Source: Cryobacterium sp. SO1 (GTDB taxonomy: Bacteria > Actinomycetota > Actinomycetes > Actinomycetales > Microbacteriaceae). From it: 64,000 nt of DNA. Position numbers and translations under genes: made by a program. The notes under the pieces are model-generated. The model saw only the letters and a list, made by a program, of their open reading frames with translations, was not told where the DNA came from and did not search any database. The stretch lies in the NCBI RefSeq assembly GCF_004210215.2, contig NZ_CP067394.1, positions 1,240,001 to 1,304,000 on the forward strand, in the 5' to 3' direction. This document shows, in pieces, positions 1 through 64,000 of the stretch. Position 1 is the stretch's first letter, and every line of letters starts with the position of its first letter.

Positions 1-975
1 ATCCTGGACATCTTCAGCCAGCACGCCAAGAGCCGGGAGGGCAAGGCGCAGGTCGAACTCGCCCAGCTCGCCTACCTGCTTCCCCGCCTGCGCGGTTGGG
101 GTGACTCGATGTCCCGCCAGGCCGGTGGCCAGGTGGGTGGCGCCGGGGCCGGCATGGGCTCGCGTGGACCCGGTGAGACGAAGATCGAACTCGACCGCCG
201 CCGCATCCACACCCGCATGTCGCGGCTGCGGAAGCAGATGATCGAGATGAAGCCGGCCCGCGAGGCCAAGCGCGCCAATCGCAAGCGCAACGCGGTGCCC
301 TCCGTCGCCATCGTCGGCTACACCAACGCCGGCAAGTCCAGCCTGCTCAACCGCATCACCAAGGCCGGGGTGCTCGTGGAGAACTCTCTCTTCGCCACCC
401 TCGACGCCACCGTGCGCAAGTCCACGACGGCCGACGGCCGGCTGTACACCTTCACCGACACCGTCGGTTTTGTGCGCAACCTGCCGCACCAGTTGGTCGA
501 AGCGTTCAGGTCCACCCTCGAAGAGGTCGCGGACTCCGACGTCATCATCCACGTCGTCGACGCATCCCACCCCGACCCAGCCAGCCAGCTGGCCACGGTG
601 CGTGAGGTGATCGGCGAGGTCGGCGCCAGCGACATCCACGAGCTGGTGCTGTTCAACAAGAGCGACCTGGTCGGCGACGACGACCGTCTGGTGCTGCGCG
701 GACTGGCCCCCAAGGCGATCTTCGTGTCGGCACGCACCGGTGAAGGCATCCAGGAGGTGCTGCAGGTCCTGGAAACCATGCTGCCCCGACCGGAGATCCG
801 GTTGGACCTGCTGATTCCGTACGACCGAGGCGACCTCATTCCGATCCTGCACGAGCAGGGCAAGGTGCTGGCACTGGACTACTCGGAGACCGGCACCCAG
901 GTCACCGCACTGGTCTCGCCCGGTATCGAGGCCCAGTTCACCCCGTACGTGGTGATCCCGGCCATCGCCGGCTAA
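1..975 (+). CDS. hflX: GTPase HflX, C-terminal part (5' end outside window)
   Basis: HflX is a ribosome-associated GTPase that splits stalled or hibernating 70S ribosomes. The frame is open from base 1, so the gene is cut by the window edge and the 324 visible codons lack part of the N-terminal domain. Visible signatures are the family linker GSRGPGETKIELDRRRI (nt about 160-210), the G1 P-loop GYTNAGKSS (nt 314-340), the G3 motif DTVGF, and G4 NKSD. It ends at TAA 973-975 and is followed by a hairpin. No neighbour upstream is visible. Identification is very secure; only the start is unknown. Confidence 0.95.
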   Translation: MLDIFSQHAKSREGKAQVELAQLAYLLPRLRGWGDSMSRQAGGQVGGAGAGMGSRGPGETKIELDRRRIHTRMSRLRKQMIEMKPAREAKRANRKRNAVPSVAIVGYTNAGKSSLLNRITKAGVLVENSLFATLDATVRKSTTADGRLYTFTDTVGFVRNLPHQLVEAFRSTLEEVADSDVIIHVVDASHPDPASQLATVREVIGEVGASDIHELVLFNKSDLVGDDDRLVLRGLAPKAIFVSARTGEGIQEVLQVLETMLPRPEIRLDLLIPYDRGDLIPILHEQGKVLALDYSETGTQVTALVSPGIEAQFTPYVVIPAIAG

Positions 976-987
976 GACGCATCCCGC

Positions 988-1035
988 CCGAAGGCGGCAC
1001 CCTCATCCTGAACCAGGAGCGAGTGCCGCCTTCGG
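988..1035 (+). terminator. Hairpin after hflX
   Basis: A perfect 13-bp inverted repeat (CCGAAGGCGGCAC at 988-1000 and its complement at 1023-1035) with a 22-nt loop lies 12 nt after the hflX stop. There is no long T run, so it may be a weak or Rho-assisted terminator. Confidence 0.6.
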
Positions 1036-1123
1036 CTCGTTAAGCCGTGTGAATGCGGCACGTAACATTCGGCCATGCACCAGCGCGGCCCGAACGCGCA
1101 TTGTTAGAGTCATCTCATTCGTT

Positions 1124-1147
1124 GCCGGCAGGGATATCCTGCCCGGC
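1124..1147 (+). other. Hairpin in the metF upstream region
   Basis: GCCGGCAGG at 1124-1132 can pair with CCTGCCCGGC at 1138-1147 around a short loop. It lies about 110 nt before metF and just after a possible -10 hexamer TAGAGT (about 1105-1110). I looked for cobalamin or SAM riboswitch cores here and saw none; the role is unknown. Confidence 0.3.
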
Positions 1148-1257
1148 ATGGAGCGACAGCCGAGCCCGGCACCCGCCCGCGAGCACCTGCCGGTTTGCCC
1201 GGCGGTCCGCGGCCGCCAGGCCCACCGATCTGAACCCACCATGCCGAATGAGGAACC

Positions 1258-2301
1258 ATGACCGCGAGCCCAGAATCAGCATCAACGGACCCGGCCTGTC
1301 CGCCCACCACGCCATTCTCGTTCGAGCTGTACCCGCCCAAATCGGATGCCGCCGCAACCGCACTGCACACCACCATCGACGCCCTCGCCGCGGCCGCACC
1401 CGACTTCATCTCGGTGACCTACGGGGCCAGCGGCTCCTCCCGCACCTCGTCCCTGGACGTGCTTCGCTACATCCTCCAGGCCACCCGGGTCGACCCGATG
1501 GCACACCTGACCTGCGTCGGCTCCTCGCACGCCGAGGCGAGCAGCCTGATCCGCGAGTTCCTCGACGCCGGAGTGCGGAGCTTCCTGGCCCTGCGCGGAG
1601 ACCCGCCCGAGGGGCTCGCGGAAGGCGACACCTTTCTGGGCGACCTGCAGAGCGCCGGTGAACTCGTGCAACTGATCCACCGGGTACAGGCCGAACGGGT
1701 GCCGTACCGGGAGACGCCGATCCCCGGACTGCCCCGTGCCCGCGCCGTCAAGACCGAACACGAACACGTGCGCATCGCGGTGGCCGGGTTCCCGAACGGG
1801 CACCCGCGCTCCCGGTCCACGGCGCAGGACATCGACACCCTGCTGGCCAAGCAGGCCGCCGGAGCCAACCTTGCCATCACCCAACTCTTCTTCCACGCCG
1901 ACCACTACCTGAGCTTCATCCAGCGGGCCAGGGAGGCCGGGGTGGAGTTCCCGATCCTCCCGGGGATCATGCCCGTCACCAGCCCCGGCCGGTTGCGGCG
2001 CATCCTCGAGCTCTCCGGTGAGGACCTGCCCTCCGAGCTGGCGATCCAGCTGGAGGTCGAGCCCACCGCCGAAGGTCAGCGCGAGATCGGCATCGACCAT
2101 GCCGTGACCCTGGCGCGAAAGCTCATCGCCGGCGGCGCGCCCGGCCTGCACCTCTACGCCTTCAACCAGCACGAGACCGTCCTCACCGTCCTCGACCGCG
2201 CCGGTGCTCTGGCGCCCGGCCGGTCCCAACCCGCACCCCCGACCTCGCCCAGCGCCTCTCTCGGCGTCCACACCGGCATTAACTCCACGAAGGACTATTG
2301 A
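1258..2301 (+). CDS. metF: Methylenetetrahydrofolate reductase MetF
   Basis: Reduces 5,10-methylene-THF to 5-methyl-THF, the methyl donor for methionine synthesis. The 347-aa protein has the MTHFR barrel: FSFELYPPKSD at the N-terminus, FISVTYGASGSSR, a cofactor-region motif FLALRGDPP, and ITQLFFHADHY. The last 35 residues are a Pro/Ser-rich tail outside the barrel. The ATG at 1258 follows an AGGA ribosome site. The stop TGA (2299-2301) overlaps the metE ATG, so metF and metE are probably co-translated; the enzyme supplies exactly the substrate that MetE uses. Identification is secure. Confidence 0.96.
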   Translation: MTASPESASTDPACPPTTPFSFELYPPKSDAAATALHTTIDALAAAAPDFISVTYGASGSSRTSSLDVLRYILQATRVDPMAHLTCVGSSHAEASSLIREFLDAGVRSFLALRGDPPEGLAEGDTFLGDLQSAGELVQLIHRVQAERVPYRETPIPGLPRARAVKTEHEHVRIAVAGFPNGHPRSRSTAQDIDTLLAKQAAGANLAITQLFFHADHYLSFIQRAREAGVEFPILPGIMPVTSPGRLRRILELSGEDLPSELAIQLEVEPTAEGQREIGIDHAVTLARKLIAGGAPGLHLYAFNQHETVLTVLDRAGALAPGRSQPAPPTSPSASLGVHTGINSTKDY

Positions 2302-4622
2302 TGACCACCACCGTCCCCGCATTCCCCACCGGAACGATCCTCGGCTACCCCAGAATCGGACGCCGGCGCGAACTGAAAAAGGCCGTCGAAGCCTTCTGGG
2401 CCGGCCGCATCGACACCGCCGAGCTGGAGGCGGTCGCGTGGGCGCTGCGTCGCACCACCAGGGAGCGCCTCGCCGGACTCGGCCTCGGCCGCGCCGACTC
2501 GTCGATCCCCGAGAGCTTCTCGTTCTACGACCAGGTGCTGGATGCCGCCGTCACGGTGGGCGCCGTGCCCGACAGGTTCGCGGACCTCGTTGACGCCGAC
2601 GGTCGCCTCGACCTGGCCGGCTACTTCACCCTTGCTCGGGGCGCGGGCCAGAACCTGCCCCTCGAGATGACCAAGTGGTTCGACTCCAACTACCACTACC
2701 TGGTGCCGGAGATCGGCCCCGAGACCCGGTTCCACCTCGCCAGCGACCGCATCGTGCGGGAATTCGAGGAAGCCGTCGCCGACGGTTTCCTCACCCGGCC
2801 GGTCATCGTCGGCCCGGTCACCTTCCTGCTGCTGGCCAAGCCGAGCGAAGTGGCCCCGGCCGGCTTCCACCCCCTCGACCGCCTCGACGACCTGCTGCCC
2901 GTCTACGCGACCCTGATCGAACGCCTCGCCGCGGCCGGCGCCGAGTGGGTGCAGCTGGACGAACCCGGTCTCGTGAGCGAGAGCATCGGCATCCCGCGAG
3001 ATCGCGCCCTGGCCGCCCTCGCCCAGGCCTACAAGACCCTCGGCGGGCTCGACTCCCGCCCGGCCCTGTTCGTCGCAGCCCCCTACGGCAGCCTCGACGA
3101 CGCCCTTCCCGTGCTGGCCGGCACCCCGGTCGAGGCGATCGGCCTGGACCTGGTGCGCGGCACGGTGCCGGCCGGCATCCCCGGGCTGGACGACACGACC
3201 CTCGTTGCCGGTGTCATCGACGGCCACAACATCTGGCGGGGGGACCTCGCGGCGGCATTCGACACAATCGGCCGGCTGCGCGCCCTGACCGACCGGGTCA
3301 CGGTGTCCACCTCCACCTCCCTGTTGCACCTGCCGCACGACGTCACCGACGAGACCAAGCTCGGTGCGGACCTCACCGGCTGGCTGGCCTTCGCCGATCA
3401 GAAGATCGGGCAGGTCGCCACCCTCTCTCGCGGTCTGACCGCGGGCCGGGACGCCATCCAGGCCGAGCTCGCTGCGGCCACAGCATCCCTCGCCGAGCGC
3501 CGGGTCGCACCCGGCGTGCGCGACGGTGCCGTGCGCGCCCGGCTCGACAGGCTCAGCCCGGCGGACTTCAGCCGCGGCGACTACGAGACACGGCTCGCCG
3601 CGCAGACGGCCGTGCTCAACCTGCCGCCGTTGCCGACCACCACCATCGGCTCCTTCCCGCAGACCGGCGACATCCGCCGCGCCCGTGCCCGCTTGGTCTC
3701 CGGCGAGCTGGACCCCGCCGCCTACCAGGACCTCATGCGCGCCGAGATCGACCGGGTCGTGCAACTCCAGGAAGACCTGGGCCTGGACGTGCTGGTGCAC
3801 GGCGAACCCGAACGCAACGACATGGTGCAGTACTTCGCCGAGAACCTGGACGGCTTCACCGTGACCGAGAACGGCTGGGTGCAGTCCTACGGCAGCCGGT
3901 GCACCCGACCGTCCATCCTCTGGGGTGATGTGTCCCGGCCGGCGCCGATCACAGTGGAATGGTCCAGCTACACCCAGAGCCGCACCGAGAAGCCGGTCAA
4001 GGGCATGCTCACCGGACCGGTCACCATCCTGGCCTGGTCGTTCGTGCGTGACGACCAGCCGCTGGGCGAGACCGCCCGTCAGGTCGCGCTCGCCCTCCGC
4101 GACGAGATCCGAGACCTCGAGGTTGCGGGCATCCAGGTCGTGCAGGTCGACGAGCCGGCGCTGCGGGAGCTGCTGCCGCTGAAGAAGAAGGACCACGCGG
4201 ACTACCTCGACTGGTCCGTCGGATCGTTCAGACTGGCCACCGCCGGCGTGGCCGATGCGACCCAGATCCACACGCACCTCTGTTACTCCGAGTTCGGGGT
4301 CGTCATCGACGCGATCCGCAACCTCGACGCCGACGTCACCAGCATCGAGGCCGCCAGGTCGAAGATGGAGGTCGTGGCCGATCTGCAGGCCAGCGGCTTC
4401 GACCACGGTATCGGCCCGGGCGTCTACGACATCCACTCGCCCCGCGTGCCCGGGGTGGCGGAGATCACCGAGCTGCTCGAGCGGGCGCTTGAATCGATCC
4501 CCGCCCGCCAGGTCTGGGTCAACCCGGACTGCGGGCTGAAGACCCGCGGCTACGCGGAGACCGTGGAGTCGCTGCGCAACATCGTCGACGCGACGCGCGC
4601 CGTGCGGGCGACCCTGGTCTGA
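2301..4622 (+). CDS. metE: Cobalamin-independent methionine synthase MetE
   Basis: Transfers the methyl group of 5-methyl-THF (polyglutamate) to homocysteine without vitamin B12. The protein is 773 aa, normal for the family, with two barrel halves. The N-terminal half opens GYPRIGRRRELKKA; the C-terminal half starts near LPTTTIGSFPQT. Zinc and substrate residues are visible in HTHLCYSEF and NPDCGLKTR, and the conserved QVDEPALRE is present. I start at ATG 2301, which overlaps the metF stop (TGATG); a TTG three bases upstream is also in frame but less likely. A strong hairpin terminator follows. No metH or B12 riboswitch is seen here. Confidence 0.97.
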   Translation: MTTTVPAFPTGTILGYPRIGRRRELKKAVEAFWAGRIDTAELEAVAWALRRTTRERLAGLGLGRADSSIPESFSFYDQVLDAAVTVGAVPDRFADLVDADGRLDLAGYFTLARGAGQNLPLEMTKWFDSNYHYLVPEIGPETRFHLASDRIVREFEEAVADGFLTRPVIVGPVTFLLLAKPSEVAPAGFHPLDRLDDLLPVYATLIERLAAAGAEWVQLDEPGLVSESIGIPRDRALAALAQAYKTLGGLDSRPALFVAAPYGSLDDALPVLAGTPVEAIGLDLVRGTVPAGIPGLDDTTLVAGVIDGHNIWRGDLAAAFDTIGRLRALTDRVTVSTSTSLLHLPHDVTDETKLGADLTGWLAFADQKIGQVATLSRGLTAGRDAIQAELAAATASLAERRVAPGVRDGAVRARLDRLSPADFSRGDYETRLAAQTAVLNLPPLPTTTIGSFPQTGDIRRARARLVSGELDPAAYQDLMRAEIDRVVQLQEDLGLDVLVHGEPERNDMVQYFAENLDGFTVTENGWVQSYGSRCTRPSILWGDVSRPAPITVEWSSYTQSRTEKPVKGMLTGPVTILAWSFVRDDQPLGETARQVALALRDEIRDLEVAGIQVVQVDEPALRELLPLKKKDHADYLDWSVGSFRLATAGVADATQIHTHLCYSEFGVVIDAIRNLDADVTSIEAARSKMEVVADLQASGFDHGIGPGVYDIHSPRVPGVAEITELLERALESIPARQVWVNPDCGLKTRGYAETVESLRNIVDATRAVRATLV

Positions 4623-4651
4623 TCCGTTTTCTTGAGTTCCGCCGGTAACAG

Positions 4652-4685
4652 AACAGGCCCGACCCCACGCGGGGTCGGGCCTGTT
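4652..4685. terminator. Bidirectional terminator between metE and lexA
   Basis: Perfect 15-bp stem (AACAGGCCCGACCCC at 4652-4666, complement at 4671-4685) with a 4-base loop, flanked by A and T runs on the appropriate sides. It lies between the convergent metE and lexA stops and should serve both. Confidence 0.92.
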
Positions 4686-4700
4686 TCGTGGGAACCGGGG

Positions 4701-5402
4701 CTAGACCGAACGCAACACCGCGACGACCTTGCCGAGGACCTCGGCGTAGTCGCCCAGGATCGGCTCGAAGTTGGTGTTGCGTGGCAGCAGCCAGGTGTGG
4801 CCGTCACGCTGCCGCAGCACCTTCACGGTGGCCTCGCCGTCGAGCATGGCGGCGACGATCTCACCGTTCTCCGCGGTCTTCTGCTGACGGATGACCACCC
4901 AGTCACCGTCGCAGATGGCGGCGTCGATCATCGACTCACCGACAACCTTGAGCATGAACAGCTCGCCCTTGCCGACCAACTGGCGGGGGAGCGGGAAGAT
5001 CTCGTCGATCTGCTGGTCGGCCATGATCGGGATACCGGCGGCGATGCGTCCGACGAGCGGCACCATCGCCGCGTCGCCCACCTGGATGCCGGACTGGTAG
5101 TCGTCTGCGGCGCCTGGCGTGACCTCCTCGGAGGACTGGGGCAGCTCGATGAGCACCTCCAGCGCGCGTGGCCGGTGCGGGTCGCGACGCAGGTACCCGC
5201 TCAACTCGAGCTGGTGCAGCTGGTGGGTCACGCTTGACAGCGAGGACAGGCCCACCGCGTCACCGATCTCGCGCATGCTCGGCGGATAGCCGCGGTCGCG
5301 GACCGAACGCTGGATGACGTCCATCACGGCGCGCTGTTTATCGCTCAGGCTCTTGCGGCGTCGCGTGCCGCCCTTGTCCCGAGGTGTGCTCTGTTGTGCC
5401 AC
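4701..5402 (-). CDS. lexA: SOS repressor LexA
   Basis: LexA represses the DNA-damage regulon and cleaves itself when stimulated by RecA filaments. The 233-aa protein has an N-terminal winged helix-turn-helix (about residues 18-85, with [23 protein letters not shown]) and a C-terminal S24 autoprotease. The scissile Ala122-Gly123 bond is in GRIAAGIPI; the catalytic dyad is Ser157 (GESMIDAAI) and Lys194 (EATVKVL). I start at GTG 5402, preceded by AGAGGAG at 7-nt spacing; the frame stays open far upstream but that part is the regulatory gap. It is transcribed away from the LysM gene at 5743, the arrangement seen for lexA and divS-type SOS division inhibitors in actinobacteria. Confidence 0.97.
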
Positions 5403-5666
5403 GGTGTCGCTCCTCTGGTTAGTCGGTTGGGCTGGTGCTCGGTCTGGGGCTGGTGTTGCTAGCTGTGCGGCACGGACCGTGCCGGCACATGGTGCCACCG
5501 AAGTGCGTCTGAGAACCGTCGGCGGCAATGTCGGTGGTGTCTGTTTGAGTACTGCTACCCGATCAAAACTGTAGCCACCGAGCGACGATGTCGTAGACAT
5601 GCATTCGAGTGTGTTGCGGAATATCTCTCCACAATATCCGGAAACAGGGTTGATTGTTCGAACACT

Positions 5667-5680
5667 CGAAGATATATTCG
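5667..5680. promoter_or_regulatory. Candidate LexA (SOS) box
   Basis: CGAAGATATATTCG matches the outer bases of the Gram-positive SOS box CGAAC-N4-GTTCG, with both inner bases changed. It is palindromic in its outer four bases on each side and lies just upstream of a TAGATT hexamer between lexA and the divergent LysM gene. The palindrome TGTTCGAACA three bases upstream could be part of the same operator. Confidence 0.5.
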
Positions 5681-5691
5681 GAACATAGATT

Positions 5692-5725
5692 CGCATCTGG
5701 CCCTCCCGGCCGAGGGCCAGATGCG
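5692..5725 (+). promoter_or_regulatory. 14-bp hairpin in the 5' leader of the LysM gene
   Basis: CGCATCTGGCCCTC (5692-5705) is followed by the loop CCGGCC and its perfect complement (5712-5725). The stem ends 5 nt before the AGGAGG ribosome site (5731-5736) and 17 nt before the ATG. If present in the mRNA, it would lie directly against the ribosome site. Confidence 0.7.
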
Positions 5726-5742
5726 TTACCAGGAGGTTTGAC

Positions 5743-6141
5743 ATGAGCGCATACGCAGTGAAGCCCGGCTCCATCACCCACGCCGCGGCCAGCCACACCC
5801 GAATCAGCCCCGCCCAGGCCAGCACGCCCACCACGCACCTGCGACTGACCCGTCGCGGGCGCGCCGTGTTCACCACCCTCGCCGCGGTGCCCCTGGTGCT
5901 CGGCGCCATCGGCGTCGCCCTCAACGGCGGCATGGCCGCGGCCGAGGGCACCGCAGGCATCGGCGCGGCCGCTTTCGACTACGTCACCATCGAAGCCGGC
6001 CAGTCCCTCTGGCAGCTGGCCGAGACGATTGCCCCGTCGCAGGACCCGCGCGACGTGATCGCCGACATCGTCAACCTCAACCAGCTCGCCTCCGAGGCCG
6101 TGCAGCCCGGCCAGCGCCTCGCGCTACCCGCCGACTACTGA
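5743..6141 (+). CDS. LysM-domain membrane protein, probable SOS-linked division regulator
   Basis: A 132-aa protein with a basic N-terminal segment (RLTRRGR, residues 34-40), one hydrophobic segment at about residues 41-66, and a LysM peptidoglycan-binding domain at residues 80-129 ([19 protein letters not shown] ... [19 protein letters not shown]). The expected topology is a cytoplasmic N-terminus with LysM at the cell wall. Start ATG 5743 has a consensus AGGAGG. Position divergent from lexA is that of the small SOS-induced division inhibitors (YneA, DivS, Rv2719c), which pair a membrane anchor with a wall-binding domain. Function is inferred from this context; the domain call is secure. Its stop codon lies in the first unit of a 16-bp tandem repeat. 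Confidence 0.85.
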
Positions 6142-6229
6142 TCCGGCCGACTACTGATCCGGCCGACAACTGATCCGGCCGACAACTGATCCGGCCGCCG
6201 CATGATCCGGCGCCCGCGTGATCCGGCCA
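6133..6229 (+). repeat. 16-bp tandem repeat at the 3' end of the LysM gene
   Basis: GACTACTGATCCGGCC repeats at 6133, 6149, 6165 and 6181 (the last two with GACAAC), followed by two degenerate units to about 6229. The first unit encodes the last two residues (Asp-Tyr) and the stop of the LysM protein, so each later unit repeats the gene's terminal codons. Confidence 0.85.
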
Positions 6230-6268
6230 CCGCACAGGCCCGTTGAATGAGGCCCGGCGCGGCGCAAC

Positions 6269-6274
6269 TAAGCT
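6269..6274 (+). promoter_or_regulatory. -10 hexamer for leaderless hisC
   Basis: TAAGCT ends 7 nt before the GTG start of hisC and no Shine-Dalgarno lies between, which suggests that transcription begins at or next to the start codon. Confidence 0.5.
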
Positions 6275-6281
6275 TGTTCGG

Positions 6282-7367
6282 GTGACCAGCCTCGACGACC
6301 TGCCCCTGCGTGCCAACCTCCGTGGACAAATCCCGTACGGTGCACCCCAGCTGCACGTGCCGGTGGCGTTGAACGTCAACGAGAACACCCACCCGATCCC
6401 GCCCGCCGTCGCCTCCGACATCGCGGCCGCCCTGGCCGACGCCATCCTTACCGTCAACCGGTACCCCGACCGGGAATTCAGCCAGCTGCGGGACGATCTC
6501 GCCGGCTACCTCGGCCACGGTCTCACCCGCGACAACATGTGGGCGGCCAACGGCTCCAACGAGGTTCTGCAGCAGGTGCTGCAGGCCTTCGGCGGCCCGG
6601 GCCGGTCCCTGCTCGGCTTCGCCCCGACCTACTCGATGTACTCCATTCTCGCGTCCGGCACCGATACCCGCTGGATCCCCGGCGACCGCGACGCCGACTA
6701 CGAGCTCTCGCCGGAGACCGCCGCCCGGTGGGTGCGGGAGAGCGCGCCGGACATCGTCTTCCTCTGCTCGCCGAACAACCCCACCGGCACACCGCTGTCC
6801 CTGGCGACTATCGCAGCCGTCTACAACGCCACCCCGGGCATCGTCGTGGTCGACGAGGCCTACGCCGAGTTCGCACCCGACGGCACCGACACCGCCCTGA
6901 CCCTGTTGCCGGGCCGGGAACGCCTACTGGTGTCGCGCACCATGAGCAAGGCGTTCGCGTTCGCCGGCGTACGGCTCGGCTACCTCGCCGCCGACCCGGC
7001 GGTCACGGATGCGCTGCGCTTGGTGCGGCTGCCTTATCACCTGTCCGCGCTCACCCAGGCGGCCGCCGTCGCGGCGCTGGCCCACACCGGCGAGATGCTC
7101 GCCATGGTCGACGACATCCGGGTGCAACGCGACCGGCTGGTCACCGAGCTGAGGGCTCTAGGCTTCAGCCCACTCCGCAGCAGCAGCAACTTTGTGCTCT
7201 TCGGCGGGGTCGCCGACCCGCGCGCCACCTTCGAGGCGCTCCTTCTCGACGGCATCCTGATCCGCGACGTCGGAATCCCCGGCCACCTGCGGGTCTCGGC
7301 CGGCACCGCCGCCGAGACGACCGCGTTCCTGGACGCCATCGCACGGCTCGCTCCGATAGCCGAATAA
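6282..7367 (+). CDS. hisC: Histidinol-phosphate aminotransferase HisC
   Basis: PLP-dependent class I/II aminotransferase that converts imidazole acetol phosphate to histidinol phosphate. The protein is 361 aa, the usual size. Visible motifs: NVNENTHPIP near the start, ANGSNEVL (cofactor phosphate region), CSPNNPTG, VVVDEAYAEF, and SRTMSKAFAFAGVRLGY with Schiff-base Lys223. I start at GTG 6282 rather than the upstream TTG-type codons because a TAAGCT hexamer precedes it at leaderless spacing. It heads the run hisC-hisB-hisH-priA; hisD, often upstream of hisC in actinobacteria, is not in this window. Confidence 0.95.
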   Translation: MTSLDDLPLRANLRGQIPYGAPQLHVPVALNVNENTHPIPPAVASDIAAALADAILTVNRYPDREFSQLRDDLAGYLGHGLTRDNMWAANGSNEVLQQVLQAFGGPGRSLLGFAPTYSMYSILASGTDTRWIPGDRDADYELSPETAARWVRESAPDIVFLCSPNNPTGTPLSLATIAAVYNATPGIVVVDEAYAEFAPDGTDTALTLLPGRERLLVSRTMSKAFAFAGVRLGYLAADPAVTDALRLVRLPYHLSALTQAAAVAALAHTGEMLAMVDDIRVQRDRLVTELRALGFSPLRSSSNFVLFGGVADPRATFEALLLDGILIRDVGIPGHLRVSAGTAAETTAFLDAIARLAPIAE

Positions 7368-7370
7368 ACT
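7365..7370 (+). promoter_or_regulatory. -10 hexamer for leaderless hisB, overlapping the hisC stop
   Basis: TAAACT shares its first three bases with the hisC stop codon TAA and ends 6 nt before the hisB ATG. This suggests an internal leaderless promoter within the his run. Confidence 0.5.
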
Positions 7371-7376
7371 AACGCC

Positions 7377-7994
7377 ATGAGCAATGTCACGCCCTCGCCT
7401 CGCCGTGCCCACCTGCAGCGCGAAACGAGCGAATCGAGCATCGACCTGTCGATCGACCTCGACGGCACCGGGGTGAGCGACATCCACACCAGTGTGCCGT
7501 TCTACGACCACCTGCTCACGGCCTTCGCGAAGCACTCGCTGACCGACCTCACCGTGCACGCCAAGGGCGACATCGAGATCGACGTGCACCACACCGTCGA
7601 AGACATCGGCATCGTCCTGGGTCAGGCCATCAAGCAGGCCCTGGGCGACAAGTCCGGCATCTCCCGCTACGGCGACGCGCTGGTGCCGTTGGACGAAGCC
7701 CTGGTGCAGGCCGTGGTGGACATCTCCGGGCGGCCCTACCTGGTGCACACCGGGGAGCCGGCCGGGTTCGAATTCCACCTCATCGGCGGCCACTTCACCG
7801 GCTCCATGGTGCGGCACGTCTTCGAAGCCATCGCCTTCAACGCCGCGCTCACGGTGCACGTCACCGTGGTCGGCGGCCGCGACCCGCACCACATCGCGGA
7901 GGCCGAGTTCAAGGCCTTCGCCCGCGCCTTCCGCCAGGCCAAGACCTACGACGCGCTCGTGTCCGGGATCCCGTCCACCAAGGGTGCCCTGTGA
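7377..7994 (+). CDS. hisB: Imidazoleglycerol-phosphate dehydratase HisB
   Basis: Monofunctional IGP dehydratase (205 aa) that makes imidazole acetol phosphate, the HisC substrate. The manganese-binding histidine motifs are visible: [25 protein letters not shown] and the second set in [15 protein letters not shown]. There is no fused histidinol-phosphatase domain. Start ATG 7377 is 9 nt after the hisC stop and has no clear ribosome site, in line with the TAAACT placed 6 nt upstream. The stop overlaps the hisH start (GTGA). Confidence 0.97.
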
Positions 7995-8623
7995 CCTCGG
8001 TCGTCGTCCTGGACTACGGCACCGGCAACGTGCACTCGGCCGTCAAGGCGCTCGAGCTGGCCGGCGCCGACGTCACCCTCACCGGTGACCGCAAGCTCGC
8101 CCTCGAAGCCGACGGCCTCCTCGTTCCCGGCGTCGGCGCGTTCAGCGCCGTGATGGCGGCACTGAACGACGCCCACGGTGGGGACATCATCGACAAACGC
8201 CTCTCCGGCGGGCGCCCGGTGATGGGGATCTGCGTGGGCATGCAGGTCATGTTCGAACACGGCGTCGAACGCGGCGTCGACACCGAGGGCCTCGGCGAGT
8301 GGCCGGGTACCGTCACCGCGCTGCCGGCACCGGTGCTGCCGCACATGGGCTGGAACACCGTCACCGCCGACCCCGAGTCGGTGCTGTTCCGCGGGCTGGA
8401 GGAGGAGCGGTTCTACTTCGTGCACTCTTACGCCGCCCAGGAATGGACCCTCGACGTCATGCCGCCGTTCCCGGTTCCCCGGCTCACCTGGGCCGAACAC
8501 GGAGCACCGTTCCTGGCCGCGGTCGAGAACGGCCCGTTGACGGCCACCCAGTTCCACCCGGAGAAGAGCGGGGACGCGGGCATCCGCCTGCTGAAGAACT
8601 GGCTCGGCACGCTCCGCGACTAG
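7991..8623 (+). CDS. hisH: Imidazole glycerol phosphate synthase, glutaminase subunit HisH
   Basis: Class I glutamine amidotransferase that supplies ammonia to HisF for ring closure. The 210-aa sequence has the full triad: nucleophile Cys81 in [10 protein letters not shown], His189 and Glu191 in TQFHPEKSG. The oxyanion-loop motif PGVGAF is at residues 46-51. It starts with GTG overlapping the hisB stop by 4 bases. Its partner hisF is not in this window. Confidence 0.96.
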
Positions 8624-8685
8624 ACATCCCCAGTCGGCCGCTCACACGCTGCCGCACGAACACGAAAAGGTCACCACAGCACATC

Positions 8686-9432
8686 ATGAGCGAGTTCAAC
8701 AAGACCCCGAAGCTGGTCCTCCTGCCCGCCGTCGACGTCGCCGACGGCAAGGCCGTGCGCCTCACCCAGGGTGAAGCCGGCACCGAGACCAACTACGGCG
8801 ACCCGATGGATGCCGCCCTCGACTGGGCGAACCAGGGCGCCGAGTGGATCCACCTCGTCGACCTCGACGCGGCGTTCGGCCGTGGCAACAACACCAGCGT
8901 GCTCAAGAAGGTCATCAAGCAGCTCCGCGGCGTCAACGTCGAGCTCTCCGGCGGCATCCGCGACGACGCATCGCTGGAAGCGGCACTGAACACCGGCGTG
9001 AAGCGGATCAACCTCGGTACCGCCGCACTGGAGAACCCGGAGTGGGCCGCGAGTGTGATCGCGCAGTACGGCGACGCCATCGCGGTGGGCCTGGACGTGC
9101 GCGGCACCACCCTCGCCGCCCGAGGCTGGACCAAGGACGGCGGCGACCTGTGGCAGGTGCTCGAACGTCTCGAAGAAGCCGGCTGCACCCGGTACGTCGT
9201 CACCGACGTCACCAAGGACGGCACCCTCAAGGGCCCGAACCTCGAACTGCTGCGCGAGGTCATGGAGCGCACCCACCGCCCGGTGATCGCCTCCGGTGGC
9301 ATCGCCAGCCTCGACGACATCGCGGCGCTGCGCGAGCTCGTGCCGCTGGGCCTTGAGGGCGCGATCGTGGGCAAGGCGCTGTACGCCGGCGCGTTCACCC
9401 TCGCCGAGGCGCTGGATGTCTCCGGCGCATAA
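8686..9432 (+). CDS. priA: Phosphoribosyl isomerase PriA (HisA/TrpF)
   Basis: A (beta/alpha)8-barrel isomerase of 248 aa. The actinobacterial PriA subgroup isomerizes both ProFAR (histidine pathway) and PRA (tryptophan pathway). Catalytic aspartates are Asp17 ([15 protein letters not shown]) and Asp174 ([16 protein letters not shown]). The loop with [12 protein letters not shown] resembles PriA rather than plain HisA. It starts 62 nt after hisH. Dual function is inferred from lineage and motifs; finding no trpF in the genome would support it. Confidence 0.93.
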
Positions 9433-10243
9433 CCTCGGCTCCACCGGCCGGCCGGACCCGGGCGCCGACTCCGCCGGCCAGCCCTGGGCGGGCCGGTCCC
9501 TGGACGACACCGCGTTCGCCGACGATGACGGCCTGGCGCCGCCGGCGCTGATCGCCGCGCTCGGCCGTTTCCGTGCCAGAGAGCTGGGCGAGGAGGGCGT
9601 GATCGACGCCCTCCGCTCGGCGCGTCTGCTGATCCCGCTGGTTGCCGCGCTCGGCGCGGATGCGGACGGCGGTGACGGCGCCACCGGGTCCGCCGAACAT
9701 AGCCCGCACGGCCTGCGGGTCGACAAGACCCAGGAACTGTCCATCATCACCGTCGCCGGGCCGGACGGCCGGGCGGTGCTGCCGGTGTTCTCGTCTTCCG
9801 CCACGATGCGCCAATGGAACACCGAGGCCAGGCCGGTGCCCGCCGACGCGGCCCGGGTGGCCCTGGCGGCCGCGCAGGAGAACACCGACCTGGTGGTGCT
9901 CGACCCCACCGCCGAGACCGAATTCGTCGTGCGCCGGCCGGCGCTCTGGGCCATCGCGCAGTCCGCGCCGTGGACCCCGAGCTACGCCAGCCGTCAGGTC
10001 GCCGCCGCGTTCGAGGAGTCCATCACGACCGAACTCGCCGCACTGTCGGTTCGCCTCACCGCCGGAGACCCCGAGGCCCGGCTGGCCGGACCCGAGCTGA
10101 TCGTGCGCCTTGAGCTCGTCGACGGGCTCAGCCGCGCGGACCTCGACGCCACCCTGGCCCGCCTGGCCGCCCGCTGGGCCGCCGACGACGTCATCGCCAC
10201 CGGCGTCGATTCCCTGCGCGTGCAGCTCGTCGCCTCCGCCTGA
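9416..10243 (+). CDS. SseB family protein
   Basis: A 275-aa soluble protein. The central part ([62 protein letters not shown]) is typical of SseB-like domains common beside his genes in actinobacteria. The C-terminal 70 residues ([25 protein letters not shown]) form a second conserved segment. I start at ATG 9416, which overlaps the 3' end of priA by 17 bases; an earlier start would run deeper into priA. Biochemical role is unknown. It is the last gene of the his run. Confidence 0.82.
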
Positions 10244-10296
10244 CCCGTCCCGCCGCATCCGCCCGTCCCGCGCGCGGCATCCGCCCCGGCAGCACT

Positions 10297-10361
10297 AACT
10301 ATTACCACTCCGGACAATTGCACCCGGTGTGCCGGGCACAATTGTCCGCATCGGGAACAGT
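10297..10361. repeat. Palindromic repeat element, copy A (inverted, most diverged)
   Basis: About 65 bp that folds on itself: CGGACAATTG (10311-10320) pairs with CAATTGTCCG (10340-10349), and outer AACT/CAGT ends also pair imperfectly. The centre is CCCGG...CCGGG. It is related to copies B, C and D at 56692, 56842 and 58282 but lies in the opposite orientation. The DNA before it is rich in GCATCCGCC. Confidence 0.82.
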
Positions 10362-10409
10362 GGGGGCGGCATCCGGGCCGATGTCGGTGGGATCGGGGAG
10401 GATGGGAGG

Positions 10410-13400
10410 ATGACGGAGATTCTGCAGCGACTGTCGCCGGCCACCCGAACCTGGTTCTCCGGCGCGTTCGACGCTCCCACCGAGGCTCAGCTCGGCGCTT
10501 GGGACGCCATCTCCCGCGGCTCGCATACCCTCGTCGTCGCCCCCACCGGGTCGGGCAAGACCCTGGCCGCGTTTCTCTGGGCGCTCGACCGGCTCTACTC
10601 GGCCTCCGCAGGCACGCCGACGGTGACGGATGCCGCCGCCACTGATACCGCCGCCATGCCTGCGTCTTCCTCAGCTGCCGCCGCCATGCCTGCGTCCTCC
10701 CCAGCTGCCGCCGCCGCGCCTACGTCCTCCCCAGCTGCCACCGCCGCGCCCACCGGCACCCGGGTGCTCTACATCTCGCCGCTGAAGGCCCTCGGCGTGG
10801 ACGTGGAACGCAACCTTCGCGCGCCACTGGTGGGCATCGGCCAGGCCGCCGAACGGCTCGGCCTGGCACCGGTGCGGGTGACCGTCGGCGTGCGGAGCGG
10901 CGACACCCCCGCCGCGGACCGCCGCGCGCTCGTGAAGACGCCACCCGAGATCCTCATCACCACCCCGGAATCACTCTTCCTGATGCTCACCTCCGCCGCC
11001 CGCGAGTCGCTGCGTGGTGTCGACACCGTGATCATCGACGAGATCCACGCCGTCGCGGCCAGCAAACGCGGCGCGCACCTCGCCGTGTCCCTCGAACGCC
11101 TCGACGCCCTGCTCGCCAAGCCGGCCCAGCGCATCGGCCTGTCCGCCACGGTCCGGCCGGCGTCGGAGGTCGCCCGGTTCCTCGGCGGCCTCGAGCCGGT
11201 CGAGATCGTGGCGCCGAAGAACGAGAAGCGATTCGACCTGCGCGTGGTCGTGCCCGTCGACGACATGACCCAGCTCGGCGCCGTGTCCGCCCCGGAGGGC
11301 GCCACCTCCGCCGCCGCCCCGCAGACCGGGTCGATCTGGCCGCACGTCGAAGACGCCATCGTGGATGCCGTTCTCGCGCACTCCTCGTCGATAGTCTTTG
11401 CCAATTCCCGGCGGCTGGCCGAGCGGCTCACCGCCCGGCTCAACGAGATCTATTCCGATCGGCTCGCCGCCGCGGACGAGGCCGAGCTGGTGCTCGCGGG
11501 TGGCCCAAGCGGCAGCGCAACGGATGCCGGCGGCACGGCTGGCGCCGGACCCGGCGCGGCAGGCGGCGCCGGCGCATCCTCTGCCCGGGCTGCCGTCACG
11601 CCACCGCCGCGGCCGCCCGCGGAACTGCTGGGCGGCAGCGGCCAGAGCGAGGGCGCCGAAGCGCTGCTCGCCCGCGCCCACCACGGCTCGGTGAGCAAGG
11701 AACAGCGGGCCATGATCGAGGACGACCTCAAGTCCGGGAGGCTGCGCTGCGTGGTGGCCACCTCGAGTCTTGAGCTCGGCATCGACATGGGCGAGGTCGA
11801 CCTGGTGGTGCAGGTCGAATCGCCGCCGTCCGTGGCCAGCGGCCTGCAACGGGTGGGCCGGGCCGGCCACCAGGTCGGCGAGGTCTCCAGGGGCATCATC
11901 TTCCCCAAACACCGGGCCGACCTCATCCACGCCACCGTCGCCGCCGAGCGGATGGTCTCCGGCATGATCGAGTCGCTGCAGGTGCCCGCGAACCCACTCG
12001 ACATCCTCGCCCAGCAGACCGTCGCCGCCGTCGCCCTCGAACCCATCGACGCCGAGGAATGGTTCGACGCCGTGCGGCGGAGCGCACCGTTCGCGACCCT
12101 GCCCCGCTCCGCGTACGAAGCCACCCTCGACCTGCTCGCCGGCCGGTACCCGTCCGACCAGTTCGCCGAACTGCGACCACGCATCATCTGGGACCGCGAC
12201 TCGGGCCTGCTCACTGGACGGCCCGGCGCCCAACGCCTGGCCGTCACCAGCGGCGGCACCATCCCCGACCGCGGCCTGTTCGGCGTCTTCATGGTCGGCG
12301 GCGACTCGCCCACCGGCCGCCGCGTCGGCGAGCTCGACGAGGAAATGGTCTACGAATCCAGGGTCGGCGACGTGTTCGCGCTCGGCGCCACCAGCTGGCG
12401 CATCCAGGAGATCACCCACGACAGGGTGCTCGTGGTGCCCGCGTTCGGCGAACCGGGCCGGCTGCCGTTCTGGAAGGGCGACGGCCTGGGCCGGCCCGCC
12501 GAGCTCGGTGCGGCCATCGGCGCCTTCCTCCGTGAGGTGTCGGCGCTCACCCCCGCCAAGGCGAACGCGCGGTGCCTGGCCGCGGGCCTTGACGCACGCG
12601 CGACGACCAACCTGTTGGTCTTCCTCGACGAGCAGCGTGCAGCCACCCGGTACCTGCCCACCGACCAGACCCTGGTCGTGGAGAGGTTCCGTGACGAGCT
12701 CGGCGATTGGCGGGTCATCCTGCACTCGCCGTTCGGCCTCACGGTGCACGCGCCCTGGGCCCTCGCCGTGGGCGCCCGGGTGCGCGAGCGCTTCGGCATC
12801 GACGGAGCCTGCGTCGCCAGCGACGACGGCATCGTGGTGCGCATCCCCGACACCGAGGCGGAACCGCCCGGCGCCGACCTCTTCGTCTTCGACCCGGACG
12901 AACTCGAGCAACTCGTCACCGATGAGGTCGGCGGCTCCGCCCTGTTCGCCTCCAGGTTCCGCGAGTGCGCCGCCCGCGCCCTGCTGCTGCCCCGGTACCG
13001 GCCGGGCAGCCGGTCGCCGCTCTGGCAACAGCGGCAGAAGGCATCCCAGCTGCTGGACGTGGCCCGCGAGTACCCGTCGTTCCCGATCATCCTCGAAACC
13101 ATCCGCGAATGCCTGCAGGATGTCTACGACCTGCCTGCCCTCGTGGCGCTGGCCAAGCAGGTGGCCAGCCGGTCGATCCGGCTGGTGGAGACCAGCACCG
13201 ACTCGGCGAGCCCGTTCGCCAACGCCCTGCTCTTCGGCTACGTCGCCGCGTTCATGTACGAGGGCGATTCGCCGCTGGCCGAACGCCGGGCCACCGCCCT
13301 CTCGATCGACTCCGGACTGCTCGCCGAGCTGCTCGGCCGGGTGGAACTGCGGGAACTGCTCGACCCCGTGGTGATGGAGCGCACCGACGCGGAACTGCAG

Positions 13401-15458
13401 CGGGTGGCACCGGACCGTCGCGCCAAGGGACTGGAGGGTGTCGCCGACCTGCTCCGCGGCCTCGGCCCGCTCACCGTCGCCGAAGTTGCCGCCCGGCTGC
13501 AGACCAGCGCCCACGTCCCCGCGATCGCTGAGACACCGGATGCGGGCGAGTCCGAGTCCGACGCCACCGACGGCCCCGACGCATCCGCACCGCCCGCCGC
13601 CACCGAGGCCGAGGCCCGCGCCCACCTCGACGCCCTCACCAGTGCCCGGCGTGCCCTCAAGGTGGGTATCGCCGGCGAGGAACGCTGGGCGGTGATCGAG
13701 GATGCCGGCCGGTTGCGCGACGCCCTCGGCGTTCCGCTGGCCCCCGGCATCCCCGAGGCCTTCACCGAGAGCGTGAAAGACCCCCTCGGCGACCTGGTCA
13801 GCCGGTACGCCCGCACCCACGGGCCGTTCACCACGGCCGACGTCGCCGCCAGGTTCGGGTTCGGCGCCGCCATCGCCCTGGGTGCCCTGCGCCGGCTGGC
13901 GGATGCCCGGCGGATCCTCGAGGGCGAGTTCCGCCCGCACGGCAGCGGCAGCGAATGGTGTGACGCCGAGGTGCTGCGCCGCCTGCGCCGCCGCTCGCTT
14001 GCGGCGCTGCGGCACGAGGTCGAGCCCGTCGACCAGGCCACCCTCGGCCGGTTCCTGCCGGCCTGGCAACACGTGGGCGGCAAACTGCGCGGCGTCGACG
14101 GCGTTGTCTCCGTGATCGAACAGCTCGAGGGCGCCCGCATCCCGGCTTCCGCCTGGGAGACGCTGATCCTGCCCGCCCGGGTGAGCGACTACAACCCCGG
14201 CATGCTCGACGAACTCACCAACGCCGGCGAGGTGCTCTGGGCCGGCGCCGGCACCCTCGCCGGCAACGACGGCTGGGTGAGCCTGCACCTGACCGACACG
14301 GCTCCGCTCACCCTGCCCGTCCCCACCGCGTTGGACACCACCGCGCTTCAGCGGGAGATCCTCGCCACCCTGGGCACCGGTGGCGGCTACTTCTTCCGGC
14401 AGCTGGCCGACTCCGTGGGCAGCCAGGACGACGGCGAACTCGTCGACGCGCTGTGGGACCTGGTCTGGTCCGGCCTGGTGAGCAACGACACCTTCGCCCC
14501 GGTGCGCTCGCTGGTCTCCGGCGGCAAGACGGCGCACTCCACTCGCCGCGCCGCGCCGCGCGCCCGGCTGCACCGCGGCCGCGCCCTGCCCCGGCCCAGC
14601 CTGCCCAGCCGCCAGGGCCCGCCCACGGTGTCCGGTCGCTGGTCGATCGTGCCCGTCGCCGACACCTCGGCCACCCGCCGGGCGCACGCACTGGGCGAGA
14701 CCATGCTTGAACGCTATGGCGTGGTCACCCGCGGCGCCGTGATGGGCGAGAACGTGCTGGGCGGTTTCGCGCTGGTCTACAAGACCCTCAGCGGCTTCGA
14801 GGAGATGGGCCGGTGCCGCAGGGGCTACTTCGTCGAGGGGCTCGGGGCGTCCCAGTTCGCCACGGCCGGCACCATCGACCGGATGCGTGGCTACGTCGAC
14901 CAGGCGGGGCGCGCCGAACGCGGCGACAGGTCGGCGGCGAGCACGGTGACCCTGGCAGCCACCGACCCGGCCAACCCGTATGGCGCCGTGCTGCCCTGGC
15001 CGGCCCTGCCCGAGGGCACCGGCCATAGGCCCGGACGCAAGGCCGGCGGCCTCGTGGTGCTCGTCGACGGGCACCTGGTGCTCTATGTGGAGCGCGGCGG
15101 CAAGTCGATGCTCGTCTTCGATCCGGCCGCCGCCGACGCGGACAGACTTGAGGGTACGGACGACGCGACGACGTCCGCCGCGCCTTCCGCGCCCGCCGCG
15201 CGGGCAGGTTCTGCTCCGGCCCGTTCGGCGGCGGCGGCGCGCACCGCCCCGGCGAAAGCGGGCACGCCTCGACCGGCGCCGTCCGACACCGTGCTGGCGG
15301 CCGCCCGGTCGCTCGCCGCGACGGTCACCGCCGGGCGGGTGCCCAAGCTCGCGGTGGAAACCGTGAATGCCGAGTTCGTGCTCGGCACCACGGTGGGCGA
15401 CGCCCTGCGCGCCGCCGGCTTCACCGAGACACCGCGGGGGCTGAGGCTCAGTGCCTGA
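10410..15458 (+). CDS. lhr: Large ATP-dependent DNA helicase Lhr
   Basis: Lhr is a 3'-5' superfamily 2 helicase/translocase implicated in DNA repair. The 1682-aa product is longer than typical (about 1500 aa). Visible motifs: Walker A APTGSGKT at residues 44-51, motif II DEIH near residue 209, GLSAT (motif III), SLELGIDMGEVDLVVQ (motif V region) and QRVGRAGH (motif VI). Extra length lies partly in Ala-rich insertions: a 30-bp tandem repeat at residues 81-114, an Ala/Gly/Pro stretch near residues 370-410, and one near the C-terminus. I start at ATG 10410 after GGGAGG. The stop overlaps the nei start by 8 nt; the lhr-nei pair recurs in actinobacteria. Confidence 0.94.
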   Translation: MTEILQRLSPATRTWFSGAFDAPTEAQLGAWDAISRGSHTLVVAPTGSGKTLAAFLWALDRLYSASAGTPTVTDAAATDTAAMPASSSAAAAMPASSPAAAAAPTSSPAATAAPTGTRVLYISPLKALGVDVERNLRAPLVGIGQAAERLGLAPVRVTVGVRSGDTPAADRRALVKTPPEILITTPESLFLMLTSAARESLRGVDTVIIDEIHAVAASKRGAHLAVSLERLDALLAKPAQRIGLSATVRPASEVARFLGGLEPVEIVAPKNEKRFDLRVVVPVDDMTQLGAVSAPEGATSAAAPQTGSIWPHVEDAIVDAVLAHSSSIVFANSRRLAERLTARLNEIYSDRLAAADEAELVLAGGPSGSATDAGGTAGAGPGAAGGAGASSARAAVTPPPRPPAELLGGSGQSEGAEALLARAHHGSVSKEQRAMIEDDLKSGRLRCVVATSSLELGIDMGEVDLVVQVESPPSVASGLQRVGRAGHQVGEVSRGIIFPKHRADLIHATVAAERMVSGMIESLQVPANPLDILAQQTVAAVALEPIDAEEWFDAVRRSAPFATLPRSAYEATLDLLAGRYPSDQFAELRPRIIWDRDSGLLTGRPGAQRLAVTSGGTIPDRGLFGVFMVGGDSPTGRRVGELDEEMVYESRVGDVFALGATSWRIQEITHDRVLVVPAFGEPGRLPFWKGDGLGRPAELGAAIGAFLREVSALTPAKANARCLAAGLDARATTNLLVFLDEQRAATRYLPTDQTLVVERFRDELGDWRVILHSPFGLTVHAPWALAVGARVRERFGIDGACVASDDGIVVRIPDTEAEPPGADLFVFDPDELEQLVTDEVGGSALFASRFRECAARALLLPRYRPGSRSPLWQQRQKASQLLDVAREYPSFPIILETIRECLQDVYDLPALVALAKQVASRSIRLVETSTDSASPFANALLFGYVAAFMYEGDSPLAERRATALSIDSGLLAELLGRVELRELLDPVVMERTDAELQRVAPDRRAKGLEGVADLLRGLGPLTVAEVAARLQTSAHVPAIAETPDAGESESDATDGPDASAPPAATEAEARAHLDALTSARRALKVGIAGEERWAVIEDAGRLRDALGVPLAPGIPEAFTESVKDPLGDLVSRYARTHGPFTTADVAARFGFGAAIALGALRRLADARRILEGEFRPHGSGSEWCDAEVLRRLRRRSLAALRHEVEPVDQATLGRFLPAWQHVGGKLRGVDGVVSVIEQLEGARIPASAWETLILPARVSDYNPGMLDELTNAGEVLWAGAGTLAGNDGWVSLHLTDTAPLTLPVPTALDTTALQREILATLGTGGGYFFRQLADSVGSQDDGELVDALWDLVWSGLVSNDTFAPVRSLVSGGKTAHSTRRAAPRARLHRGRALPRPSLPSRQGPPTVSGRWSIVPVADTSATRRAHALGETMLERYGVVTRGAVMGENVLGGFALVYKTLSGFEEMGRCRRGYFVEGLGASQFATAGTIDRMRGYVDQAGRAERGDRSAASTVTLAATDPANPYGAVLPWPALPEGTGHRPGRKAGGLVVLVDGHLVLYVERGGKSMLVFDPAAADADRLEGTDDATTSAAPSAPAARAGSAPARSAAAARTAPAKAGTPRPAPSDTVLAAARSLAATVTAGRVPKLAVETVNAEFVLGTTVGDALRAAGFTETPRGLRLSA
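10650..10752 (+). repeat. 30-bp tandem repeat inside lhr
   Basis: Three full units and a partial one begin at 10650, 10680, 10710 and 10740. They encode the ten-residue repeat AAMPASSPAA in an insertion between helicase motif I and motif Ia. Units stay in frame. Confidence 0.85.
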
Positions 15459-16317
15459 GGGCGACACCGTTTACCGCAGTGCCCGCAGCCTGGACGAGGC
15501 CCTGCACGGTGCCACACTCACGCGCTGCGACCTCCGGGTGCCCGCCTTCGCCACCGTCGACCTCACCGGCCAAACCGTGCACGAGGTCATCAGCCGCGGC
15601 AAACACCTGGTGGCGCACGTAGGGGAGACCAGCATCCACTCGCACCTGAAGATGGAGGGCACCTGGCATCTGTACAGGCACGGCACGAAGTGGCAGCGGC
15701 CGGCGTTCCAGGCCCGAATCGTGCTGGAGACCGCGGACTGGGTGGCCGTGGGGTTCGAGCTGGGCACCCTTGAACTGTTTCCCACGGCTGAGGACGAGCA
15801 GCACCTCGGCTACCTGGGCCCGGACCTGCTCGGACCCGGCTGGGACGCGGCGGAGGCGGTGCGCCGGCTGCGCGCGGCAGGCACCACTGCGGCTGCAAGC
15901 AGTTCGGCTGCAATCGGTGCAGCGGGCGCACGTACGGCCGCTATCACCGGGGCCGGGAGCAGCGCGGGGGAGCGGCCGGTCGCGGTCGCCCTGGGCGACC
16001 AGCGAAACCTGGCCGGGCTCGGCAACGTGTACGTCAACGAACTGTGTTTTCTGCGCGGGCTGCTTCCTACCCGGCCCGTCAGCGAGGTCACCGACCTTGA
16101 CGGCCTGGTGGCGCTGGCGCACCGGCTGATCACCGCCAACCGGGATCGCTCGGAGCGCACCACCACCGGCAATCTGCGCCGGGGCGCGCGCACCTTCGTC
16201 TACGGGCGGGAACGGCAGCCCTGCCGACGCTGCGGCTCCCGCATCCGGAGCGGCGAACTGGGCCGTAGCGAACTCGAGAAGCGGGTCACCTACTGGTGCC
16301 CGCGCTGCCAAACCTGA
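15451..16317 (+). CDS. nei: DNA glycosylase / AP lyase, Fpg/Nei family (Nei2-like)
   Basis: Removes oxidized bases and nicks the strand by beta/delta elimination. The 288-aa protein begins MPEGDTVYRSAR, giving catalytic Pro2 and Glu3; Lys51 is in SRGKHLVAHVGE. The helix-two-turn-helix region is at GDQRNLAGLGNVYVNELCFLRG, and a C-terminal zinc finger shows CRRCGSRIRSGELGRSE...YWCPRCQ. An Ala-rich stretch near residues 144-170 separates the lobes. The GTG start overlaps the lhr stop. Whether it prefers oxidized pyrimidines (Nei) or purines (Fpg) cannot be settled here; the lhr neighbour and MPEGDTVYR favour Nei2. Confidence 0.93.
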   Translation: MPEGDTVYRSARSLDEALHGATLTRCDLRVPAFATVDLTGQTVHEVISRGKHLVAHVGETSIHSHLKMEGTWHLYRHGTKWQRPAFQARIVLETADWVAVGFELGTLELFPTAEDEQHLGYLGPDLLGPGWDAAEAVRRLRAAGTTAAASSSAAIGAAGARTAAITGAGSSAGERPVAVALGDQRNLAGLGNVYVNELCFLRGLLPTRPVSEVTDLDGLVALAHRLITANRDRSERTTTGNLRRGARTFVYGRERQPCRRCGSRIRSGELGRSELEKRVTYWCPRCQT

Positions 16318-16341
16318 GGCGTGAACAGGTCGCGCCCCTGC

Positions 16342-16782
16342 GTTGGTCGAGCCTGTCGAGACCTGGTGACGTGCGCTCGGGTCGTCCCCGACCGTTGGTC
16401 GAGCTTGTCGAGACCTGGTGAGGTTGTCTCGCGGGGTCTCGGCAGTCTCGGCAGCGGGGTGGTGCGTTCTCGAGGTCGTCTTGCGGGGTCTCGACGGGCT
16501 CGACCAGCGGGGTGGTGCGTTCTCGAGGTCGTCTTGCGGGGTCTCGACGGGCTCGACCAGCGGGGTGGTGCGTTCTCGAGGTCGTCTCGCGGGGTCTCGA
16601 CGGGCTCGACCAGCGGATGCGTCGCGACCGATCGTTGGTCGAGCTTGTCAGACCTGGTGGCGTGCGCTCGGGTCGCGCCCACGCGTTGGTCGAGCTTGTC
16701 GAGACCCCGTGAGATCGACTCCACAGGTCTACTTCGACAGGCTCAGCACGGCGTCGACAAGTTCGACCAGCGAGATGGTTGG
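16342..16782. repeat. Array of GGTCGAGCYYGTCGAGACC repeats with a 53-bp tandem core
   Basis: The 470-bp gap between nei and the DUF1844 gene is filled with copies of GGTCTCGACRRGCTCGACC in both orientations. Around 16452-16616 three 53-bp units repeat in tandem (starts at 16452, 16505, 16558, with a fourth unit beginning at 16611). Other copies begin near 16344, 16395, 16636 (with a deletion) and 16684, and a degenerate one lies at 16733-16770. No open frame here looks like a gene. The same family occurs at 45618-45960 and inside scpB. Confidence 0.9.
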
Positions 16783-16791
16783 GAAAAAGCC

Positions 16792-17142
16792 CTAGTTGAC
16801 CGGGCCGGTGAACTTCTCGCCCGGGCCCTGGCCGATCGGGTCGGGGATGCTGGAGGCCTCGCGGAACGCCAGCTGCAACGAGCGCAGACCGTCGCGCAGA
16901 CTCCGCGCGTGCATGTCAGAGATGTCGGGGGCGGATGCCGTGATGAGCCCGGCCAGAGCCGTGATCAACTTGCGCGCCTCATCCAGGTCGATCTGCGTGT
17001 CGGGGTCGTCGGCGAGCCCCACCTTGACCGCCGAGGCGCTCATCAGGTGCACCGCAGCGGTCGTGATGATCTCCACCGCCGCCACATCCGCGATGTCCCT
17101 CGTAGCCTGGCTGGACTGGTCCTGATCGTAATTGTCGCTCAC
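16792..17142 (-). CDS. DUF1844 family protein
   Basis: A 116-aa protein of the DUF1844 family, found next to infC across actinobacteria. The core is IADVAAVEIITTAAVHLMSASAVKVGL...QIDLDEARKLITALAGLI, followed by LRDGLRSLQLAFREAS. It is predicted to be helical and has no signal peptide. The GTG start at 17142 has AGAGGAAA upstream. It is transcribed away from infC, so the two share the 17143-17435 gap. Function is unknown. Confidence 0.88.
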   Translation of the reverse strand: MSDNYDQDQSSQATRDIADVAAVEIITTAAVHLMSASAVKVGLADDPDTQIDLDEARKLITALAGLITASAPDISDMHARSLRDGLRSLQLAFREASSIPDPIGQGPGEKFTGPVN

Positions 17143-17435
17143 TGGTTTCCTCTGCTATGCTTACCCGGGCTCCGAGATGAAAGTCTCGGTACGAAAGTGG
17201 ATAATCTCCCACCCGCGCTTGACCGCTTCATAAAGGTTACCGGGTAGTTTGCACTCCGCCGTCGCTTGCTGGTTTCCAGCTTGCACGGCAGATAGGGTGC
17301 CGCACGTGGTTGATGAGTGGTGGAACAAGGAAATGTTCTGACACCAGGAATCGTGTGCGCGATTGTCTCCTCTTCGTCTCCGGACGACATCCGTTGTCAG
17401 GCTGTAGCCACGATGCTTGAGTAGAGGAGAGACGC
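17143..17435. other. infC upstream region / leader
   Basis: This 293-bp gap is more AT-rich than its flanks and carries the divergent promoters of the DUF1844 gene and infC. TAGTTT (17245-17250) and TAGGGT (17293-17298) are possible -10 elements for infC, which would give a leader of about 130-180 nt. I could not fold it confidently into a known ribosomal-protein leader class. Confidence 0.4.
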
Positions 17436-18020
17436 ATCAGCGATCCCCGTACAAATGACCGTATCCGCGTCCCCGAAGTCCGTCTCGTTGGTCCCAACGG
17501 CGAACAGGTTGGGGTCGTGGCGATTGATGTCGCCCTGCGCCTGGCACAGGAGGCTGACCTCGATCTGGTCGAAGTAGCCCCCACGTCCAAGCCGCCGGTC
17601 GCGAAGATCATGGATTACGGCAAGTTCAAGTACGAAGCTGCGCAGAAGGCCAAAGAAGCCCGGCGCAACCAGGCGAACACGATCCTCAAAGAGGTTCGTT
17701 TCCGTCTGAAGATTGACAAGCACGACTACGAGACCAAGCGCAAGCGCGCCGAAGGCTTCCTGAAGGCCGGCGACAAGGTCAAGGCCATGATTCTGTTCCG
17801 TGGCCGTGAACAGTCCCGTCCCGACCAGGGTGTACGTCTGCTTCAGAGATTTGCCGAGGATGTTGCGGAGTTCGGTTCCGTGGAATCGAGCCCGACCATC
17901 GACGGTCGAAACATGGTCATGGTGATTGGCCCGCTGAAGAACAAATCAGAGGCCAAGGCAGAGGCCAATGCACATAGAGCTGCTGATAAAGCAGCCAAAC
18001 AGGAGGAAAAGAATGCCTAA
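17436..18020 (+). CDS. infC: Translation initiation factor IF-3, AUC start codon
   Basis: IF-3 binds the 30S subunit, blocks 50S joining and proofreads the start codon. The frame encodes the full protein only if translation begins at ATC 17436: residues [31 protein letters not shown] form the normal IF3-N start. An in-frame TGA lies at 17418-17420, no ATG, GTG or TTG occurs between it and GTG 17517, and AGGAGA (17425-17430) sits 5 nt before the ATC. Total 194 aa, with IF3-N, the [11 protein letters not shown] linker and IF3-C. A rare start codon is known for infC in other bacteria and permits autoregulation. It overlaps rpmI by 8 nt. Confidence 0.95.
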
Positions 18021-18207
18021 GCAGAAGACCCACTCTGGGACAAAGAAGCGTTTCAAGGTCACTGGCTCCGGCAAGATCATGAAGCAGCAGGCCGGACTTC
18101 GCCACAACCTCGAGGTCAAGAGCACGCAGCGCAAGTCCCGCCTGAACCAGGACCAGGTTCTGGCCAAGGCCGACGTCAAGGCCATCAAGAAGCTTCTCGG
18201 CCACTAG
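18013..18207 (+). CDS. rpmI: 50S ribosomal protein L35
   Basis: The 64-aa basic protein [28 protein letters not shown] is a clear L35. The start ATG 18013 has AGGAGGAAAA immediately upstream, inside the infC 3' end, and overlaps the infC stop. It is the middle gene of the infC-rpmI-rplT operon. Confidence 0.98.
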
Positions 18208-18234
18208 GCCCCGTACCCCTAAAGGAATTAGAAA

Positions 18235-18621
18235 ATGGCAAGAGTAAAGAGGGCCGTCAACGCCCACAAGAAGCGTCGCGTCATCCTTGAGCGCGCCCAG
18301 GGTTACCGCGGTCAGCGTTCACGCCTGTACCGCAAGGCCAAGGAGCAGGTCACTCACTCCCTCGTCTACAGCTACCGTGACCGTCGTGCACGCAAGGGTG
18401 ACTTCCGTCGCCTGTGGATCCAGCGCATCAACGCTGCTTCCCGCGCGAACGGCCTGACCTACAACCGCCTGATCCAGGGCCTCGCCCTGGCCGGCATCCA
18501 GGTCGACCGTCGCATCCTCGCCGACCTCGCCGTCACCGAGCCCGCCACCTTCGCGGCCATCGTTGAGAGCGCCAAGGCAGCACTGCCCGCTGACACCTCC
18601 GCACCCAAGGTCGCGAAGTAG
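18235..18621 (+). CDS. rplT: 50S ribosomal protein L20
   Basis: The 128-aa L20 binds 23S rRNA early in 50S assembly. It begins [38 protein letters not shown], the strongly conserved basic N-terminal helix. It starts 27 nt after rpmI behind AAAGGAAT and is followed at once by a strong terminator, so it ends the operon. The C-terminal tail is Ala/Pro-rich. Confidence 0.98.
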
Positions 18622-18639
18622 TCACACCTACTTGTACAC

Positions 18640-18674
18640 GGGAGCGATCGCCACTGGCGGTCGCTCCCGTTTTG
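18640..18674 (+). terminator. Rho-independent terminator of infC-rpmI-rplT
   Basis: GGGAGCGATCGCC (18640-18652) pairs with GGCGGTCGCTCCC (18656-18668), with one T-G mismatch, a 3-nt loop and then GTTTTGC. This is a canonical terminator. Confidence 0.92.
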
Positions 18675-18715
18675 CATGCCCGGCGGGGCATTCTGTGGCC
18701 GGGTGGCGCGGCACC

Positions 18716-18721
18716 TAAACT
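18716..18721 (+). promoter_or_regulatory. -10 hexamer for the leaderless SpoU methyltransferase
   Basis: TAAACT ends 6 nt before ATG 18728, with no ribosome site between; leaderless transcription is inferred. Confidence 0.5.
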
Positions 18722-18727
18722 GGATGC

Positions 18728-19528
18728 ATGCTAGATAACCCCCGATCTCCTCGCGTGCGTGCCGTCGCGAAACTTGCGAACCGAGCCGCCCGCTCCGAGA
18801 CGGGACTGTTCCTCCTCGAGGGCCCGCAGGCCGTCTCCGAAGCCCTCACCTTCCGCCCGGAACTCGTCGTGGAGCTGTACGCCACCCCGACGGCCCTCGA
18901 GCGCTACACCGAGATCGGCGATGCCGCGGTTGCCGCGGGCGTGGACGTGGAGTTCGTCACCGAGCAGGTGCTCGAGACGATGGCCGACACCGTCACCCCG
19001 CAGGGCTTCATCGCGGTGTGCCACCAGTTCCCCACCTCGATCAAGAAAATCTTCGCCAACGAGCCCAAGCTCATCGCGATCCTCGAAGAGGTGCGCGACC
19101 CGGGTAACGCGGGCACCATCATCCGGGCAGCGGATGCCGCCGGCGCCGACGCCGTGATCTTCACCGGCCGCAGCGTCGACCTGTACAACCCCAAGGTGGT
19201 GCGTTCGTCCACCGGGTCGATCTTCCACCTGCCCGTCGCCGTGGGCGTCACCCTCACCGACGTGCGTGAGCGTGCCAAGTTCGCCGGGATGCAGATCCTC
19301 GCCGCAGACATCAAGGGCGACGACCTGCTCGAGGCCCGCAACAGCGGTCTGCTGGCCGCCCCCACCGCCTGGTTGTTCGGCAACGAGGCCCGCGGTCTCA
19401 CCGAGGAAGACCTGGCCATGGCCGACCGGTCAATCAGTGTTCCGATCTACGGCCACGCCGAATCGATGAATCTGGCCACGGCTGCCTCTGTCTGCCTGTA
19501 CGAGAGCGCTTTCTCGCACCGCGCCTAG
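18728..19528 (+). CDS. TrmH/SpoU-family RNA 2'-O-methyltransferase
   Basis: A 266-aa SPOUT methyltransferase, likely acting on rRNA or tRNA ribose. The N-terminal substrate-binding domain (SPRVRAVAKLANRAARSETGLFLLEGPQAVSEAL) precedes the knotted catalytic domain with motif 1 LEEVRDPGNAGTIIRAADAAG, motif 2 WLFGNEARGL and motif 3 SVPIYGHAESMNLATAASVCLYE. It occupies the position of tsnR after rplT in M. tuberculosis. The exact modified nucleotide cannot be inferred. Confidence 0.93.
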   Translation: MLDNPRSPRVRAVAKLANRAARSETGLFLLEGPQAVSEALTFRPELVVELYATPTALERYTEIGDAAVAAGVDVEFVTEQVLETMADTVTPQGFIAVCHQFPTSIKKIFANEPKLIAILEEVRDPGNAGTIIRAADAAGADAVIFTGRSVDLYNPKVVRSSTGSIFHLPVAVGVTLTDVRERAKFAGMQILAADIKGDDLLEARNSGLLAAPTAWLFGNEARGLTEEDLAMADRSISVPIYGHAESMNLATAASVCLYESAFSHRA

Positions 19529-19629
19529 CATCTTTCCCGGTCGGGCGTCTATTACGTTTGGGTTACCGACCGGGCCAATGCCGCGCCAAAAGTGGTCTGG
19601 CGGGCCTTCGCGGGCCTAGGTTGGGGGGT

Positions 19630-20417
19630 ATGGAGCCAACAGACGCATCACCGGCGACGTCCAACATCACGGTCCGCCGGGGGAACCCCTGGTCGTCATT
19701 ACGGACGTCAACAAGAACTACGGCGAACTGCACGTACTGAAAAACATCACCGCCACGGTCAACCGTGGCGAGGTGGTTGTGGTCATCGGACCGAGCGGAT
19801 CGGGCAAGTCCACCCTCTGCCGGGCCATCAATCGGCTCGAGACCATCGACAACGGCACGATCACCATCGACGGCAAGGAACTGCCCAAAGAGGGCAAGGC
19901 GCTCGCCCAGTTGCGGGCCGACGTCGGCATGGTGTTCCAAGCGTTCAACCTGTTCGCCCACAAGACCGTGCTCGAGAACGTCACCCTTGGCCCGATCAAG
20001 GTTCGCGGCATGAGCAAGGCCGACGCCGAGACCAAGGCCATGGCACTGCTCGAGCGGGTCGGTGTGGCCAACCAGGCCAAGAAGATGCCGTCCCAGCTGT
20101 CCGGCGGCCAGCAGCAGCGCGTCGCCATCGCGCGCGCCCTGGCGATGGATCCCAAGCTCATCCTGCTCGACGAGCCAACCAGCGCGCTCGACCCCGAAAT
20201 GATCAACGAGGTACTCGAGGTCATGGTCAACCTCGCCAACGAGGGCATGACCATGATCGTCGTCACCCACGAAATGGGCTTCGCCCGCAAGGCGGCCGAC
20301 CGGGTCATCTTCATGGCCGAAGGCGACATCGTCGAGGAGACCACCCCGGAGAAGTTCTTCACGAACCCCCAGAGCACGAGAGCGAAAGACTTCCTCTCCA
20401 AAATACTTGCCCACTAA
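19630..20417 (+). CDS. gluA: Polar amino-acid ABC transporter ATPase (GluA-type), apparent 5' frameshift
   Basis: ATP-binding subunit for the importer encoded by the next three genes. In the frame ending at 20417 the ATPase is complete: [10 protein letters not shown], Walker [11 protein letters not shown]-loop [10 protein letters not shown], signature [16 protein letters not shown], Walker [13 protein letters not shown] and switch His VTHE. That frame has no ATG, GTG or TTG after its last stop (19617-19619) until GTG 19773, which would remove the first strands and the aromatic residue that stacks on ATP. ATG 19630 in the +1 frame gives [18 protein letters not shown] and then leaves the frame at a run of five G (19679-19683). 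One more G would join it to [14 protein letters not shown]. This is either a true 1-base deletion, a sequence error or frameshifting. Confidence 0.85.
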
Positions 20418-20453
20418 TCGGTCGGCGAGACACACAGCACACAGGAGGAAACC

Positions 20454-21326
20454 ATGAGACGCAACAAGGGTCTAGTGATCTCTGCCATCGCCCTGGTCGG
20501 AGCGTTCGCGCTGAGCGGCTGCACCGATTCCGGCGCCAGCACGCCGTCGGCCGCACCCGTTGAGGAAGATGTCACGTTCGAAGAGGGCACCACCATGGCC
20601 GCCCTGAACGAAGCCGGTGAAATCACCATCGGCACCAAGTTCGACCAGCCCCTCTTCGGTCTCAAGGGCCCGGATGGCACCCCGGTCGGCTTCGATGTTG
20701 AAATCGGCAAGCTCATCGCATCCAAGCTCGGCATTGAGGCGTCCAACATCACGTGGACCGAGACGGTCTCCGCCAACCGCGAGCCGTTCATCCAGAACGG
20801 CCAGGTCGACCTCGTGGTCGCCACCTACACGATCAACGACGCCCGCAAGGAAGTTGTCTCCTTCGCCGGCCCGTACTACGAAGCCGGTCAGGACCTGCTC
20901 GTTCTCGCAGGCAACGACGCCAAGATCGCCGGCCCGGAGGACCTGGCCGACAAGAAGGTCTGTACCGTCAGCGGCTCCACCTCGGAGAAGAACATCGCGG
21001 CGTACACGACCAACATCATCGCCACCGACACCTACTCGAACTGCCTCGGCCCGCTGCGCAGCGGCGAAGTCGACGCCGTCACCACCGACAACGTGATCCT
21101 GGCCGGCCTCGCCGACCAGAACGCCGGTGAGTTCGAGGTCGTGGGCAACCCGTTCACCGCCGAGCCTTACGGCATCGGCCTGGCCAAGGACGACACCGAG
21201 TTCCGTAACTTCATCAACGACGTCCTGGAGGAGTCCTATGAGGACGGCTCCTGGGCCGCCGCCTGGGAAGCCACCGCGGGTTCCGTGCTCGAGACGCCGG
21301 AACCGCCGGCGGTCGACCGCTACTAG
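20454..21326 (+). CDS. gluB: Amino-acid ABC transporter substrate-binding lipoprotein (GluB-type)
   Basis: A 290-aa family 3 solute-binding protein. It has a lipoprotein signal: MRRNKG, a hydrophobic stretch, then LSGC with lipidated Cys23. The mature part has GEITIGTKFDQPLFGLKGPDGTPVGFDVEIGKLIA, and DLVVATYTINDARKEVVSFAGPYYEAGQDLLV, typical of glutamate/glutamine/aspartate binders. It starts 37 nt after gluA behind AGGAGGAAACC. A hairpin follows before gluC. Ligand specificity is inferred. Confidence 0.93.
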   Translation: MRRNKGLVISAIALVGAFALSGCTDSGASTPSAAPVEEDVTFEEGTTMAALNEAGEITIGTKFDQPLFGLKGPDGTPVGFDVEIGKLIASKLGIEASNITWTETVSANREPFIQNGQVDLVVATYTINDARKEVVSFAGPYYEAGQDLLVLAGNDAKIAGPEDLADKKVCTVSGSTSEKNIAAYTTNIIATDTYSNCLGPLRSGEVDAVTTDNVILAGLADQNAGEFEVVGNPFTAEPYGIGLAKDDTEFRNFINDVLEESYEDGSWAAAWEATAGSVLETPEPPAVDRY

Positions 21327-21342
21327 CCGTTCCGCACTACCG

Positions 21343-21371
21343 ATCGGGGTGGCCGCACCGGCCGCCCCGAT
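21343..21371 (+). terminator. Intercistronic hairpin between gluB and gluC
   Basis: ATCGGGGTGGCC (21343-21354) pairs with GGCCGCCCCGAT (21360-21371) through one T-G pair and a 5-nt loop. There is no T tract, so it may act as a partial terminator or an RNA-stability element that raises binding-protein mRNA relative to the permeases. Confidence 0.55.
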
Positions 21372-21420
21372 TGGCAGTGTTCCCCCACACGCTCGAAAAA
21401 CACACAAGAGGAGGTGAGTC

Positions 21421-22068
21421 TTGGACGCAGTCATCGAAAACCTGCCGGTCTTTTTGGAAGGCTTCAAGAACACGCTCGGGTTACTGATTCTCTCCGGCAT
21501 CGGCGCGCTCGTGCTCGGAGTGTTCGTGGCCGCCCTGCGGATTTCGCCCATCGCATCATTTCGCGCCTTCGCGACGGTGTACACCGAGCTGGTTCGCAAC
21601 ACCCCACTCACCCTCGTGCTGTTCTTCTGCGCGTACATCCTGCCGTACCTGCAGTTCTCACCTGGGTACTTCTTCCTGGCGCTCATCGGGCTCACCGTCT
21701 ACACCTCCCCGTTCGTAGCCGAGGCACTGCGCTCGGGCATCAACGGCGTTCCCGTCGGTCAGGCCGAGGCCGCCCGCAGCGTAGGGCTCACCTTCGGCCA
21801 GTCGCTGAGCTACGTGATCATGCCCCAGGCGGTTCGGATGGTGATCCCGCCGCTGATCAACGTCTTCATCGCGCTCACCAAGAACACCTCTGTGGCCGGC
21901 GCGTTCTTCGTCTTCGAACTCTTCGGCGCCGGCCGGCAGGTCGTCAACGATCGCGGTGACGCCGTGATCGCGATTCTGCTGGCCGTCGCGAGCTTCTACC
22001 TGATCGTCACGATCACGCTCGGGCAGATCGCCGGCCGGGTGGAAAAGAAAGTGGCGGTACTCCGATGA
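21421..22068 (+). CDS. gluC: Amino-acid ABC transporter permease (GluC-type)
   Basis: A 215-aa inner-membrane permease of the HisM/GlnP type with about five hydrophobic segments. The conserved cytoplasmic loop that contacts the ATPase is visible: EALRSGINGVPVGQAEAARSVGLTFGQSLSYVIMPQA. RNTPLTLVLFF is the usual family motif. The start is TTG 21421, six bases after an AGGAGG ribosome site. The stop overlaps the start of the second permease (ATGA). Confidence 0.92.
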   Translation: MDAVIENLPVFLEGFKNTLGLLILSGIGALVLGVFVAALRISPIASFRAFATVYTELVRNTPLTLVLFFCAYILPYLQFSPGYFFLALIGLTVYTSPFVAEALRSGINGVPVGQAEAARSVGLTFGQSLSYVIMPQAVRMVIPPLINVFIALTKNTSVAGAFFVFELFGAGRQVVNDRGDAVIAILLAVASFYLIVTITLGQIAGRVEKKVAVLR

Positions 22069-22988
22069 GCTCAGTCCTCTACGACGCGCCGGGCCCCAAG
22101 GCGCGCGCCCGATCCCGGGTCATCTCCGTCGTCGGTGTGATCATCATCCTCGCCGGCCTCACCGCGCTGATCCTGGCGCTCGGTGCCCCCAAGCCCAGCG
22201 CCAACGGCGCCATCCAGCCCGGCATGTGGGACCCGACCCGCTGGGACGCCCTGCTCGACGTCGAGGTCTGGCGCACCCTCGGGCGTGGCGCACTGGCGAC
22301 CCTCACCATGGCCGGAGTCGCGGCGTTCTTCGCATTGATCCTGGGTGTGCTGTTCTCGTTCCTGCGTTCGGCCGACCACGCCGCCATTCGGGTACCCACG
22401 ACTATCGTCCTGGAATTCGTGCGCGGCATGCCCGTGCTGCTGATGATGCTCTTCATCCTGCTGGTGTTCTCCACCGGGTCGTTCTGGGCCGGTGTTGCGG
22501 CGCTGTCCATCTACAACGGTGCGATCATCGGCGAGGCGCTGCGGGCCGGCATCAATTCGCTGCCACGAGGCCAGCGGGAGGCCGGTCTCGCGATCGGACT
22601 GACGCCCATCTCCACCCGGTTCCGCATCGAATTCCCGCAGGCGTTCCGGCAGATGTTGCCGATCATCATCGCCCAGCTCGTAGTGCTGCTCAAGGACACC
22701 TCGCTGGCGTTCATCGTCGGTTACGAAGAGCTGCTTCGCAGTGGCCTGTACACGATGACCAACTTCTTCGGACAGCGGTACCAGTTCTCCTTCTTCCTGA
22801 TCGTGCTGGCCATCTACCTGGCGATGAACCTGTCGCTGTCCTGGCTGGCCCGTGTGATCGCCCGCCGCTCGGGACCCAAGGCCGGCAAGCTTGTCGACCC
22901 GGAGCCCACGTTGACACCGAAGGACACCCTTGCGTCCACCCGAGGCAGCTACTCAACAGGTGAGACCGGGGGAGCGGGCTCGGCCTGA
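22065..22988 (+). CDS. gluD: Amino-acid ABC transporter permease (GluD-type)
   Basis: Second permease, 307 aa, with an N-terminal hydrophobic segment (about 20-45) and the core domain with GALATLTMAGVAAFFALILGVLFSFLR, RGMPVLLMMLFILL and the ATPase-contact loop EALRAGINSLPRGQREAGLAIGL...IEFPQAFRQMLP. The hydrophilic C-terminal tail ends GETGGAGSA. It forms a heteromeric pair with the preceding permease and closes the importer operon. Confidence 0.92.
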   Translation: MSSVLYDAPGPKARARSRVISVVGVIIILAGLTALILALGAPKPSANGAIQPGMWDPTRWDALLDVEVWRTLGRGALATLTMAGVAAFFALILGVLFSFLRSADHAAIRVPTTIVLEFVRGMPVLLMMLFILLVFSTGSFWAGVAALSIYNGAIIGEALRAGINSLPRGQREAGLAIGLTPISTRFRIEFPQAFRQMLPIIIAQLVVLLKDTSLAFIVGYEELLRSGLYTMTNFFGQRYQFSFFLIVLAIYLAMNLSLSWLARVIARRSGPKAGKLVDPEPTLTPKDTLASTRGSYSTGETGGAGSA

Positions 22989-23020
22989 CCCGGTAGGAAC
23001 GGTCGGGTGGGGCCGGGCAC

Positions 23021-23026
23021 TAAACT
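23021..23026 (+). promoter_or_regulatory. -10 hexamer for leaderless pheS
   Basis: TAAACT ends 8 nt before GTG 23035 and no ribosome site is present. Confidence 0.5.
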
Positions 23027-23034
23027 TGGGCCTC

Positions 23035-24075
23035 GTGTCTGTCCCCACTGAAATAACCGAATCCGCCGTCACCGCGGCCATCGATGCCGCCCTCGCGGCC
23101 ATCGAAGCCGCGACCGACTCCGCCGCCCTCAAGGCCGTGCGCTCAGCGCACGTCGGCGAGGCCTCGCCGCTGGCCGCACTGAACGCCCTCATGCGCAGCG
23201 TGCCCGGCGACCAGAAGGCCGCCGCCGGCAAGCTCGTCGGCCAGGCCCGCGCTCGGGTCAATCAGGCGCTGAGCGCCCGCGAAACCCAGATCGTCGAAGC
23301 CGAGGCCACCGCCCAGCTCGCCGCCGAAGCCGTGGACGTCACCGCCGCCGCCTCCACCTGGCGTGCCGGCGCCAGGCATCCGCTGACCCTGCTGCAGGAA
23401 CGCGTCAGCGACGTGTTCGTGGGCATGGGCTGGGAGGTCGCCGAAGGACCGGAGCTCGAGAGCGAGTGGTTCAACTTCGACGCGCTGAACTTCGACGAGG
23501 ACCACCCGGCCCGCGCCATGCAGGACACCTTCTTCATCGACCCGCCCGAGGCCCACCTGGTGCTGCGCACGCACACCTCACCGGTTCAGCTGCGCGCGCT
23601 GCTGGGCACCGAGCCGCCCGTGTACCGCATCGCGCCCGGCCGGGTCTACCGCACCGACGAGCTCGACGCCACGCACACCCCGGTCTTCCACCAGATCGAG
23701 GGCATCGCCGTGGACAAGGGGCTCACCATGGCCCACCTGCGCGGCACCCTCGACCACTTCGTCAAGGCCCTGTTCGGCGACGAGGCCAAGGTTCGCCTGC
23801 GCCCCAACTACTTCCCGTTCACCGAACCGAGCGCCGAGCTCGACCTCTGGCACCCCACCTTCAAGGATGGCGCCCGCTGGATCGAGTGGGGCGGTTGCGG
23901 CATGGTCAACGCCAACGTGCTCCGCTCCGCCGGCCTCGACCCCGAGGTCTACTCCGGATTCGCGTTCGGCGTCGGCGTCGAACGAGCACTGATGTTCCGC
24001 AACGATGTGAAGGATATGCACGACATGGTCGAAGGCGACATTCGGTTCAGCCAGCAGTACGGGATGACCGTCTGA
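23035..24075 (+). CDS. pheS: Phenylalanyl-tRNA synthetase alpha subunit
   Basis: The 346-aa catalytic subunit of the (alpha-beta)2 enzyme that charges tRNA-Phe. An N-terminal coiled-coil region (about residues 1-95) precedes the class II core: HPLTLLQERVSDVFVGMGWEVAEGPELE, RTHTSPVQLRAL, motif 2 YRIAPGRVYRTDELDATHTPVFHQIEG, and motif 3 GFAFGVGVERALMFRN. GTG 23035 is chosen from the leaderless -10 spacing and the normal N-terminal length. The stop overlaps the pheT start (TGATG). Confidence 0.97.
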   Translation: MSVPTEITESAVTAAIDAALAAIEAATDSAALKAVRSAHVGEASPLAALNALMRSVPGDQKAAAGKLVGQARARVNQALSARETQIVEAEATAQLAAEAVDVTAAASTWRAGARHPLTLLQERVSDVFVGMGWEVAEGPELESEWFNFDALNFDEDHPARAMQDTFFIDPPEAHLVLRTHTSPVQLRALLGTEPPVYRIAPGRVYRTDELDATHTPVFHQIEGIAVDKGLTMAHLRGTLDHFVKALFGDEAKVRLRPNYFPFTEPSAELDLWHPTFKDGARWIEWGGCGMVNANVLRSAGLDPEVYSGFAFGVGVERALMFRNDVKDMHDMVEGDIRFSQQYGMTV

Positions 24076-26609
24076 TGCGCGTTCCCCTGAGCTGGCTCGG
24101 CGAATTCGTCGACCTCGAACCCGGCACCACCCCCGAAGCCGTGCACGCCGCCCTGGTGAGCGTGGGCCTCGAGGAAGAAGAAATCTACCGCTTCGAGCTG
24201 ACCGGACCCATCGTGGTGGGCCAGGTGCTCGAGTTCGTCGGTGAGGTGCAGACCAACGGCAAGACCATCAACTGGTGCCAGGTGCAGGTCGCTCCCGAGG
24301 GCGAACTCGCCGCCGACGGCGGCCCGGCCGTCCACGGCATCGTCTGTGGCGCACACAACTTCGTCGTCGGCGACAAGGTCGTCGTGACCCTGCCCGGCGC
24401 CGTGCTGCCCGGCCCGTTCCCGATCGCGCCGCGCACCACCTATGGCCACGTGTCCGACGGCATGATCGCCTCGGCCCGCGAGCTCGGCCTCGGCGACGAG
24501 CACGCCGGCATCCTGGTGCTCGGCGACCTCGGCCTCGACCCCGCGGTCGGCACGGATGCGATCAGCCTGCTGGGCCTGGACGACTCCGCCGTGGAGATCA
24601 ACGTCACCCCCGACCGCGGCTACGCCTTCTCGATCCGCGGGGTGGCCCGCGAGTACGCGCACGCCACCGGCGCCACCTTCCGCGACCCCGCCCTCGCGGT
24701 CACCGCGACGGCGTCCACCGAGGTCTTCCCGGTCTCGATCGACGACGCCGCCCCGATCCGCGGACGTATCGGCGCGAGCGTCTTCGTCACCCGGGTCGTG
24801 CGCGGCGTGGACCCCGGCAAGCCGTCCCCGGCCTGGCTGATCGCCCGGCTCAAGCTGGCCGGCATCCGCTCGATCTCGCTGATCGTGGACATCACCAACT
24901 ACGTGATGATCGAACTCGGCCAGCCGATTCACGGCTACGACCTGGACAAGCTCACCGGCGGAATCACCGTGCGCCGCGCCGAGCCGCGCGAGAAACTCGT
25001 CACCCTCGACGACGCCACCCGCACCCTCAACCCTGAAGACCTGCTGATCACCGACGAATCAGGCCCCATAGGCCTGGCCGGCGTGATGGGCGGAGCGACC
25101 ACCGAAATCGGCGCAGACACCACCAATGTGCTGATCGAAGCGGCCAACTTCGACCCGGTGTCGATCGCGCGCACCGCCCGCCGGCACAAGCTGCCCAGCG
25201 AGGCGTCCCGCCGCTTCGAACGCGGCGTCGACCCCGAGGTGGCCGCCGTGGCCGCCGCCCGCGTGGTGCAGCTGCTCGAGGAACTCGCCGGGGGAGTGGC
25301 CGACGGACTCGGCTCGCTGCACGACGCCACCCCGGAGCGCACCCCGATCGACCTGCCCACCGGCTTCGTCTCCGGCCTGATCGGCCTGGAGTACACCCGC
25401 GAGGAGGTGCGCACCTCGCTCGCCGAGATCGGCGCCTCGATGACCGAAACCACCGACGGCCTCGCGGTCGTCGCACCGAGCTGGCGCCCGGACCTCACCG
25501 ACAAGTGGACCCTCGCCGAGGAGGTCGCCCGCATCGTCGGGTACGACCGCATCCCGTCGGTGCTGCCCGTCGCCCCGCCCGGCCGCGGCCTCACCCGCAC
25601 CCAGCAGCTCAAACGCTCGGTCGCCACGGTGCTCGCCGCCACCGGCCACACCGAGGTCCTGGCCTACCCGTTCGTCGCCGAAAAGGCGAACAACCTCTTC
25701 GGTGACCCGGTCAGCAGCACGGTTCCGCAGATCAAGGTGGCCAACCCGCTCGACGGCGAAGCGCCGTTCATGCGCACGTCGATGCTGCCCGGCCTGCTCC
25801 AGATCGCGCACCGCAACCTCTCCCGCGGCTCGACCGACCTGGCGATCTTCGAACTCGGTTCGGTCTTCCGCCCGGTGGCGGGCGTCAGCTACGGCAGCGC
25901 CGTGGTGCCGCCGGCCGCCGTGCGCCCGAGTGCCGAACTCGAGGCGACGCTGAACGCGGGCATCCCGCCGCAGCCGTTCACCGCCGGCATCGTGCTTCTG
26001 GGCAACACCGTGCGGCACCAGCCCGGCCAGGCGCCCATCGCGGCATCCTGGCGCGACGCCCTCACCGCGGTCGCCCAGATCGGCCTCGCCGTCGGCCTGC
26101 CGATCCAGGTGCGCCAAGGCACACACCAGGCGATGCACCCCGGCCGCACCGCCGAACTGTTCGTGGCAACGGATGCCGGCGAGCTCTCGGTGGGCTTCGC
26201 GGGCGAACTGCTGCCCAACGTGGCCCGCGGTGCCGACCTGCCCGCGGTGGTCGCGGTCGTCGAACTGGACCTGTCCGCGGTCTTCGCCCAGGTCACCGAG
26301 GAACTGCAGGCCACCCAGATCGGCACCAAGCCCGCCGCCACCCAGGACCTCTCGCTCGTCGTCGACGCGCCGGTGCGGGCCAGCGACGTGCTCGCCGCCG
26401 TGCGCGAGGGTAGCGGTTCGCTGCTGGAGAGCATCGAGCTGGTCGACGACTACCGCGGAACGGGCATCGAAGCCGGGCAGAAGTCCCTCACCTTCGCCCT
26501 GCGGTTCCGCGCGCCGGACCGCACCCTCACCGCCGCGGAGGCCAGCGACGCGAAGCTGGCCGGCGTGCAACTCGCCGCCGCCCGTTACGGAGCGCACCTG
26601 CGCGAGTAG
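24075..26609 (+). CDS. pheT: Phenylalanyl-tRNA synthetase beta subunit
   Basis: The 844-aa beta subunit carries the tRNA-binding OB fold (about residues 40-160; VGQVLEFVGEVQTNGKTINWCQV), the B3/B4 editing region with HKLPSEASRRFERGVDPE, the B5 domain, a degenerate class II core, and the C-terminal FDX-ACB anticodon-binding domain (PAATQDLSLVVD...SLTFALRFRAPDRTLTAAE). Full length. Its last seven codons, GAHLRE plus stop, are duplicated with one mismatch 341 bp downstream. Confidence 0.97.
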   Translation: MRVPLSWLGEFVDLEPGTTPEAVHAALVSVGLEEEEIYRFELTGPIVVGQVLEFVGEVQTNGKTINWCQVQVAPEGELAADGGPAVHGIVCGAHNFVVGDKVVVTLPGAVLPGPFPIAPRTTYGHVSDGMIASARELGLGDEHAGILVLGDLGLDPAVGTDAISLLGLDDSAVEINVTPDRGYAFSIRGVAREYAHATGATFRDPALAVTATASTEVFPVSIDDAAPIRGRIGASVFVTRVVRGVDPGKPSPAWLIARLKLAGIRSISLIVDITNYVMIELGQPIHGYDLDKLTGGITVRRAEPREKLVTLDDATRTLNPEDLLITDESGPIGLAGVMGGATTEIGADTTNVLIEAANFDPVSIARTARRHKLPSEASRRFERGVDPEVAAVAAARVVQLLEELAGGVADGLGSLHDATPERTPIDLPTGFVSGLIGLEYTREEVRTSLAEIGASMTETTDGLAVVAPSWRPDLTDKWTLAEEVARIVGYDRIPSVLPVAPPGRGLTRTQQLKRSVATVLAATGHTEVLAYPFVAEKANNLFGDPVSSTVPQIKVANPLDGEAPFMRTSMLPGLLQIAHRNLSRGSTDLAIFELGSVFRPVAGVSYGSAVVPPAAVRPSAELEATLNAGIPPQPFTAGIVLLGNTVRHQPGQAPIAASWRDALTAVAQIGLAVGLPIQVRQGTHQAMHPGRTAELFVATDAGELSVGFAGELLPNVARGADLPAVVAVVELDLSAVFAQVTEELQATQIGTKPAATQDLSLVVDAPVRASDVLAAVREGSGSLLESIELVDDYRGTGIEAGQKSLTFALRFRAPDRTLTAAEASDAKLAGVQLAAARYGAHLRE

Positions 26610-26610
26610 C
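26589..26610 (+). repeat. Direct repeat, left copy: pheT 3' end
   Basis: GGAGCGCACCTGCGCGAGTA and the next two bases make 22 bp covering the last pheT codons and stop. A copy with one mismatch is at 26930-26951. The pair brackets the 19-bp tandem array. Confidence 0.8.
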
Positions 26611-26702
26611 GGTTGCCTGCCCTGCCGCCTCTTCCCAGCCGGGTTGAGAGGGAGCGCGGGGTCGCGGCACGCCTTAGGTCCGGCGGCACATGTTCGAACC
26701 CG

Positions 26703-26890
26703 TGCCGCCGGGACGAACCTGTGCCGCCGGGACTTACAGGTGCCGCCGGGACGAACCTGCGCCGCCGGGACTTGCAGGTGCCGCCGGGACGAACCTGCGC
26801 CGCCGGGACTTGCAGGTGCCGCCGGGACGAACGGGTGCCGCGAGGACTCAGGTGTGCCGCCGGGACGAATCTGTGCCGCGAGGCATCCGC
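26703..26890 (+). repeat. 19-bp tandem repeat array between pheT and argC
   Basis: About ten units of the type TGCCGCCGGGACGAACCTG, alternating with TGCCGCCGGGACTTACAGG, start at 26703, 26722, 26741, 26760, 26779, 26798 and 26817, then become degenerate to about 26890. Unit boundaries form small inverted repeats (AGGT/ACCT, CCTGC/GCAGG). There are no spacers, so it is not CRISPR. Open frames across it are low-complexity and not convincing genes. Confidence 0.88.
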
Positions 26891-26929
26891 CGGCCCGCGC
26901 GACTGCAGGGCTTGGCCACCGCTCACTGG

Positions 26930-26951
26930 GGAGCGCAACTGCGCGAGTAGC
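26930..26951 (+). repeat. Direct repeat, right copy of the pheT 3' end
   Basis: Twenty-one of 22 bases match the pheT terminus at 26589-26610, including the TAG stop. With the left copy it flanks about 320 bp of repeat-rich DNA. Confidence 0.8.
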
Positions 26952-26979
26952 ACCCCGTCGGAAGCACGTACCCGCTCGC

Positions 26980-27046
26980 CGAGTTGCCCCGTTCCGACGA
27001 ATTGCCCCCGCACAGCGGGGCAACTCGACCGCAGCGGGGCAACTCG
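26980..27046. promoter_or_regulatory. Inverted repeat with a duplicated arm upstream of argC
   Basis: CGAGTTGCCCCG (26980-26991) has two perfect complements, CGGGGCAACTCG at 27016-27027 and again at 27035-27046. Alternative hairpins could form. It could terminate pheST transcription or affect argC; it does not look like an ArgR box. Confidence 0.5.
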
Positions 27047-27073
27047 CGATTCTGGCGCGCGCGAGCACCCGGG

Positions 27074-27079
27074 TAAGTT
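27074..27079 (+). promoter_or_regulatory. -10 hexamer for leaderless argC
   Basis: TAAGTT ends 6 nt before ATG 27086, with no ribosome site, at the head of the arginine operon. Confidence 0.5.
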
Positions 27080-27085
27080 TGAATC

Positions 27086-28129
27086 ATGGTCTCTTCGGTA
27101 GCTGTTGCGGGTGCAAGCGGGTACGCCGGCGGTGAGCTGCTGCGTCTGCTGGCCGCACACCCCGATTTCGAGGTGCGCACTGTCACCGCGCACAGCACCT
27201 CCGGCCAGCGCCTGATCGACGTGCAACCGCACCTGCGCTCACTGAGCCACCTCGTGCTGGCCGACACGGATGCCACCACCCTGGCCGGCCACGACGTCGT
27301 CTTCCTGGCCCTCCCGCACGGCGCCTCCGGGGCACTGACCGCCCAGCTGCCGAAAGACACCCTCGTGGTGGACTGCGGAGCGGACCACCGCATGGAGAGC
27401 GAGGCCGACTGGGCCGCGTTCTACGGCGGGGACTACTTCGGCGCCTGGGCCTACGGGGTGCCCGAGCTTCCCGTGGCCGGCGGCCGGCAGCGCGATCGCC
27501 TGGTCGGAGCCCGCCGCATCGCCGCGCCCGGCTGCAACGCCAGCACCGTGGCCCTGGCCCTGGCCCCCGGCATTCTCGCCGGCGTGATCGAAGCGGCCGA
27601 CATCGTCGCCGTGCTTGCCGTCGGCCCGTCCGGCGCCGGCAAAGCCCTCAAGGTGCCCAACCTGGCCGCCGAGATCCTCGGCTCCGCCAACCCCTACGCC
27701 GTCGGCGGCAGCCACCGGCACATCCCCGAGATCCAGCAGAGCCTGCGCTGGGCCGGCGCGACCGAACCGACGGTGTCGTTCACGCCGGTGATCGTGCCGA
27801 TGTCCCGCGGCATCCTGGCCACCTCGACCGCCCGGTTGGTACCGGGAACGAGCGCCGCCGCCGTGCGGTACGCCTGGGAGACGGCCTACGCCGACGAGCC
27901 GTTTGTGCACGTGCTGCCCAGCGGCCAGTTCCCGCGCACCGCCGACGTGCTCGGCGCCAACACCGCCCTGATCGGACTCGCGATCGACGAGGCCGCCGGT
28001 CGCGTGATCACGGTGACCGCCGTCGACAACCTCGTCAAGGGCACCGCCGGCGCTGCCATCCAATCCGCCAACATTGCCCTGGGGCTGCCCGAGACTCGCG
28101 GCCTCAGCACGAATGGAGTTGCCCCGTGA
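27086..28129 (+). CDS. argC: N-acetyl-gamma-glutamyl-phosphate reductase ArgC
   Basis: NADPH-dependent reduction of N-acetylglutamyl phosphate to the semialdehyde, third step of arginine synthesis. The 347-aa protein has the Rossmann start [17 protein letters not shown] and catalytic Cys150 in [26 protein letters not shown] and the late [15 protein letters not shown] are family motifs. First gene of argCJBDF, with the next start overlapping its stop (GTGA). Confidence 0.97.
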
Positions 28130-29307
28130 GCGTCACAGCCCCCGCCGGATTCGCCGCCGCCGGCGTCACCGCCGGCCTCAAGAAGTCCGGTGGCCTCGAC
28201 CTGGCCATCGTCGCCAACCTCGGCCCACTCACCAACGCCGCCACCGTGTTCACCAGCAACCGCTGCAAAGCCAACCCGATCATCTGGAGCCAGCAGGTCA
28301 TGGCCGACGGCCGGGTGAGCGCCATCGTGCTCAACTCCGGCGGCGCCAACTGCTACACCGGCACCATCGGCTTTCAGACTACCCACGCCACCGCCGAAGC
28401 TGTCGCCGAGCAGCTCGGCGTCTCCGCGGGCGACGTCCTGGTCTGCTCCACCGGCCTGATCGGCGAGCAGCTCGACCTGGGCAAGCTCACCGCCGGGGTC
28501 TTCGACGCCGGCCTGGCCTTGAAGAACGACGCCGCCGCATCCGCCGCCGCCGGCCTCGCCGCCGCGCAGGCGATCATGACCACCGACACCCGCCCCAAGC
28601 AGGCCACCCAGGTCTCCCCGGCCGGCTGGACCATCGGCGGCATGGCCAAGGGCGCCGGCATGCTCGCCCCTGGCCTGGCCACCATGCTCGTCGTGATCAC
28701 CACCGATGCGAAGCTCAGCTCGGCCCAACTGGATGCCGCGCTCCGCGAGGCCACCCGGGTCACCTTCGACCGGCTCGACTCCGACGGCTGCATGTCCACC
28801 AACGACACCGTGAGCCTGCTCGCCTCCGGCGCCAGCGGCGTCGACGCCGACCCGGCCGAGTTCACCGCCGCCCTCACCGCGCTGTGCCACGACCTCACCC
28901 TGCAGCTGCAGGGCGACGCCGAGGGCGCCTCGCACGACGTGGCCATCACGGTGCGGAACGCGGCGGCCGAAACCGAGGCCGTCACCGTGGCCCGTGCGGT
29001 GTCGCGCAGCAACCTGTTCAAGGCCGCGATCTACGGCAACGACCCCAACTGGGGCCGGGTGCTCGCCGCGGTGGGCACCATCTCCGAAGCGGATGCGGCC
29101 TTCGACCCGTACGGCATCGACGTGGCCATCAACGGCATCCAGGTCTGCACGGCGGGGGAGCCGGATGAGCCGCGCGAGCTCGTTGACCTCACCCCGCGCG
29201 CGGTCTCGGTGGTCATCGACCTGCACGCCGGCACCGCGGGCGCCACCATCTGGACCAACGACCTCACCCACGACTACGTCGAAGAGAACAGCGCGTACTC
29301 CAGCTGA
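28126..29307 (+). CDS. argJ: Bifunctional glutamate N-acetyltransferase / ornithine acetyltransferase ArgJ
   Basis: Recycles the acetyl group from N-acetylornithine to glutamate and may also use acetyl-CoA. The 393-aa precursor self-cleaves before the Thr in [15 protein letters not shown], giving alpha and beta chains; the oxyanion residues are in [23 protein letters not shown] and STGLIGE. The beta chain ends [17 protein letters not shown], typical of the family. The GTG start overlaps argC; the stop overlaps argB (TGATG). Confidence 0.96.
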
Positions 29308-30257
29308 TGAGCATCGACCCGCTGAGCGCCGCTCCCGCCGCACCGCCGCTGGTGCCCACCCTCGACGACGTCGACAACACCCCCGCCGAAGCCAAGGTCA
29401 AGGCCGCCACGCTGATCGAAGCGCTGCCCTGGCTGAAGAAGTTCCACGATCAGATCATCGTCGTCAAGTTCGGCGGCAACGCCATGGTCAGCGAGGAACT
29501 GCAGCGCGCCTTCGCCGAGGACATGGTCTACCTGCGCTACGCCGGCATCCGCCCGGTCGTCGTGCACGGCGGCGGCCCGCAGATCTCCGCCATGCTCGCC
29601 CGGCTCGGCATCGAAAGCGAGTTCCGCGGCGGCTACCGGGTGACCACCCCCGAGGCCATGGACGTGGTGCGGATGGTGCTCACCGGACAGATCAACCGTG
29701 ATCTGGTCAGCCACATCAACGCCCACGGCCCGCTGGCCGCCGGGCTCAGCGGCGAAGACGCCGGCCTGTTCCTCGGCCGGCGCCGCGGTGTGGTCATCGA
29801 CGGCGAAGAGGTCGACCTCGGCCTGGTGGGCGACGTCATCGGCGTGGACCCGGAGGCCGTGCACGCGCAGCTGAACGCCGGCCGCATCCCGGTCGTCTCG
29901 TCCATCGCCCCGGACGTGGAGGTGCCCGGCCAGTCTCTCAACGTGAACGCGGATGCCGCCGCCGCCGCCCTCGCCGTAGCTCTGGGCGCGGCCAAGCTCG
30001 TGATCCTCACCGACGTGGCCGGCCTGTACAGCGACTGGCCCAACCGGGACTCCCTCGTGTCGGTCATCGACGTCGAGGCGCTCCGCACCCTGCTTCCCGA
30101 TCTTGAATCGGGCATGATTCCCAAGATGACGGCCTGCCTGGACGCCGTCGAGGGCGGCGTCGCGAAAGCGGCGATCATCGATGGTCGAGTGCCGCACTCG
30201 ATCCTGGTCGAAATCTTCACCGGAAGCGGCATCGGTACTGAGGTGGTTCCCGCATGA
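29307..30257 (+). CDS. argB: N-acetylglutamate kinase ArgB
   Basis: Amino-acid kinase fold, 316 aa, phosphorylates N-acetylglutamate. Visible: VVKFGGNAM (ATP site), [10 protein letters not shown] (substrate loop), [30 protein letters not shown] and the C-terminal [15 protein letters not shown]. The N-terminal extension of about 35 residues before the kinase core is the kind seen in arginine-feedback-sensitive enzymes, so feedback control is plausible. Overlaps both neighbours. Confidence 0.97.
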
Positions 30258-31459
30258 CCCTGCACGAGCGCTACGCCGTAGCCATGATGAAAACCCTGTC
30301 GCCGCCCCTGGCCGTGCTGGTTCGCGGCGAGGGCTGCTACGTCTGGGATGAGAACGGCACCAAGTACCTCGACTTCCTGGCCGGCATCGCCGTCAACTCG
30401 CTCGGCCACGCGCACCCCGACATGGTCGCCGCCGCGCAGAGCCAGATCGGCACTCTCGCGCACATCTCCAACTACTTCGCCTCGCCGTCGCAGATCGAAC
30501 TGGCCGAACGCCTCAAACGCCTCACCGGCGCCGGCGACGCCGGCCGGGTCTACTTCTGCAACTCCGGCGCCGAGGCCAACGAGGCCGCGTTCAAGCTGGC
30601 CAGGCTGAACACCGCCGGTGGTCGCCGCAACCGCATCCTCGCCCTGAACGACTCGTTCCACGGCCGCACCATGGGCGCGCTCGCCCTCACCGGCAAGCCG
30701 TTGATGCGCGCTCCGTTCGAACCCGTGCCCGGCGGCGTGCAGCACATCGAAACGAGCATCAGCAGCCTCGAGCGCGAAATCGACGACACCGTCGCCGCGC
30801 TGTTCCTCGAGCCGGTCAAGGGCGAGGCCGGAGTCATCGACCTGCCGGAGGGCTACCTGCAACGCGCCCGCGAACTGTGCACCCGGCACGGCGTGCTGCT
30901 GATCGTCGACGAGGTGCAGACCGGTGCCGGCCGCACCGGCAAGTGGTTCGCCTATGAGCACTCCAATGTGGTGCCGGATGCCGTCACCCTCGCCAAGGGC
31001 ATCGGCGGGGGAGTGCCGATCGGCGCGCTCGTCACCTTCGGTAAGACCAGCGACCTGTTCCTCCGCGGCCAGCACGGCTCCACCTTCGGTGGTAACCCGT
31101 TCGTGACCGCCACCTCCAACGCGGTTCTCGGCGTCATCGAACGTGATGACCTGGTCGGCAACGCGGCCCGCCGTGGCGACCAGATCCGCGAGATCATCAC
31201 CCGCATCGACTCGCCCTTGGTCGAGGAGGTGCGCGGCCGCGGTCTGCTTCTGGGCATCGGCCTGACCGAACCGGTGGCCTTGCAGCTGGCCGCCGCCGCC
31301 CTCGCCGCCGGCCTGATCGTGAACGCCGCGAACGAATTCAGCATCCGGCTCGCGCCCCCGCTGATCGTCGGCGACGCCGAGCTGGCCGATTTCGAGGACC
31401 GCTTCCGCGCCGCCCTGGCCAGTGTGACCAGTTCGGGTCTCGCATCCGCCACTCGGTGA
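30254..31459 (+). CDS. argD: Acetylornithine aminotransferase ArgD
   Basis: PLP enzyme of 401 aa that converts N-acetylglutamate semialdehyde to N-acetylornithine. It has [55 protein letters not shown], and Lys248 in [14 protein letters not shown] as the Schiff-base residue. It starts with ATGA overlapping argB. The related succinyl-DAP activity is possible but the operon assigns it to arginine synthesis. Confidence 0.96.
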
Positions 31460-31486
31460 CCCGCAAACAGACCACTTACCACCAGA

Positions 31487-31492
31487 TAGGGT
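31487..31492 (+). promoter_or_regulatory. Possible -10 hexamer upstream of argF
   Basis: TAGGGT lies 45 nt before the argF GTG in the only sizeable gap (78 bp) inside the operon. It could give a second, leadered promoter; no good -35 is seen. Confidence 0.3.
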
Positions 31493-31537
31493 GGAGGAAT
31501 CCCGCATTACACCGAAGAATTCAGCGAAAGTGACCCC

Positions 31538-32467
31538 GTGACCCGCCATTTCCTGCGCGACGACGACATCTCACCGGCCGAACAGGCCGAGATCCTCGAT
31601 CTGGCCCTGGAACTGAAGCGGGACCGATTCGCGGTCCAGCCCCTGGCCGGACCGAAAACCGTCGCCGTGATCTTCGACAAGTCCTCCACCCGCACCCGGG
31701 TCTCGTTCGCTGTCGGCATCGCCGACCTCGGCGGCAGCCCGTTGATCATCAGCACCGCGAGCAGCCAGCTCGGCGGCAAGGAAACCGCCGCCGACACGGC
31801 TCGGGTGCTCGAACGCCAGGTGGCGGCGATCGTCTGGCGCACCTACGGGCAGGCCGGCCTCGAAGAGATGGCCCTGCACACCACGGTGCCCGTCGTCAAC
31901 GCGCTCTCCGACGACTTCCACCCCTGCCAGCTGCTCGCCGACCTGCTCACCATCCGTGAGCACCGCGGCGACCTCAACGGCCAGACTCTCACGTTCCTGG
32001 GCGACGGCGCCTGCAACATGGCCCAGTCCTACCTGCTCGCCGGCGCGACCGCGGGCATGCACGTTCGCATCGCCTCGCCGGCCGGGTACACGCCCGACAC
32101 GCAGGTCGTTGCCGACGCGCGAGCGATCGCCGCGAAGACCGGCGGTTCGGTGGCCCTGTTCACCGACCCGGCCGAGGCCGTGGCCGGCGTCGACGTGGTC
32201 ATCACCGACACCTGGGTGTCGATGGGCAAAGAAGAGGAGAAGTCCACCCGGCTCGACTCGCTCGGCGGCTACCGCGTCGACGCCGCCCTGCTTGCCCTGG
32301 CCAAGCCGGACGCGCACTTCATGCACTGCCTGCCGGCCGACCGTGGTTACGAGGTCACCGCCGACGTCATCGACGGACCGCAGAGCATCATCTGGGACGA
32401 GGCGGAGAACCGCCTGCACGCCCAGAAGGCGCTGCTCGTCTGGCTGCTCGCGCACAACGCGTTCTAA
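31538..32467 (+). CDS. argF: Ornithine carbamoyltransferase ArgF
   Basis: Makes citrulline from ornithine and carbamoyl phosphate. The 309-aa protein shows the carbamoyl-phosphate motif SSTRTRVSF, the HPCQ motif, and the ornithine/catalytic loop MHCLPADRGYEV. VITDTWVSMGKEEE is the SMG-type motif. The GTG at 31538 gives the normal N-terminus TRHFLRDDDISPAEQAEIL. The next gene is argG, with no argR in the 60-bp gap. Confidence 0.97.
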   Translation: MTRHFLRDDDISPAEQAEILDLALELKRDRFAVQPLAGPKTVAVIFDKSSTRTRVSFAVGIADLGGSPLIISTASSQLGGKETAADTARVLERQVAAIVWRTYGQAGLEEMALHTTVPVVNALSDDFHPCQLLADLLTIREHRGDLNGQTLTFLGDGACNMAQSYLLAGATAGMHVRIASPAGYTPDTQVVADARAIAAKTGGSVALFTDPAEAVAGVDVVITDTWVSMGKEEEKSTRLDSLGGYRVDAALLALAKPDAHFMHCLPADRGYEVTADVIDGPQSIIWDEAENRLHAQKALLVWLLAHNAF

Positions 32468-32491
32468 GCATCCGCTCGGACGCACCACCCA

Positions 32492-32497
32492 TAAACT
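32492..32497 (+). promoter_or_regulatory. -10 hexamer upstream of argG
   Basis: TAAACT lies 30 nt before the argG ATG, which has its own GAAGGAGAA ribosome site; this would be a short-leader promoter separating argGH from argCJBDF. Confidence 0.4.
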
Positions 32498-32527
32498 TGA
32501 ATCACAAAGCACGTATGAAGGAGAACC

Positions 32528-35172
<2,645 letters not shown>

Positions 35173-35202
35173 GAACCGGCCCACCCGCTAGAAAAAATTC
35201 GG

Positions 35203-35808
35203 ATGCCCGCCGACCGAGACCTGTTCGCCCAGGACGCGGTCGGCGTGGCTCCGCTCCTGCTGGGCGGACTGCTCCGGCACGGTGACACCGTGCTGCGCAT
35301 CACCGAGGTGGAGGCCTACCTGGCCGAAACCGACCCGGGCTCGCACGCCTTCCGGCGCCGGACCGCCCGCAACGCCGGCATGTTCGGCCCGCCCGGGCAC
35401 CTCTACGCGTATTTCAGCTACGGCATGCACGTCTGCGCGAACATCGTCTGCTCACCCACCGGCGAAGCATCCGCCGTGCTGCTGCGGGCCGGCGAGATCG
35501 TGACGGGAATCGACGCCGCCCGGGCTCGTCGCGGGCCGGCGGTGGCCGACCGGGATCTGGCCCGCGGGCCGGCGCGGCTCACCCGGGCCCTCGGCATCCG
35601 GCTTGACCAGAACAGCGCCGACCTGTTCACCGAGCCCTTCGAGCTCACTCTGCCCGGCACGCCGGTGGTCGCACTCACGGGCCCGCGCACCGGCGTGGCC
35701 GGTGCCGGTGGCGGCAGCGACTACTCCTGGCGATTCTGGATCCCCGGGGACCGCTCCGTCTCCGCCTACCGCCGGCACCCCGGCCTGGACCGGGACGCCA
35801 CCATTTAG
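35203..35808 (+). CDS. 3-methyladenine DNA glycosylase (AAG/MPG family)
   Basis: A 201-aa alkyladenine glycosylase that removes alkylated purines. Family motifs: ITEVEAYLAETDPGSHAFRRRTARNAGMFGPPGHLYAYFSYGMHVCANIV with the catalytic Glu in TEVEAY, and ARGPARLTRALGI. ATG 35203 lies 8 nt after TAGAAA, so it may be leaderless. The same argH-aag-tyrS neighbourhood occurs in other actinobacteria. Confidence 0.94.
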   Translation: MPADRDLFAQDAVGVAPLLLGGLLRHGDTVLRITEVEAYLAETDPGSHAFRRRTARNAGMFGPPGHLYAYFSYGMHVCANIVCSPTGEASAVLLRAGEIVTGIDAARARRGPAVADRDLARGPARLTRALGIRLDQNSADLFTEPFELTLPGTPVVALTGPRTGVAGAGGGSDYSWRFWIPGDRSVSAYRRHPGLDRDATI

Positions 35809-35813
35809 GTTGG

Positions 35814-35830
35814 GCGCAACATAATTGTGC
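35814..35830. promoter_or_regulatory. Candidate OhrR operator
   Basis: GCGCAACATAATTGTGC is a near-perfect inverted repeat (GCGCAA/TTGTGC around 5 bases, one mismatch) 23 nt upstream of the MarR/OhrR gene, overlapping a possible CATAAT -10. AT-centred palindromes with CAA/TTG arms are typical of OhrR sites. Confidence 0.6.
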
Positions 35831-35852
35831 ATAACTCTGTTACGGTGGGAGC

Positions 35853-36293
35853 ATGGCCACCCCGCAGATGCTCCCCCTCGAGCAACAGATCTGCTTCGCG
35901 CTGTACTCGGCGTCGCGGTCGCTCACCGGGAGGTACCGCAGCCTGCTCGCGCCCCTGGGCATCACCTACCCGCAGTATCTCGTCATGCTGGTGCTGTGGG
36001 AATCCGGTACCAGCACGGTGGGCCGGCTGGGCGAGCGCCTGCAACTGGACTCCGGCACGCTGTCCCCGTTGCTGAAGCGGCTGGAGGCCCTCGGCCTGGT
36101 GGTGCGCGGGCGATCCGACCGCGACGAGAGGGTGGTCGAGGTGGCGCTGACGCCCGCCGGCGATGCCATGCGCAGCCATGCTCCGCACATCGCCGAACAG
36201 ATCTGCGCGGCCACCGGCCTCCCTCCGGCCGAGCTCCTGCACCTGCAGGGGCAGATCGCTGCCCTCTCCGAGCGCGTCCGCGGGCTCACCTGA
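35853..36293 (+). CDS. ohrR: MarR-family redox regulator, OhrR type
   Basis: A 146-aa winged-helix repressor. LEQQICFALYSASRSL places the peroxide-sensing Cys at residue 14, equivalent to Cys15 of B. subtilis OhrR. The DNA-binding part LTYPQYLVMLVLWE-like segment (ITYPQYLVMLVLWESGTSTVGRLGERLQLDSGTLSPLLKRLE) and the wing (RGRSDRDERVVEVALTPAG) are clear. It lies 59 nt upstream of an OsmC-family peroxidase, its likely target, and has a palindrome in its own promoter. Only the single N-terminal reactive Cys and one distal Cys (residue 119 region) are present. Confidence 0.9.
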   Translation: MATPQMLPLEQQICFALYSASRSLTGRYRSLLAPLGITYPQYLVMLVLWESGTSTVGRLGERLQLDSGTLSPLLKRLEALGLVVRGRSDRDERVVEVALTPAGDAMRSHAPHIAEQICAATGLPPAELLHLQGQIAALSERVRGLT

Positions 36294-36352
36294 ACCTTCC
36301 CGTCCCGGCCGGCTCTGCCGGCCAGTCCCACCACAACAGATCGGAAATACCT

Positions 36353-36796
36353 ATGCCCACTCGTACCGCGCGCACCGGCTGGACCGGAACCCTCGAAGCC
36401 GGAGAGGGCCAGGTCGAGCTGACCAGCTCAGGCCTCGGCACCTACGACGTCTCCTTCCCCAAGCGCAGCGCCGACAGCGCGAACGGCTTCACCAGCCCCG
36501 AGGAGCTGCTCGCCGCCGCTCACTCGGCCTGCTACTCCATGCAGCTCTCCGCAGAGCTCGCGGCAGCCGGCGACGTCACCATCGAGGCCCTGGATGTGGC
36601 GGCCGACGTCACTCTGGGCGCCGACCCAACGGGCGGCTTCCATCTCACCGGGATCCACCTCACCGTGCGCGGCGAGGTCACGGGCATGGACAGCGAGACG
36701 TTCCTCGCCGCGGCGAACACCGCCAAGCTGAACTGCCCGGTCAGCAAGGCCCTCACCGGCGTGGAGATCACGGTGGACGCGGCGCTCGAAGCGTAG
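36353..36796 (+). CDS. OsmC-family peroxiredoxin
   Basis: A 147-aa thiol peroxidase that reduces organic hydroperoxides. Active-site Cys60 (EELLAAAHSACYSMQLSAEL) and Cys128 (AKLNCPVSKAL) are at the expected spacing; the Arg and Glu partners are plausible in the N-terminal half (TYDVSFPKR, SPEELL). The sequence pattern is closer to OsmC than classic Ohr, but the OhrR-like regulator next door suggests an Ohr-like role. Ends just before a bidirectional terminator. Confidence 0.92.
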   Translation: MPTRTARTGWTGTLEAGEGQVELTSSGLGTYDVSFPKRSADSANGFTSPEELLAAAHSACYSMQLSAELAAAGDVTIEALDVAADVTLGADPTGGFHLTGIHLTVRGEVTGMDSETFLAAANTAKLNCPVSKALTGVEITVDAALEA

Positions 36797-36807
36797 GCAT
36801 CCGCAGC

Positions 36808-36850
36808 ACAAAGCCCGGTCGGCAGGATCATCCTGCCGGCCGGGCTTTGT
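36808..36850. terminator. Bidirectional terminator after the OsmC gene
   Basis: ACAAAGCCCGGTCGGCAGGA (36808-36827) pairs with its near-perfect complement (36831-36850), with one mismatch and a 3-nt loop. It lies between the OsmC gene and the minus-strand membrane gene. Confidence 0.92.
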
Positions 36851-36882
36851 CGTGCGTGCGCCGGTCGCTGACCGGCAGTGGA

Positions 36883-37506
36883 TCAGGACTGGGCGAGGCT
36901 GACCAGGACGGCGCAGGCGCACGCCCAGATGAGGCTCGCGAACGTGCCAATGATGAACCGTTCCCTGGCCTCGGAGGAGGCGAGCTCGGTGAACCGGCCC
37001 ACACCCTTGATGGCCACGACCACGGCCAGGGCCTCGGGGAAGCCGGCCAGGATGGCGCCCGCCACGGCGAGGCGCTCGAGCACGCCGATCGTCAGGCCGC
37101 CGCGCAGCACCTCGTGTACCGGCGGGGGAGCCGCCGCGGTGGCTGTCCCGGTGTCGCCGACCGGTGCCGGGGCGTCCGCGCCCACCAGGATGCCGCCGTG
37201 GTTGCCCGGGGCCACCGAGTTCTTCGTGGCCAGCTGCAGGGCCAGCACCGCGGCCGGGCCGCCGCCGATCACAGCGAGGATCAGGGCCGCGAGGCCGATG
37301 ACCACGCCGAAAATCGCCGGGGTCGCGCCCACAGGAACGGCGGCGAGGAGGAGCGCGGCGGCCAGCGCGGCGCCGGAGGCGATGGCGAACGGCTGCTTGC
37401 CCAGCCGGAAGGCGAGCACCGCCAGGATCAGCGAGGCCATGGTCACCAGGAGCAGGAGGACCCAGTAGAGGTAGAGCACGACTGAAAAGGAGTCAAGGAT
37501 GTTCAT
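36883..37506 (-). CDS. Membrane protein partner of the SatD-like gene
   Basis: A 207-aa protein that I do not recognise by name. It has hydrophobic segments at about residues 10-32, 38-60, 62-95, 143-165 and 180-205, separated by an Ala/Pro/Thr-rich loop (about 100-135). The C-terminal half (LTIGVLERLAVAGAILAGFPEALAVVVAIKGVGRFTEL...ERFIIGTFASLIWACACAVLVSLA) looks conserved and compact. It starts 11 nt after the SatD-like gene and is almost certainly co-transcribed with it; such pairs recur in actinobacteria. Confidence 0.78.
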   Translation of the reverse strand: MNILDSFSVVLYLYWVLLLLVTMASLILAVLAFRLGKQPFAIASGAALAAALLLAAVPVGATPAIFGVVIGLAALILAVIGGGPAAVLALQLATKNSVAPGNHGGILVGADAPAPVGDTGTATAAAPPPVHEVLRGGLTIGVLERLAVAGAILAGFPEALAVVVAIKGVGRFTELASSEARERFIIGTFASLIWACACAVLVSLAQS

Positions 37507-37517
37507 GCGGTCGATTC

Positions 37518-38183
37518 CTATTCGCTGGTGTCGCGGTCGAGGTTCTGTAGCAGCCTAACGAGTGCCGGATGCGCCGCGCGCTCCACCTTCCACTGCGCCG
37601 TCTTCACCCGCTGACTGACCGCGGCGGTGGAGATGCCGAGCCGACGGGCGATGGCGGTCTGGGCCAGTCCGCTCTCGAGCAGGTCCACGGCCGCCCAGCC
37701 CTCGGTGCTGCGGCGCTGGCGCAGCAGGAGAAGCATCGACACGAGTGCCTCGACATCGGCGGTGGTCGAGGGGCCGGGGGAGCCCCCGGCGCCCGGGGGA
37801 GCGGAGCCGCGGGGAGTCGCGTCGGCGTCGGTGGGCGCCGGCGTCTCCAGTGCGAACCGTGCCTCGGCCCGTTTGGCCCTGGTCACTGCGTCCCGCGCCG
37901 CGATGAAAGCGTCGCCCGTCGCTTGCCGGGTGGTGGCCGGCAGCGGGGTGCGGATCCGGCCGATCCCCAGGCCGACACTCCAGAACCCGGTGCGGTGCAG
38001 GTCGAGCAGCACGTTGAAGGCATCGGCGGCCTCGGGCACGAGCAGCTGGATCTCATCGCCCGAGGTCTGGTCGGGTGGCAGCGCAAACGCCGCCCCGTGC
38101 CGACCCACCAGGTCGGCGATCATCTCGGTGGCGCGGTCTCGATCGTGGCGGCTGTCGATTTGATCGGCGGTAATCACAAACAT
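37518..38183 (-). CDS. SatD-like protein with helix-turn-helix
   Basis: A 221-aa protein resembling the SatD family, named from a streptococcal acid-tolerance operon. The N-terminal domain (MFVITADQIDSRHDRDRATEMIADL ... GDEIQLLVPEAADAFNVLLDLHRTGFWSVGLGIGRI) is followed by a Pro/Gly-rich linker (about 118-140) and a helix-turn-helix (GLAQTAIARRLGISTAAVSQRVKTAQWKVE, about 167-197). The ATG start at 38183 has GGAGGC upstream. Regulation of itself and the adjacent membrane protein is inferred from the HTH and the palindrome in its promoter. Confidence 0.72.
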   Translation of the reverse strand: MFVITADQIDSRHDRDRATEMIADLVGRHGAAFALPPDQTSGDEIQLLVPEAADAFNVLLDLHRTGFWSVGLGIGRIRTPLPATTRQATGDAFIAARDAVTRAKRAEARFALETPAPTDADATPRGSAPPGAGGSPGPSTTADVEALVSMLLLLRQRRSTEGWAAVDLLESGLAQTAIARRLGISTAAVSQRVKTAQWKVERAAHPALVRLLQNLDRDTSE

Positions 38184-38208
38184 GGGTTAAGCCTCCGTCC
38201 TAAATGCA

Positions 38209-38266
38209 GCCTAATCAAGGTTCAGGGATTAATCCAGCCCGATTCATACTGCAGGCTTGATTGTTG
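38209..38266. promoter_or_regulatory. Palindromes upstream of the SatD-like gene
   Basis: A perfect 10-bp palindrome GGATTAATCC (38226-38235) lies between inverted arms AATCAAG (38213-38219) and CTTGATT (38257-38263). The set is 30-80 bp upstream of the SatD-like start and 50-90 bp upstream of tyrS, in a locally AT-rich stretch. It could be an autoregulatory operator. Confidence 0.5.
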
Positions 38267-38302
38267 ACGGCGTCGCCTCGCGGGGGAAACCATCCGCGCT
38301 GG

Positions 38303-38308
38303 TAATCT
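38303..38308 (+). promoter_or_regulatory. -10 hexamer for leaderless tyrS
   Basis: TAATCT ends 6 nt before GTG 38315, with no ribosome site between. Confidence 0.5.
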
Positions 38309-38314
38309 GGCAGG

Positions 38315-39616
38315 GTGTCAGACCCCAGCATCCTTGCCCAGCAAGCCAACGATCCCACCTTCGACGACGTCTGGGAGGAAATCACCTGGCGTGGCCTGGT
38401 TCAGGTCTCCACCGACGAAACGGCACTCCGCACCCTGCTGACGGGGGCGCCGATCACCTACTACTGCGGCTTCGACCCCACCGCGGCCAGCCTGCACCTG
38501 GGTAACCTTGTGCAGCTGTTGCTGATGCGCCGGCTGCAGCTGGCCGGGCACCGGCCGCTCGGCCTCGTCGGCGGCTCTACCGGGCTCATCGGCGACCCGC
38601 GTCCCACGGCCGAACGCACCTTGAACACCCCGGAGGTCGTCAACGAGTGGGTCGGCTACCTGCAGGCCCAGGTCACCCGCTTCCTCAGCGCCGAGGGCGA
38701 GAACGCGGTGACCCTGGTGAACAACCTCGACTGGACGGCGCCGTTGTCGGCGATCGACTTCCTGCGCGACATCGGCAAGTACTACCGGGTGGGCACCATG
38801 CTCAAGAAAGACGCGGTGAGCGCCCGGCTCAACTCCGACGCCGGCATCAGCTACACCGAGTTCAGCTACCAGGTGCTGCAGGGCATGGACTTCCTCGAGT
38901 TGTACCGCAGTCACGGCTGTGTGCTGCAAACCGGGGGGAGTGACCAGTGGGGCAACCTCACCAGCGGCACCGACCTCATCCATCGTGCGGAGGGCACCAG
39001 CGTGCACGCGATCGGCACCCCGCTGATCATCAACACCGACGGCACCAAGTTCGGCAAGAGCGAGGGTAACGCCGTGTGGCTGGACCCCGCGCTCACGAGC
39101 CCGTACGCGATGTACCAGTTCTGGCTGAACACCGACGACGCCGACGTGATCGCCCGGTTGAAGGTGTTCACGTTCCTCAGCCGTGCCGAGATCGAACGCC
39201 TCGAGGAGGCGGTGGCCGCTGAACCGTTCAAGCGGGAAGGCCAGCGCACTCTTGCCTTCGAGGTGACCAGCCTCGTGCACGGGGTTACGGCAACGGATGC
39301 GGCCATCCAGGCCACCCAGGCCCTGTTCGGCCAGGGTGACCTCGCCGACCTTGACCCTGACACCCTCGAGGCGGCCCTCCGGGCGCTGCCGAACACCACG
39401 ACTTTCCCGCAGGCTCAGGTCATGCAGCTGTTGGTGGACACCGGACTCACCAAGAGTCTGGGTGAGGCCCGCCGAGCGATCGGCCAGGGTGGCGTCTACC
39501 TCAACAACGTGAAGGTCACCGATGAGGCGGCCACCGTTGAGGGTTCGGTGTTGGCCGGGGGCGTGGCCGTGCTCCGGCGCGGCAAGAAGACCCTCGCCGG
39601 CGTCTTCGTCGAGTAG
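38315..39616 (+). CDS. tyrS: Tyrosyl-tRNA synthetase
   Basis: Class I synthetase, 433 aa. HIGH-type motif TAASLHLGNLVQLLLMRRLQ, tyrosine-binding SYQVLQGMDFLEL and TGGSDQWGNLTSGTDLI, KMSKS-type loop KFGKSEGNAVWLD, and a C-terminal S4 RNA-binding domain (LGEARRAIGQGGVYLNNVKV). This is the TyrRS type of most bacteria. It lies directly upstream of the rRNA operon promoter region. Confidence 0.97.
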   Translation: MSDPSILAQQANDPTFDDVWEEITWRGLVQVSTDETALRTLLTGAPITYYCGFDPTAASLHLGNLVQLLLMRRLQLAGHRPLGLVGGSTGLIGDPRPTAERTLNTPEVVNEWVGYLQAQVTRFLSAEGENAVTLVNNLDWTAPLSAIDFLRDIGKYYRVGTMLKKDAVSARLNSDAGISYTEFSYQVLQGMDFLELYRSHGCVLQTGGSDQWGNLTSGTDLIHRAEGTSVHAIGTPLIINTDGTKFGKSEGNAVWLDPALTSPYAMYQFWLNTDDADVIARLKVFTFLSRAEIERLEEAVAAEPFKREGQRTLAFEVTSLVHGVTATDAAIQATQALFGQGDLADLDPDTLEAALRALPNTTTFPQAQVMQLLVDTGLTKSLGEARRAIGQGGVYLNNVKVTDEAATVEGSVLAGGVAVLRRGKKTLAGVFVE

Positions 39617-39663
39617 ACGCCCGATCGATCCCCTTGTGTGACCGGCAGGTTACGGCGGCATTG

Positions 39664-39690
39664 CGGGTAGGTGTCGATTTGCGACACGCC
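39664..39690 (+). terminator. Possible terminator hairpin after tyrS
   Basis: GTGTCG (39671-39676) pairs with CGACAC (39682-39687), extended by CGGG/CCCG with a 2-nt bulge. No T tract follows, so termination is uncertain. Confidence 0.35.
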
Positions 39691-39706
39691 CGGGATGCTG
39701 ACGGGA

Positions 39707-39735
39707 TTGCGGGGCCCCTGGAACCCGCGTAATGT
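39707..39735 (+). promoter_or_regulatory. Candidate rRNA operon promoter P1
   Basis: TTGCGG (39707-39712) and TAATGT (39730-39735) are 17 bp apart, a good sigma-70-type promoter about 445 bp before 16S rRNA. Long leaders with several promoters are usual for actinobacterial rRNA operons. Confidence 0.55.
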
Positions 39736-40179
39736 CATCTCTTGTCACCCCACAGGTGCGGAAAGCCGAAGAGCTTCCCGGCCTCAAGCGGGACCACTTC
39801 CAAGTGATGGCGGCGAATTCATTCGATCCGGCGCACTTGATGACGTTTGTTCTGCGCCAACTCTGGAGCAGTTCGTAACGACACGAAAATAGAATTACAT
39901 CGAAGTGCCTCAGTGCAATGGTCAATATGGCCGGCGGCTGGGTGCGTCCGATCCTTGAGAACTCAACAGCGTGCACAATGTCAAATGCCAAAAACCTCGG
40001 TCGTAGGGCTCCTTTCTAGGGAGTACCGCGGAAGAGATTCCTTTGGAAAACATTTAAACAACAAAGCAAGTCAGTAATGATTTGTTCTGTCAGTTTCAAA
40101 CTTGTGTCTTGTTCGCCTATTCCGGCGGCTAGACACACTAGATGTGCCCACTGAGCTTGCTCGGTGAGGCTATTGAACA
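39736..40179 (+). other. rRNA operon leader
   Basis: About 445 bp without a gene. It includes TTGAGAACTCAACAGCGTGC (39954-39973), a box common in actinobacterial rRNA leaders and close to TTTGAGAACTACACAGTGGA in the 16S-23S spacer. It also has CTCCTTTCTAGGGAGTAC (40009-40026), which matches 16 of 18 bases of the 16S 3' end plus following spacer. The rest is AT-rich with several small hairpins. Confidence 0.7.
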
Positions 40180-41708
<1,529 letters not shown>

Positions 41709-41919
41709 AGCACAGCACCTCTCCTCTGTATACAGGGAGATTCACGGTGCCAAGTCATACGAAGACGAATGTTCTTCGATGGCGCTCATGGGTGGAACAT
41801 TGACATTGATGCAGAACCAATCGGTTCGATCTCAGTACTTCACTTCGGTGAATGGAAAGGGTTGGGTCAGGCGGGTTTGCATATGCACGCTGTTGGGTCC
41901 TGAGGGACCGGAACAATCG

Positions 41920-41944
41920 TTGATCGAGCTTGTCGAGATCACGG
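41920..41944 (+). repeat. Dispersed GTCGAGCTTGTCGAG-type repeat inside the rRNA spacer
   Basis: TTGATCGAGCTTGTCGAGAT differs by two bases from the element TTGGTCGAGCTTGTCGAGAC found in the nei, 5S and scpB arrays. Confidence 0.75.
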
Positions 41945-42017
41945 TTGGACTTTTCCTCTGGACCTTTTCTTGTCAGCAGTCGTATCTTTCGGGGTCGCTG
42001 GCTTGGAGGGGTACCGC

Positions 42018-42046
42018 CCGTACTTTGAGAACTACACAGTGGACGC
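42018..42046 (+). other. Pre-23S processing stem, left arm
   Basis: This 29-base segment (with TTTGAGAACTACACAGTGGA inside) is largely complementary to 45326-45354 on the far side of 23S rRNA. Such flanking complementarity forms the RNase III processing stem of pre-23S. Confidence 0.75.
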
Positions 42047-42174
42047 GAGCATCTTAAATTTGAACCCTTCGGGGTCAAATTACAAAGATCAACACACTCT
42101 TTGAGTGTGTGATCATTGGTCAATTTCGGTCACGAACTTTGTTCGTGGCACTTAATCGATTCAAACTCATGTGA

Positions 42175-45303
<3,129 letters not shown>

Positions 45304-45325
45304 CACAGTTTGAATAAGCTGTTCT

Positions 45326-45354
45326 GCGTCCACTATGTGGTTCTCGATGTACGG
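45326..45354 (+). other. Pre-23S processing stem, right arm
   Basis: Complementary to 42018-42046 with a few mismatches; lies 22 bases after the mature 23S end. Confidence 0.75.
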
Positions 45355-45423
45355 TCGAGAACAACGCCCTCCACGGAGGGCTCTATAACTGAAGAATATA
45401 GAATCGATTCACCATCACCAGGT

Positions 45424-45542
45424 GTTTCGGCGGCTATAGCAAGAGGGAAACGCCCGGTCACATTCCGAACCCGGAAGCTAAGACTCTTTGCGCCGATGGT
45501 ACTGCAGGGGGGACCCTGTGGGAGAGTAGGACACCGCCGGAC
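45424..45542 (+). rRNA. rrf: 5S ribosomal RNA, copy 1
   Basis: GTTTCGGCGGCTATAGCAAG to CACCGCCGGAC, 119 nt, with the loop CACATTCCGAACCCGGAAGC and GATGGTACTGCAGG. It lies 120 bp after 23S and is followed by a terminator. It is identical to copy 2 except for one T/C difference at 45435. Confidence 0.97.
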
Positions 45543-45555
45543 TTAACTTAGAAAA

Positions 45556-45593
45556 CAGGAAAGCCACCCCACCGGGGTGGCTTTCCTGCGTTT
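45556..45593 (+). terminator. Terminator after 5S copy 1
   Basis: CAGGAAAGCCACCCC (45556-45570) pairs perfectly with GGGGTGGCTTTCCTG (45574-45588), with a 3-nt loop and CGTTT after. Confidence 0.93.
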
Positions 45594-45617
45594 AACCCCC
45601 ACCCGCACCCACCCCCG

Positions 45618-45950
45618 CTGGTCGAGCTCGTCGAGCGCTGGTCGAGCTCGTCCAGACCCCGCGACACGACCCACGGACGCACCCCTCCCGCTGGTCGAGC
45701 TCGTCGAGGCCCCGCGACACGACCCGCGGACGCACCCCTCCCGCTGGTCGAGCTCGTCGAGACCCCGCGACACGACCCGCGGACGCAACCCCTCCCGCTG
45801 GTCGAGCTCGTCGAGACCCCGCGACACGACCCGCGGACGCAACCCCTCCCGCTGGTCGAGCTCGTCGAGACCCCGCGACACGACCCGCGGACACGCACGC
45901 CGCCGGCTCCGGCCCCGCACCCCCGTCACCTGGTCTCGACGAGCTCGACC
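45618..45950. repeat. 53/54-bp tandem array between the two 5S genes
   Basis: Units starting CTGGTCGAGCTCGTCGAG begin at 45618, 45638, 45691, 45744, 45798 and 45852; the last intervals are 53-54 bp. An inverted unit follows at 45930-45950. The sequence after the core (ACCCCGCGACACGACCCGCG) is homologous to the array at 16452-16616 read on the other strand. There is no convincing gene; long open frames here are repeat artefacts. Confidence 0.9.
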
Positions 45951-46062
45951 AACGAGGTCGACGCGAGACGGGGCATCCGCGAACCGTGAGAAAAGCACCA
46001 CACCACGCGCGTTTTCGGGGCTTAACTCACAGCTCGCGGCGGGGGAGGGGCGCGGCGTCCTG

Positions 46063-46068
46063 TAGACT
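46063..46068 (+). promoter_or_regulatory. Possible -10 hexamer for 5S copy 2
   Basis: TAGACT followed by TTGGGCTATCG lies about 70 bp before the second 5S gene. No clear -35. Because a strong terminator separates the two 5S genes, the second copy should need its own promoter. Confidence 0.4.
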
Positions 46069-46138
46069 TGGGCTATCGAAGCTTGATGGTTCGAAACGAC
46101 TTGATGGCTGGCGCTTTGGTGCCGGTGCATCGCACATT

Positions 46139-46257
46139 GTTTCGGCGGCCATAGCAAGAGGGAAACGCCCGGTCACATTCCGAACCCGGAAGCTAAGACT
46201 CTTTGCGCCGATGGTACTGCAGGGGGGACCCTGTGGGAGAGTAGGACACCGCCGGAC
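46139..46257 (+). rRNA. rrf: 5S ribosomal RNA, copy 2
   Basis: A second complete 5S gene, 715 bp downstream of the first. The duplication covers 129 bp (45423-45551 and 46138-46266) with one difference, so it includes about nine bases after the mature end. It has its own terminator. It is separated from copy 1 by a terminator and the 53-bp repeat array. Confidence 0.96.
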
Positions 46258-46267
46258 TTAACTTAGT

Positions 46268-46302
46268 CAAAATGGCCACCCATTCGGGTGGCCATTTTGT
46301 CG
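46268..46302 (+). terminator. Terminator after 5S copy 2
   Basis: CAAAATGGCCACCC (46268-46281) pairs perfectly with GGGTGGCCATTTTG (46286-46299), loop ATTC. Confidence 0.93.
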
Positions 46303-46360
46303 TTAACGTACGCTGGAGAAGTAGTCCGGTACGTATAGCCACACCTACAGGAGATAAACA

Positions 46361-48481
46361 GTGACCCCCACGGAACGCAACGGGAACGACGCACGCGACA
46401 ACGGGAGCGGCGATCGTCGAACCGGCGGCTACCAGGGTGGTCGCGGAGGGTCGGACCGGCCCCGCCAGGACGGCGCACGTCCGCCGTACCGCGGTAACAC
46501 CGGCGGCAACGACCGCCCGCAGCGGGATGGTGAGCGTCCGCCGTATCGGGGGAGCTCCGACCGTCCGGCGCGCGATGGTGAGCGTCCGCCGTACCGGGGC
46601 AACTCTGACCGTCCGCAGCGTGATGGCGACCGTCCTCCGCACCGCGGCAACAGCGACCGTCCGCAGCGTGATGGTGAGCGTCCTCCGTACCGTGGGAACA
46701 GCGACCGTCCGCAGCGTGATGGTGAGCGTCCTCCGTACCGGGGCAACAGCGACCGTCCGCAGGGCGGGGAGCGTGCGCCGTACCGGGGCAACAGTGACCG
46801 CCCGGGTTACCAGGGCAACAACTCCGACCGTCCGGCGCGCGATGGTGAGCGTCCTCCGTACCGGGGCAACAGTGACCGCCCGGCGTACAACTCGGACCGT
46901 CCGGCGTACAAGGGCAACTCTGATCGTCCGCAGCGTGACGGCGACCGCCCCGCATACAAGGGCAACCTTGATCGTCCCCAGCGTGACGGCGACCGTCCCG
47001 CATATAAGGGCAACAGTGACCGCCCCGCGTACAACTCGGACCGCCCCGCATACAAGGGCAACTCTGATCGTCCGCAGCGCGACGGCGACCGTCCCGCATA
47101 CAAGGGCAACAGTGACCGCCCCGCGTACAACTCGGACCGCCCCGCGTACAACTCGGACCGCCCCGCGTACAACTCGGACCGCCCCGCATACAAGGGCAAC
47201 TCTGATCGTCCGCAGCGCGACGGCGACCGTCCGGCGTACAAGGGCAACTCTGATCGTCCCCAGCGCGACGGCGACCGTCCCGCATACAAGGGCAACAGCG
47301 ATCGCCCGGCGTACAAGGGCAACTCTGACCGTCCTCAGCGCGACACGGAGAACAAGCCGTGGCTGAAGGACAGCGCCCGGGGCGGCTCGCCGACCCGCGC
47401 CGGAGCCCCGCGCGACGCCGGCAAGAAGCTGTGGACCCGCGACGGCGCCCCCGCCCGCAACGACCGCGACGCCCGCGTCGTCGAGGAGGAGATGACCGAA
47501 GAGCAGCGTATGCAGCGCGAGCTGCGTTCGGTGCGTCCGCGTCACGACGACCCGGAGCTGCCCGACGACATCACGTCAGAGGACCTGGACCGCATCGCCC
47601 GCAACGAGCTCAAGACCCTCACCAAGGACAACGCCGAGGCCGTGGGCCGTCACCTGGCGATGGCCGCCCGGGTCATCGACGAAGACCCCGAACTGGCCCA
47701 CCGTCACGTGATGAGCGCCGCACGTCGTGCCGGCCGCATCGCCGTGGTGCGCGAGAGCCTGGCCATCACCGCCTACGCCACCGGCGACTTCGCCCTGGCG
47801 CTACGGGAACTGCGCACCTACCGCCGCATCTCGGGCTCCAACGCCCAGCTGCCGCTGATGGTGGACAGCGAACGCGGCGTGGGCCGCCCCGACCGCGCCC
47901 TCGAGCTCGGCCGCTCGGTGGACCGCTCGAGCCTGCCGGCCGGCGTTCAGGTGGCCCTGGCCATCGCGATGTCCGGTGCCCGCCTGGACCTGGGGGAGAC
48001 CGCAGCCGCGCTGAGTGAGCTCGAGATCGCCCAGCTCGACCCGAAGACAGCGTTCTCCTACAGCTCCGAGCTGTTCGCCGCGTATGCCGAGGTGCTCGAA
48101 GAGCTCGGCCGCACCGACGAGGCCGACGTCTGGAACGAACGGGCCTCCCGTGCCGATGCCGCCCTGAACGGCGACGTCGACGAGACCATCGAGATCGTCG
48201 AACTCGACGACGAAGAATTCGATGAAGACGAGGACGACACCGACGACGAGACCGATGACGTCAGCACCGACGAAGACGCCGCGGACAACGACGACACCGA
48301 CGACGACGACGACACCGACGACGACGACGATGCCGACAACGCCGACGTGCCCGACGAGCTCGAGACCGCCGACGACACCATCACCATCACCGAGACCGAG
48401 GACGCTGCTTCAGCCGATGACGATTCCACCGACGGCGCCGAGGGCGTGGACGAAGATCCTGAAACGACGCCCGTTGACTGA
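46361..48481 (+). CDS. TPR-like protein with a long repetitive Arg/Asn/Gly-rich N-terminus
   Basis: A 706-aa protein. Residues 1-40 are Gly/Arg/Asn-rich. Residues about 40-328 are repeats of 16 aa (NSDRPQRDGERPPYRG, later NSDRPQRDGDRPAYKG) with shorter NSDRPAY units: highly charged, disordered, resembling RG-rich RNA-binding tails. Residues about 375-600 form a helical TPR-like domain (LDRIARNELKTLTKDNAEAVGRHLAMAARVIDEDPELAHRHVMSAARRAGRIAVVRESLAITAYATGDFALALRELRTYRR). Residues 610-706 are an acidic Asp/Glu/Thr tail. Start GTG 46361 after AGGAGA. It sits where M. tuberculosis has a shorter TPR protein before the HAD-tlyA genes. Function is unknown; RNA or ribosome contact is a guess from composition and position next to rRNA. 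Confidence 0.88.
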   Translation: MTPTERNGNDARDNGSGDRRTGGYQGGRGGSDRPRQDGARPPYRGNTGGNDRPQRDGERPPYRGSSDRPARDGERPPYRGNSDRPQRDGDRPPHRGNSDRPQRDGERPPYRGNSDRPQRDGERPPYRGNSDRPQGGERAPYRGNSDRPGYQGNNSDRPARDGERPPYRGNSDRPAYNSDRPAYKGNSDRPQRDGDRPAYKGNLDRPQRDGDRPAYKGNSDRPAYNSDRPAYKGNSDRPQRDGDRPAYKGNSDRPAYNSDRPAYNSDRPAYNSDRPAYKGNSDRPQRDGDRPAYKGNSDRPQRDGDRPAYKGNSDRPAYKGNSDRPQRDTENKPWLKDSARGGSPTRAGAPRDAGKKLWTRDGAPARNDRDARVVEEEMTEEQRMQRELRSVRPRHDDPELPDDITSEDLDRIARNELKTLTKDNAEAVGRHLAMAARVIDEDPELAHRHVMSAARRAGRIAVVRESLAITAYATGDFALALRELRTYRRISGSNAQLPLMVDSERGVGRPDRALELGRSVDRSSLPAGVQVALAIAMSGARLDLGETAAALSELEIAQLDPKTAFSYSSELFAAYAEVLEELGRTDEADVWNERASRADAALNGDVDETIEIVELDDEEFDEDEDDTDDETDDVSTDEDAADNDDTDDDDDTDDDDDADNADVPDELETADDTITITETEDAASADDDSTDGAEGVDEDPETTPVD
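46480..47345 (+). repeat. In-frame coding repeats (48-bp unit) in the TPR gene
   Basis: Units such as AACAGCGACCGTCCGCAGCG recur at 48-bp spacing (for example 46649 and 46697), with shorter NSDRPAY units (18-33 bp) interleaved in the second half. Synonymous differences are few in the 3' part, which points to recent expansion. Confidence 0.88.
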
Positions 48482-49499
48482 GCCGGCCACACCGTTGGCC
48501 GGCATCGACGTCGTCCTGGCCGACCTCGACGGTGTCGTGTACGCCGGACCGCACGCCATCCCGTACGCGATCGACGGCCTCAACAAGGCCGCCGAGAGCA
48601 TCCGGGTGGGCTACATCACCAACAACGCCTCACGCACGGATGCGTCCGTGGCCGGCCACCTGACCGACCTCGGTCTCACCGTGGCGCCGTCCGACGTCGT
48701 CACCTCGCCCCAGGCAGCCATGCGGCTGCTCGTGGAGCAGGTGCCGGCCGGCTCGCGGATCCTGGTCGTGGGCGGCGACGGGCTCGTCGACGAACTGCAG
48801 AAGCACGGCTTCACGGTCACCCGGTCCGCCGAGGATTCCCCGGCGGCCGTGGTGCAGGGCTTCGCCCCCGACGTGGGCTGGACCCAGCTGGCCGAGGCCT
48901 GCTTCGCGCTGAACGCCGGCGTCACCCCCGACGGCGACTACCCGGGGATCCCGTGGATCGCGACGAACACCGACTGGACGATTCCGCAGGCCCGCGGCAT
49001 CGCGCCGGGCAACGGCACCCTGGTGTCGGCGGTGCACACCGCCGTCGGCCGGCTGCCGCTGGTGGCCGGCAAGCCGGAGATCCCGATCTTCCAGGAAGCC
49101 GTCACACGCTTCGAGGCGACCGCGCCGCTGTTCATCGGCGACCGGCTCGACACCGACATTCTCGGCGCCAACCGCGCCGGCATGCCGTCGGTGCTGGTGC
49201 TGACCGGCATCGACAAGGCCAAGCAGGCTCTGGCGGCCGGCCCCACCGAGCGACCCACGTTCATCCTGGAGGACCTGCGCCAGCTGCACGAGCCCTACCC
49301 GGTGACGGTGTTCTCCAAGGACAAGTCCCAGGCCACCGTCGAAGGCGCGAGCGTGCGCATCCACGGCGCCGACGTGGAAATCATGTCCGTGGGCGACGAC
49401 GGCATCAACCTGTTGCGGGCCGCCTGCGCGGTGATCTGGGCATCCGGACGACCGATCTACGGCCTCAACGTTCCGGAGAGTCTGTATCTCGGACGGTAG
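48474..49499 (+). CDS. HAD-superfamily sugar-phosphate / NagD-like phosphatase
   Basis: A 341-aa HAD IIA hydrolase. Motif I DVVLADLDGVVYAG with the nucleophile Asp, motif II ITNNAS, the cap region with NTDWTIPQARGIAPGNGTLVSAV, and motif IV PLFIGDRLDTDILGANRAGMPSVLVLTGI. An extra C-terminal segment (FSKDKSQATVEGASVRIHGADVEIMSVGDDGINLLRAACAVIW) is seen in the actinobacterial group. TTG 48474 is the only plausible start near the domain and overlaps the TPR stop by 8 bases, suggesting coupled translation. Substrate unknown. Confidence 0.9.
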   Translation: MTEPATPLAGIDVVLADLDGVVYAGPHAIPYAIDGLNKAAESIRVGYITNNASRTDASVAGHLTDLGLTVAPSDVVTSPQAAMRLLVEQVPAGSRILVVGGDGLVDELQKHGFTVTRSAEDSPAAVVQGFAPDVGWTQLAEACFALNAGVTPDGDYPGIPWIATNTDWTIPQARGIAPGNGTLVSAVHTAVGRLPLVAGKPEIPIFQEAVTRFEATAPLFIGDRLDTDILGANRAGMPSVLVLTGIDKAKQALAAGPTERPTFILEDLRQLHEPYPVTVFSKDKSQATVEGASVRIHGADVEIMSVGDDGINLLRAACAVIWASGRPIYGLNVPESLYLGR

Positions 49500-49502
49500 C
49501 CT
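49497..49502 (+). promoter_or_regulatory. -10 hexamer upstream of the 86-aa gene
   Basis: TAGCCT overlaps the HAD stop codon (TAG) and ends 7 nt before GTG 49510. Confidence 0.45.
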
Positions 49503-49509
49503 AGGAAGC

Positions 49510-49770
49510 GTGAGTGCAGACGGAGTAGATGCGGTCGGGCCGCCCAGAATGCCGACCCCGGCTCGCCCGGGGCCGCGCCCCACGCCGTCTGCTCCGGCGG
49601 CCACCGGAGACCTGCCCGCACCGCCCGTGCTGGACGGCGACCTCGACGCGCGCCTCGCGGCCGTCGAAGCCCTGCCGCTCGAGGACCGGGCCGCGGCATA
49701 CGTCCAGCTGCACGACAGTCTGCGCGACCACCTCGAGGGTGGCGACGTGCCCCGATCGAAGGCCGAATGA
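49510..49770 (+). CDS. Small conserved actinobacterial protein (Rv1693-like position)
   Basis: An 86-aa protein. The first half is Pro/Ala-rich and variable; the second half (LDGDLDARLAAVEALPLEDRAAAYVQLHDSLRDHLEGGD) is a compact helical segment that looks conserved. The stop overlaps the tlyA ATG by 4 bases (ATGA), and a small gene occupies the same slot between HAD and tlyA in mycobacteria. The role is unknown. Confidence 0.8.
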   Translation: MSADGVDAVGPPRMPTPARPGPRPTPSAPAATGDLPAPPVLDGDLDARLAAVEALPLEDRAAAYVQLHDSLRDHLEGGDVPRSKAE

Positions 49771-50711
49771 CCATCTCCAGCACGGAACAGCCAGACCCCG
49801 GGATGGGGACCCCGCACGAGGACGCTCCGCAGCCGAGACAGGCGCCACAGCCGACCAGCGTGCCGATCAGCCCGCCGCCGGCGCCCGCCGCTGAACCCGC
49901 GCCGTCGCCGACGGGGGAGCAGCGCCTGGACTCCGCCCTGTCCGACCGCGGTCTGGTGCGCTCCCGCACCGTGGCCGCCCGGCTCATCGCCGGGGGCCTG
50001 GTCACCGTGGACGGCACCGCGGTGGTCAAGGCATCCGCCAAGGTGCGCCCCGACCAGGTCATCGCCGTGGCGCCCACCGACCACTACGTGAGCCGCGGCG
50101 CGCACAAGCTCGTGGCCGCACTCGACGCGTTCGAGCTGCCGATCACCGACCGCACCGCGATGGATGCCGGCGCGTCCACCGGCGGCTTCAGCCAGGTGCT
50201 GCTCGAACGTGGCATCGGCCGGGTCATCGCCGTGGATGTGGGCCACGGCCAGCTGTCGCCGACCATCAAGGCCGACCCGCGGGTGGTGCTCGTCGAGGGC
50301 TGCAACCTGCGCTACGCCACCGCGGAGTCCATTGCGGCCGCCTCGGGCATCGCCGAGCGCCCCGACCTCGTCGTGGGCGACCTCTCGTTCATCTCCCTCA
50401 CCACGGTGCTGCCGGCCCTTGTCGCCACCGCCGCCGAGGGTGCCGACTTCGTGCTGCTGATCAAGCCGCAATTCGAGGTGGGCCGGGGCGGCATCCGAGA
50501 GGGTGTCGTGCACAACGCCGGCCTCCGCGCCGACGCCGTGTCCGGCGTGCTCTGGGCGGCCTGGGACCTGGGCCTGGGCGTGAACGGGCTGATCGCGTCG
50601 CCGATCGCCGGCGCCGCCGGCAACCACGAATATCTCGTGTGGCTGAGACGTGGAACGGGCACCAATCCGACAGAATGGATCGACAGGATTACCGCACTGG
50701 TGGGAGCGTGA
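49767..50711 (+). CDS. tlyA: TlyA-family rRNA 2'-O-methyltransferase
   Basis: TlyA methylates 16S C1409 and 23S C1920 ribose (in mycobacteria) and sets capreomycin sensitivity. The 314-aa protein has a Pro-rich N-terminal 50 residues, an S4 domain (RLDSALSDRGLVRSRTVAARLIAGGLVTVDG), and an FtsJ/RrmJ-type fold: SAM motif AMDAGASTGGFSQVLLERG, and catalytic residues in KLVAALDAF, VVGDLSFISL and LLIKPQFEVGRGGIREGVV. The tlyA-nadK-recN order is conserved in actinobacteria. Confidence 0.95.
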   Translation: MTISSTEQPDPGMGTPHEDAPQPRQAPQPTSVPISPPPAPAAEPAPSPTGEQRLDSALSDRGLVRSRTVAARLIAGGLVTVDGTAVVKASAKVRPDQVIAVAPTDHYVSRGAHKLVAALDAFELPITDRTAMDAGASTGGFSQVLLERGIGRVIAVDVGHGQLSPTIKADPRVVLVEGCNLRYATAESIAAASGIAERPDLVVGDLSFISLTTVLPALVATAAEGADFVLLIKPQFEVGRGGIREGVVHNAGLRADAVSGVLWAAWDLGLGVNGLIASPIAGAAGNHEYLVWLRRGTGTNPTEWIDRITALVGA

Positions 50712-51637
50712 CGAGCATGACCGCAACACCCAGGCACTTCCTCGTCGTCGCGCACACCGGCCGACAGGACTCCCTCCAGGCCGCGGCCACCGTGTGTGAG
50801 CAGCTCATCGCCGCCGGCGCCGTGCCGGTGCTGGCCGCCGAGGAGCGCGCCGACCTGCTCGCGTCCTGCCCGCAGCTGAACGGCAGCACCGCCGTACTCG
50901 GCGACACCGTGCAGGCCACCGACCTCGAACTCGTGATCGTGCTCGGCGGCGACGGCACCATCCTGCGCGCCGCCGAGATCGTGCGCGGCTGCTCCGCCCC
51001 GCTGCTGGGCATCAACCTGGGCCACGTGGGGTTCCTCGCCGAAAGCGAACGCGACGACCTGGGCGAGGCCGTGCGCCGCGCCCTGCTGCGCGACTACCTC
51101 GTCGAAGAGCGCATGACGCTCTCGGTGCGGGTGAAGGTGGACCACGAGGTGGTCTACGAAACCTGGGCACTCAACGAGGCCACGGTCGAAAAGGCCAGCC
51201 GGCAACGGATGATCGAGGTCATCATCGAGGTCGACGGCCGTCCGCTCTCCGCCTTCGGCTGCGACGGGGTGGTGCTGTCCACCCCCACCGGGTCCACCGC
51301 CTACTCGTTCTCCGCCGGCGGCCCCATCGTGTGGCCGAGCCTGGACGCCCTGCTGCTGGTGCCGCTGAGCGCTCACGCCCTGTTCGCCCGCCCCCTCGTG
51401 GTGGGACCGGACTCCTCCCTCGCCGTGGAGGTCCTCGCCCGCGGCGACAGCACCGCGGTACTCTGCGCCGACGGCCGCCGGGTCTCCGAACTGCCGCCGG
51501 GCGCCCGCGTGATCGTGCGACGCTCACCGGTTCCGGTGCGCCTGGCCCGGCTGCACAGCGGACCGTTCACCGACCGGTTGGTGAACAAGTTCAACCTCCC
51601 CATCACGGGCTGGCGCGGCCCGGTCGGACGCGAGTGA
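50708..51637 (+). CDS. nadK: NAD kinase
   Basis: Phosphorylates NAD to NADP. The 309-aa sequence has the diagnostic GGDGT motif (VIVLGGDGTILRAAE), NLGHVGFLAE, and the conserved site DGVVLSTPTGSTAYSFSAGGPIVWP. GTG 50708 overlaps the tlyA stop; ATG 50717, three codons later, is an alternative. The next gene recN starts 9 nt after. Confidence 0.96.
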   Translation: MTSMTATPRHFLVVAHTGRQDSLQAAATVCEQLIAAGAVPVLAAEERADLLASCPQLNGSTAVLGDTVQATDLELVIVLGGDGTILRAAEIVRGCSAPLLGINLGHVGFLAESERDDLGEAVRRALLRDYLVEERMTLSVRVKVDHEVVYETWALNEATVEKASRQRMIEVIIEVDGRPLSAFGCDGVVLSTPTGSTAYSFSAGGPIVWPSLDALLLVPLSAHALFARPLVVGPDSSLAVEVLARGDSTAVLCADGRRVSELPPGARVIVRRSPVPVRLARLHSGPFTDRLVNKFNLPITGWRGPVGRE

Positions 51638-51646
51638 GATGACCGC

Positions 51647-53365
51647 ATGATCGAAGAACTCGTCATCCGGGACCTCGGCGTGATCAGGGAGGCCACCCTC
51701 CCGCTCGGACCCGGCTTCACCGCCATCACCGGCGAGACCGGGGCGGGCAAGACCATGGTCGTCACCGCGCTGGGCCTGCTGCTGGGCGAACGCGCCGACC
51801 CGGGCACCGTGCGGGCCGGCCAGCCACAGAGCTGGGTCGAGGGCCGCTGGCTGATCGCGCCCGACGGCGCCGTCGCCCAGCGGGTGCGGGACGCCGGGGG
51901 AGAGCTGGACGGCCCCGAACTGTTGCTCAGCCGCTCGGTCTCGGCCGAGGGCCGCAGCCGCGCCGTCGTCGGCGGCCGCAGCGCACCGGCCGGGGTGCTC
52001 GGAGACCTCGGCGGCGACCTCGTCGTGGTGCACGGCCAGTCCGACCAGGTGCGCCTGCGCTCCACCGCCGCCCAGCGCGACGCACTGGACCGCTTCGCCG
52101 GCACCGACCTCACCGAAGCCCTCAGCGCCTTCCAGCACGTCTACCACCGCTGGCACGCCAACCAGGCCGAACTGGACCTGCTCATCGCCGAGCAGGACCG
52201 CCGGGCCCGGGAGGCCGAGGACCTGCGCTTGCGGATCGCCGAGATCGAACTCGCCGCCCCGCAGCGCGGCGAAGACGACGAACTCACCAGCCGCGCCGAA
52301 CGGCTCGGCAACCTCGAAGAACTCCGCCTGGCCGCCGCGTCGTCCCGGGAACTGCTCTCGGCCGAGGAATCCGGGGATGACTCGCCCGACGTCGTCGCCC
52401 TGCTCGACTCCGCCCGCCGCCAGCTGGAGCGCGCCGCCGAACACGACCCGACCCTGCCGCCGCTGGCCGAGGCCCTCGCCAACGCCGGGTTCCTCGTCGC
52501 CGACATCGCCGCGCAGCTCTCCAGCTACCTCGCCGGCCTCGACGCCGACGGTGCCCGGGAACTCGAGGTGGTGCAGGACCGTCGCGCCGAACTGAGCGTG
52601 CTTTCTCGGAAGTTCGTCGGCGGCCTGGACGAGGCCATCGACTTCCTGGACACCGGCAGCAGCCGGCTTCTCGAGCTGGACAGCGACTCCGAGCGGATCG
52701 ACGCCCTGCGTGCCGACACCGTCGCCGACCGGGACCTCGTGCAGCGTCTCGCCGAGGCCCTCACCGGCATCCGCACCGCCGCGGCCGCCGCGCTCGGCAC
52801 CGCCGTCACCACCGAACTGGCCGCGCTGGCCATGCCCGACGCCCGCCTCGTGGTGGAGATCGACCGGCTCGACGAGGTCTCGGTGACCGGACTCGACCTG
52901 GTGCGGATCATGCTGCAGCCCCACGCCGGCGCGGAGCCGCGGGCGTTGGCGCGCGGCGCATCCGGCGGCGAGCTGTCGCGAGTGATGCTGGCCATCGAGG
53001 TCGTCATCAACGCCACCGACCCCGTGCCCACCTTCGTCTTCGACGAGGTCGACGCCGGCGTGGGCGGTGCGGCCGCGATCGAGATCGGCCGGCGACTCGC
53101 CCGGCTGGCCGAAACCGCGCAGGTGATCGTGGTCACCCACCTCGCCCAGGTGGCCGCCTTCGCCGGCAACCACCTCAGCGTGGTCAAGGACAGCCAGGGA
53201 TCGGTCACCGCGAGCAGCGTGCGCCAGCTCACCGGCGACGACCGGGCCGCCGAGATGGCCCGCCTGCTCTCCGGGCTGCCCGATTCCGCCAGCGGCCTCG
53301 AGCACGCTCGCGAGCTCATCGACCTCGCCCACTCAACCGGCTCCAAACGGAGAGGCCCCCGCTAG
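51647..53365 (+). CDS. recN: DNA repair protein RecN
   Basis: An SMC-like ATPase that acts at double-strand breaks. The 572-aa protein starts IEELVIRDLGVIREATLPLGPGFTAITGETGAGKT (Walker A), has VVVHGQSDQVRLRS, a central coiled-coil region (about 160-390), and the C-terminal half with ARGASGGELSRVMLAIEVV (signature), TFVFDEVDAGVGG (Walker B) and VVTHLAQVAAFAG. Often SOS-controlled, but I see no LexA box just upstream because nadK abuts it. Confidence 0.96.
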   Translation: MIEELVIRDLGVIREATLPLGPGFTAITGETGAGKTMVVTALGLLLGERADPGTVRAGQPQSWVEGRWLIAPDGAVAQRVRDAGGELDGPELLLSRSVSAEGRSRAVVGGRSAPAGVLGDLGGDLVVVHGQSDQVRLRSTAAQRDALDRFAGTDLTEALSAFQHVYHRWHANQAELDLLIAEQDRRAREAEDLRLRIAEIELAAPQRGEDDELTSRAERLGNLEELRLAAASSRELLSAEESGDDSPDVVALLDSARRQLERAAEHDPTLPPLAEALANAGFLVADIAAQLSSYLAGLDADGARELEVVQDRRAELSVLSRKFVGGLDEAIDFLDTGSSRLLELDSDSERIDALRADTVADRDLVQRLAEALTGIRTAAAAALGTAVTTELAALAMPDARLVVEIDRLDEVSVTGLDLVRIMLQPHAGAEPRALARGASGGELSRVMLAIEVVINATDPVPTFVFDEVDAGVGGAAAIEIGRRLARLAETAQVIVVTHLAQVAAFAGNHLSVVKDSQGSVTASSVRQLTGDDRAAEMARLLSGLPDSASGLEHARELIDLAHSTGSKRRGPR

Positions 53366-53369
53366 GTGA

Positions 53370-53375
53370 TAGGAT
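53370..53375 (+). promoter_or_regulatory. -10 hexamer for leaderless pyrG
   Basis: TAGGAT lies just after the recN stop and ends 8 nt before GTG 53384, supporting that start over GTG 53366. Confidence 0.5.
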
Positions 53376-53383
53376 CGAAGCCC

Positions 53384-55075
53384 GTGGTGAACAATATAAA
53401 CGCGGACAAATCAGACGTCATTACGAAGCACATTTTTGTGACCGGTGGTGTCGTTTCTTCATTGGGTAAAGGCCTGACGGCGGCAAGCCTCGGCAACCTG
53501 CTCACTGCTCGCGGACTGCGCGTTGTGATGCAAAAACTCGACCCCTACCTCAACGTCGATCCTGGAACGATGAACCCGTTCCAGCACGGCGAGGTCTTCG
53601 TCACCGACGATGGTTCCGAAACCGACCTCGACATCGGCCACTACGAGCGCTTCCTCGACATCAACCTCACCCAGGCGGCAAACGTCACCACCGGTCAGGT
53701 CTACTCGCAGGTCATCGCCCGCGAACGCCGCGGCGAGTACCTCGGCGACACCGTGCAGGTCATCCCGCACATCACCGACGAGATCAAGCGACGGATGCGC
53801 CTGCAGGCCAGCGACGAGCCCCGCCCCGACGTGATCATCACCGAGGTCGGCGGCACGGTCGGCGACATCGAGTCGCAGCCGTTCATCGAGGCCGCCCGCC
53901 AGGTGCGCCACGAACTCGGCCGCAAGAACGTCTTCTTCGTGCACGTGTCGCTGGTGCCGTTCATGGCCGCCTCCGGCGAGCAGAAGACCAAGCCCACCCA
54001 GCACTCCGTCGCCGCGTTGCGCTCGCTGGGTATCCAGCCGGATGCCCTGGTCCTGCGCAGCGACCGGGCCGTGTCCGAGTCGAACAAGCGCAAGATCGCG
54101 CTGATGTGCGACGTGGACGAAGACGCCGTGGTGAACTGCAAAGACGTGCCCAGCATCTACGAGATCCCCGCCGTGCTGCACGAGCAGGGCCTGGACAAGT
54201 ACATCACCGACGCCCTGAACCTGCCGGTGAAGGACGTGGACTGGACCGCCTGGCAGCGGGTGCTCGACGCCGTGCGCGAACCCAAGCACGAGGTGACAAT
54301 CGGCCTGGTCGGCAAGTACATCGACCTGCCCGACGCCTACCTCTCGGTGACCGAAGCGCTGCGCGCCGGCGGTTTCGCCCAGCAGACCAAGGTTAAGATC
54401 GAGTGGATCGCCTCCGACACCTGCGAAACCCCCGAGGGCGCCGCCGCGATGCTCTCCGAGCTGGACGGCATCTGCGTTCCCGGCGGCTTCGGCGTGCGCG
54501 GCATCGAGGGCAAGCTCGGCGCCCTCAGATTCGCCCGCGAGAACGCCATCCCGGTGCTGGGTCTGTGCCTCGGCCTGCAGTGCATGGTCATCGAATACGC
54601 CCGGAACAAGGCCGGCTTCGAAGGCGCCTCCTCCAGCGAGTTCGACCCGGAGACCGAGTTCCCCGTGATCGCGACCATGGAAGAGCAGGTCGAGATCATC
54701 GCCGGCGGCGACCTGGGCGGCACCATGCGCCTGGGCCTGTACCCGGCCGACCTCGCCTCCGGTTCCATTGTTGAGGAGCTCTACGGCGCCCCCGTCGCAT
54801 CCGAGCGTCACCGTCACCGCTACGAGGTGAACAACACCTACCGTCAGCAGATCGCCGACGCCGGCCTGTGGTTCTCCGGCACCTCGCCCGACGGCCACCT
54901 GGTGGAGTACGTGGAGCTGCCCCGCGCGGAGCACCCGTTCTACGTGGGCACCCAGGCTCACCCCGAACTGCGCTCACGCCCCAGCCACGCACACCCGCTG
55001 TTCCGCGGCCTGATCGGTGCCGCCCTGGACCGCCAGCAGGCCAGCCGCCTGTTCGAGGTGAAGGAAGATGCCTAA
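53384..55075 (+). CDS. pyrG: CTP synthase
   Basis: Makes CTP from UTP with glutamine as ammonia donor. The 563-aa protein has an N-terminal synthetase domain ([65 protein letters not shown]) and a C-terminal class I glutaminase with the nucleophile Cys in [18 protein letters not shown] and the His/Glu pair in [12 protein letters not shown]. The start is set by the TAGGAT -10. Overlaps the Nudix gene by 8 bases. Confidence 0.96.
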
Positions 55076-55742
55076 GACCCTCGCCGCGCGCGCCGAGGCC
55101 GACGCCCTGCTGCCCCGCATCGAGGATGAGCCGGCACCCACCGCGCTCACCTCGAGCGCGGTGCGTTTCGACGGTCACGTGTGGAACATCCGCCAGGACG
55201 CGTTCGACTACAACGGCGCCGAGATCGTGCGTGAGTACGTCGACCACCCCGGCGCCGTGGCGATCCTGGCCCTCGACGACCAGGACCGGGTGCTCCTGAT
55301 CCAGCAGTACCGGCACCCGGTGCGGATGCGGGAGTGGGAACTGCCCGCCGGGCTGCTCGACATCGACGGCGAACACGCCCTCATTGGCGCGCAGCGGGAG
55401 CTGGCCGAGGAGACCGACGTCGTCGCATCCGAGTGGAACGTTCTGACCGAGTTCTACACGTCCCCGGGCGGCAGCAACGAGGTCATCCGCATCTACCTGG
55501 CTCGCGGCCTGTCGCCGGCCACCGAGGTCTTCGAGCGCACCGACGAGGAGGCCGACATGGTCACCCGCTGGGTGTCGCTGGACGACGCCGTCGACGCCGC
55601 GCTGGAACGCCGGGTGCAGAACCCGTCGCTGGTCGTGGGGGTGCTGGCCGCCGCGGCCTCCCGTTCACGCGGCTGGGCGTCGCTGGCGCCGGCGGACCTG
55701 CCGTGGCCGCGGCATCCGAACAACTGGGATCACACGGTGTGA
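55068..55742 (+). CDS. Nudix hydrolase, ADP-ribose pyrophosphatase type
   Basis: A 224-aa Nudix enzyme likely to hydrolyse ADP-ribose. The Nudix helix is visible: [31 protein letters not shown], with REL-EE metal ligands. [21 protein letters not shown] precedes it and [17 protein letters not shown] follows, as in the ADPRase group. The same pyrG-nudix-xerD order occurs in mycobacteria (Rv1699-Rv1701). The stop overlaps xerD. Confidence 0.93.
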
Positions 55743-56656
55743 CCGGCCCCGCGTTGGTTGAGGAGGCCGTGCACTCGTATCTGCGGCACGTCTCGATTGA
55801 ACGCGGGCTGAGTGCTAACACCGTCGCCGCGTACCGGCGCGACCTGGTGATCTACGCCGGCTGGCTCACGGATGCCGGCGTCACCGACCTGCGCACCGTC
55901 ACCGCAGTGCAGGTGAGCGCGTTTGTGCAGTTCCTCAGCGGCCGGGCGGAATCACCGTTGACCGCGGCGTCGGTCGCGCGCATCCTCTCCACCGTGCGCG
56001 GTTTCCACCGGTTCCTGCTCGAGGAATCGGTGGTGGATGAGGACGTGGCGCACGAGACGAAACCGCCCAAGCTGGGCCTCAGACTGCCCAAGGCCATCTC
56101 GATCGAGCAGGTGAACCAGCTGCTGGCCGCCACCGACGGCGACGCGCTGCCGCAACTGCGCGACAAGGCGCTGCTCGAGCTGCTCTACGCGACCGGGGCG
56201 CGGGTGTCCGAGGTGGTGAACCTCAACGTGGACGACATGCTCGAGGGCGACGTGGTGCGCCTCACCGGCAAGGGTGACAAGCAACGCATCGTGCCGGTGG
56301 GCAGTTTCGCCCGCGCCGCGGTGGACGCCTACCTGGTGCGGGCCCGGCCGGCGCTGTCGAGGCGGGGCAAAGCCACCCCGGCGCTGTTCCTCGGCGTGCG
56401 CGGACACCGGGTGAGCCGGCAGAACGCGTGGTTGATCATCCGCGCCGCCGCCGAACGGGCCGAGCTGGGCATCGAGGTGTCGCCGCACACGCTGCGGCAC
56501 TCCTTCGCCACCCACCTGCTCTCCGGCGGGGCCGATGTGCGGGTGGTGCAGGAGCTGCTCGGCCACTCCTCGGTGGCCACCACCCAGATCTACACCCTCG
56601 TGACCATCGACACCCTGCGCGACATGTACACCACCGCGCACCCCCGCGCCCGCTGA
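55739..56656 (+). CDS. xerD: Site-specific tyrosine recombinase XerD
   Basis: Resolves chromosome dimers at dif with XerC and FtsK. The 305-aa protein has an N-terminal SAM-like domain ([26 protein letters not shown]) and the complete catalytic set Arg155 (TGARVSEV), Lys179 (TGKGDKQR), His250 and Arg253 ([14 protein letters not shown]), His276 ([12 protein letters not shown]) and Tyr285. GTG 55739 overlaps the Nudix stop. Full length, core-genome position rather than a phage integrase. Confidence 0.95.
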
Positions 56657-56691
56657 GCGGTACCCGCGCGCCCCAGCCCGCGCATCCAGCC

Positions 56692-56757
56692 AACTGCACC
56701 CGCTACGGACAAATGGTCCCGGCACACCGGGTGCAGATGTCCGCACGGGGAGCAGTT
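56692..56757. repeat. Palindromic repeat element, copy B
   Basis: 66 bp from AACTG to CAGTT. Inner arms CGGACA (56705-56710) and TGTCCG pair, with CCCGGCACACCGGG as the apex. Same orientation as C and D. Confidence 0.88.
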
Positions 56758-56841
56758 ACGGATGCGTTGGGCCGAGATGGCGATTCGCCCGCTGACCGGA
56801 CCCCGCCCGCAACTGCACCCGCTGACCGGCCCACCGCCCGC

Positions 56842-56907
56842 AACTGCACCCGCTGCGGACAAAGGGGCCCGGCGCACCGGGTGCAGATGTCCGCACGGGC
56901 AACAGTT
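56842..56907. repeat. Palindromic repeat element, copy C
   Basis: 66 bp, very similar to copy B; arms CGGACA/TGTCCG and CCCGGCGCACCGGG apex, with outer AACTG/CAGTT ends. Confidence 0.88.
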
Positions 56908-56975
56908 ACGGATGGCCTTGGGCCGAGATGGCGATTCGACCGGCGGCAGCGGGCCGCATCGGTGACAATGGAGGA

Positions 56976-58211
56976 GTGACCCGTACCTCCCCGCCACCGC
57001 CGGCAGCGACGCCGGCCGGCCGCTTCGGCATCCGTCGTAATCTGCTGCGCCCGGATGACTCGGAGAGTGCCGACCGCGTCACCTACGTGGAACTGTTCTT
57101 CGACCTGATCTTCGTCTTCGCGCTCACCCAGCTCTCCCGCTACCTCTACGAGAACCAGTCCTGGACGGGAGCGCTGGAGTCGGCGATGCTCGTGCTCGCG
57201 CTCTGGTGGCTCTGGGTGTACACGACCTGGGTGACCAACTGGCTCGACCCGGCCAAGCTGCCCGTGCGCGGGGCCGTGCTGGTCCTGGCGCTGGTGGGCT
57301 TCGTGGTGAGCGTTTCGATCTACGAATCGTTCGGCGACCGGGGCATCGTCTTCGCACTGGCGTACTCTGTGCTGCAACTGGGCCGCACGATGTTCATGCT
57401 GCTCGCCGTGGCCCGGCACGATCCGGAGCTGCGGCGCACCTTCGTGCGGATCCTGGCCTGGCTGGCCCTCTCGAGCGTGTTCTGGATCGTGGGCGCGCTG
57501 TTGCCGCTGCAATACCGGCTGCCGTTCTGGCTGATCGCCCTGGCCATCGAGTACCTCTCCGCCGGGGTGGGCTTCCGGGTGCCCGGGCTTGGCGCCTCCG
57601 GGGTCGACCACTGGGACCTCTCCGGCACGCACATCGCCGAACGCAGCGCTCTGTTCGTGATCATCTCGCTGGGCGAATCGCTGCTGGTCACCGGGTTCGC
57701 GTTCGTCGACAAGGAATCGTCGGCGGAGAGCATCCTGGGCATGCTGCTCGCGTTCAGCGCGAGCGTGGCGATGTGGTGGCTGTACTTCGACCACAGCGAA
57801 CGCGCCGGCGCCAAGGCCATCGCCGCCGCCGCCGAGCCCGGCCGCATCGCCCGGCTCGCCTACACCTACGTGCACGCGGTGATCATCGCCGGCATCGTGC
57901 TCACCTCGGTGGCCGACAAGGAGGTGCTCTCGCATCCGCACGCGGCGATGACCCTGTCGAGCGCGGTGGTGCTGGTCGGCGGCCCGCTGCTCTACCTGCT
58001 GGGGATGCTGCTGTTCCGGCTGGTGGTGGCCCGGGAGCTGCTCGTGTCGTATTTGGTGGGCCTCGGGGCGCTGCTGGTCGCGTTCGCGGCGGCGTTCGTC
58101 CTCACCCCGCTGCAGCTGGGCGCGGTGACCACCGCGGTGCTCGTGATCGTGGCCGGCTGGGAGACCGTGGTGCGGGTGCGCGCCGGCACCGCCGACGAGA
58201 AGGCCGGCTGA
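56976..58211 (+). CDS. LtrA-family membrane protein (low temperature requirement A)
   Basis: A 411-aa polytopic protein of the LtrA family, named from cold growth in Listeria. The N-terminal signature [24 protein letters not shown] is diagnostic, followed by about ten hydrophobic segments and the internal motif [25 protein letters not shown] 56976 follows GGAGGA closely. It is not part of the conserved core cluster and is flanked on both sides by palindromic repeats, so it may be an inserted gene. Biochemical role is unknown. Confidence 0.9.
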
Positions 58212-58281
58212 CCTCGGCCGCCGCCCGCGCCGCCGCATCCGCCCGCCCTCACCAGCCCGCATCCGCCCGCATCCGCCCGCT

Positions 58282-58347
58282 AACTGGTTCCGAAGCGGAC
58301 AAATGGTCCCGGCGTACCGGGTGCACTTGTCCGCACGGGGAACAGTT
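58282..58347. repeat. Palindromic repeat element, copy D
   Basis: 66 bp, AACTG to CAGTT, with CGGACA/TGTCCG arms and CCCGGCGTACCGGG apex; same orientation as B and C. Confidence 0.88.
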
Positions 58348-58484
58348 GGGGGCAGGGCGGGTGAGCTGGGGGCGGTGGGCGCGGGCAGAGTAGGCGCGGA
58401 GATGCGCGGGAGACGGCGCGGCGGATGCCGGAGGCAGCTGACGGCACACCGGGGATCTTGGCGGGGGCGGGCGTGGCGGCTCGG

Positions 58485-58490
58485 TAGAAT
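58485..58490 (+). promoter_or_regulatory. -10 hexamer for leaderless parA
   Basis: TAGAAT ends 7 nt before GTG 58498 with no ribosome site. Confidence 0.5.
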
Positions 58491-58497
58491 CGACCAA

Positions 58498-59415
58498 GTG
58501 AATCGCATACGGATCGAGGACAGCCCAGTGGCGCGTAAGACGGATAGCCGGACGCAGCTTCCCGGACTCGAAGAGCTGCCGACCGGTGCGACCGGCCGTC
58601 CCATCCAGGTGTTCGACGAACCCGCGCCGCTGAAGAGCCACGGCCCGGCCCGCATCGTCTCGCTGTGCAACCAGAAGGGCGGCGTCGGCAAGACGACGAC
58701 GACCATCAACCTGGGTGCCGCCCTGGCCGGCTACGGCCGCCGCGTGCTCGCCATCGACTTCGACCCGCAGGGCGCCCTGTCGGCCGGTCTCGGCGTGCCC
58801 ACCCACGACGTCACCACCATCTACGACCTGCTCCTGAGCGGCTCCAAGGACCCGCACGAGGCCATTCAGCAGACCTCGGTGGAGGGCCTGGACATCATCC
58901 CGGCCAACATCGACCTCTCCGCAGCGGAGGTGCACCTGGTCAACGAGGTCGCCCGCGAACAGATCCTGGCCCGGGTGCTGCGCAAGGTCTCCAACGACTA
59001 CGACGTGATCCTCATCGACTGCCAGCCGTCGCTGGGCATCCTCACCGTGAACGCGCTCACCGCCAGCCACGGCGTGCTGATCCCGCTGGAGTGCGAGTTC
59101 TTCGCCCTGCGTGGCGTGGCCCTGCTCATCGAAACCATCGACAAGGTGCGCGACCGGCTCAACCCGGCCATCGAACTCGACGGCATCCTGGCGACCATGT
59201 ACGACTCCCGCACCCTGCACTCTCGTGAGGTGCTCGAGCGGGTCGTCGACGCGTTCGGCGACCGGGTGCTCGACACCGTCATCGGCCGTACCGTGAAGTT
59301 CCCGGATGCCAGTGTCGCCGGGATCCCGATCACCGAGTTCGCGCCGGAACACGCCGCCGCCAAGGCCTACAAGCAGGCGGCGCGGGAACTGATCCAGCGT
59401 GGCGCGGTCGCCTAA
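58498..59415 (+). CDS. parA: ParA-family ATPase linked to scpAB
   Basis: A 305-aa Walker-type ATPase. An N-terminal extension of about 50 residues (NRIRIEDSPVARKTDSRTQLPGLEELPTG) precedes the deviant Walker A CNQKGGVGKTTTTINLG (residues 57-73), then DFDPQGALSAGLGV, and Walker B DVILIDCQPSLGIL. This is the Soj/MinD-like paralogue next to scpAB in actinobacteria, not the parAB pair near the origin. Likely helps position chromosome or condensin. A second GTG at 58528 is an alternative start. Confidence 0.92.
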   Translation: MNRIRIEDSPVARKTDSRTQLPGLEELPTGATGRPIQVFDEPAPLKSHGPARIVSLCNQKGGVGKTTTTINLGAALAGYGRRVLAIDFDPQGALSAGLGVPTHDVTTIYDLLLSGSKDPHEAIQQTSVEGLDIIPANIDLSAAEVHLVNEVAREQILARVLRKVSNDYDVILIDCQPSLGILTVNALTASHGVLIPLECEFFALRGVALLIETIDKVRDRLNPAIELDGILATMYDSRTLHSREVLERVVDAFGDRVLDTVIGRTVKFPDASVAGIPITEFAPEHAAAKAYKQAARELIQRGAVA

Positions 59416-60352
59416 GCGGCTGTCGGCCCCGGCCTCCGCCCTGGCGACCACCGCCACGGCTGCAACCGGCAGGGCCACCACCGGCAGGGCCTCGACCGGC
59501 AGGGCCGGAACCGGCACGGCCAAAACAGGCACGGCCGGCACCGACTCGCTCGACGACGCCGGCACCGCCGCGCCGGGCTTCTCCGTGGCCCTGCAGAACT
59601 TCGAGGGTCCGTTCGACCTGCTGCTCTCGCTGATCGGCAAACACGAACTGGACATCACCGAGATCTCGCTGAGCCGGGTCACCGACGAGTTCATCTCCTA
59701 CCTGCGCGGGCTGGATGCCGCGGAGGAGCTCGACCAGGCCACGGAGTTCCTGGTCGTGGCGGCCACCCTGCTCGACCTCAAACTGGTGGGCCTGCTGCCG
59801 CAGGGCGAGCTGGTGGATGCCGAGGACGTGGCGCTGCTGGAGGCCCGCGACCTGCTCTTCGCCCGGCTGCTGCAGTACCGGGCGTTCAAGACCGCGTCGG
59901 CGTGGTTCCTCGAGCACCTCGACCACGAGGCCACCCGGCACGTGCGCTCGGTGCGGCTGGAGGAGAAGTACCGCACGACGACGCCCGAGCTGGTCTGGAC
60001 GTTGTCGCTGGGCGACTTCGGCGCGTTGGCCGCCCTGGCGCTGACGCCCCGGGAGCTGCCGACCGTGGGGCTGGAGCACCTGCACGCGCCGCTGGTGAGC
60101 ATCCGGGAGCAGGCGGCGATCGTGGTTGCCATGCTGCGCGCCAATCAGAGCCTGACGTTTCGGGAGCTGATCGTGGATTGCGCCGAGAAGGGGCTCGTGA
60201 TCGCCCGTTTTCTGGCCGTGCTGGAGCTGTACCGGCACGGCGCCCTCACCTTTGACCAGCTGGAACCGTTGGGTGAGCTCAGTCTGCACTGGGACGCCGA
60301 GGGCTGGTCGGATGACAGTCTTGCGAATTTGGGAGCCGACTATGACGCTTGA
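59399..60352 (+). CDS. scpA: Condensin kleisin subunit ScpA
   Basis: Kleisin that bridges the SMC heads. The 317-aa protein begins with a low-complexity region: residues about 23-47 are five repeats of TGRA[TSG]. The conserved domain starts at SVALQNFEGPFDLLLSLIGKHELDITEISLSRVTDEFISYL, with ATEFLVVAATLLDLKLVGLLP, and ends with a winged helix. GTG 59399 overlaps parA by 17 bases; a start after the repeats would be possible only at non-standard codons. Overlaps scpB by 11 bases. Confidence 0.94.
   Translation: MARSPKRLSAPASALATTATAATGRATTGRASTGRAGTGTAKTGTAGTDSLDDAGTAAPGFSVALQNFEGPFDLLLSLIGKHELDITEISLSRVTDEFISYLRGLDAAEELDQATEFLVVAATLLDLKLVGLLPQGELVDAEDVALLEARDLLFARLLQYRAFKTASAWFLEHLDHEATRHVRSVRLEEKYRTTTPELVWTLSLGDFGALAALALTPRELPTVGLEHLHAPLVSIREQAAIVVAMLRANQSLTFRELIVDCAEKGLVIARFLAVLELYRHGALTFDQLEPLGELSLHWDAEGWSDDSLANLGADYDA
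59465..59539 (+). repeat. 15-bp tandem repeat in the 5' part of scpA
   Basis: ACCGGCAGGGCC-type units start at 59465, 59480, 59495, 59510 and 59525 and encode TGRAT, TGRAS, TGRAG, TGTAK and TGTAG. Confidence 0.85.
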
Positions 60353-61094
60353 TGCCAGCACTGCCGCAGTAGAGACAGAGGATCACAGCTCGACAGGCTC
60401 GACCGATCGTTGGTCGAGCTTGTCGAGACCTGGTGACGGGGTCTCGACAGGCTCGACCAGCGAGATGGGCGCGCCCGAGAGGTCGGGTCGCGGGGTCTCG
60501 ACAGGCTCGACCAGCGGCGGGGTCTCGACCAGCGGAGGGGCAGCGGCGGCCATTGAGCGGCGGCTCGAGGCGATCTTGATGGTGGCGGATGAGCCGCAGA
60601 GCCTGGTGCACTTGGCCACCGCGGTCGGGCATCCGCTGGTCGGCGTGCGTGAGGCCATTCTGCGGCTCGTCGCCGACTTCGACGGGGTGCACGGCACCGT
60701 GCGGCGCGGCTTCGAACTGCGTGAGGTTGCTGGCGGCTGGCGCATCTACGTGCGCGCCGAGCACGACCCGGTGGTGGCCGATTTCGTCTACACGCAGAAC
60801 CCCAGCCGGCTCTCCCAGGCCGCCCTGGAGACCGTCGCGGTGATCGCTTACAAGCAACCGATCAGCCGCGGCGCGGTAGCCTCGATTCGGGCCGTTAACG
60901 TCGACTCGGTCGTGCGCACCCTCCTGGGCCGCGGATTGATCACCGAGGCCTTCACCGATAGCGAGACCGGCGCGATCAATTACGCCACCACCGACCTGCT
61001 GCTTGTGCAGCTGGGAATCAACTCGCTTGACGAGTTGCCACTAATTTCGCCGTTGCTCGCCGACGGTGCGAACGGATTCGAGGATCTACCATGA
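60342..61094 (+). CDS. scpB: Condensin subunit ScpB with repeat-derived N-terminus
   Basis: Winged-helix partner of ScpA in the SMC complex. The 250-aa protein is about 50-60 residues longer than usual. The normal domain starts near residue 67 (AAAIERRLEAILMVADEPQSLVHLATAVG) and includes RGFELREVAGGWRIYVRAEHDPVVADFV, LSQAALETVAVIAYKQPISR and the second winged helix with LLGRGLITEA. Residues 16-65 (STGSTDRWSSLSRPGDGVSTGSTS...GVSTGSTSGG) are encoded by five copies of the dispersed GGTCTCGACAGGCTCGACC repeat. ATG 60342 overlaps scpA by 11 bases; ATG 60578 is an internal alternative that would cut into the first helix. Confidence 0.93.
   Translation: MTLDASTAAVETEDHSSTGSTDRWSSLSRPGDGVSTGSTSEMGAPERSGRGVSTGSTSGGVSTSGGAAAAIERRLEAILMVADEPQSLVHLATAVGHPLVGVREAILRLVADFDGVHGTVRRGFELREVAGGWRIYVRAEHDPVVADFVYTQNPSRLSQAALETVAVIAYKQPISRGAVASIRAVNVDSVVRTLLGRGLITEAFTDSETGAINYATTDLLLVQLGINSLDELPLISPLLADGANGFEDLP
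60388..60536. repeat. Dispersed palindromic repeats inside scpB
   Basis: Copies of GGTCTCGACAGGCTCGACC and its complement begin near 60388, 60410, 60440, 60494 and 60520. The family is the same as in the arrays at 16342-16782 and 45618-45950. Here the array keeps the reading frame open. Confidence 0.88.
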
Positions 61095-61924
61095 CCGACC
61101 ACACCTCTGAAAACAGCCACGACGGCTACACCGACACCAGCAGCACCAACCCGGACTTCGCCACGAACCCCGAGGCCGCCGTCGACGGCATCCGCCTGCA
61201 GAAGGTGCTCTCCGCCGCGGGTGTGGCCTCGAGAAGGGTCAGCGAAGAGATGATCAGCTCCGGCCGGGTACGGGTCAACGGCAAGGTCGTCACCGAACTC
61301 GGTCGCCGGGTGCACCCCGAAACCGACAAGATCGCCGTGGACAACATCGCCGTGCAGCTGGACACCAGCCGTCGCTACGTGATGCTGAACAAGCCCGTCG
61401 GCGTGGTCTCCTCCATGCAAGACGAAAGCGGCCGGCCCGACCTCCGCCAGTTCACCGACGGCTACGAGGAACGCCTGTTCAACGTGGGCCGCCTCGACGC
61501 CGCCACCAGCGGCCTGCTGATCCTCACCAACGACGGTGACCTCGCCCACGTGCTCGCGCACCCCTCCTTCGGTGTGGCCAAAACCTACATCGCCAAGGTC
61601 GAGGGCCGCGTCTCGGCGCAGACCATCGGCAAGCTGCAGAGCGGCATCGAGCTGGACGACGGCCCCATCGCCGCGGACAAGGCCCGCATCCTCACCAGCC
61701 CTCCCGGCGACGGCTTCACCCTGGTGGAGCTGACCCTGCACTCCGGCCGTAACCGCATCGTGCGACGGATGCTCGACGCCGTCGGCCACCCCGTCGTGGA
61801 CCTGGTGCGCCGTCAGTTCGGGCCGCTGCAGCTGGGCACCCTGCGGGCCGGCGCGGTGCGCGACCTCACTAAGGTGGAACTCGGTCAGCTGCTCACCGTG
61901 TCCCGCGCCGAGGTTCAGAAGTAG
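61091..61924 (+). CDS. rluB: rRNA pseudouridine synthase (RluB/RsuA family)
   Basis: Isomerizes a uridine in rRNA, probably 23S U2605 by family. The 277-aa protein has a Ser/Thr/Asp-rich N-terminal 30 residues, an S4 domain (IRLQKVLSAAGVASRRVSEEMISSGRVRVNG), and the RsuA catalytic domain with KPVGVVSS, GRLDAATSGLLILTNDGD (Asp135) and LTLHSGRNRIVRRMLDAVGHPV. The start overlaps scpB (ATGA). The scpA-scpB-rluB-cmk order is conserved widely. Confidence 0.95.
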   Translation: MTDHTSENSHDGYTDTSSTNPDFATNPEAAVDGIRLQKVLSAAGVASRRVSEEMISSGRVRVNGKVVTELGRRVHPETDKIAVDNIAVQLDTSRRYVMLNKPVGVVSSMQDESGRPDLRQFTDGYEERLFNVGRLDAATSGLLILTNDGDLAHVLAHPSFGVAKTYIAKVEGRVSAQTIGKLQSGIELDDGPIAADKARILTSPPGDGFTLVELTLHSGRNRIVRRMLDAVGHPVVDLVRRQFGPLQLGTLRAGAVRDLTKVELGQLLTVSRAEVQK

Positions 61925-61974
61925 CCCCGCAGCATCCGTTTCACCCTGTCAACCGCGCAAGTTTGGAGCCGAAC

Positions 61975-63057
61975 GTGGTCGAGTCTCGCCTGATCGGGCC
62001 GGTGCGTGTTGTCGGCGCCGGGCTGCTGGGAACCAGCATCGGCCTGGGCCTGAGCGCCCGGGGGATCGACGTGATCCTCGCCGACGCGTCGCCGACCAAC
62101 CTATCGCTGGCCATCGACTACGGCGCCGGCCGCGCCGCCACCTACACGGACGCCCCGCAGCTGATCGTGGTGTGCGTGCCGCCGGACGTCACCGCCGACA
62201 CCGTCGCCCGCGAACTGGAGGCCTTCCCCGACGCGATCGTGACGGATGTGGCCAGCGTCAAGCTGGCCCCGCTCACCGAGCTGCGCCGGCTGGGCGCCGA
62301 CGTCTCCCGCTACATCGGCTCGCACCCGCTGGCCGGCCGGGAACGCGGCGGACCCCTCGCCGGCCGCGCCGACCTGTTCATCGGCCGGCCCTGGGTGGTC
62401 GCCGCGCACGACGACATCAGCTACCAGCGCGCCACCGCGCTTGACGACCTGATCCTCGACCTGGGCGCCACCCTGGTGGAGATGACCCCCGAGGAGCACG
62501 ACCAGGGCGTCGCCCTGGTTTCCCACGTGCCGCAGGTGGTGAGCACCCTGATGGCCCGCCGTCTCACCGACGCGCCCGGCTCCGCGCTCAACCTCGCCGG
62601 CCAGGGCCTGCGCGACGTGACCCGCGTCGCCGCGAGCGACCCCGAACTGTGGGTGCAGATCCTCGGCGCCAACCCGGAACCGGTGCGGCAGATCCTGCTG
62701 GCGCTCCGCGACGACCTGGACCGGTTCATCGGCGCCCTGGCCGACCCCACCGCCCCCGGCGCCCGCCGGCAGGTGGCCGAGGAGATCGCCGGCGGCAACA
62801 CCGGCGTGGCCCGGTTGCCCGGCAAGCACGGCCAGGACCGCCGCTACGCCAGCCTCACCGTGATGGTGGACGACACCCCCGGCCAGCTGGCCCGCCTCTT
62901 CAACGAGATCGGCGAGGCCGGCGTCAACCTCGAGGACCTGCGCCTCGAGCACTCCCCGGGAGCCCAGATCGGGCTCGCCGAGATCAGCATCCTCCCCGAG
63001 GCTCTCAGCCGCCTCACCACTGAGCTGGCCGCCCGCGGCTGGCGGATTGTCGGTTAG
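61975..63057 (+). CDS. tyrA: Prephenate dehydrogenase with C-terminal ACT domain
   Basis: Oxidative decarboxylation of prephenate (or arogenate) in tyrosine synthesis. The 360-aa protein has an NAD(P) fold start [21 protein letters not shown], the catalytic His region [14 protein letters not shown], and [16 protein letters not shown] helix ([24 protein letters not shown]). Residues about 285-360 ([39 protein letters not shown]) are an ACT domain, suggesting allosteric control by tyrosine. I use GTG 61975 behind TTGGAGCC; a TTG at 61963 is possible. Confidence 0.92.
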
Positions 63058-63061
63058 ACGT

Positions 63062-63748
63062 TTGAGCAAGCACTCCTTCCCCCTGTTCGTCGCCATTGAC
63101 GGGCCTGCCGGCAGCGGCAAGTCCAGCGTGAGCCGCGCCGTGGCCCAGAAGCTCGGCTACGGCTACCTCGACACCGGTGCCGCCTACCGGGCGCTGGCCT
63201 GGCATGTCATCGACCAGGAGGTCGACCCGCAGAACTCCGACGCCGTCGCCGCGTTGCTGCCCGACTTCGACTACACGATCGGCACCGAACCGGATGCCTA
63301 CTTCGTGCGGGTGGGCCAGACCGACGTCACCGACGCCATCCGCGAGCCGGCCATCTCCGCCGCGGTCAGCGCGATCGCCCGGGTCCCCGCCGTGCGCACC
63401 CACCTCACCGAGCTGTTCCGCCGCCTCGCCCGGGCCGTTCCCCAGCCCGGCGTGGTGGTCGAGGGCCGCGACATCACCACCGTCGTGGCACCCGAAGCCG
63501 AGGTGCGCATTCTACTCACGGCAACCGAAGAGGCTAGAATGACTAGGCGCTCTGCGGAAATATCAACCCAATCGGCCCACACCGTGGCGGAACAGCTGCG
63601 ATCGAGGGATCGCGCCGACTCCCAGGTAGTGGAATTCATGAGCGCCGCAGACGGTGTGACCACCGTCGAATCCACCCATCTCGACTTCGACCAGACCATT
63701 GACGCGGTTGTAGAGGTCATCAATACCGCGAGGAACTCGCATGACTAA
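63062..63748 (+). CDS. cmk: Cytidylate kinase
   Basis: Phosphorylates CMP and dCMP. About 228 aa, with P-loop [39 protein letters not shown], the CMP-binding region, and [25 protein letters not shown] followed by RDRADS. TTG 63062 (SKHSFPLF) is my choice; TTG 63047, which would overlap tyrA by 11 bases, is an alternative. Neither has a strong ribosome site. Overlaps the der start by 8 bases; cmk-der is a conserved pair. Confidence 0.93.
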
Positions 63749-64000
63749 TCAATTCGACGACACGACGATCCCCGAACTCGACCCGGAAATCGCTTCGCGC
63801 CTGACCGACCTCGACGAGGACGACGCGCTGATCTCCCAGCGTGCCACCGCGCTGCGCACCGGCCTGAACGAATACGACCTCGACGACGAGGACTTCGACG
63901 TTCTCGACCACGTCTCCGAGGACCCCGACGCCATCACGTACCTGCCGGCCCTGCCGGTCATCGCGATCGTCGGCCGCCCCAACGTGGGCAAGTCCGCGCT
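63741..64000 (+). CDS. der: GTPase Der (EngA), N-terminal part (cut by window end)
   Basis: Double-GTPase needed for 50S assembly. The visible 86 codons give a 70-residue acidic N-terminal extension ([29 protein letters not shown]...[24 protein letters not shown]) and then the first G1 motif [14 protein letters not shown]. Such acidic extensions are usual in actinobacterial Der. The start ATG 63741 overlaps the cmk stop. The rest lies outside the window. Confidence 0.93.

Follow-up and report, generated by a model that had tools for sequence, protein, structure and literature searches.

A dispersed intergenic repeat of Cryobacterium lies in frame in the N-terminal tail of ScpB and inside several other proteins

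Introduction

The scpB gene of a Cryobacterium strain raises the question of whether a repeat that lies mostly between genes can become part of a protein, and what would keep it there. The gene was examined in a stretch of 64,000 nucleotides, called the window throughout, from a genome of 4,068,634 bp. An earlier note on this DNA had proposed that a dispersed repeat entered the scpB frame and supplied new sequence to the N-terminus of the condensin subunit. We followed up that proposal in the window, in its genome and in related genomes.

Results

The repeat unit and its position in scpB

The repeat GGTCTCGACAGGCTCGACC matched the window 17 times at up to three mismatches, compared with 0.09 matches expected, and 17 matches were reached in none of 100 shuffles, which rules out chance or low complexity as their origin. 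Exact copies of the 19-mer number 26 in the whole genome. In full, the unit measures about 53 bp and consists of GGTCTCGACRRGCTCGACC plus a spacer of about 34 bp, with a unit spacing of 52-56 bp. Because the unit extends this far, the scpB spacer SEMGAPERSGRG also resembles the repeat, being similar to the spacer of intergenic arrays such as L161 and L154; units of coding and non-coding copies are similar. Given a 54-bp unit in scpB with such a spacer, residues 16-65 are therefore mostly repeat-derived. The total of five copies counted in the earlier note stands, with the composition of three forward copies, one inverted copy and one truncated copy. The frame is kept through the 250-residue product, confirming that the repeat lies inside the scpB reading frame (Table 1).

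Within the window, the repeat is otherwise non-coding, as had been claimed: two further arrays and a weak lone match at 41922 lie outside the genes called by the codon model. The claim does not hold for the genome, in which copies were found in genes for HrpA, a RecQ-like helicase and an OleB-OleC-like protein (OleBC), and a near-copy in ThrRS. The 19-mer core is free of stop codons in all six frames. By inspection, and in a unit register of our choosing, unit sequences start with GGTC and the other ends vary, often reading CGCGG or CACGG. Five loci of genome G004 (L278, L282, L286, L289 and L296) show longer array periods of about 116, 127 and 151 bp, which suggest composite higher-order units. 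An apparent strand bias among the G004 copies was dropped as a probable artefact of output order, forward matches preceding inverted ones, as comparison with G000 suggests. Rfam gave two matches only at E ≤1, mir-1307 (22.1 bits, cut-off 69) and gyrA RNA (18.4, cut-off 45), both below cut-off.

The host gene is scpB by both domain content and synteny. Its product matches SMC_ScpB (PF04079) with 138.6 bits over a cut-off of 27.4 at residues 74-233, so that the domain downstream of the repeat is intact as the earlier note had stated, and scpA, named from its own sequence without a family search, adjoins it in the list of open reading frames. The NCBIfam model TIGR00281 scores 83.1 bits, slightly below its cut-off of 89.2.

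Table 1. Parts of the scpB locus and other repeat arrays of the window (window coordinates)
Feature	Position	Strand	Basis
Non-coding array of scpB-type repeat	16345..16706 (about)	.	19-mer scan, codon-model gene calls
Non-coding array of scpB-type repeat, 53/54-bp units	45621..45950 (about)	.	19-mer scan, codon-model gene calls
scpA	59399..60352	+	ORF list, codon-model gene call; stop codon overlaps scpB start
Shine-Dalgarno GGGAG	60331..60335	+	6 nt 5' of scpB ATG; read from sequence
scpB, 250 aa (P0001)	60342..61094	+	Translation; PF04079 at residues 74-233
Repeat-derived tail section, residues 16-65	60387..60536	+	Repeat matches, translation; predicted disordered
Forward copy, 3 mismatches, read STGST	60386..60404	+	19-mer scan, translation
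Inverted copy, 1 mismatch, read SSLSR	60412..60430	-	19-mer scan
Single complete 54-bp unit (19-mer + spacer), read GVSTGSTSEMGAPERSGR; its 19-mer (60440-60458) exact	60440..60493	+	
Forward copy, exact, read VSTGST	60494..60512	+	19-mer scan
Truncated forward copy GGTCTCGACC	60521..60530	+	Read directly from sequence
Conserved ScpB domain PF04079	60561..61040	+	Pfam profile match

Start site, reading frame and predicted structure of the tail

ScpB was found in 76 of 80 relatives searched, including 47 of the 48 of the same genus. Of 48 Cryobacterium loci (own included), 46 were analysed; G001 and G009, in which the exact anchor motif is missing, were left out. At every one of the 46 loci a Shine-Dalgarno-type motif and a start codon stand 5' of the tail, and tail and core share one reading frame. 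In the tails of the clade that carries the repeat, all 22 forward copies share one phase (VSTGST-type) and all 7 inverted copies share one phase (SSLSR), a common frame that openness does not force because the 19-mer is stop-free in all six frames. Spacings between same-orientation neighbours in these tails are 27, 54, 90, 108, 180 and 342, every one divisible by 3. Non-coding spacings, taken from 53 sampled loci outside the genes found to carry copies, fall into the classes 0, 1 and 2 mod 3 in 38, 58 and 60 cases, and the counts for spacings of 52, 53 and 54 bp are 19, 21 and 17. As the ten tails share descent, their frame and spacing counts are not independent events and do not amount to a formal test. 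The conserved ribosome-binding site and ATG together with the kept frame, set against the mixed 52/53/54-bp spacing of non-coding arrays, therefore indicate that the repeat in the ScpB tail is very probably translated.

If translation started downstream instead, the repeat would be a leader outside the protein. The codon model alone does place the scpB start at 60579, because the repeat codons are atypical, and according to PMC3733652 many of the REPs published at predicted 5' ends of genes may be such cases. The earlier note gave this internal ATG as 60578, one nucleotide off. It encodes Met80, however, which falls within the first helix of the core (model helix 66-81) and behind R73, E76 and A77, residues invariant in 42 aligned sequences. 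The only in-frame starts between ATG 60342 and the core are TTG 60420 and ATG 60465, and even ATG 60465 translates copies. With start site and frame kept in 46 of 46 tails, we consider a downstream start extremely improbable and place the scpB start at ATG 60342.

An AlphaFold2 model was used for order versus disorder only, because its whole-model pTM was just 0.39. Its pLDDT was 38-43 in blocks covering residues 1-60 and above 90 in blocks covering residues 71-110, and no secondary structure appeared before residue 66. The tail up to about residue 60 is thereby predicted to be disordered.

Repeat-derived tails are confined to one clade

Comparison of the ScpB N-termini revealed repeat-derived tails at 10 of the 46 congeneric loci and at none of the other 36. 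In a tree of scpB core DNA, tail excluded, the ten form one group with a support of 100/100, and one change accounts for the distribution; the tail of one member, G023, has no copies by strict count and two by a one-mismatch scan. Absence from congeners outside this clade supports the proposal that a dispersed repeat was the source of new in-frame ScpB sequence. Counted from the conserved ATG, tails measure 29-153 residues in the clade and 13-53 in the other 36. The companion claim, that the repeat replaced a usual short N-terminus, was not borne out: repeat-free congeners have variable tails of their own, which are unrelated and overlap the shorter clade tails in length but are often shorter. 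Among the 120 relatives listed in a search of public ScpB sequences, 18 have a repeat-frame peptide in the tail.

ScpB cores identical over 182 residues in G004, G023 and the metagenomic P0017 and P0018 carry tails of 153, 60, 39 and 39 residues, respectively; tail length therefore changes far faster than the core. G004 ScpB, in which 6 forward and 2 inverted copies were detected, has 335 residues, and the P0017 and P0018 proteins have 221, with flanks nearly as in G004 and a single SSLSR peptide. These short tails would fit in-frame recombination between two copies of a G004-type tail.

The tail might also have been kept for a selected function in ScpB, such as tuning of Smc-ScpAB assembly, with the repeat as an adaptive source of length. 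Its retention in all ten clade members would fit a useful tail, as would array sizes that vary on identical cores. Neither length nor sequence is conserved within the clade, however, the tail is predicted disordered, and the shorter tails of repeat-free congeners suffice. We regard a selected function as quite improbable, and the tail would rather be near-neutral filler. Essentiality of scpB is not to be assumed here, because smc of Corynebacterium is deletable without apparent growth phenotype, as a passage of PMC11898615 records.

Genomic position of the repeat and the predicted RNA hairpin

We grouped the copies in 115 sampled loci into 126 clusters, of which 33 lie in convergent gaps, 62 in unidirectional gaps, and 3 in divergent gaps, while 15 fall within a called gene and 13 at an edge. 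The intergenic bases of the same loci amount to 10597 convergent, 36583 unidirectional and 6960 divergent; in these loci, picked for their repeats and with gene calls from our codon model, the repeat is therefore over-represented in convergent gaps and under-represented in divergent ones. Gene 3' ends lie at a median distance of 41.5 bp, with at most 50 bp in 76 of 128 cases, and gene 5' ends at a median of 154 bp, with at most 50 bp in 9 of 68. In the broad sense of a REP, the repeat is intergenic and located near 3' ends. With 33 bp between it and the scpA stop, the scpB array follows the same 3'-end rule as the intergenic copies; it is coding only because the scpB start overlaps the scpA stop. 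Exact copies of a 17-mer range from 8 (G010) to 429 (G004) in 12 congeners, with 299 in G026 and 0 in G036, and at least one exact copy is present in 36 of 299 genomes of a family sample.

The mRNA hairpin expected in the earlier note is predicted for this locus: none of 200 shuffles folds as well as the window scpB tail, whose z is -3.9. In this fold, which began at 60330 with upstream context absent, the ribosome-binding site and the ATG are unpaired. The prediction extends to just half of the clade, with z at or below -3.3 in 5 of 10 tails and at or above -1.2 in the other 5 (40 shuffles per tail), and fold z does not differ between the clade and 33 other scored tails (Mann-Whitney p 0.48). 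These data bear on the idea that the repeat is kept for a job in DNA or RNA, as a REP-like hairpin on the scpAB mRNA or as a protein binding site, its translation being incidental. The strong fold in the window would fit, as would the clustering behind genes (convergent and unidirectional versus divergent gaps), which REPs share in the positions described in a section of PMC3733652. A hairpin requires inverted copies, however, and of the 7 genomes with a copy in the RecQ-like gene, 6 have just one there. We consider such a job unlikely and take the scpB hairpin as a by-product of inverted copies.

Copies in other proteins

At 40 stretches at repeat sites of the own genome, most copies were intergenic and some stood in open frames, including those of HrpA, the RecQ-like helicase and the OleB-OleC-like linker; relatives contributed additional in-frame copies in MenB, IleRS and HsdM. 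In-gene copies are a small minority among the sampled copies. Across 15 genomes, the repeat-derived peptides were VEPVET and VSTGST in the HrpA loop, VSTGST or VSTSST in the RecQ-like loop, and VEPVET and GLDKLD in the OleB-OleC-like linker. Copies with at most one mismatch were present in 8, 7 and 11 of the 15 genomes for HrpA, RecQ-like and OleBC, respectively, the remaining rows showing related peptides or none, and anchor-to-anchor lengths ranged over 19-67, 10-46 and 45-129. A lone RecQ-like copy is the state in 6 of 7 cases. At L136 (G000:C1, about 152937-153063), the linker between the hydrolase and AMP-ligase parts of an OleB-OleC-like fusion consists largely of copies reading VEPVET. 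In public OleBC sequences, a repeat-frame peptide was seen in 24 of 117 located linkers among the 120 relatives listed, so that most OleBC linkers are without it.

The ThrRS and MenB copies in G002 came from a census that covered 118 stretches from G000, G002 and G004 (379 copies). A census of G026 (38 loci, 162 copies) turned up a single gene with an internal copy (RecQ-like), a C-terminal copy and a match judged to be chance. The IleRS (G026) and HsdM (G020) copies were found through protein matches outside the census, in fragments below the full-length family cut-offs. MenB in G002 (L272, G002:C10, about 125558) is the cleanest fresh case of a recent event: the copy is present in G002 only among 14 genomes (compared with L365-L377), and MenB without it has 306 residues in the other 13. 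In one comparison, the filled and empty sites differ by a block replacement with a net gain of 15 nt and without clear target-site duplication, and the copy falls where the solved structure of M. tuberculosis MenB (1q51) has a gap. ThrRS loops contain VST-type sequence in several species, the own included (GGTCTCGACAAGCTTGACC).

Weaker and less certain candidates may include a solute-binding protein (L173), a sensor-kinase-like protein (L140), a malate synthase (L139) and an MFS tail (L170); the Pfam match of L140 is below cut-off, and its G046 relative L301 likewise has copies. At L307 (G026:C33), the repeat provides the final residues GRACRDPAR and the stop of a protein with an RHGQTAWN motif, which we take to mark a phosphoglycerate mutase-like family. 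Apparent internal copies at L158, at position 906 of L267 and at L357 were judged to be chance and left uncounted, being weak matches in well-scoring coding stretches; the L267 and L357 products resemble EF-G. Candidate N-terminal extensions at L157, L168, L172, L240, L266, L267, L284 and L295 were excluded from the counts for uncertain starts.

Of 13 events defined by gene family and frame, 11 read VSTGST or VEPVET (binomial p 0.0002), and 8 of 10 did so after removal of three events from biased protein matches (p 0.003). Because both frames were picked post hoc and the events were listed by hand, the preference for them is only suggestive.

Discussion

The repeat probably landed in the scpB frame and would be passively incorporated there as near-neutral filler in a tolerant, disordered tail. 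The steps might have been as follows. A repeat of about 53 bp builds up just 3' of stop codons; behind scpA it would have landed in the overlapping scpB start, most simply once, in an ancestor of the ten-member clade. The insertion could stay translated with its stop-free 19-mer core and an N-terminus already tolerant of variable tails. The array would then have lengthened and shortened by whole codons, often by 54 bp at a time, filtered mainly by whether the frame was kept. Other proteins may have received the copies in their loops, linkers and tails through the same process. We infer slippage or unequal recombination between copies as the mode of expansion.

A bolder reading is that arrays of about 54 bp act as a genus-wide, frame-safe tuner of length, in which recombination shifts tails, loops and linkers of ScpB, ThrRS, IleRS, the helicases and OleBC by whole units and selection uses the variation; we think this distinctly doubtful. 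With 0-429 exact copies per genome among those counted and the same protein available with and without the repeat, the choice between neutral filler and raw material can be put to the test in culture. Passive incorporation, the favoured reading, takes the conversion of repeats to protein beyond Rickettsia, where it is best known, to an actinobacterial genus that is free-living and comprises many species. It also carries a warning for annotation: the ScpB N-terminus is very probably real yet repeat-derived, and codon-based start prediction therefore misplaces the start here.

Literature searches with the literal repeat, its inverse and the peptide VEPVETP retrieved no matching paper, and none was found that joins REP sequences with Microbacteriaceae; the 'palindrom-' of a Cryobacterium paper refers to CRISPR in the text containing that word (PMC7381226). 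REPs in actinobacteria as such are not new, since RepRanger predicts many in other Actinomycetota, Cryobacterium being unnamed in its main text (PMC12306157).

Among known systems, GTAG/CGTC REPs lie mostly in intergenic regions near 3' ends of convergent or unidirectional genes, and a minority lie in genes, many for DNA repair and some for tRNA synthetases, as sections of PMC3733652 on their location describe. The Cryobacterium repeat shares the 3'-end intergenic majority and the in-gene copies in helicases and tRNA synthetases, but by inspection has no GTAG or CGTC end tag. The Y1 transposase (PF01797), the sole transposase family covered, matched none of 37 same-genus genomes (own included) and 2 of all 60 searched, both from other genera; in a control, PF01797 matched 5 of 14 known genomes. 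With neither a PF01797 match in the genus nor such a tag, a RAYT-driven REP is not supported. Enterobacterial RU elements (Delihas 2007) are likewise short repeats whose open frames have become fused to genes, differing, as compared by description with the relevant part of PMC2759123, in being MITE-like units of 103-168 bp from enterobacteria.

The closest parallel is provided by the Rickettsia palindromic elements (RPE) of 100-150 bp, reported from Rickettsia and Wolbachia in the portions of PMC3767692 and PMC10969869 that deal with them. According to these, RPE and the Wolbachia elements are dispersed, intergenic as well as in frame inside genes, found at orthologous sites and located in solvent-exposed parts. 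The Cryobacterium repeat is likewise dispersed, intergenic and in frame inside genes; compared by description, it differs in its shorter unit of about 53 bp, well outside the RPE length range at a spacing of 52-56 bp, in its tandem arrays, in its use of several reading frames and in its actinobacterial host. By this analogy, the scpB tail is best read as RPE-like passive incorporation in an actinobacterium, without a detected RAYT-type transposase.
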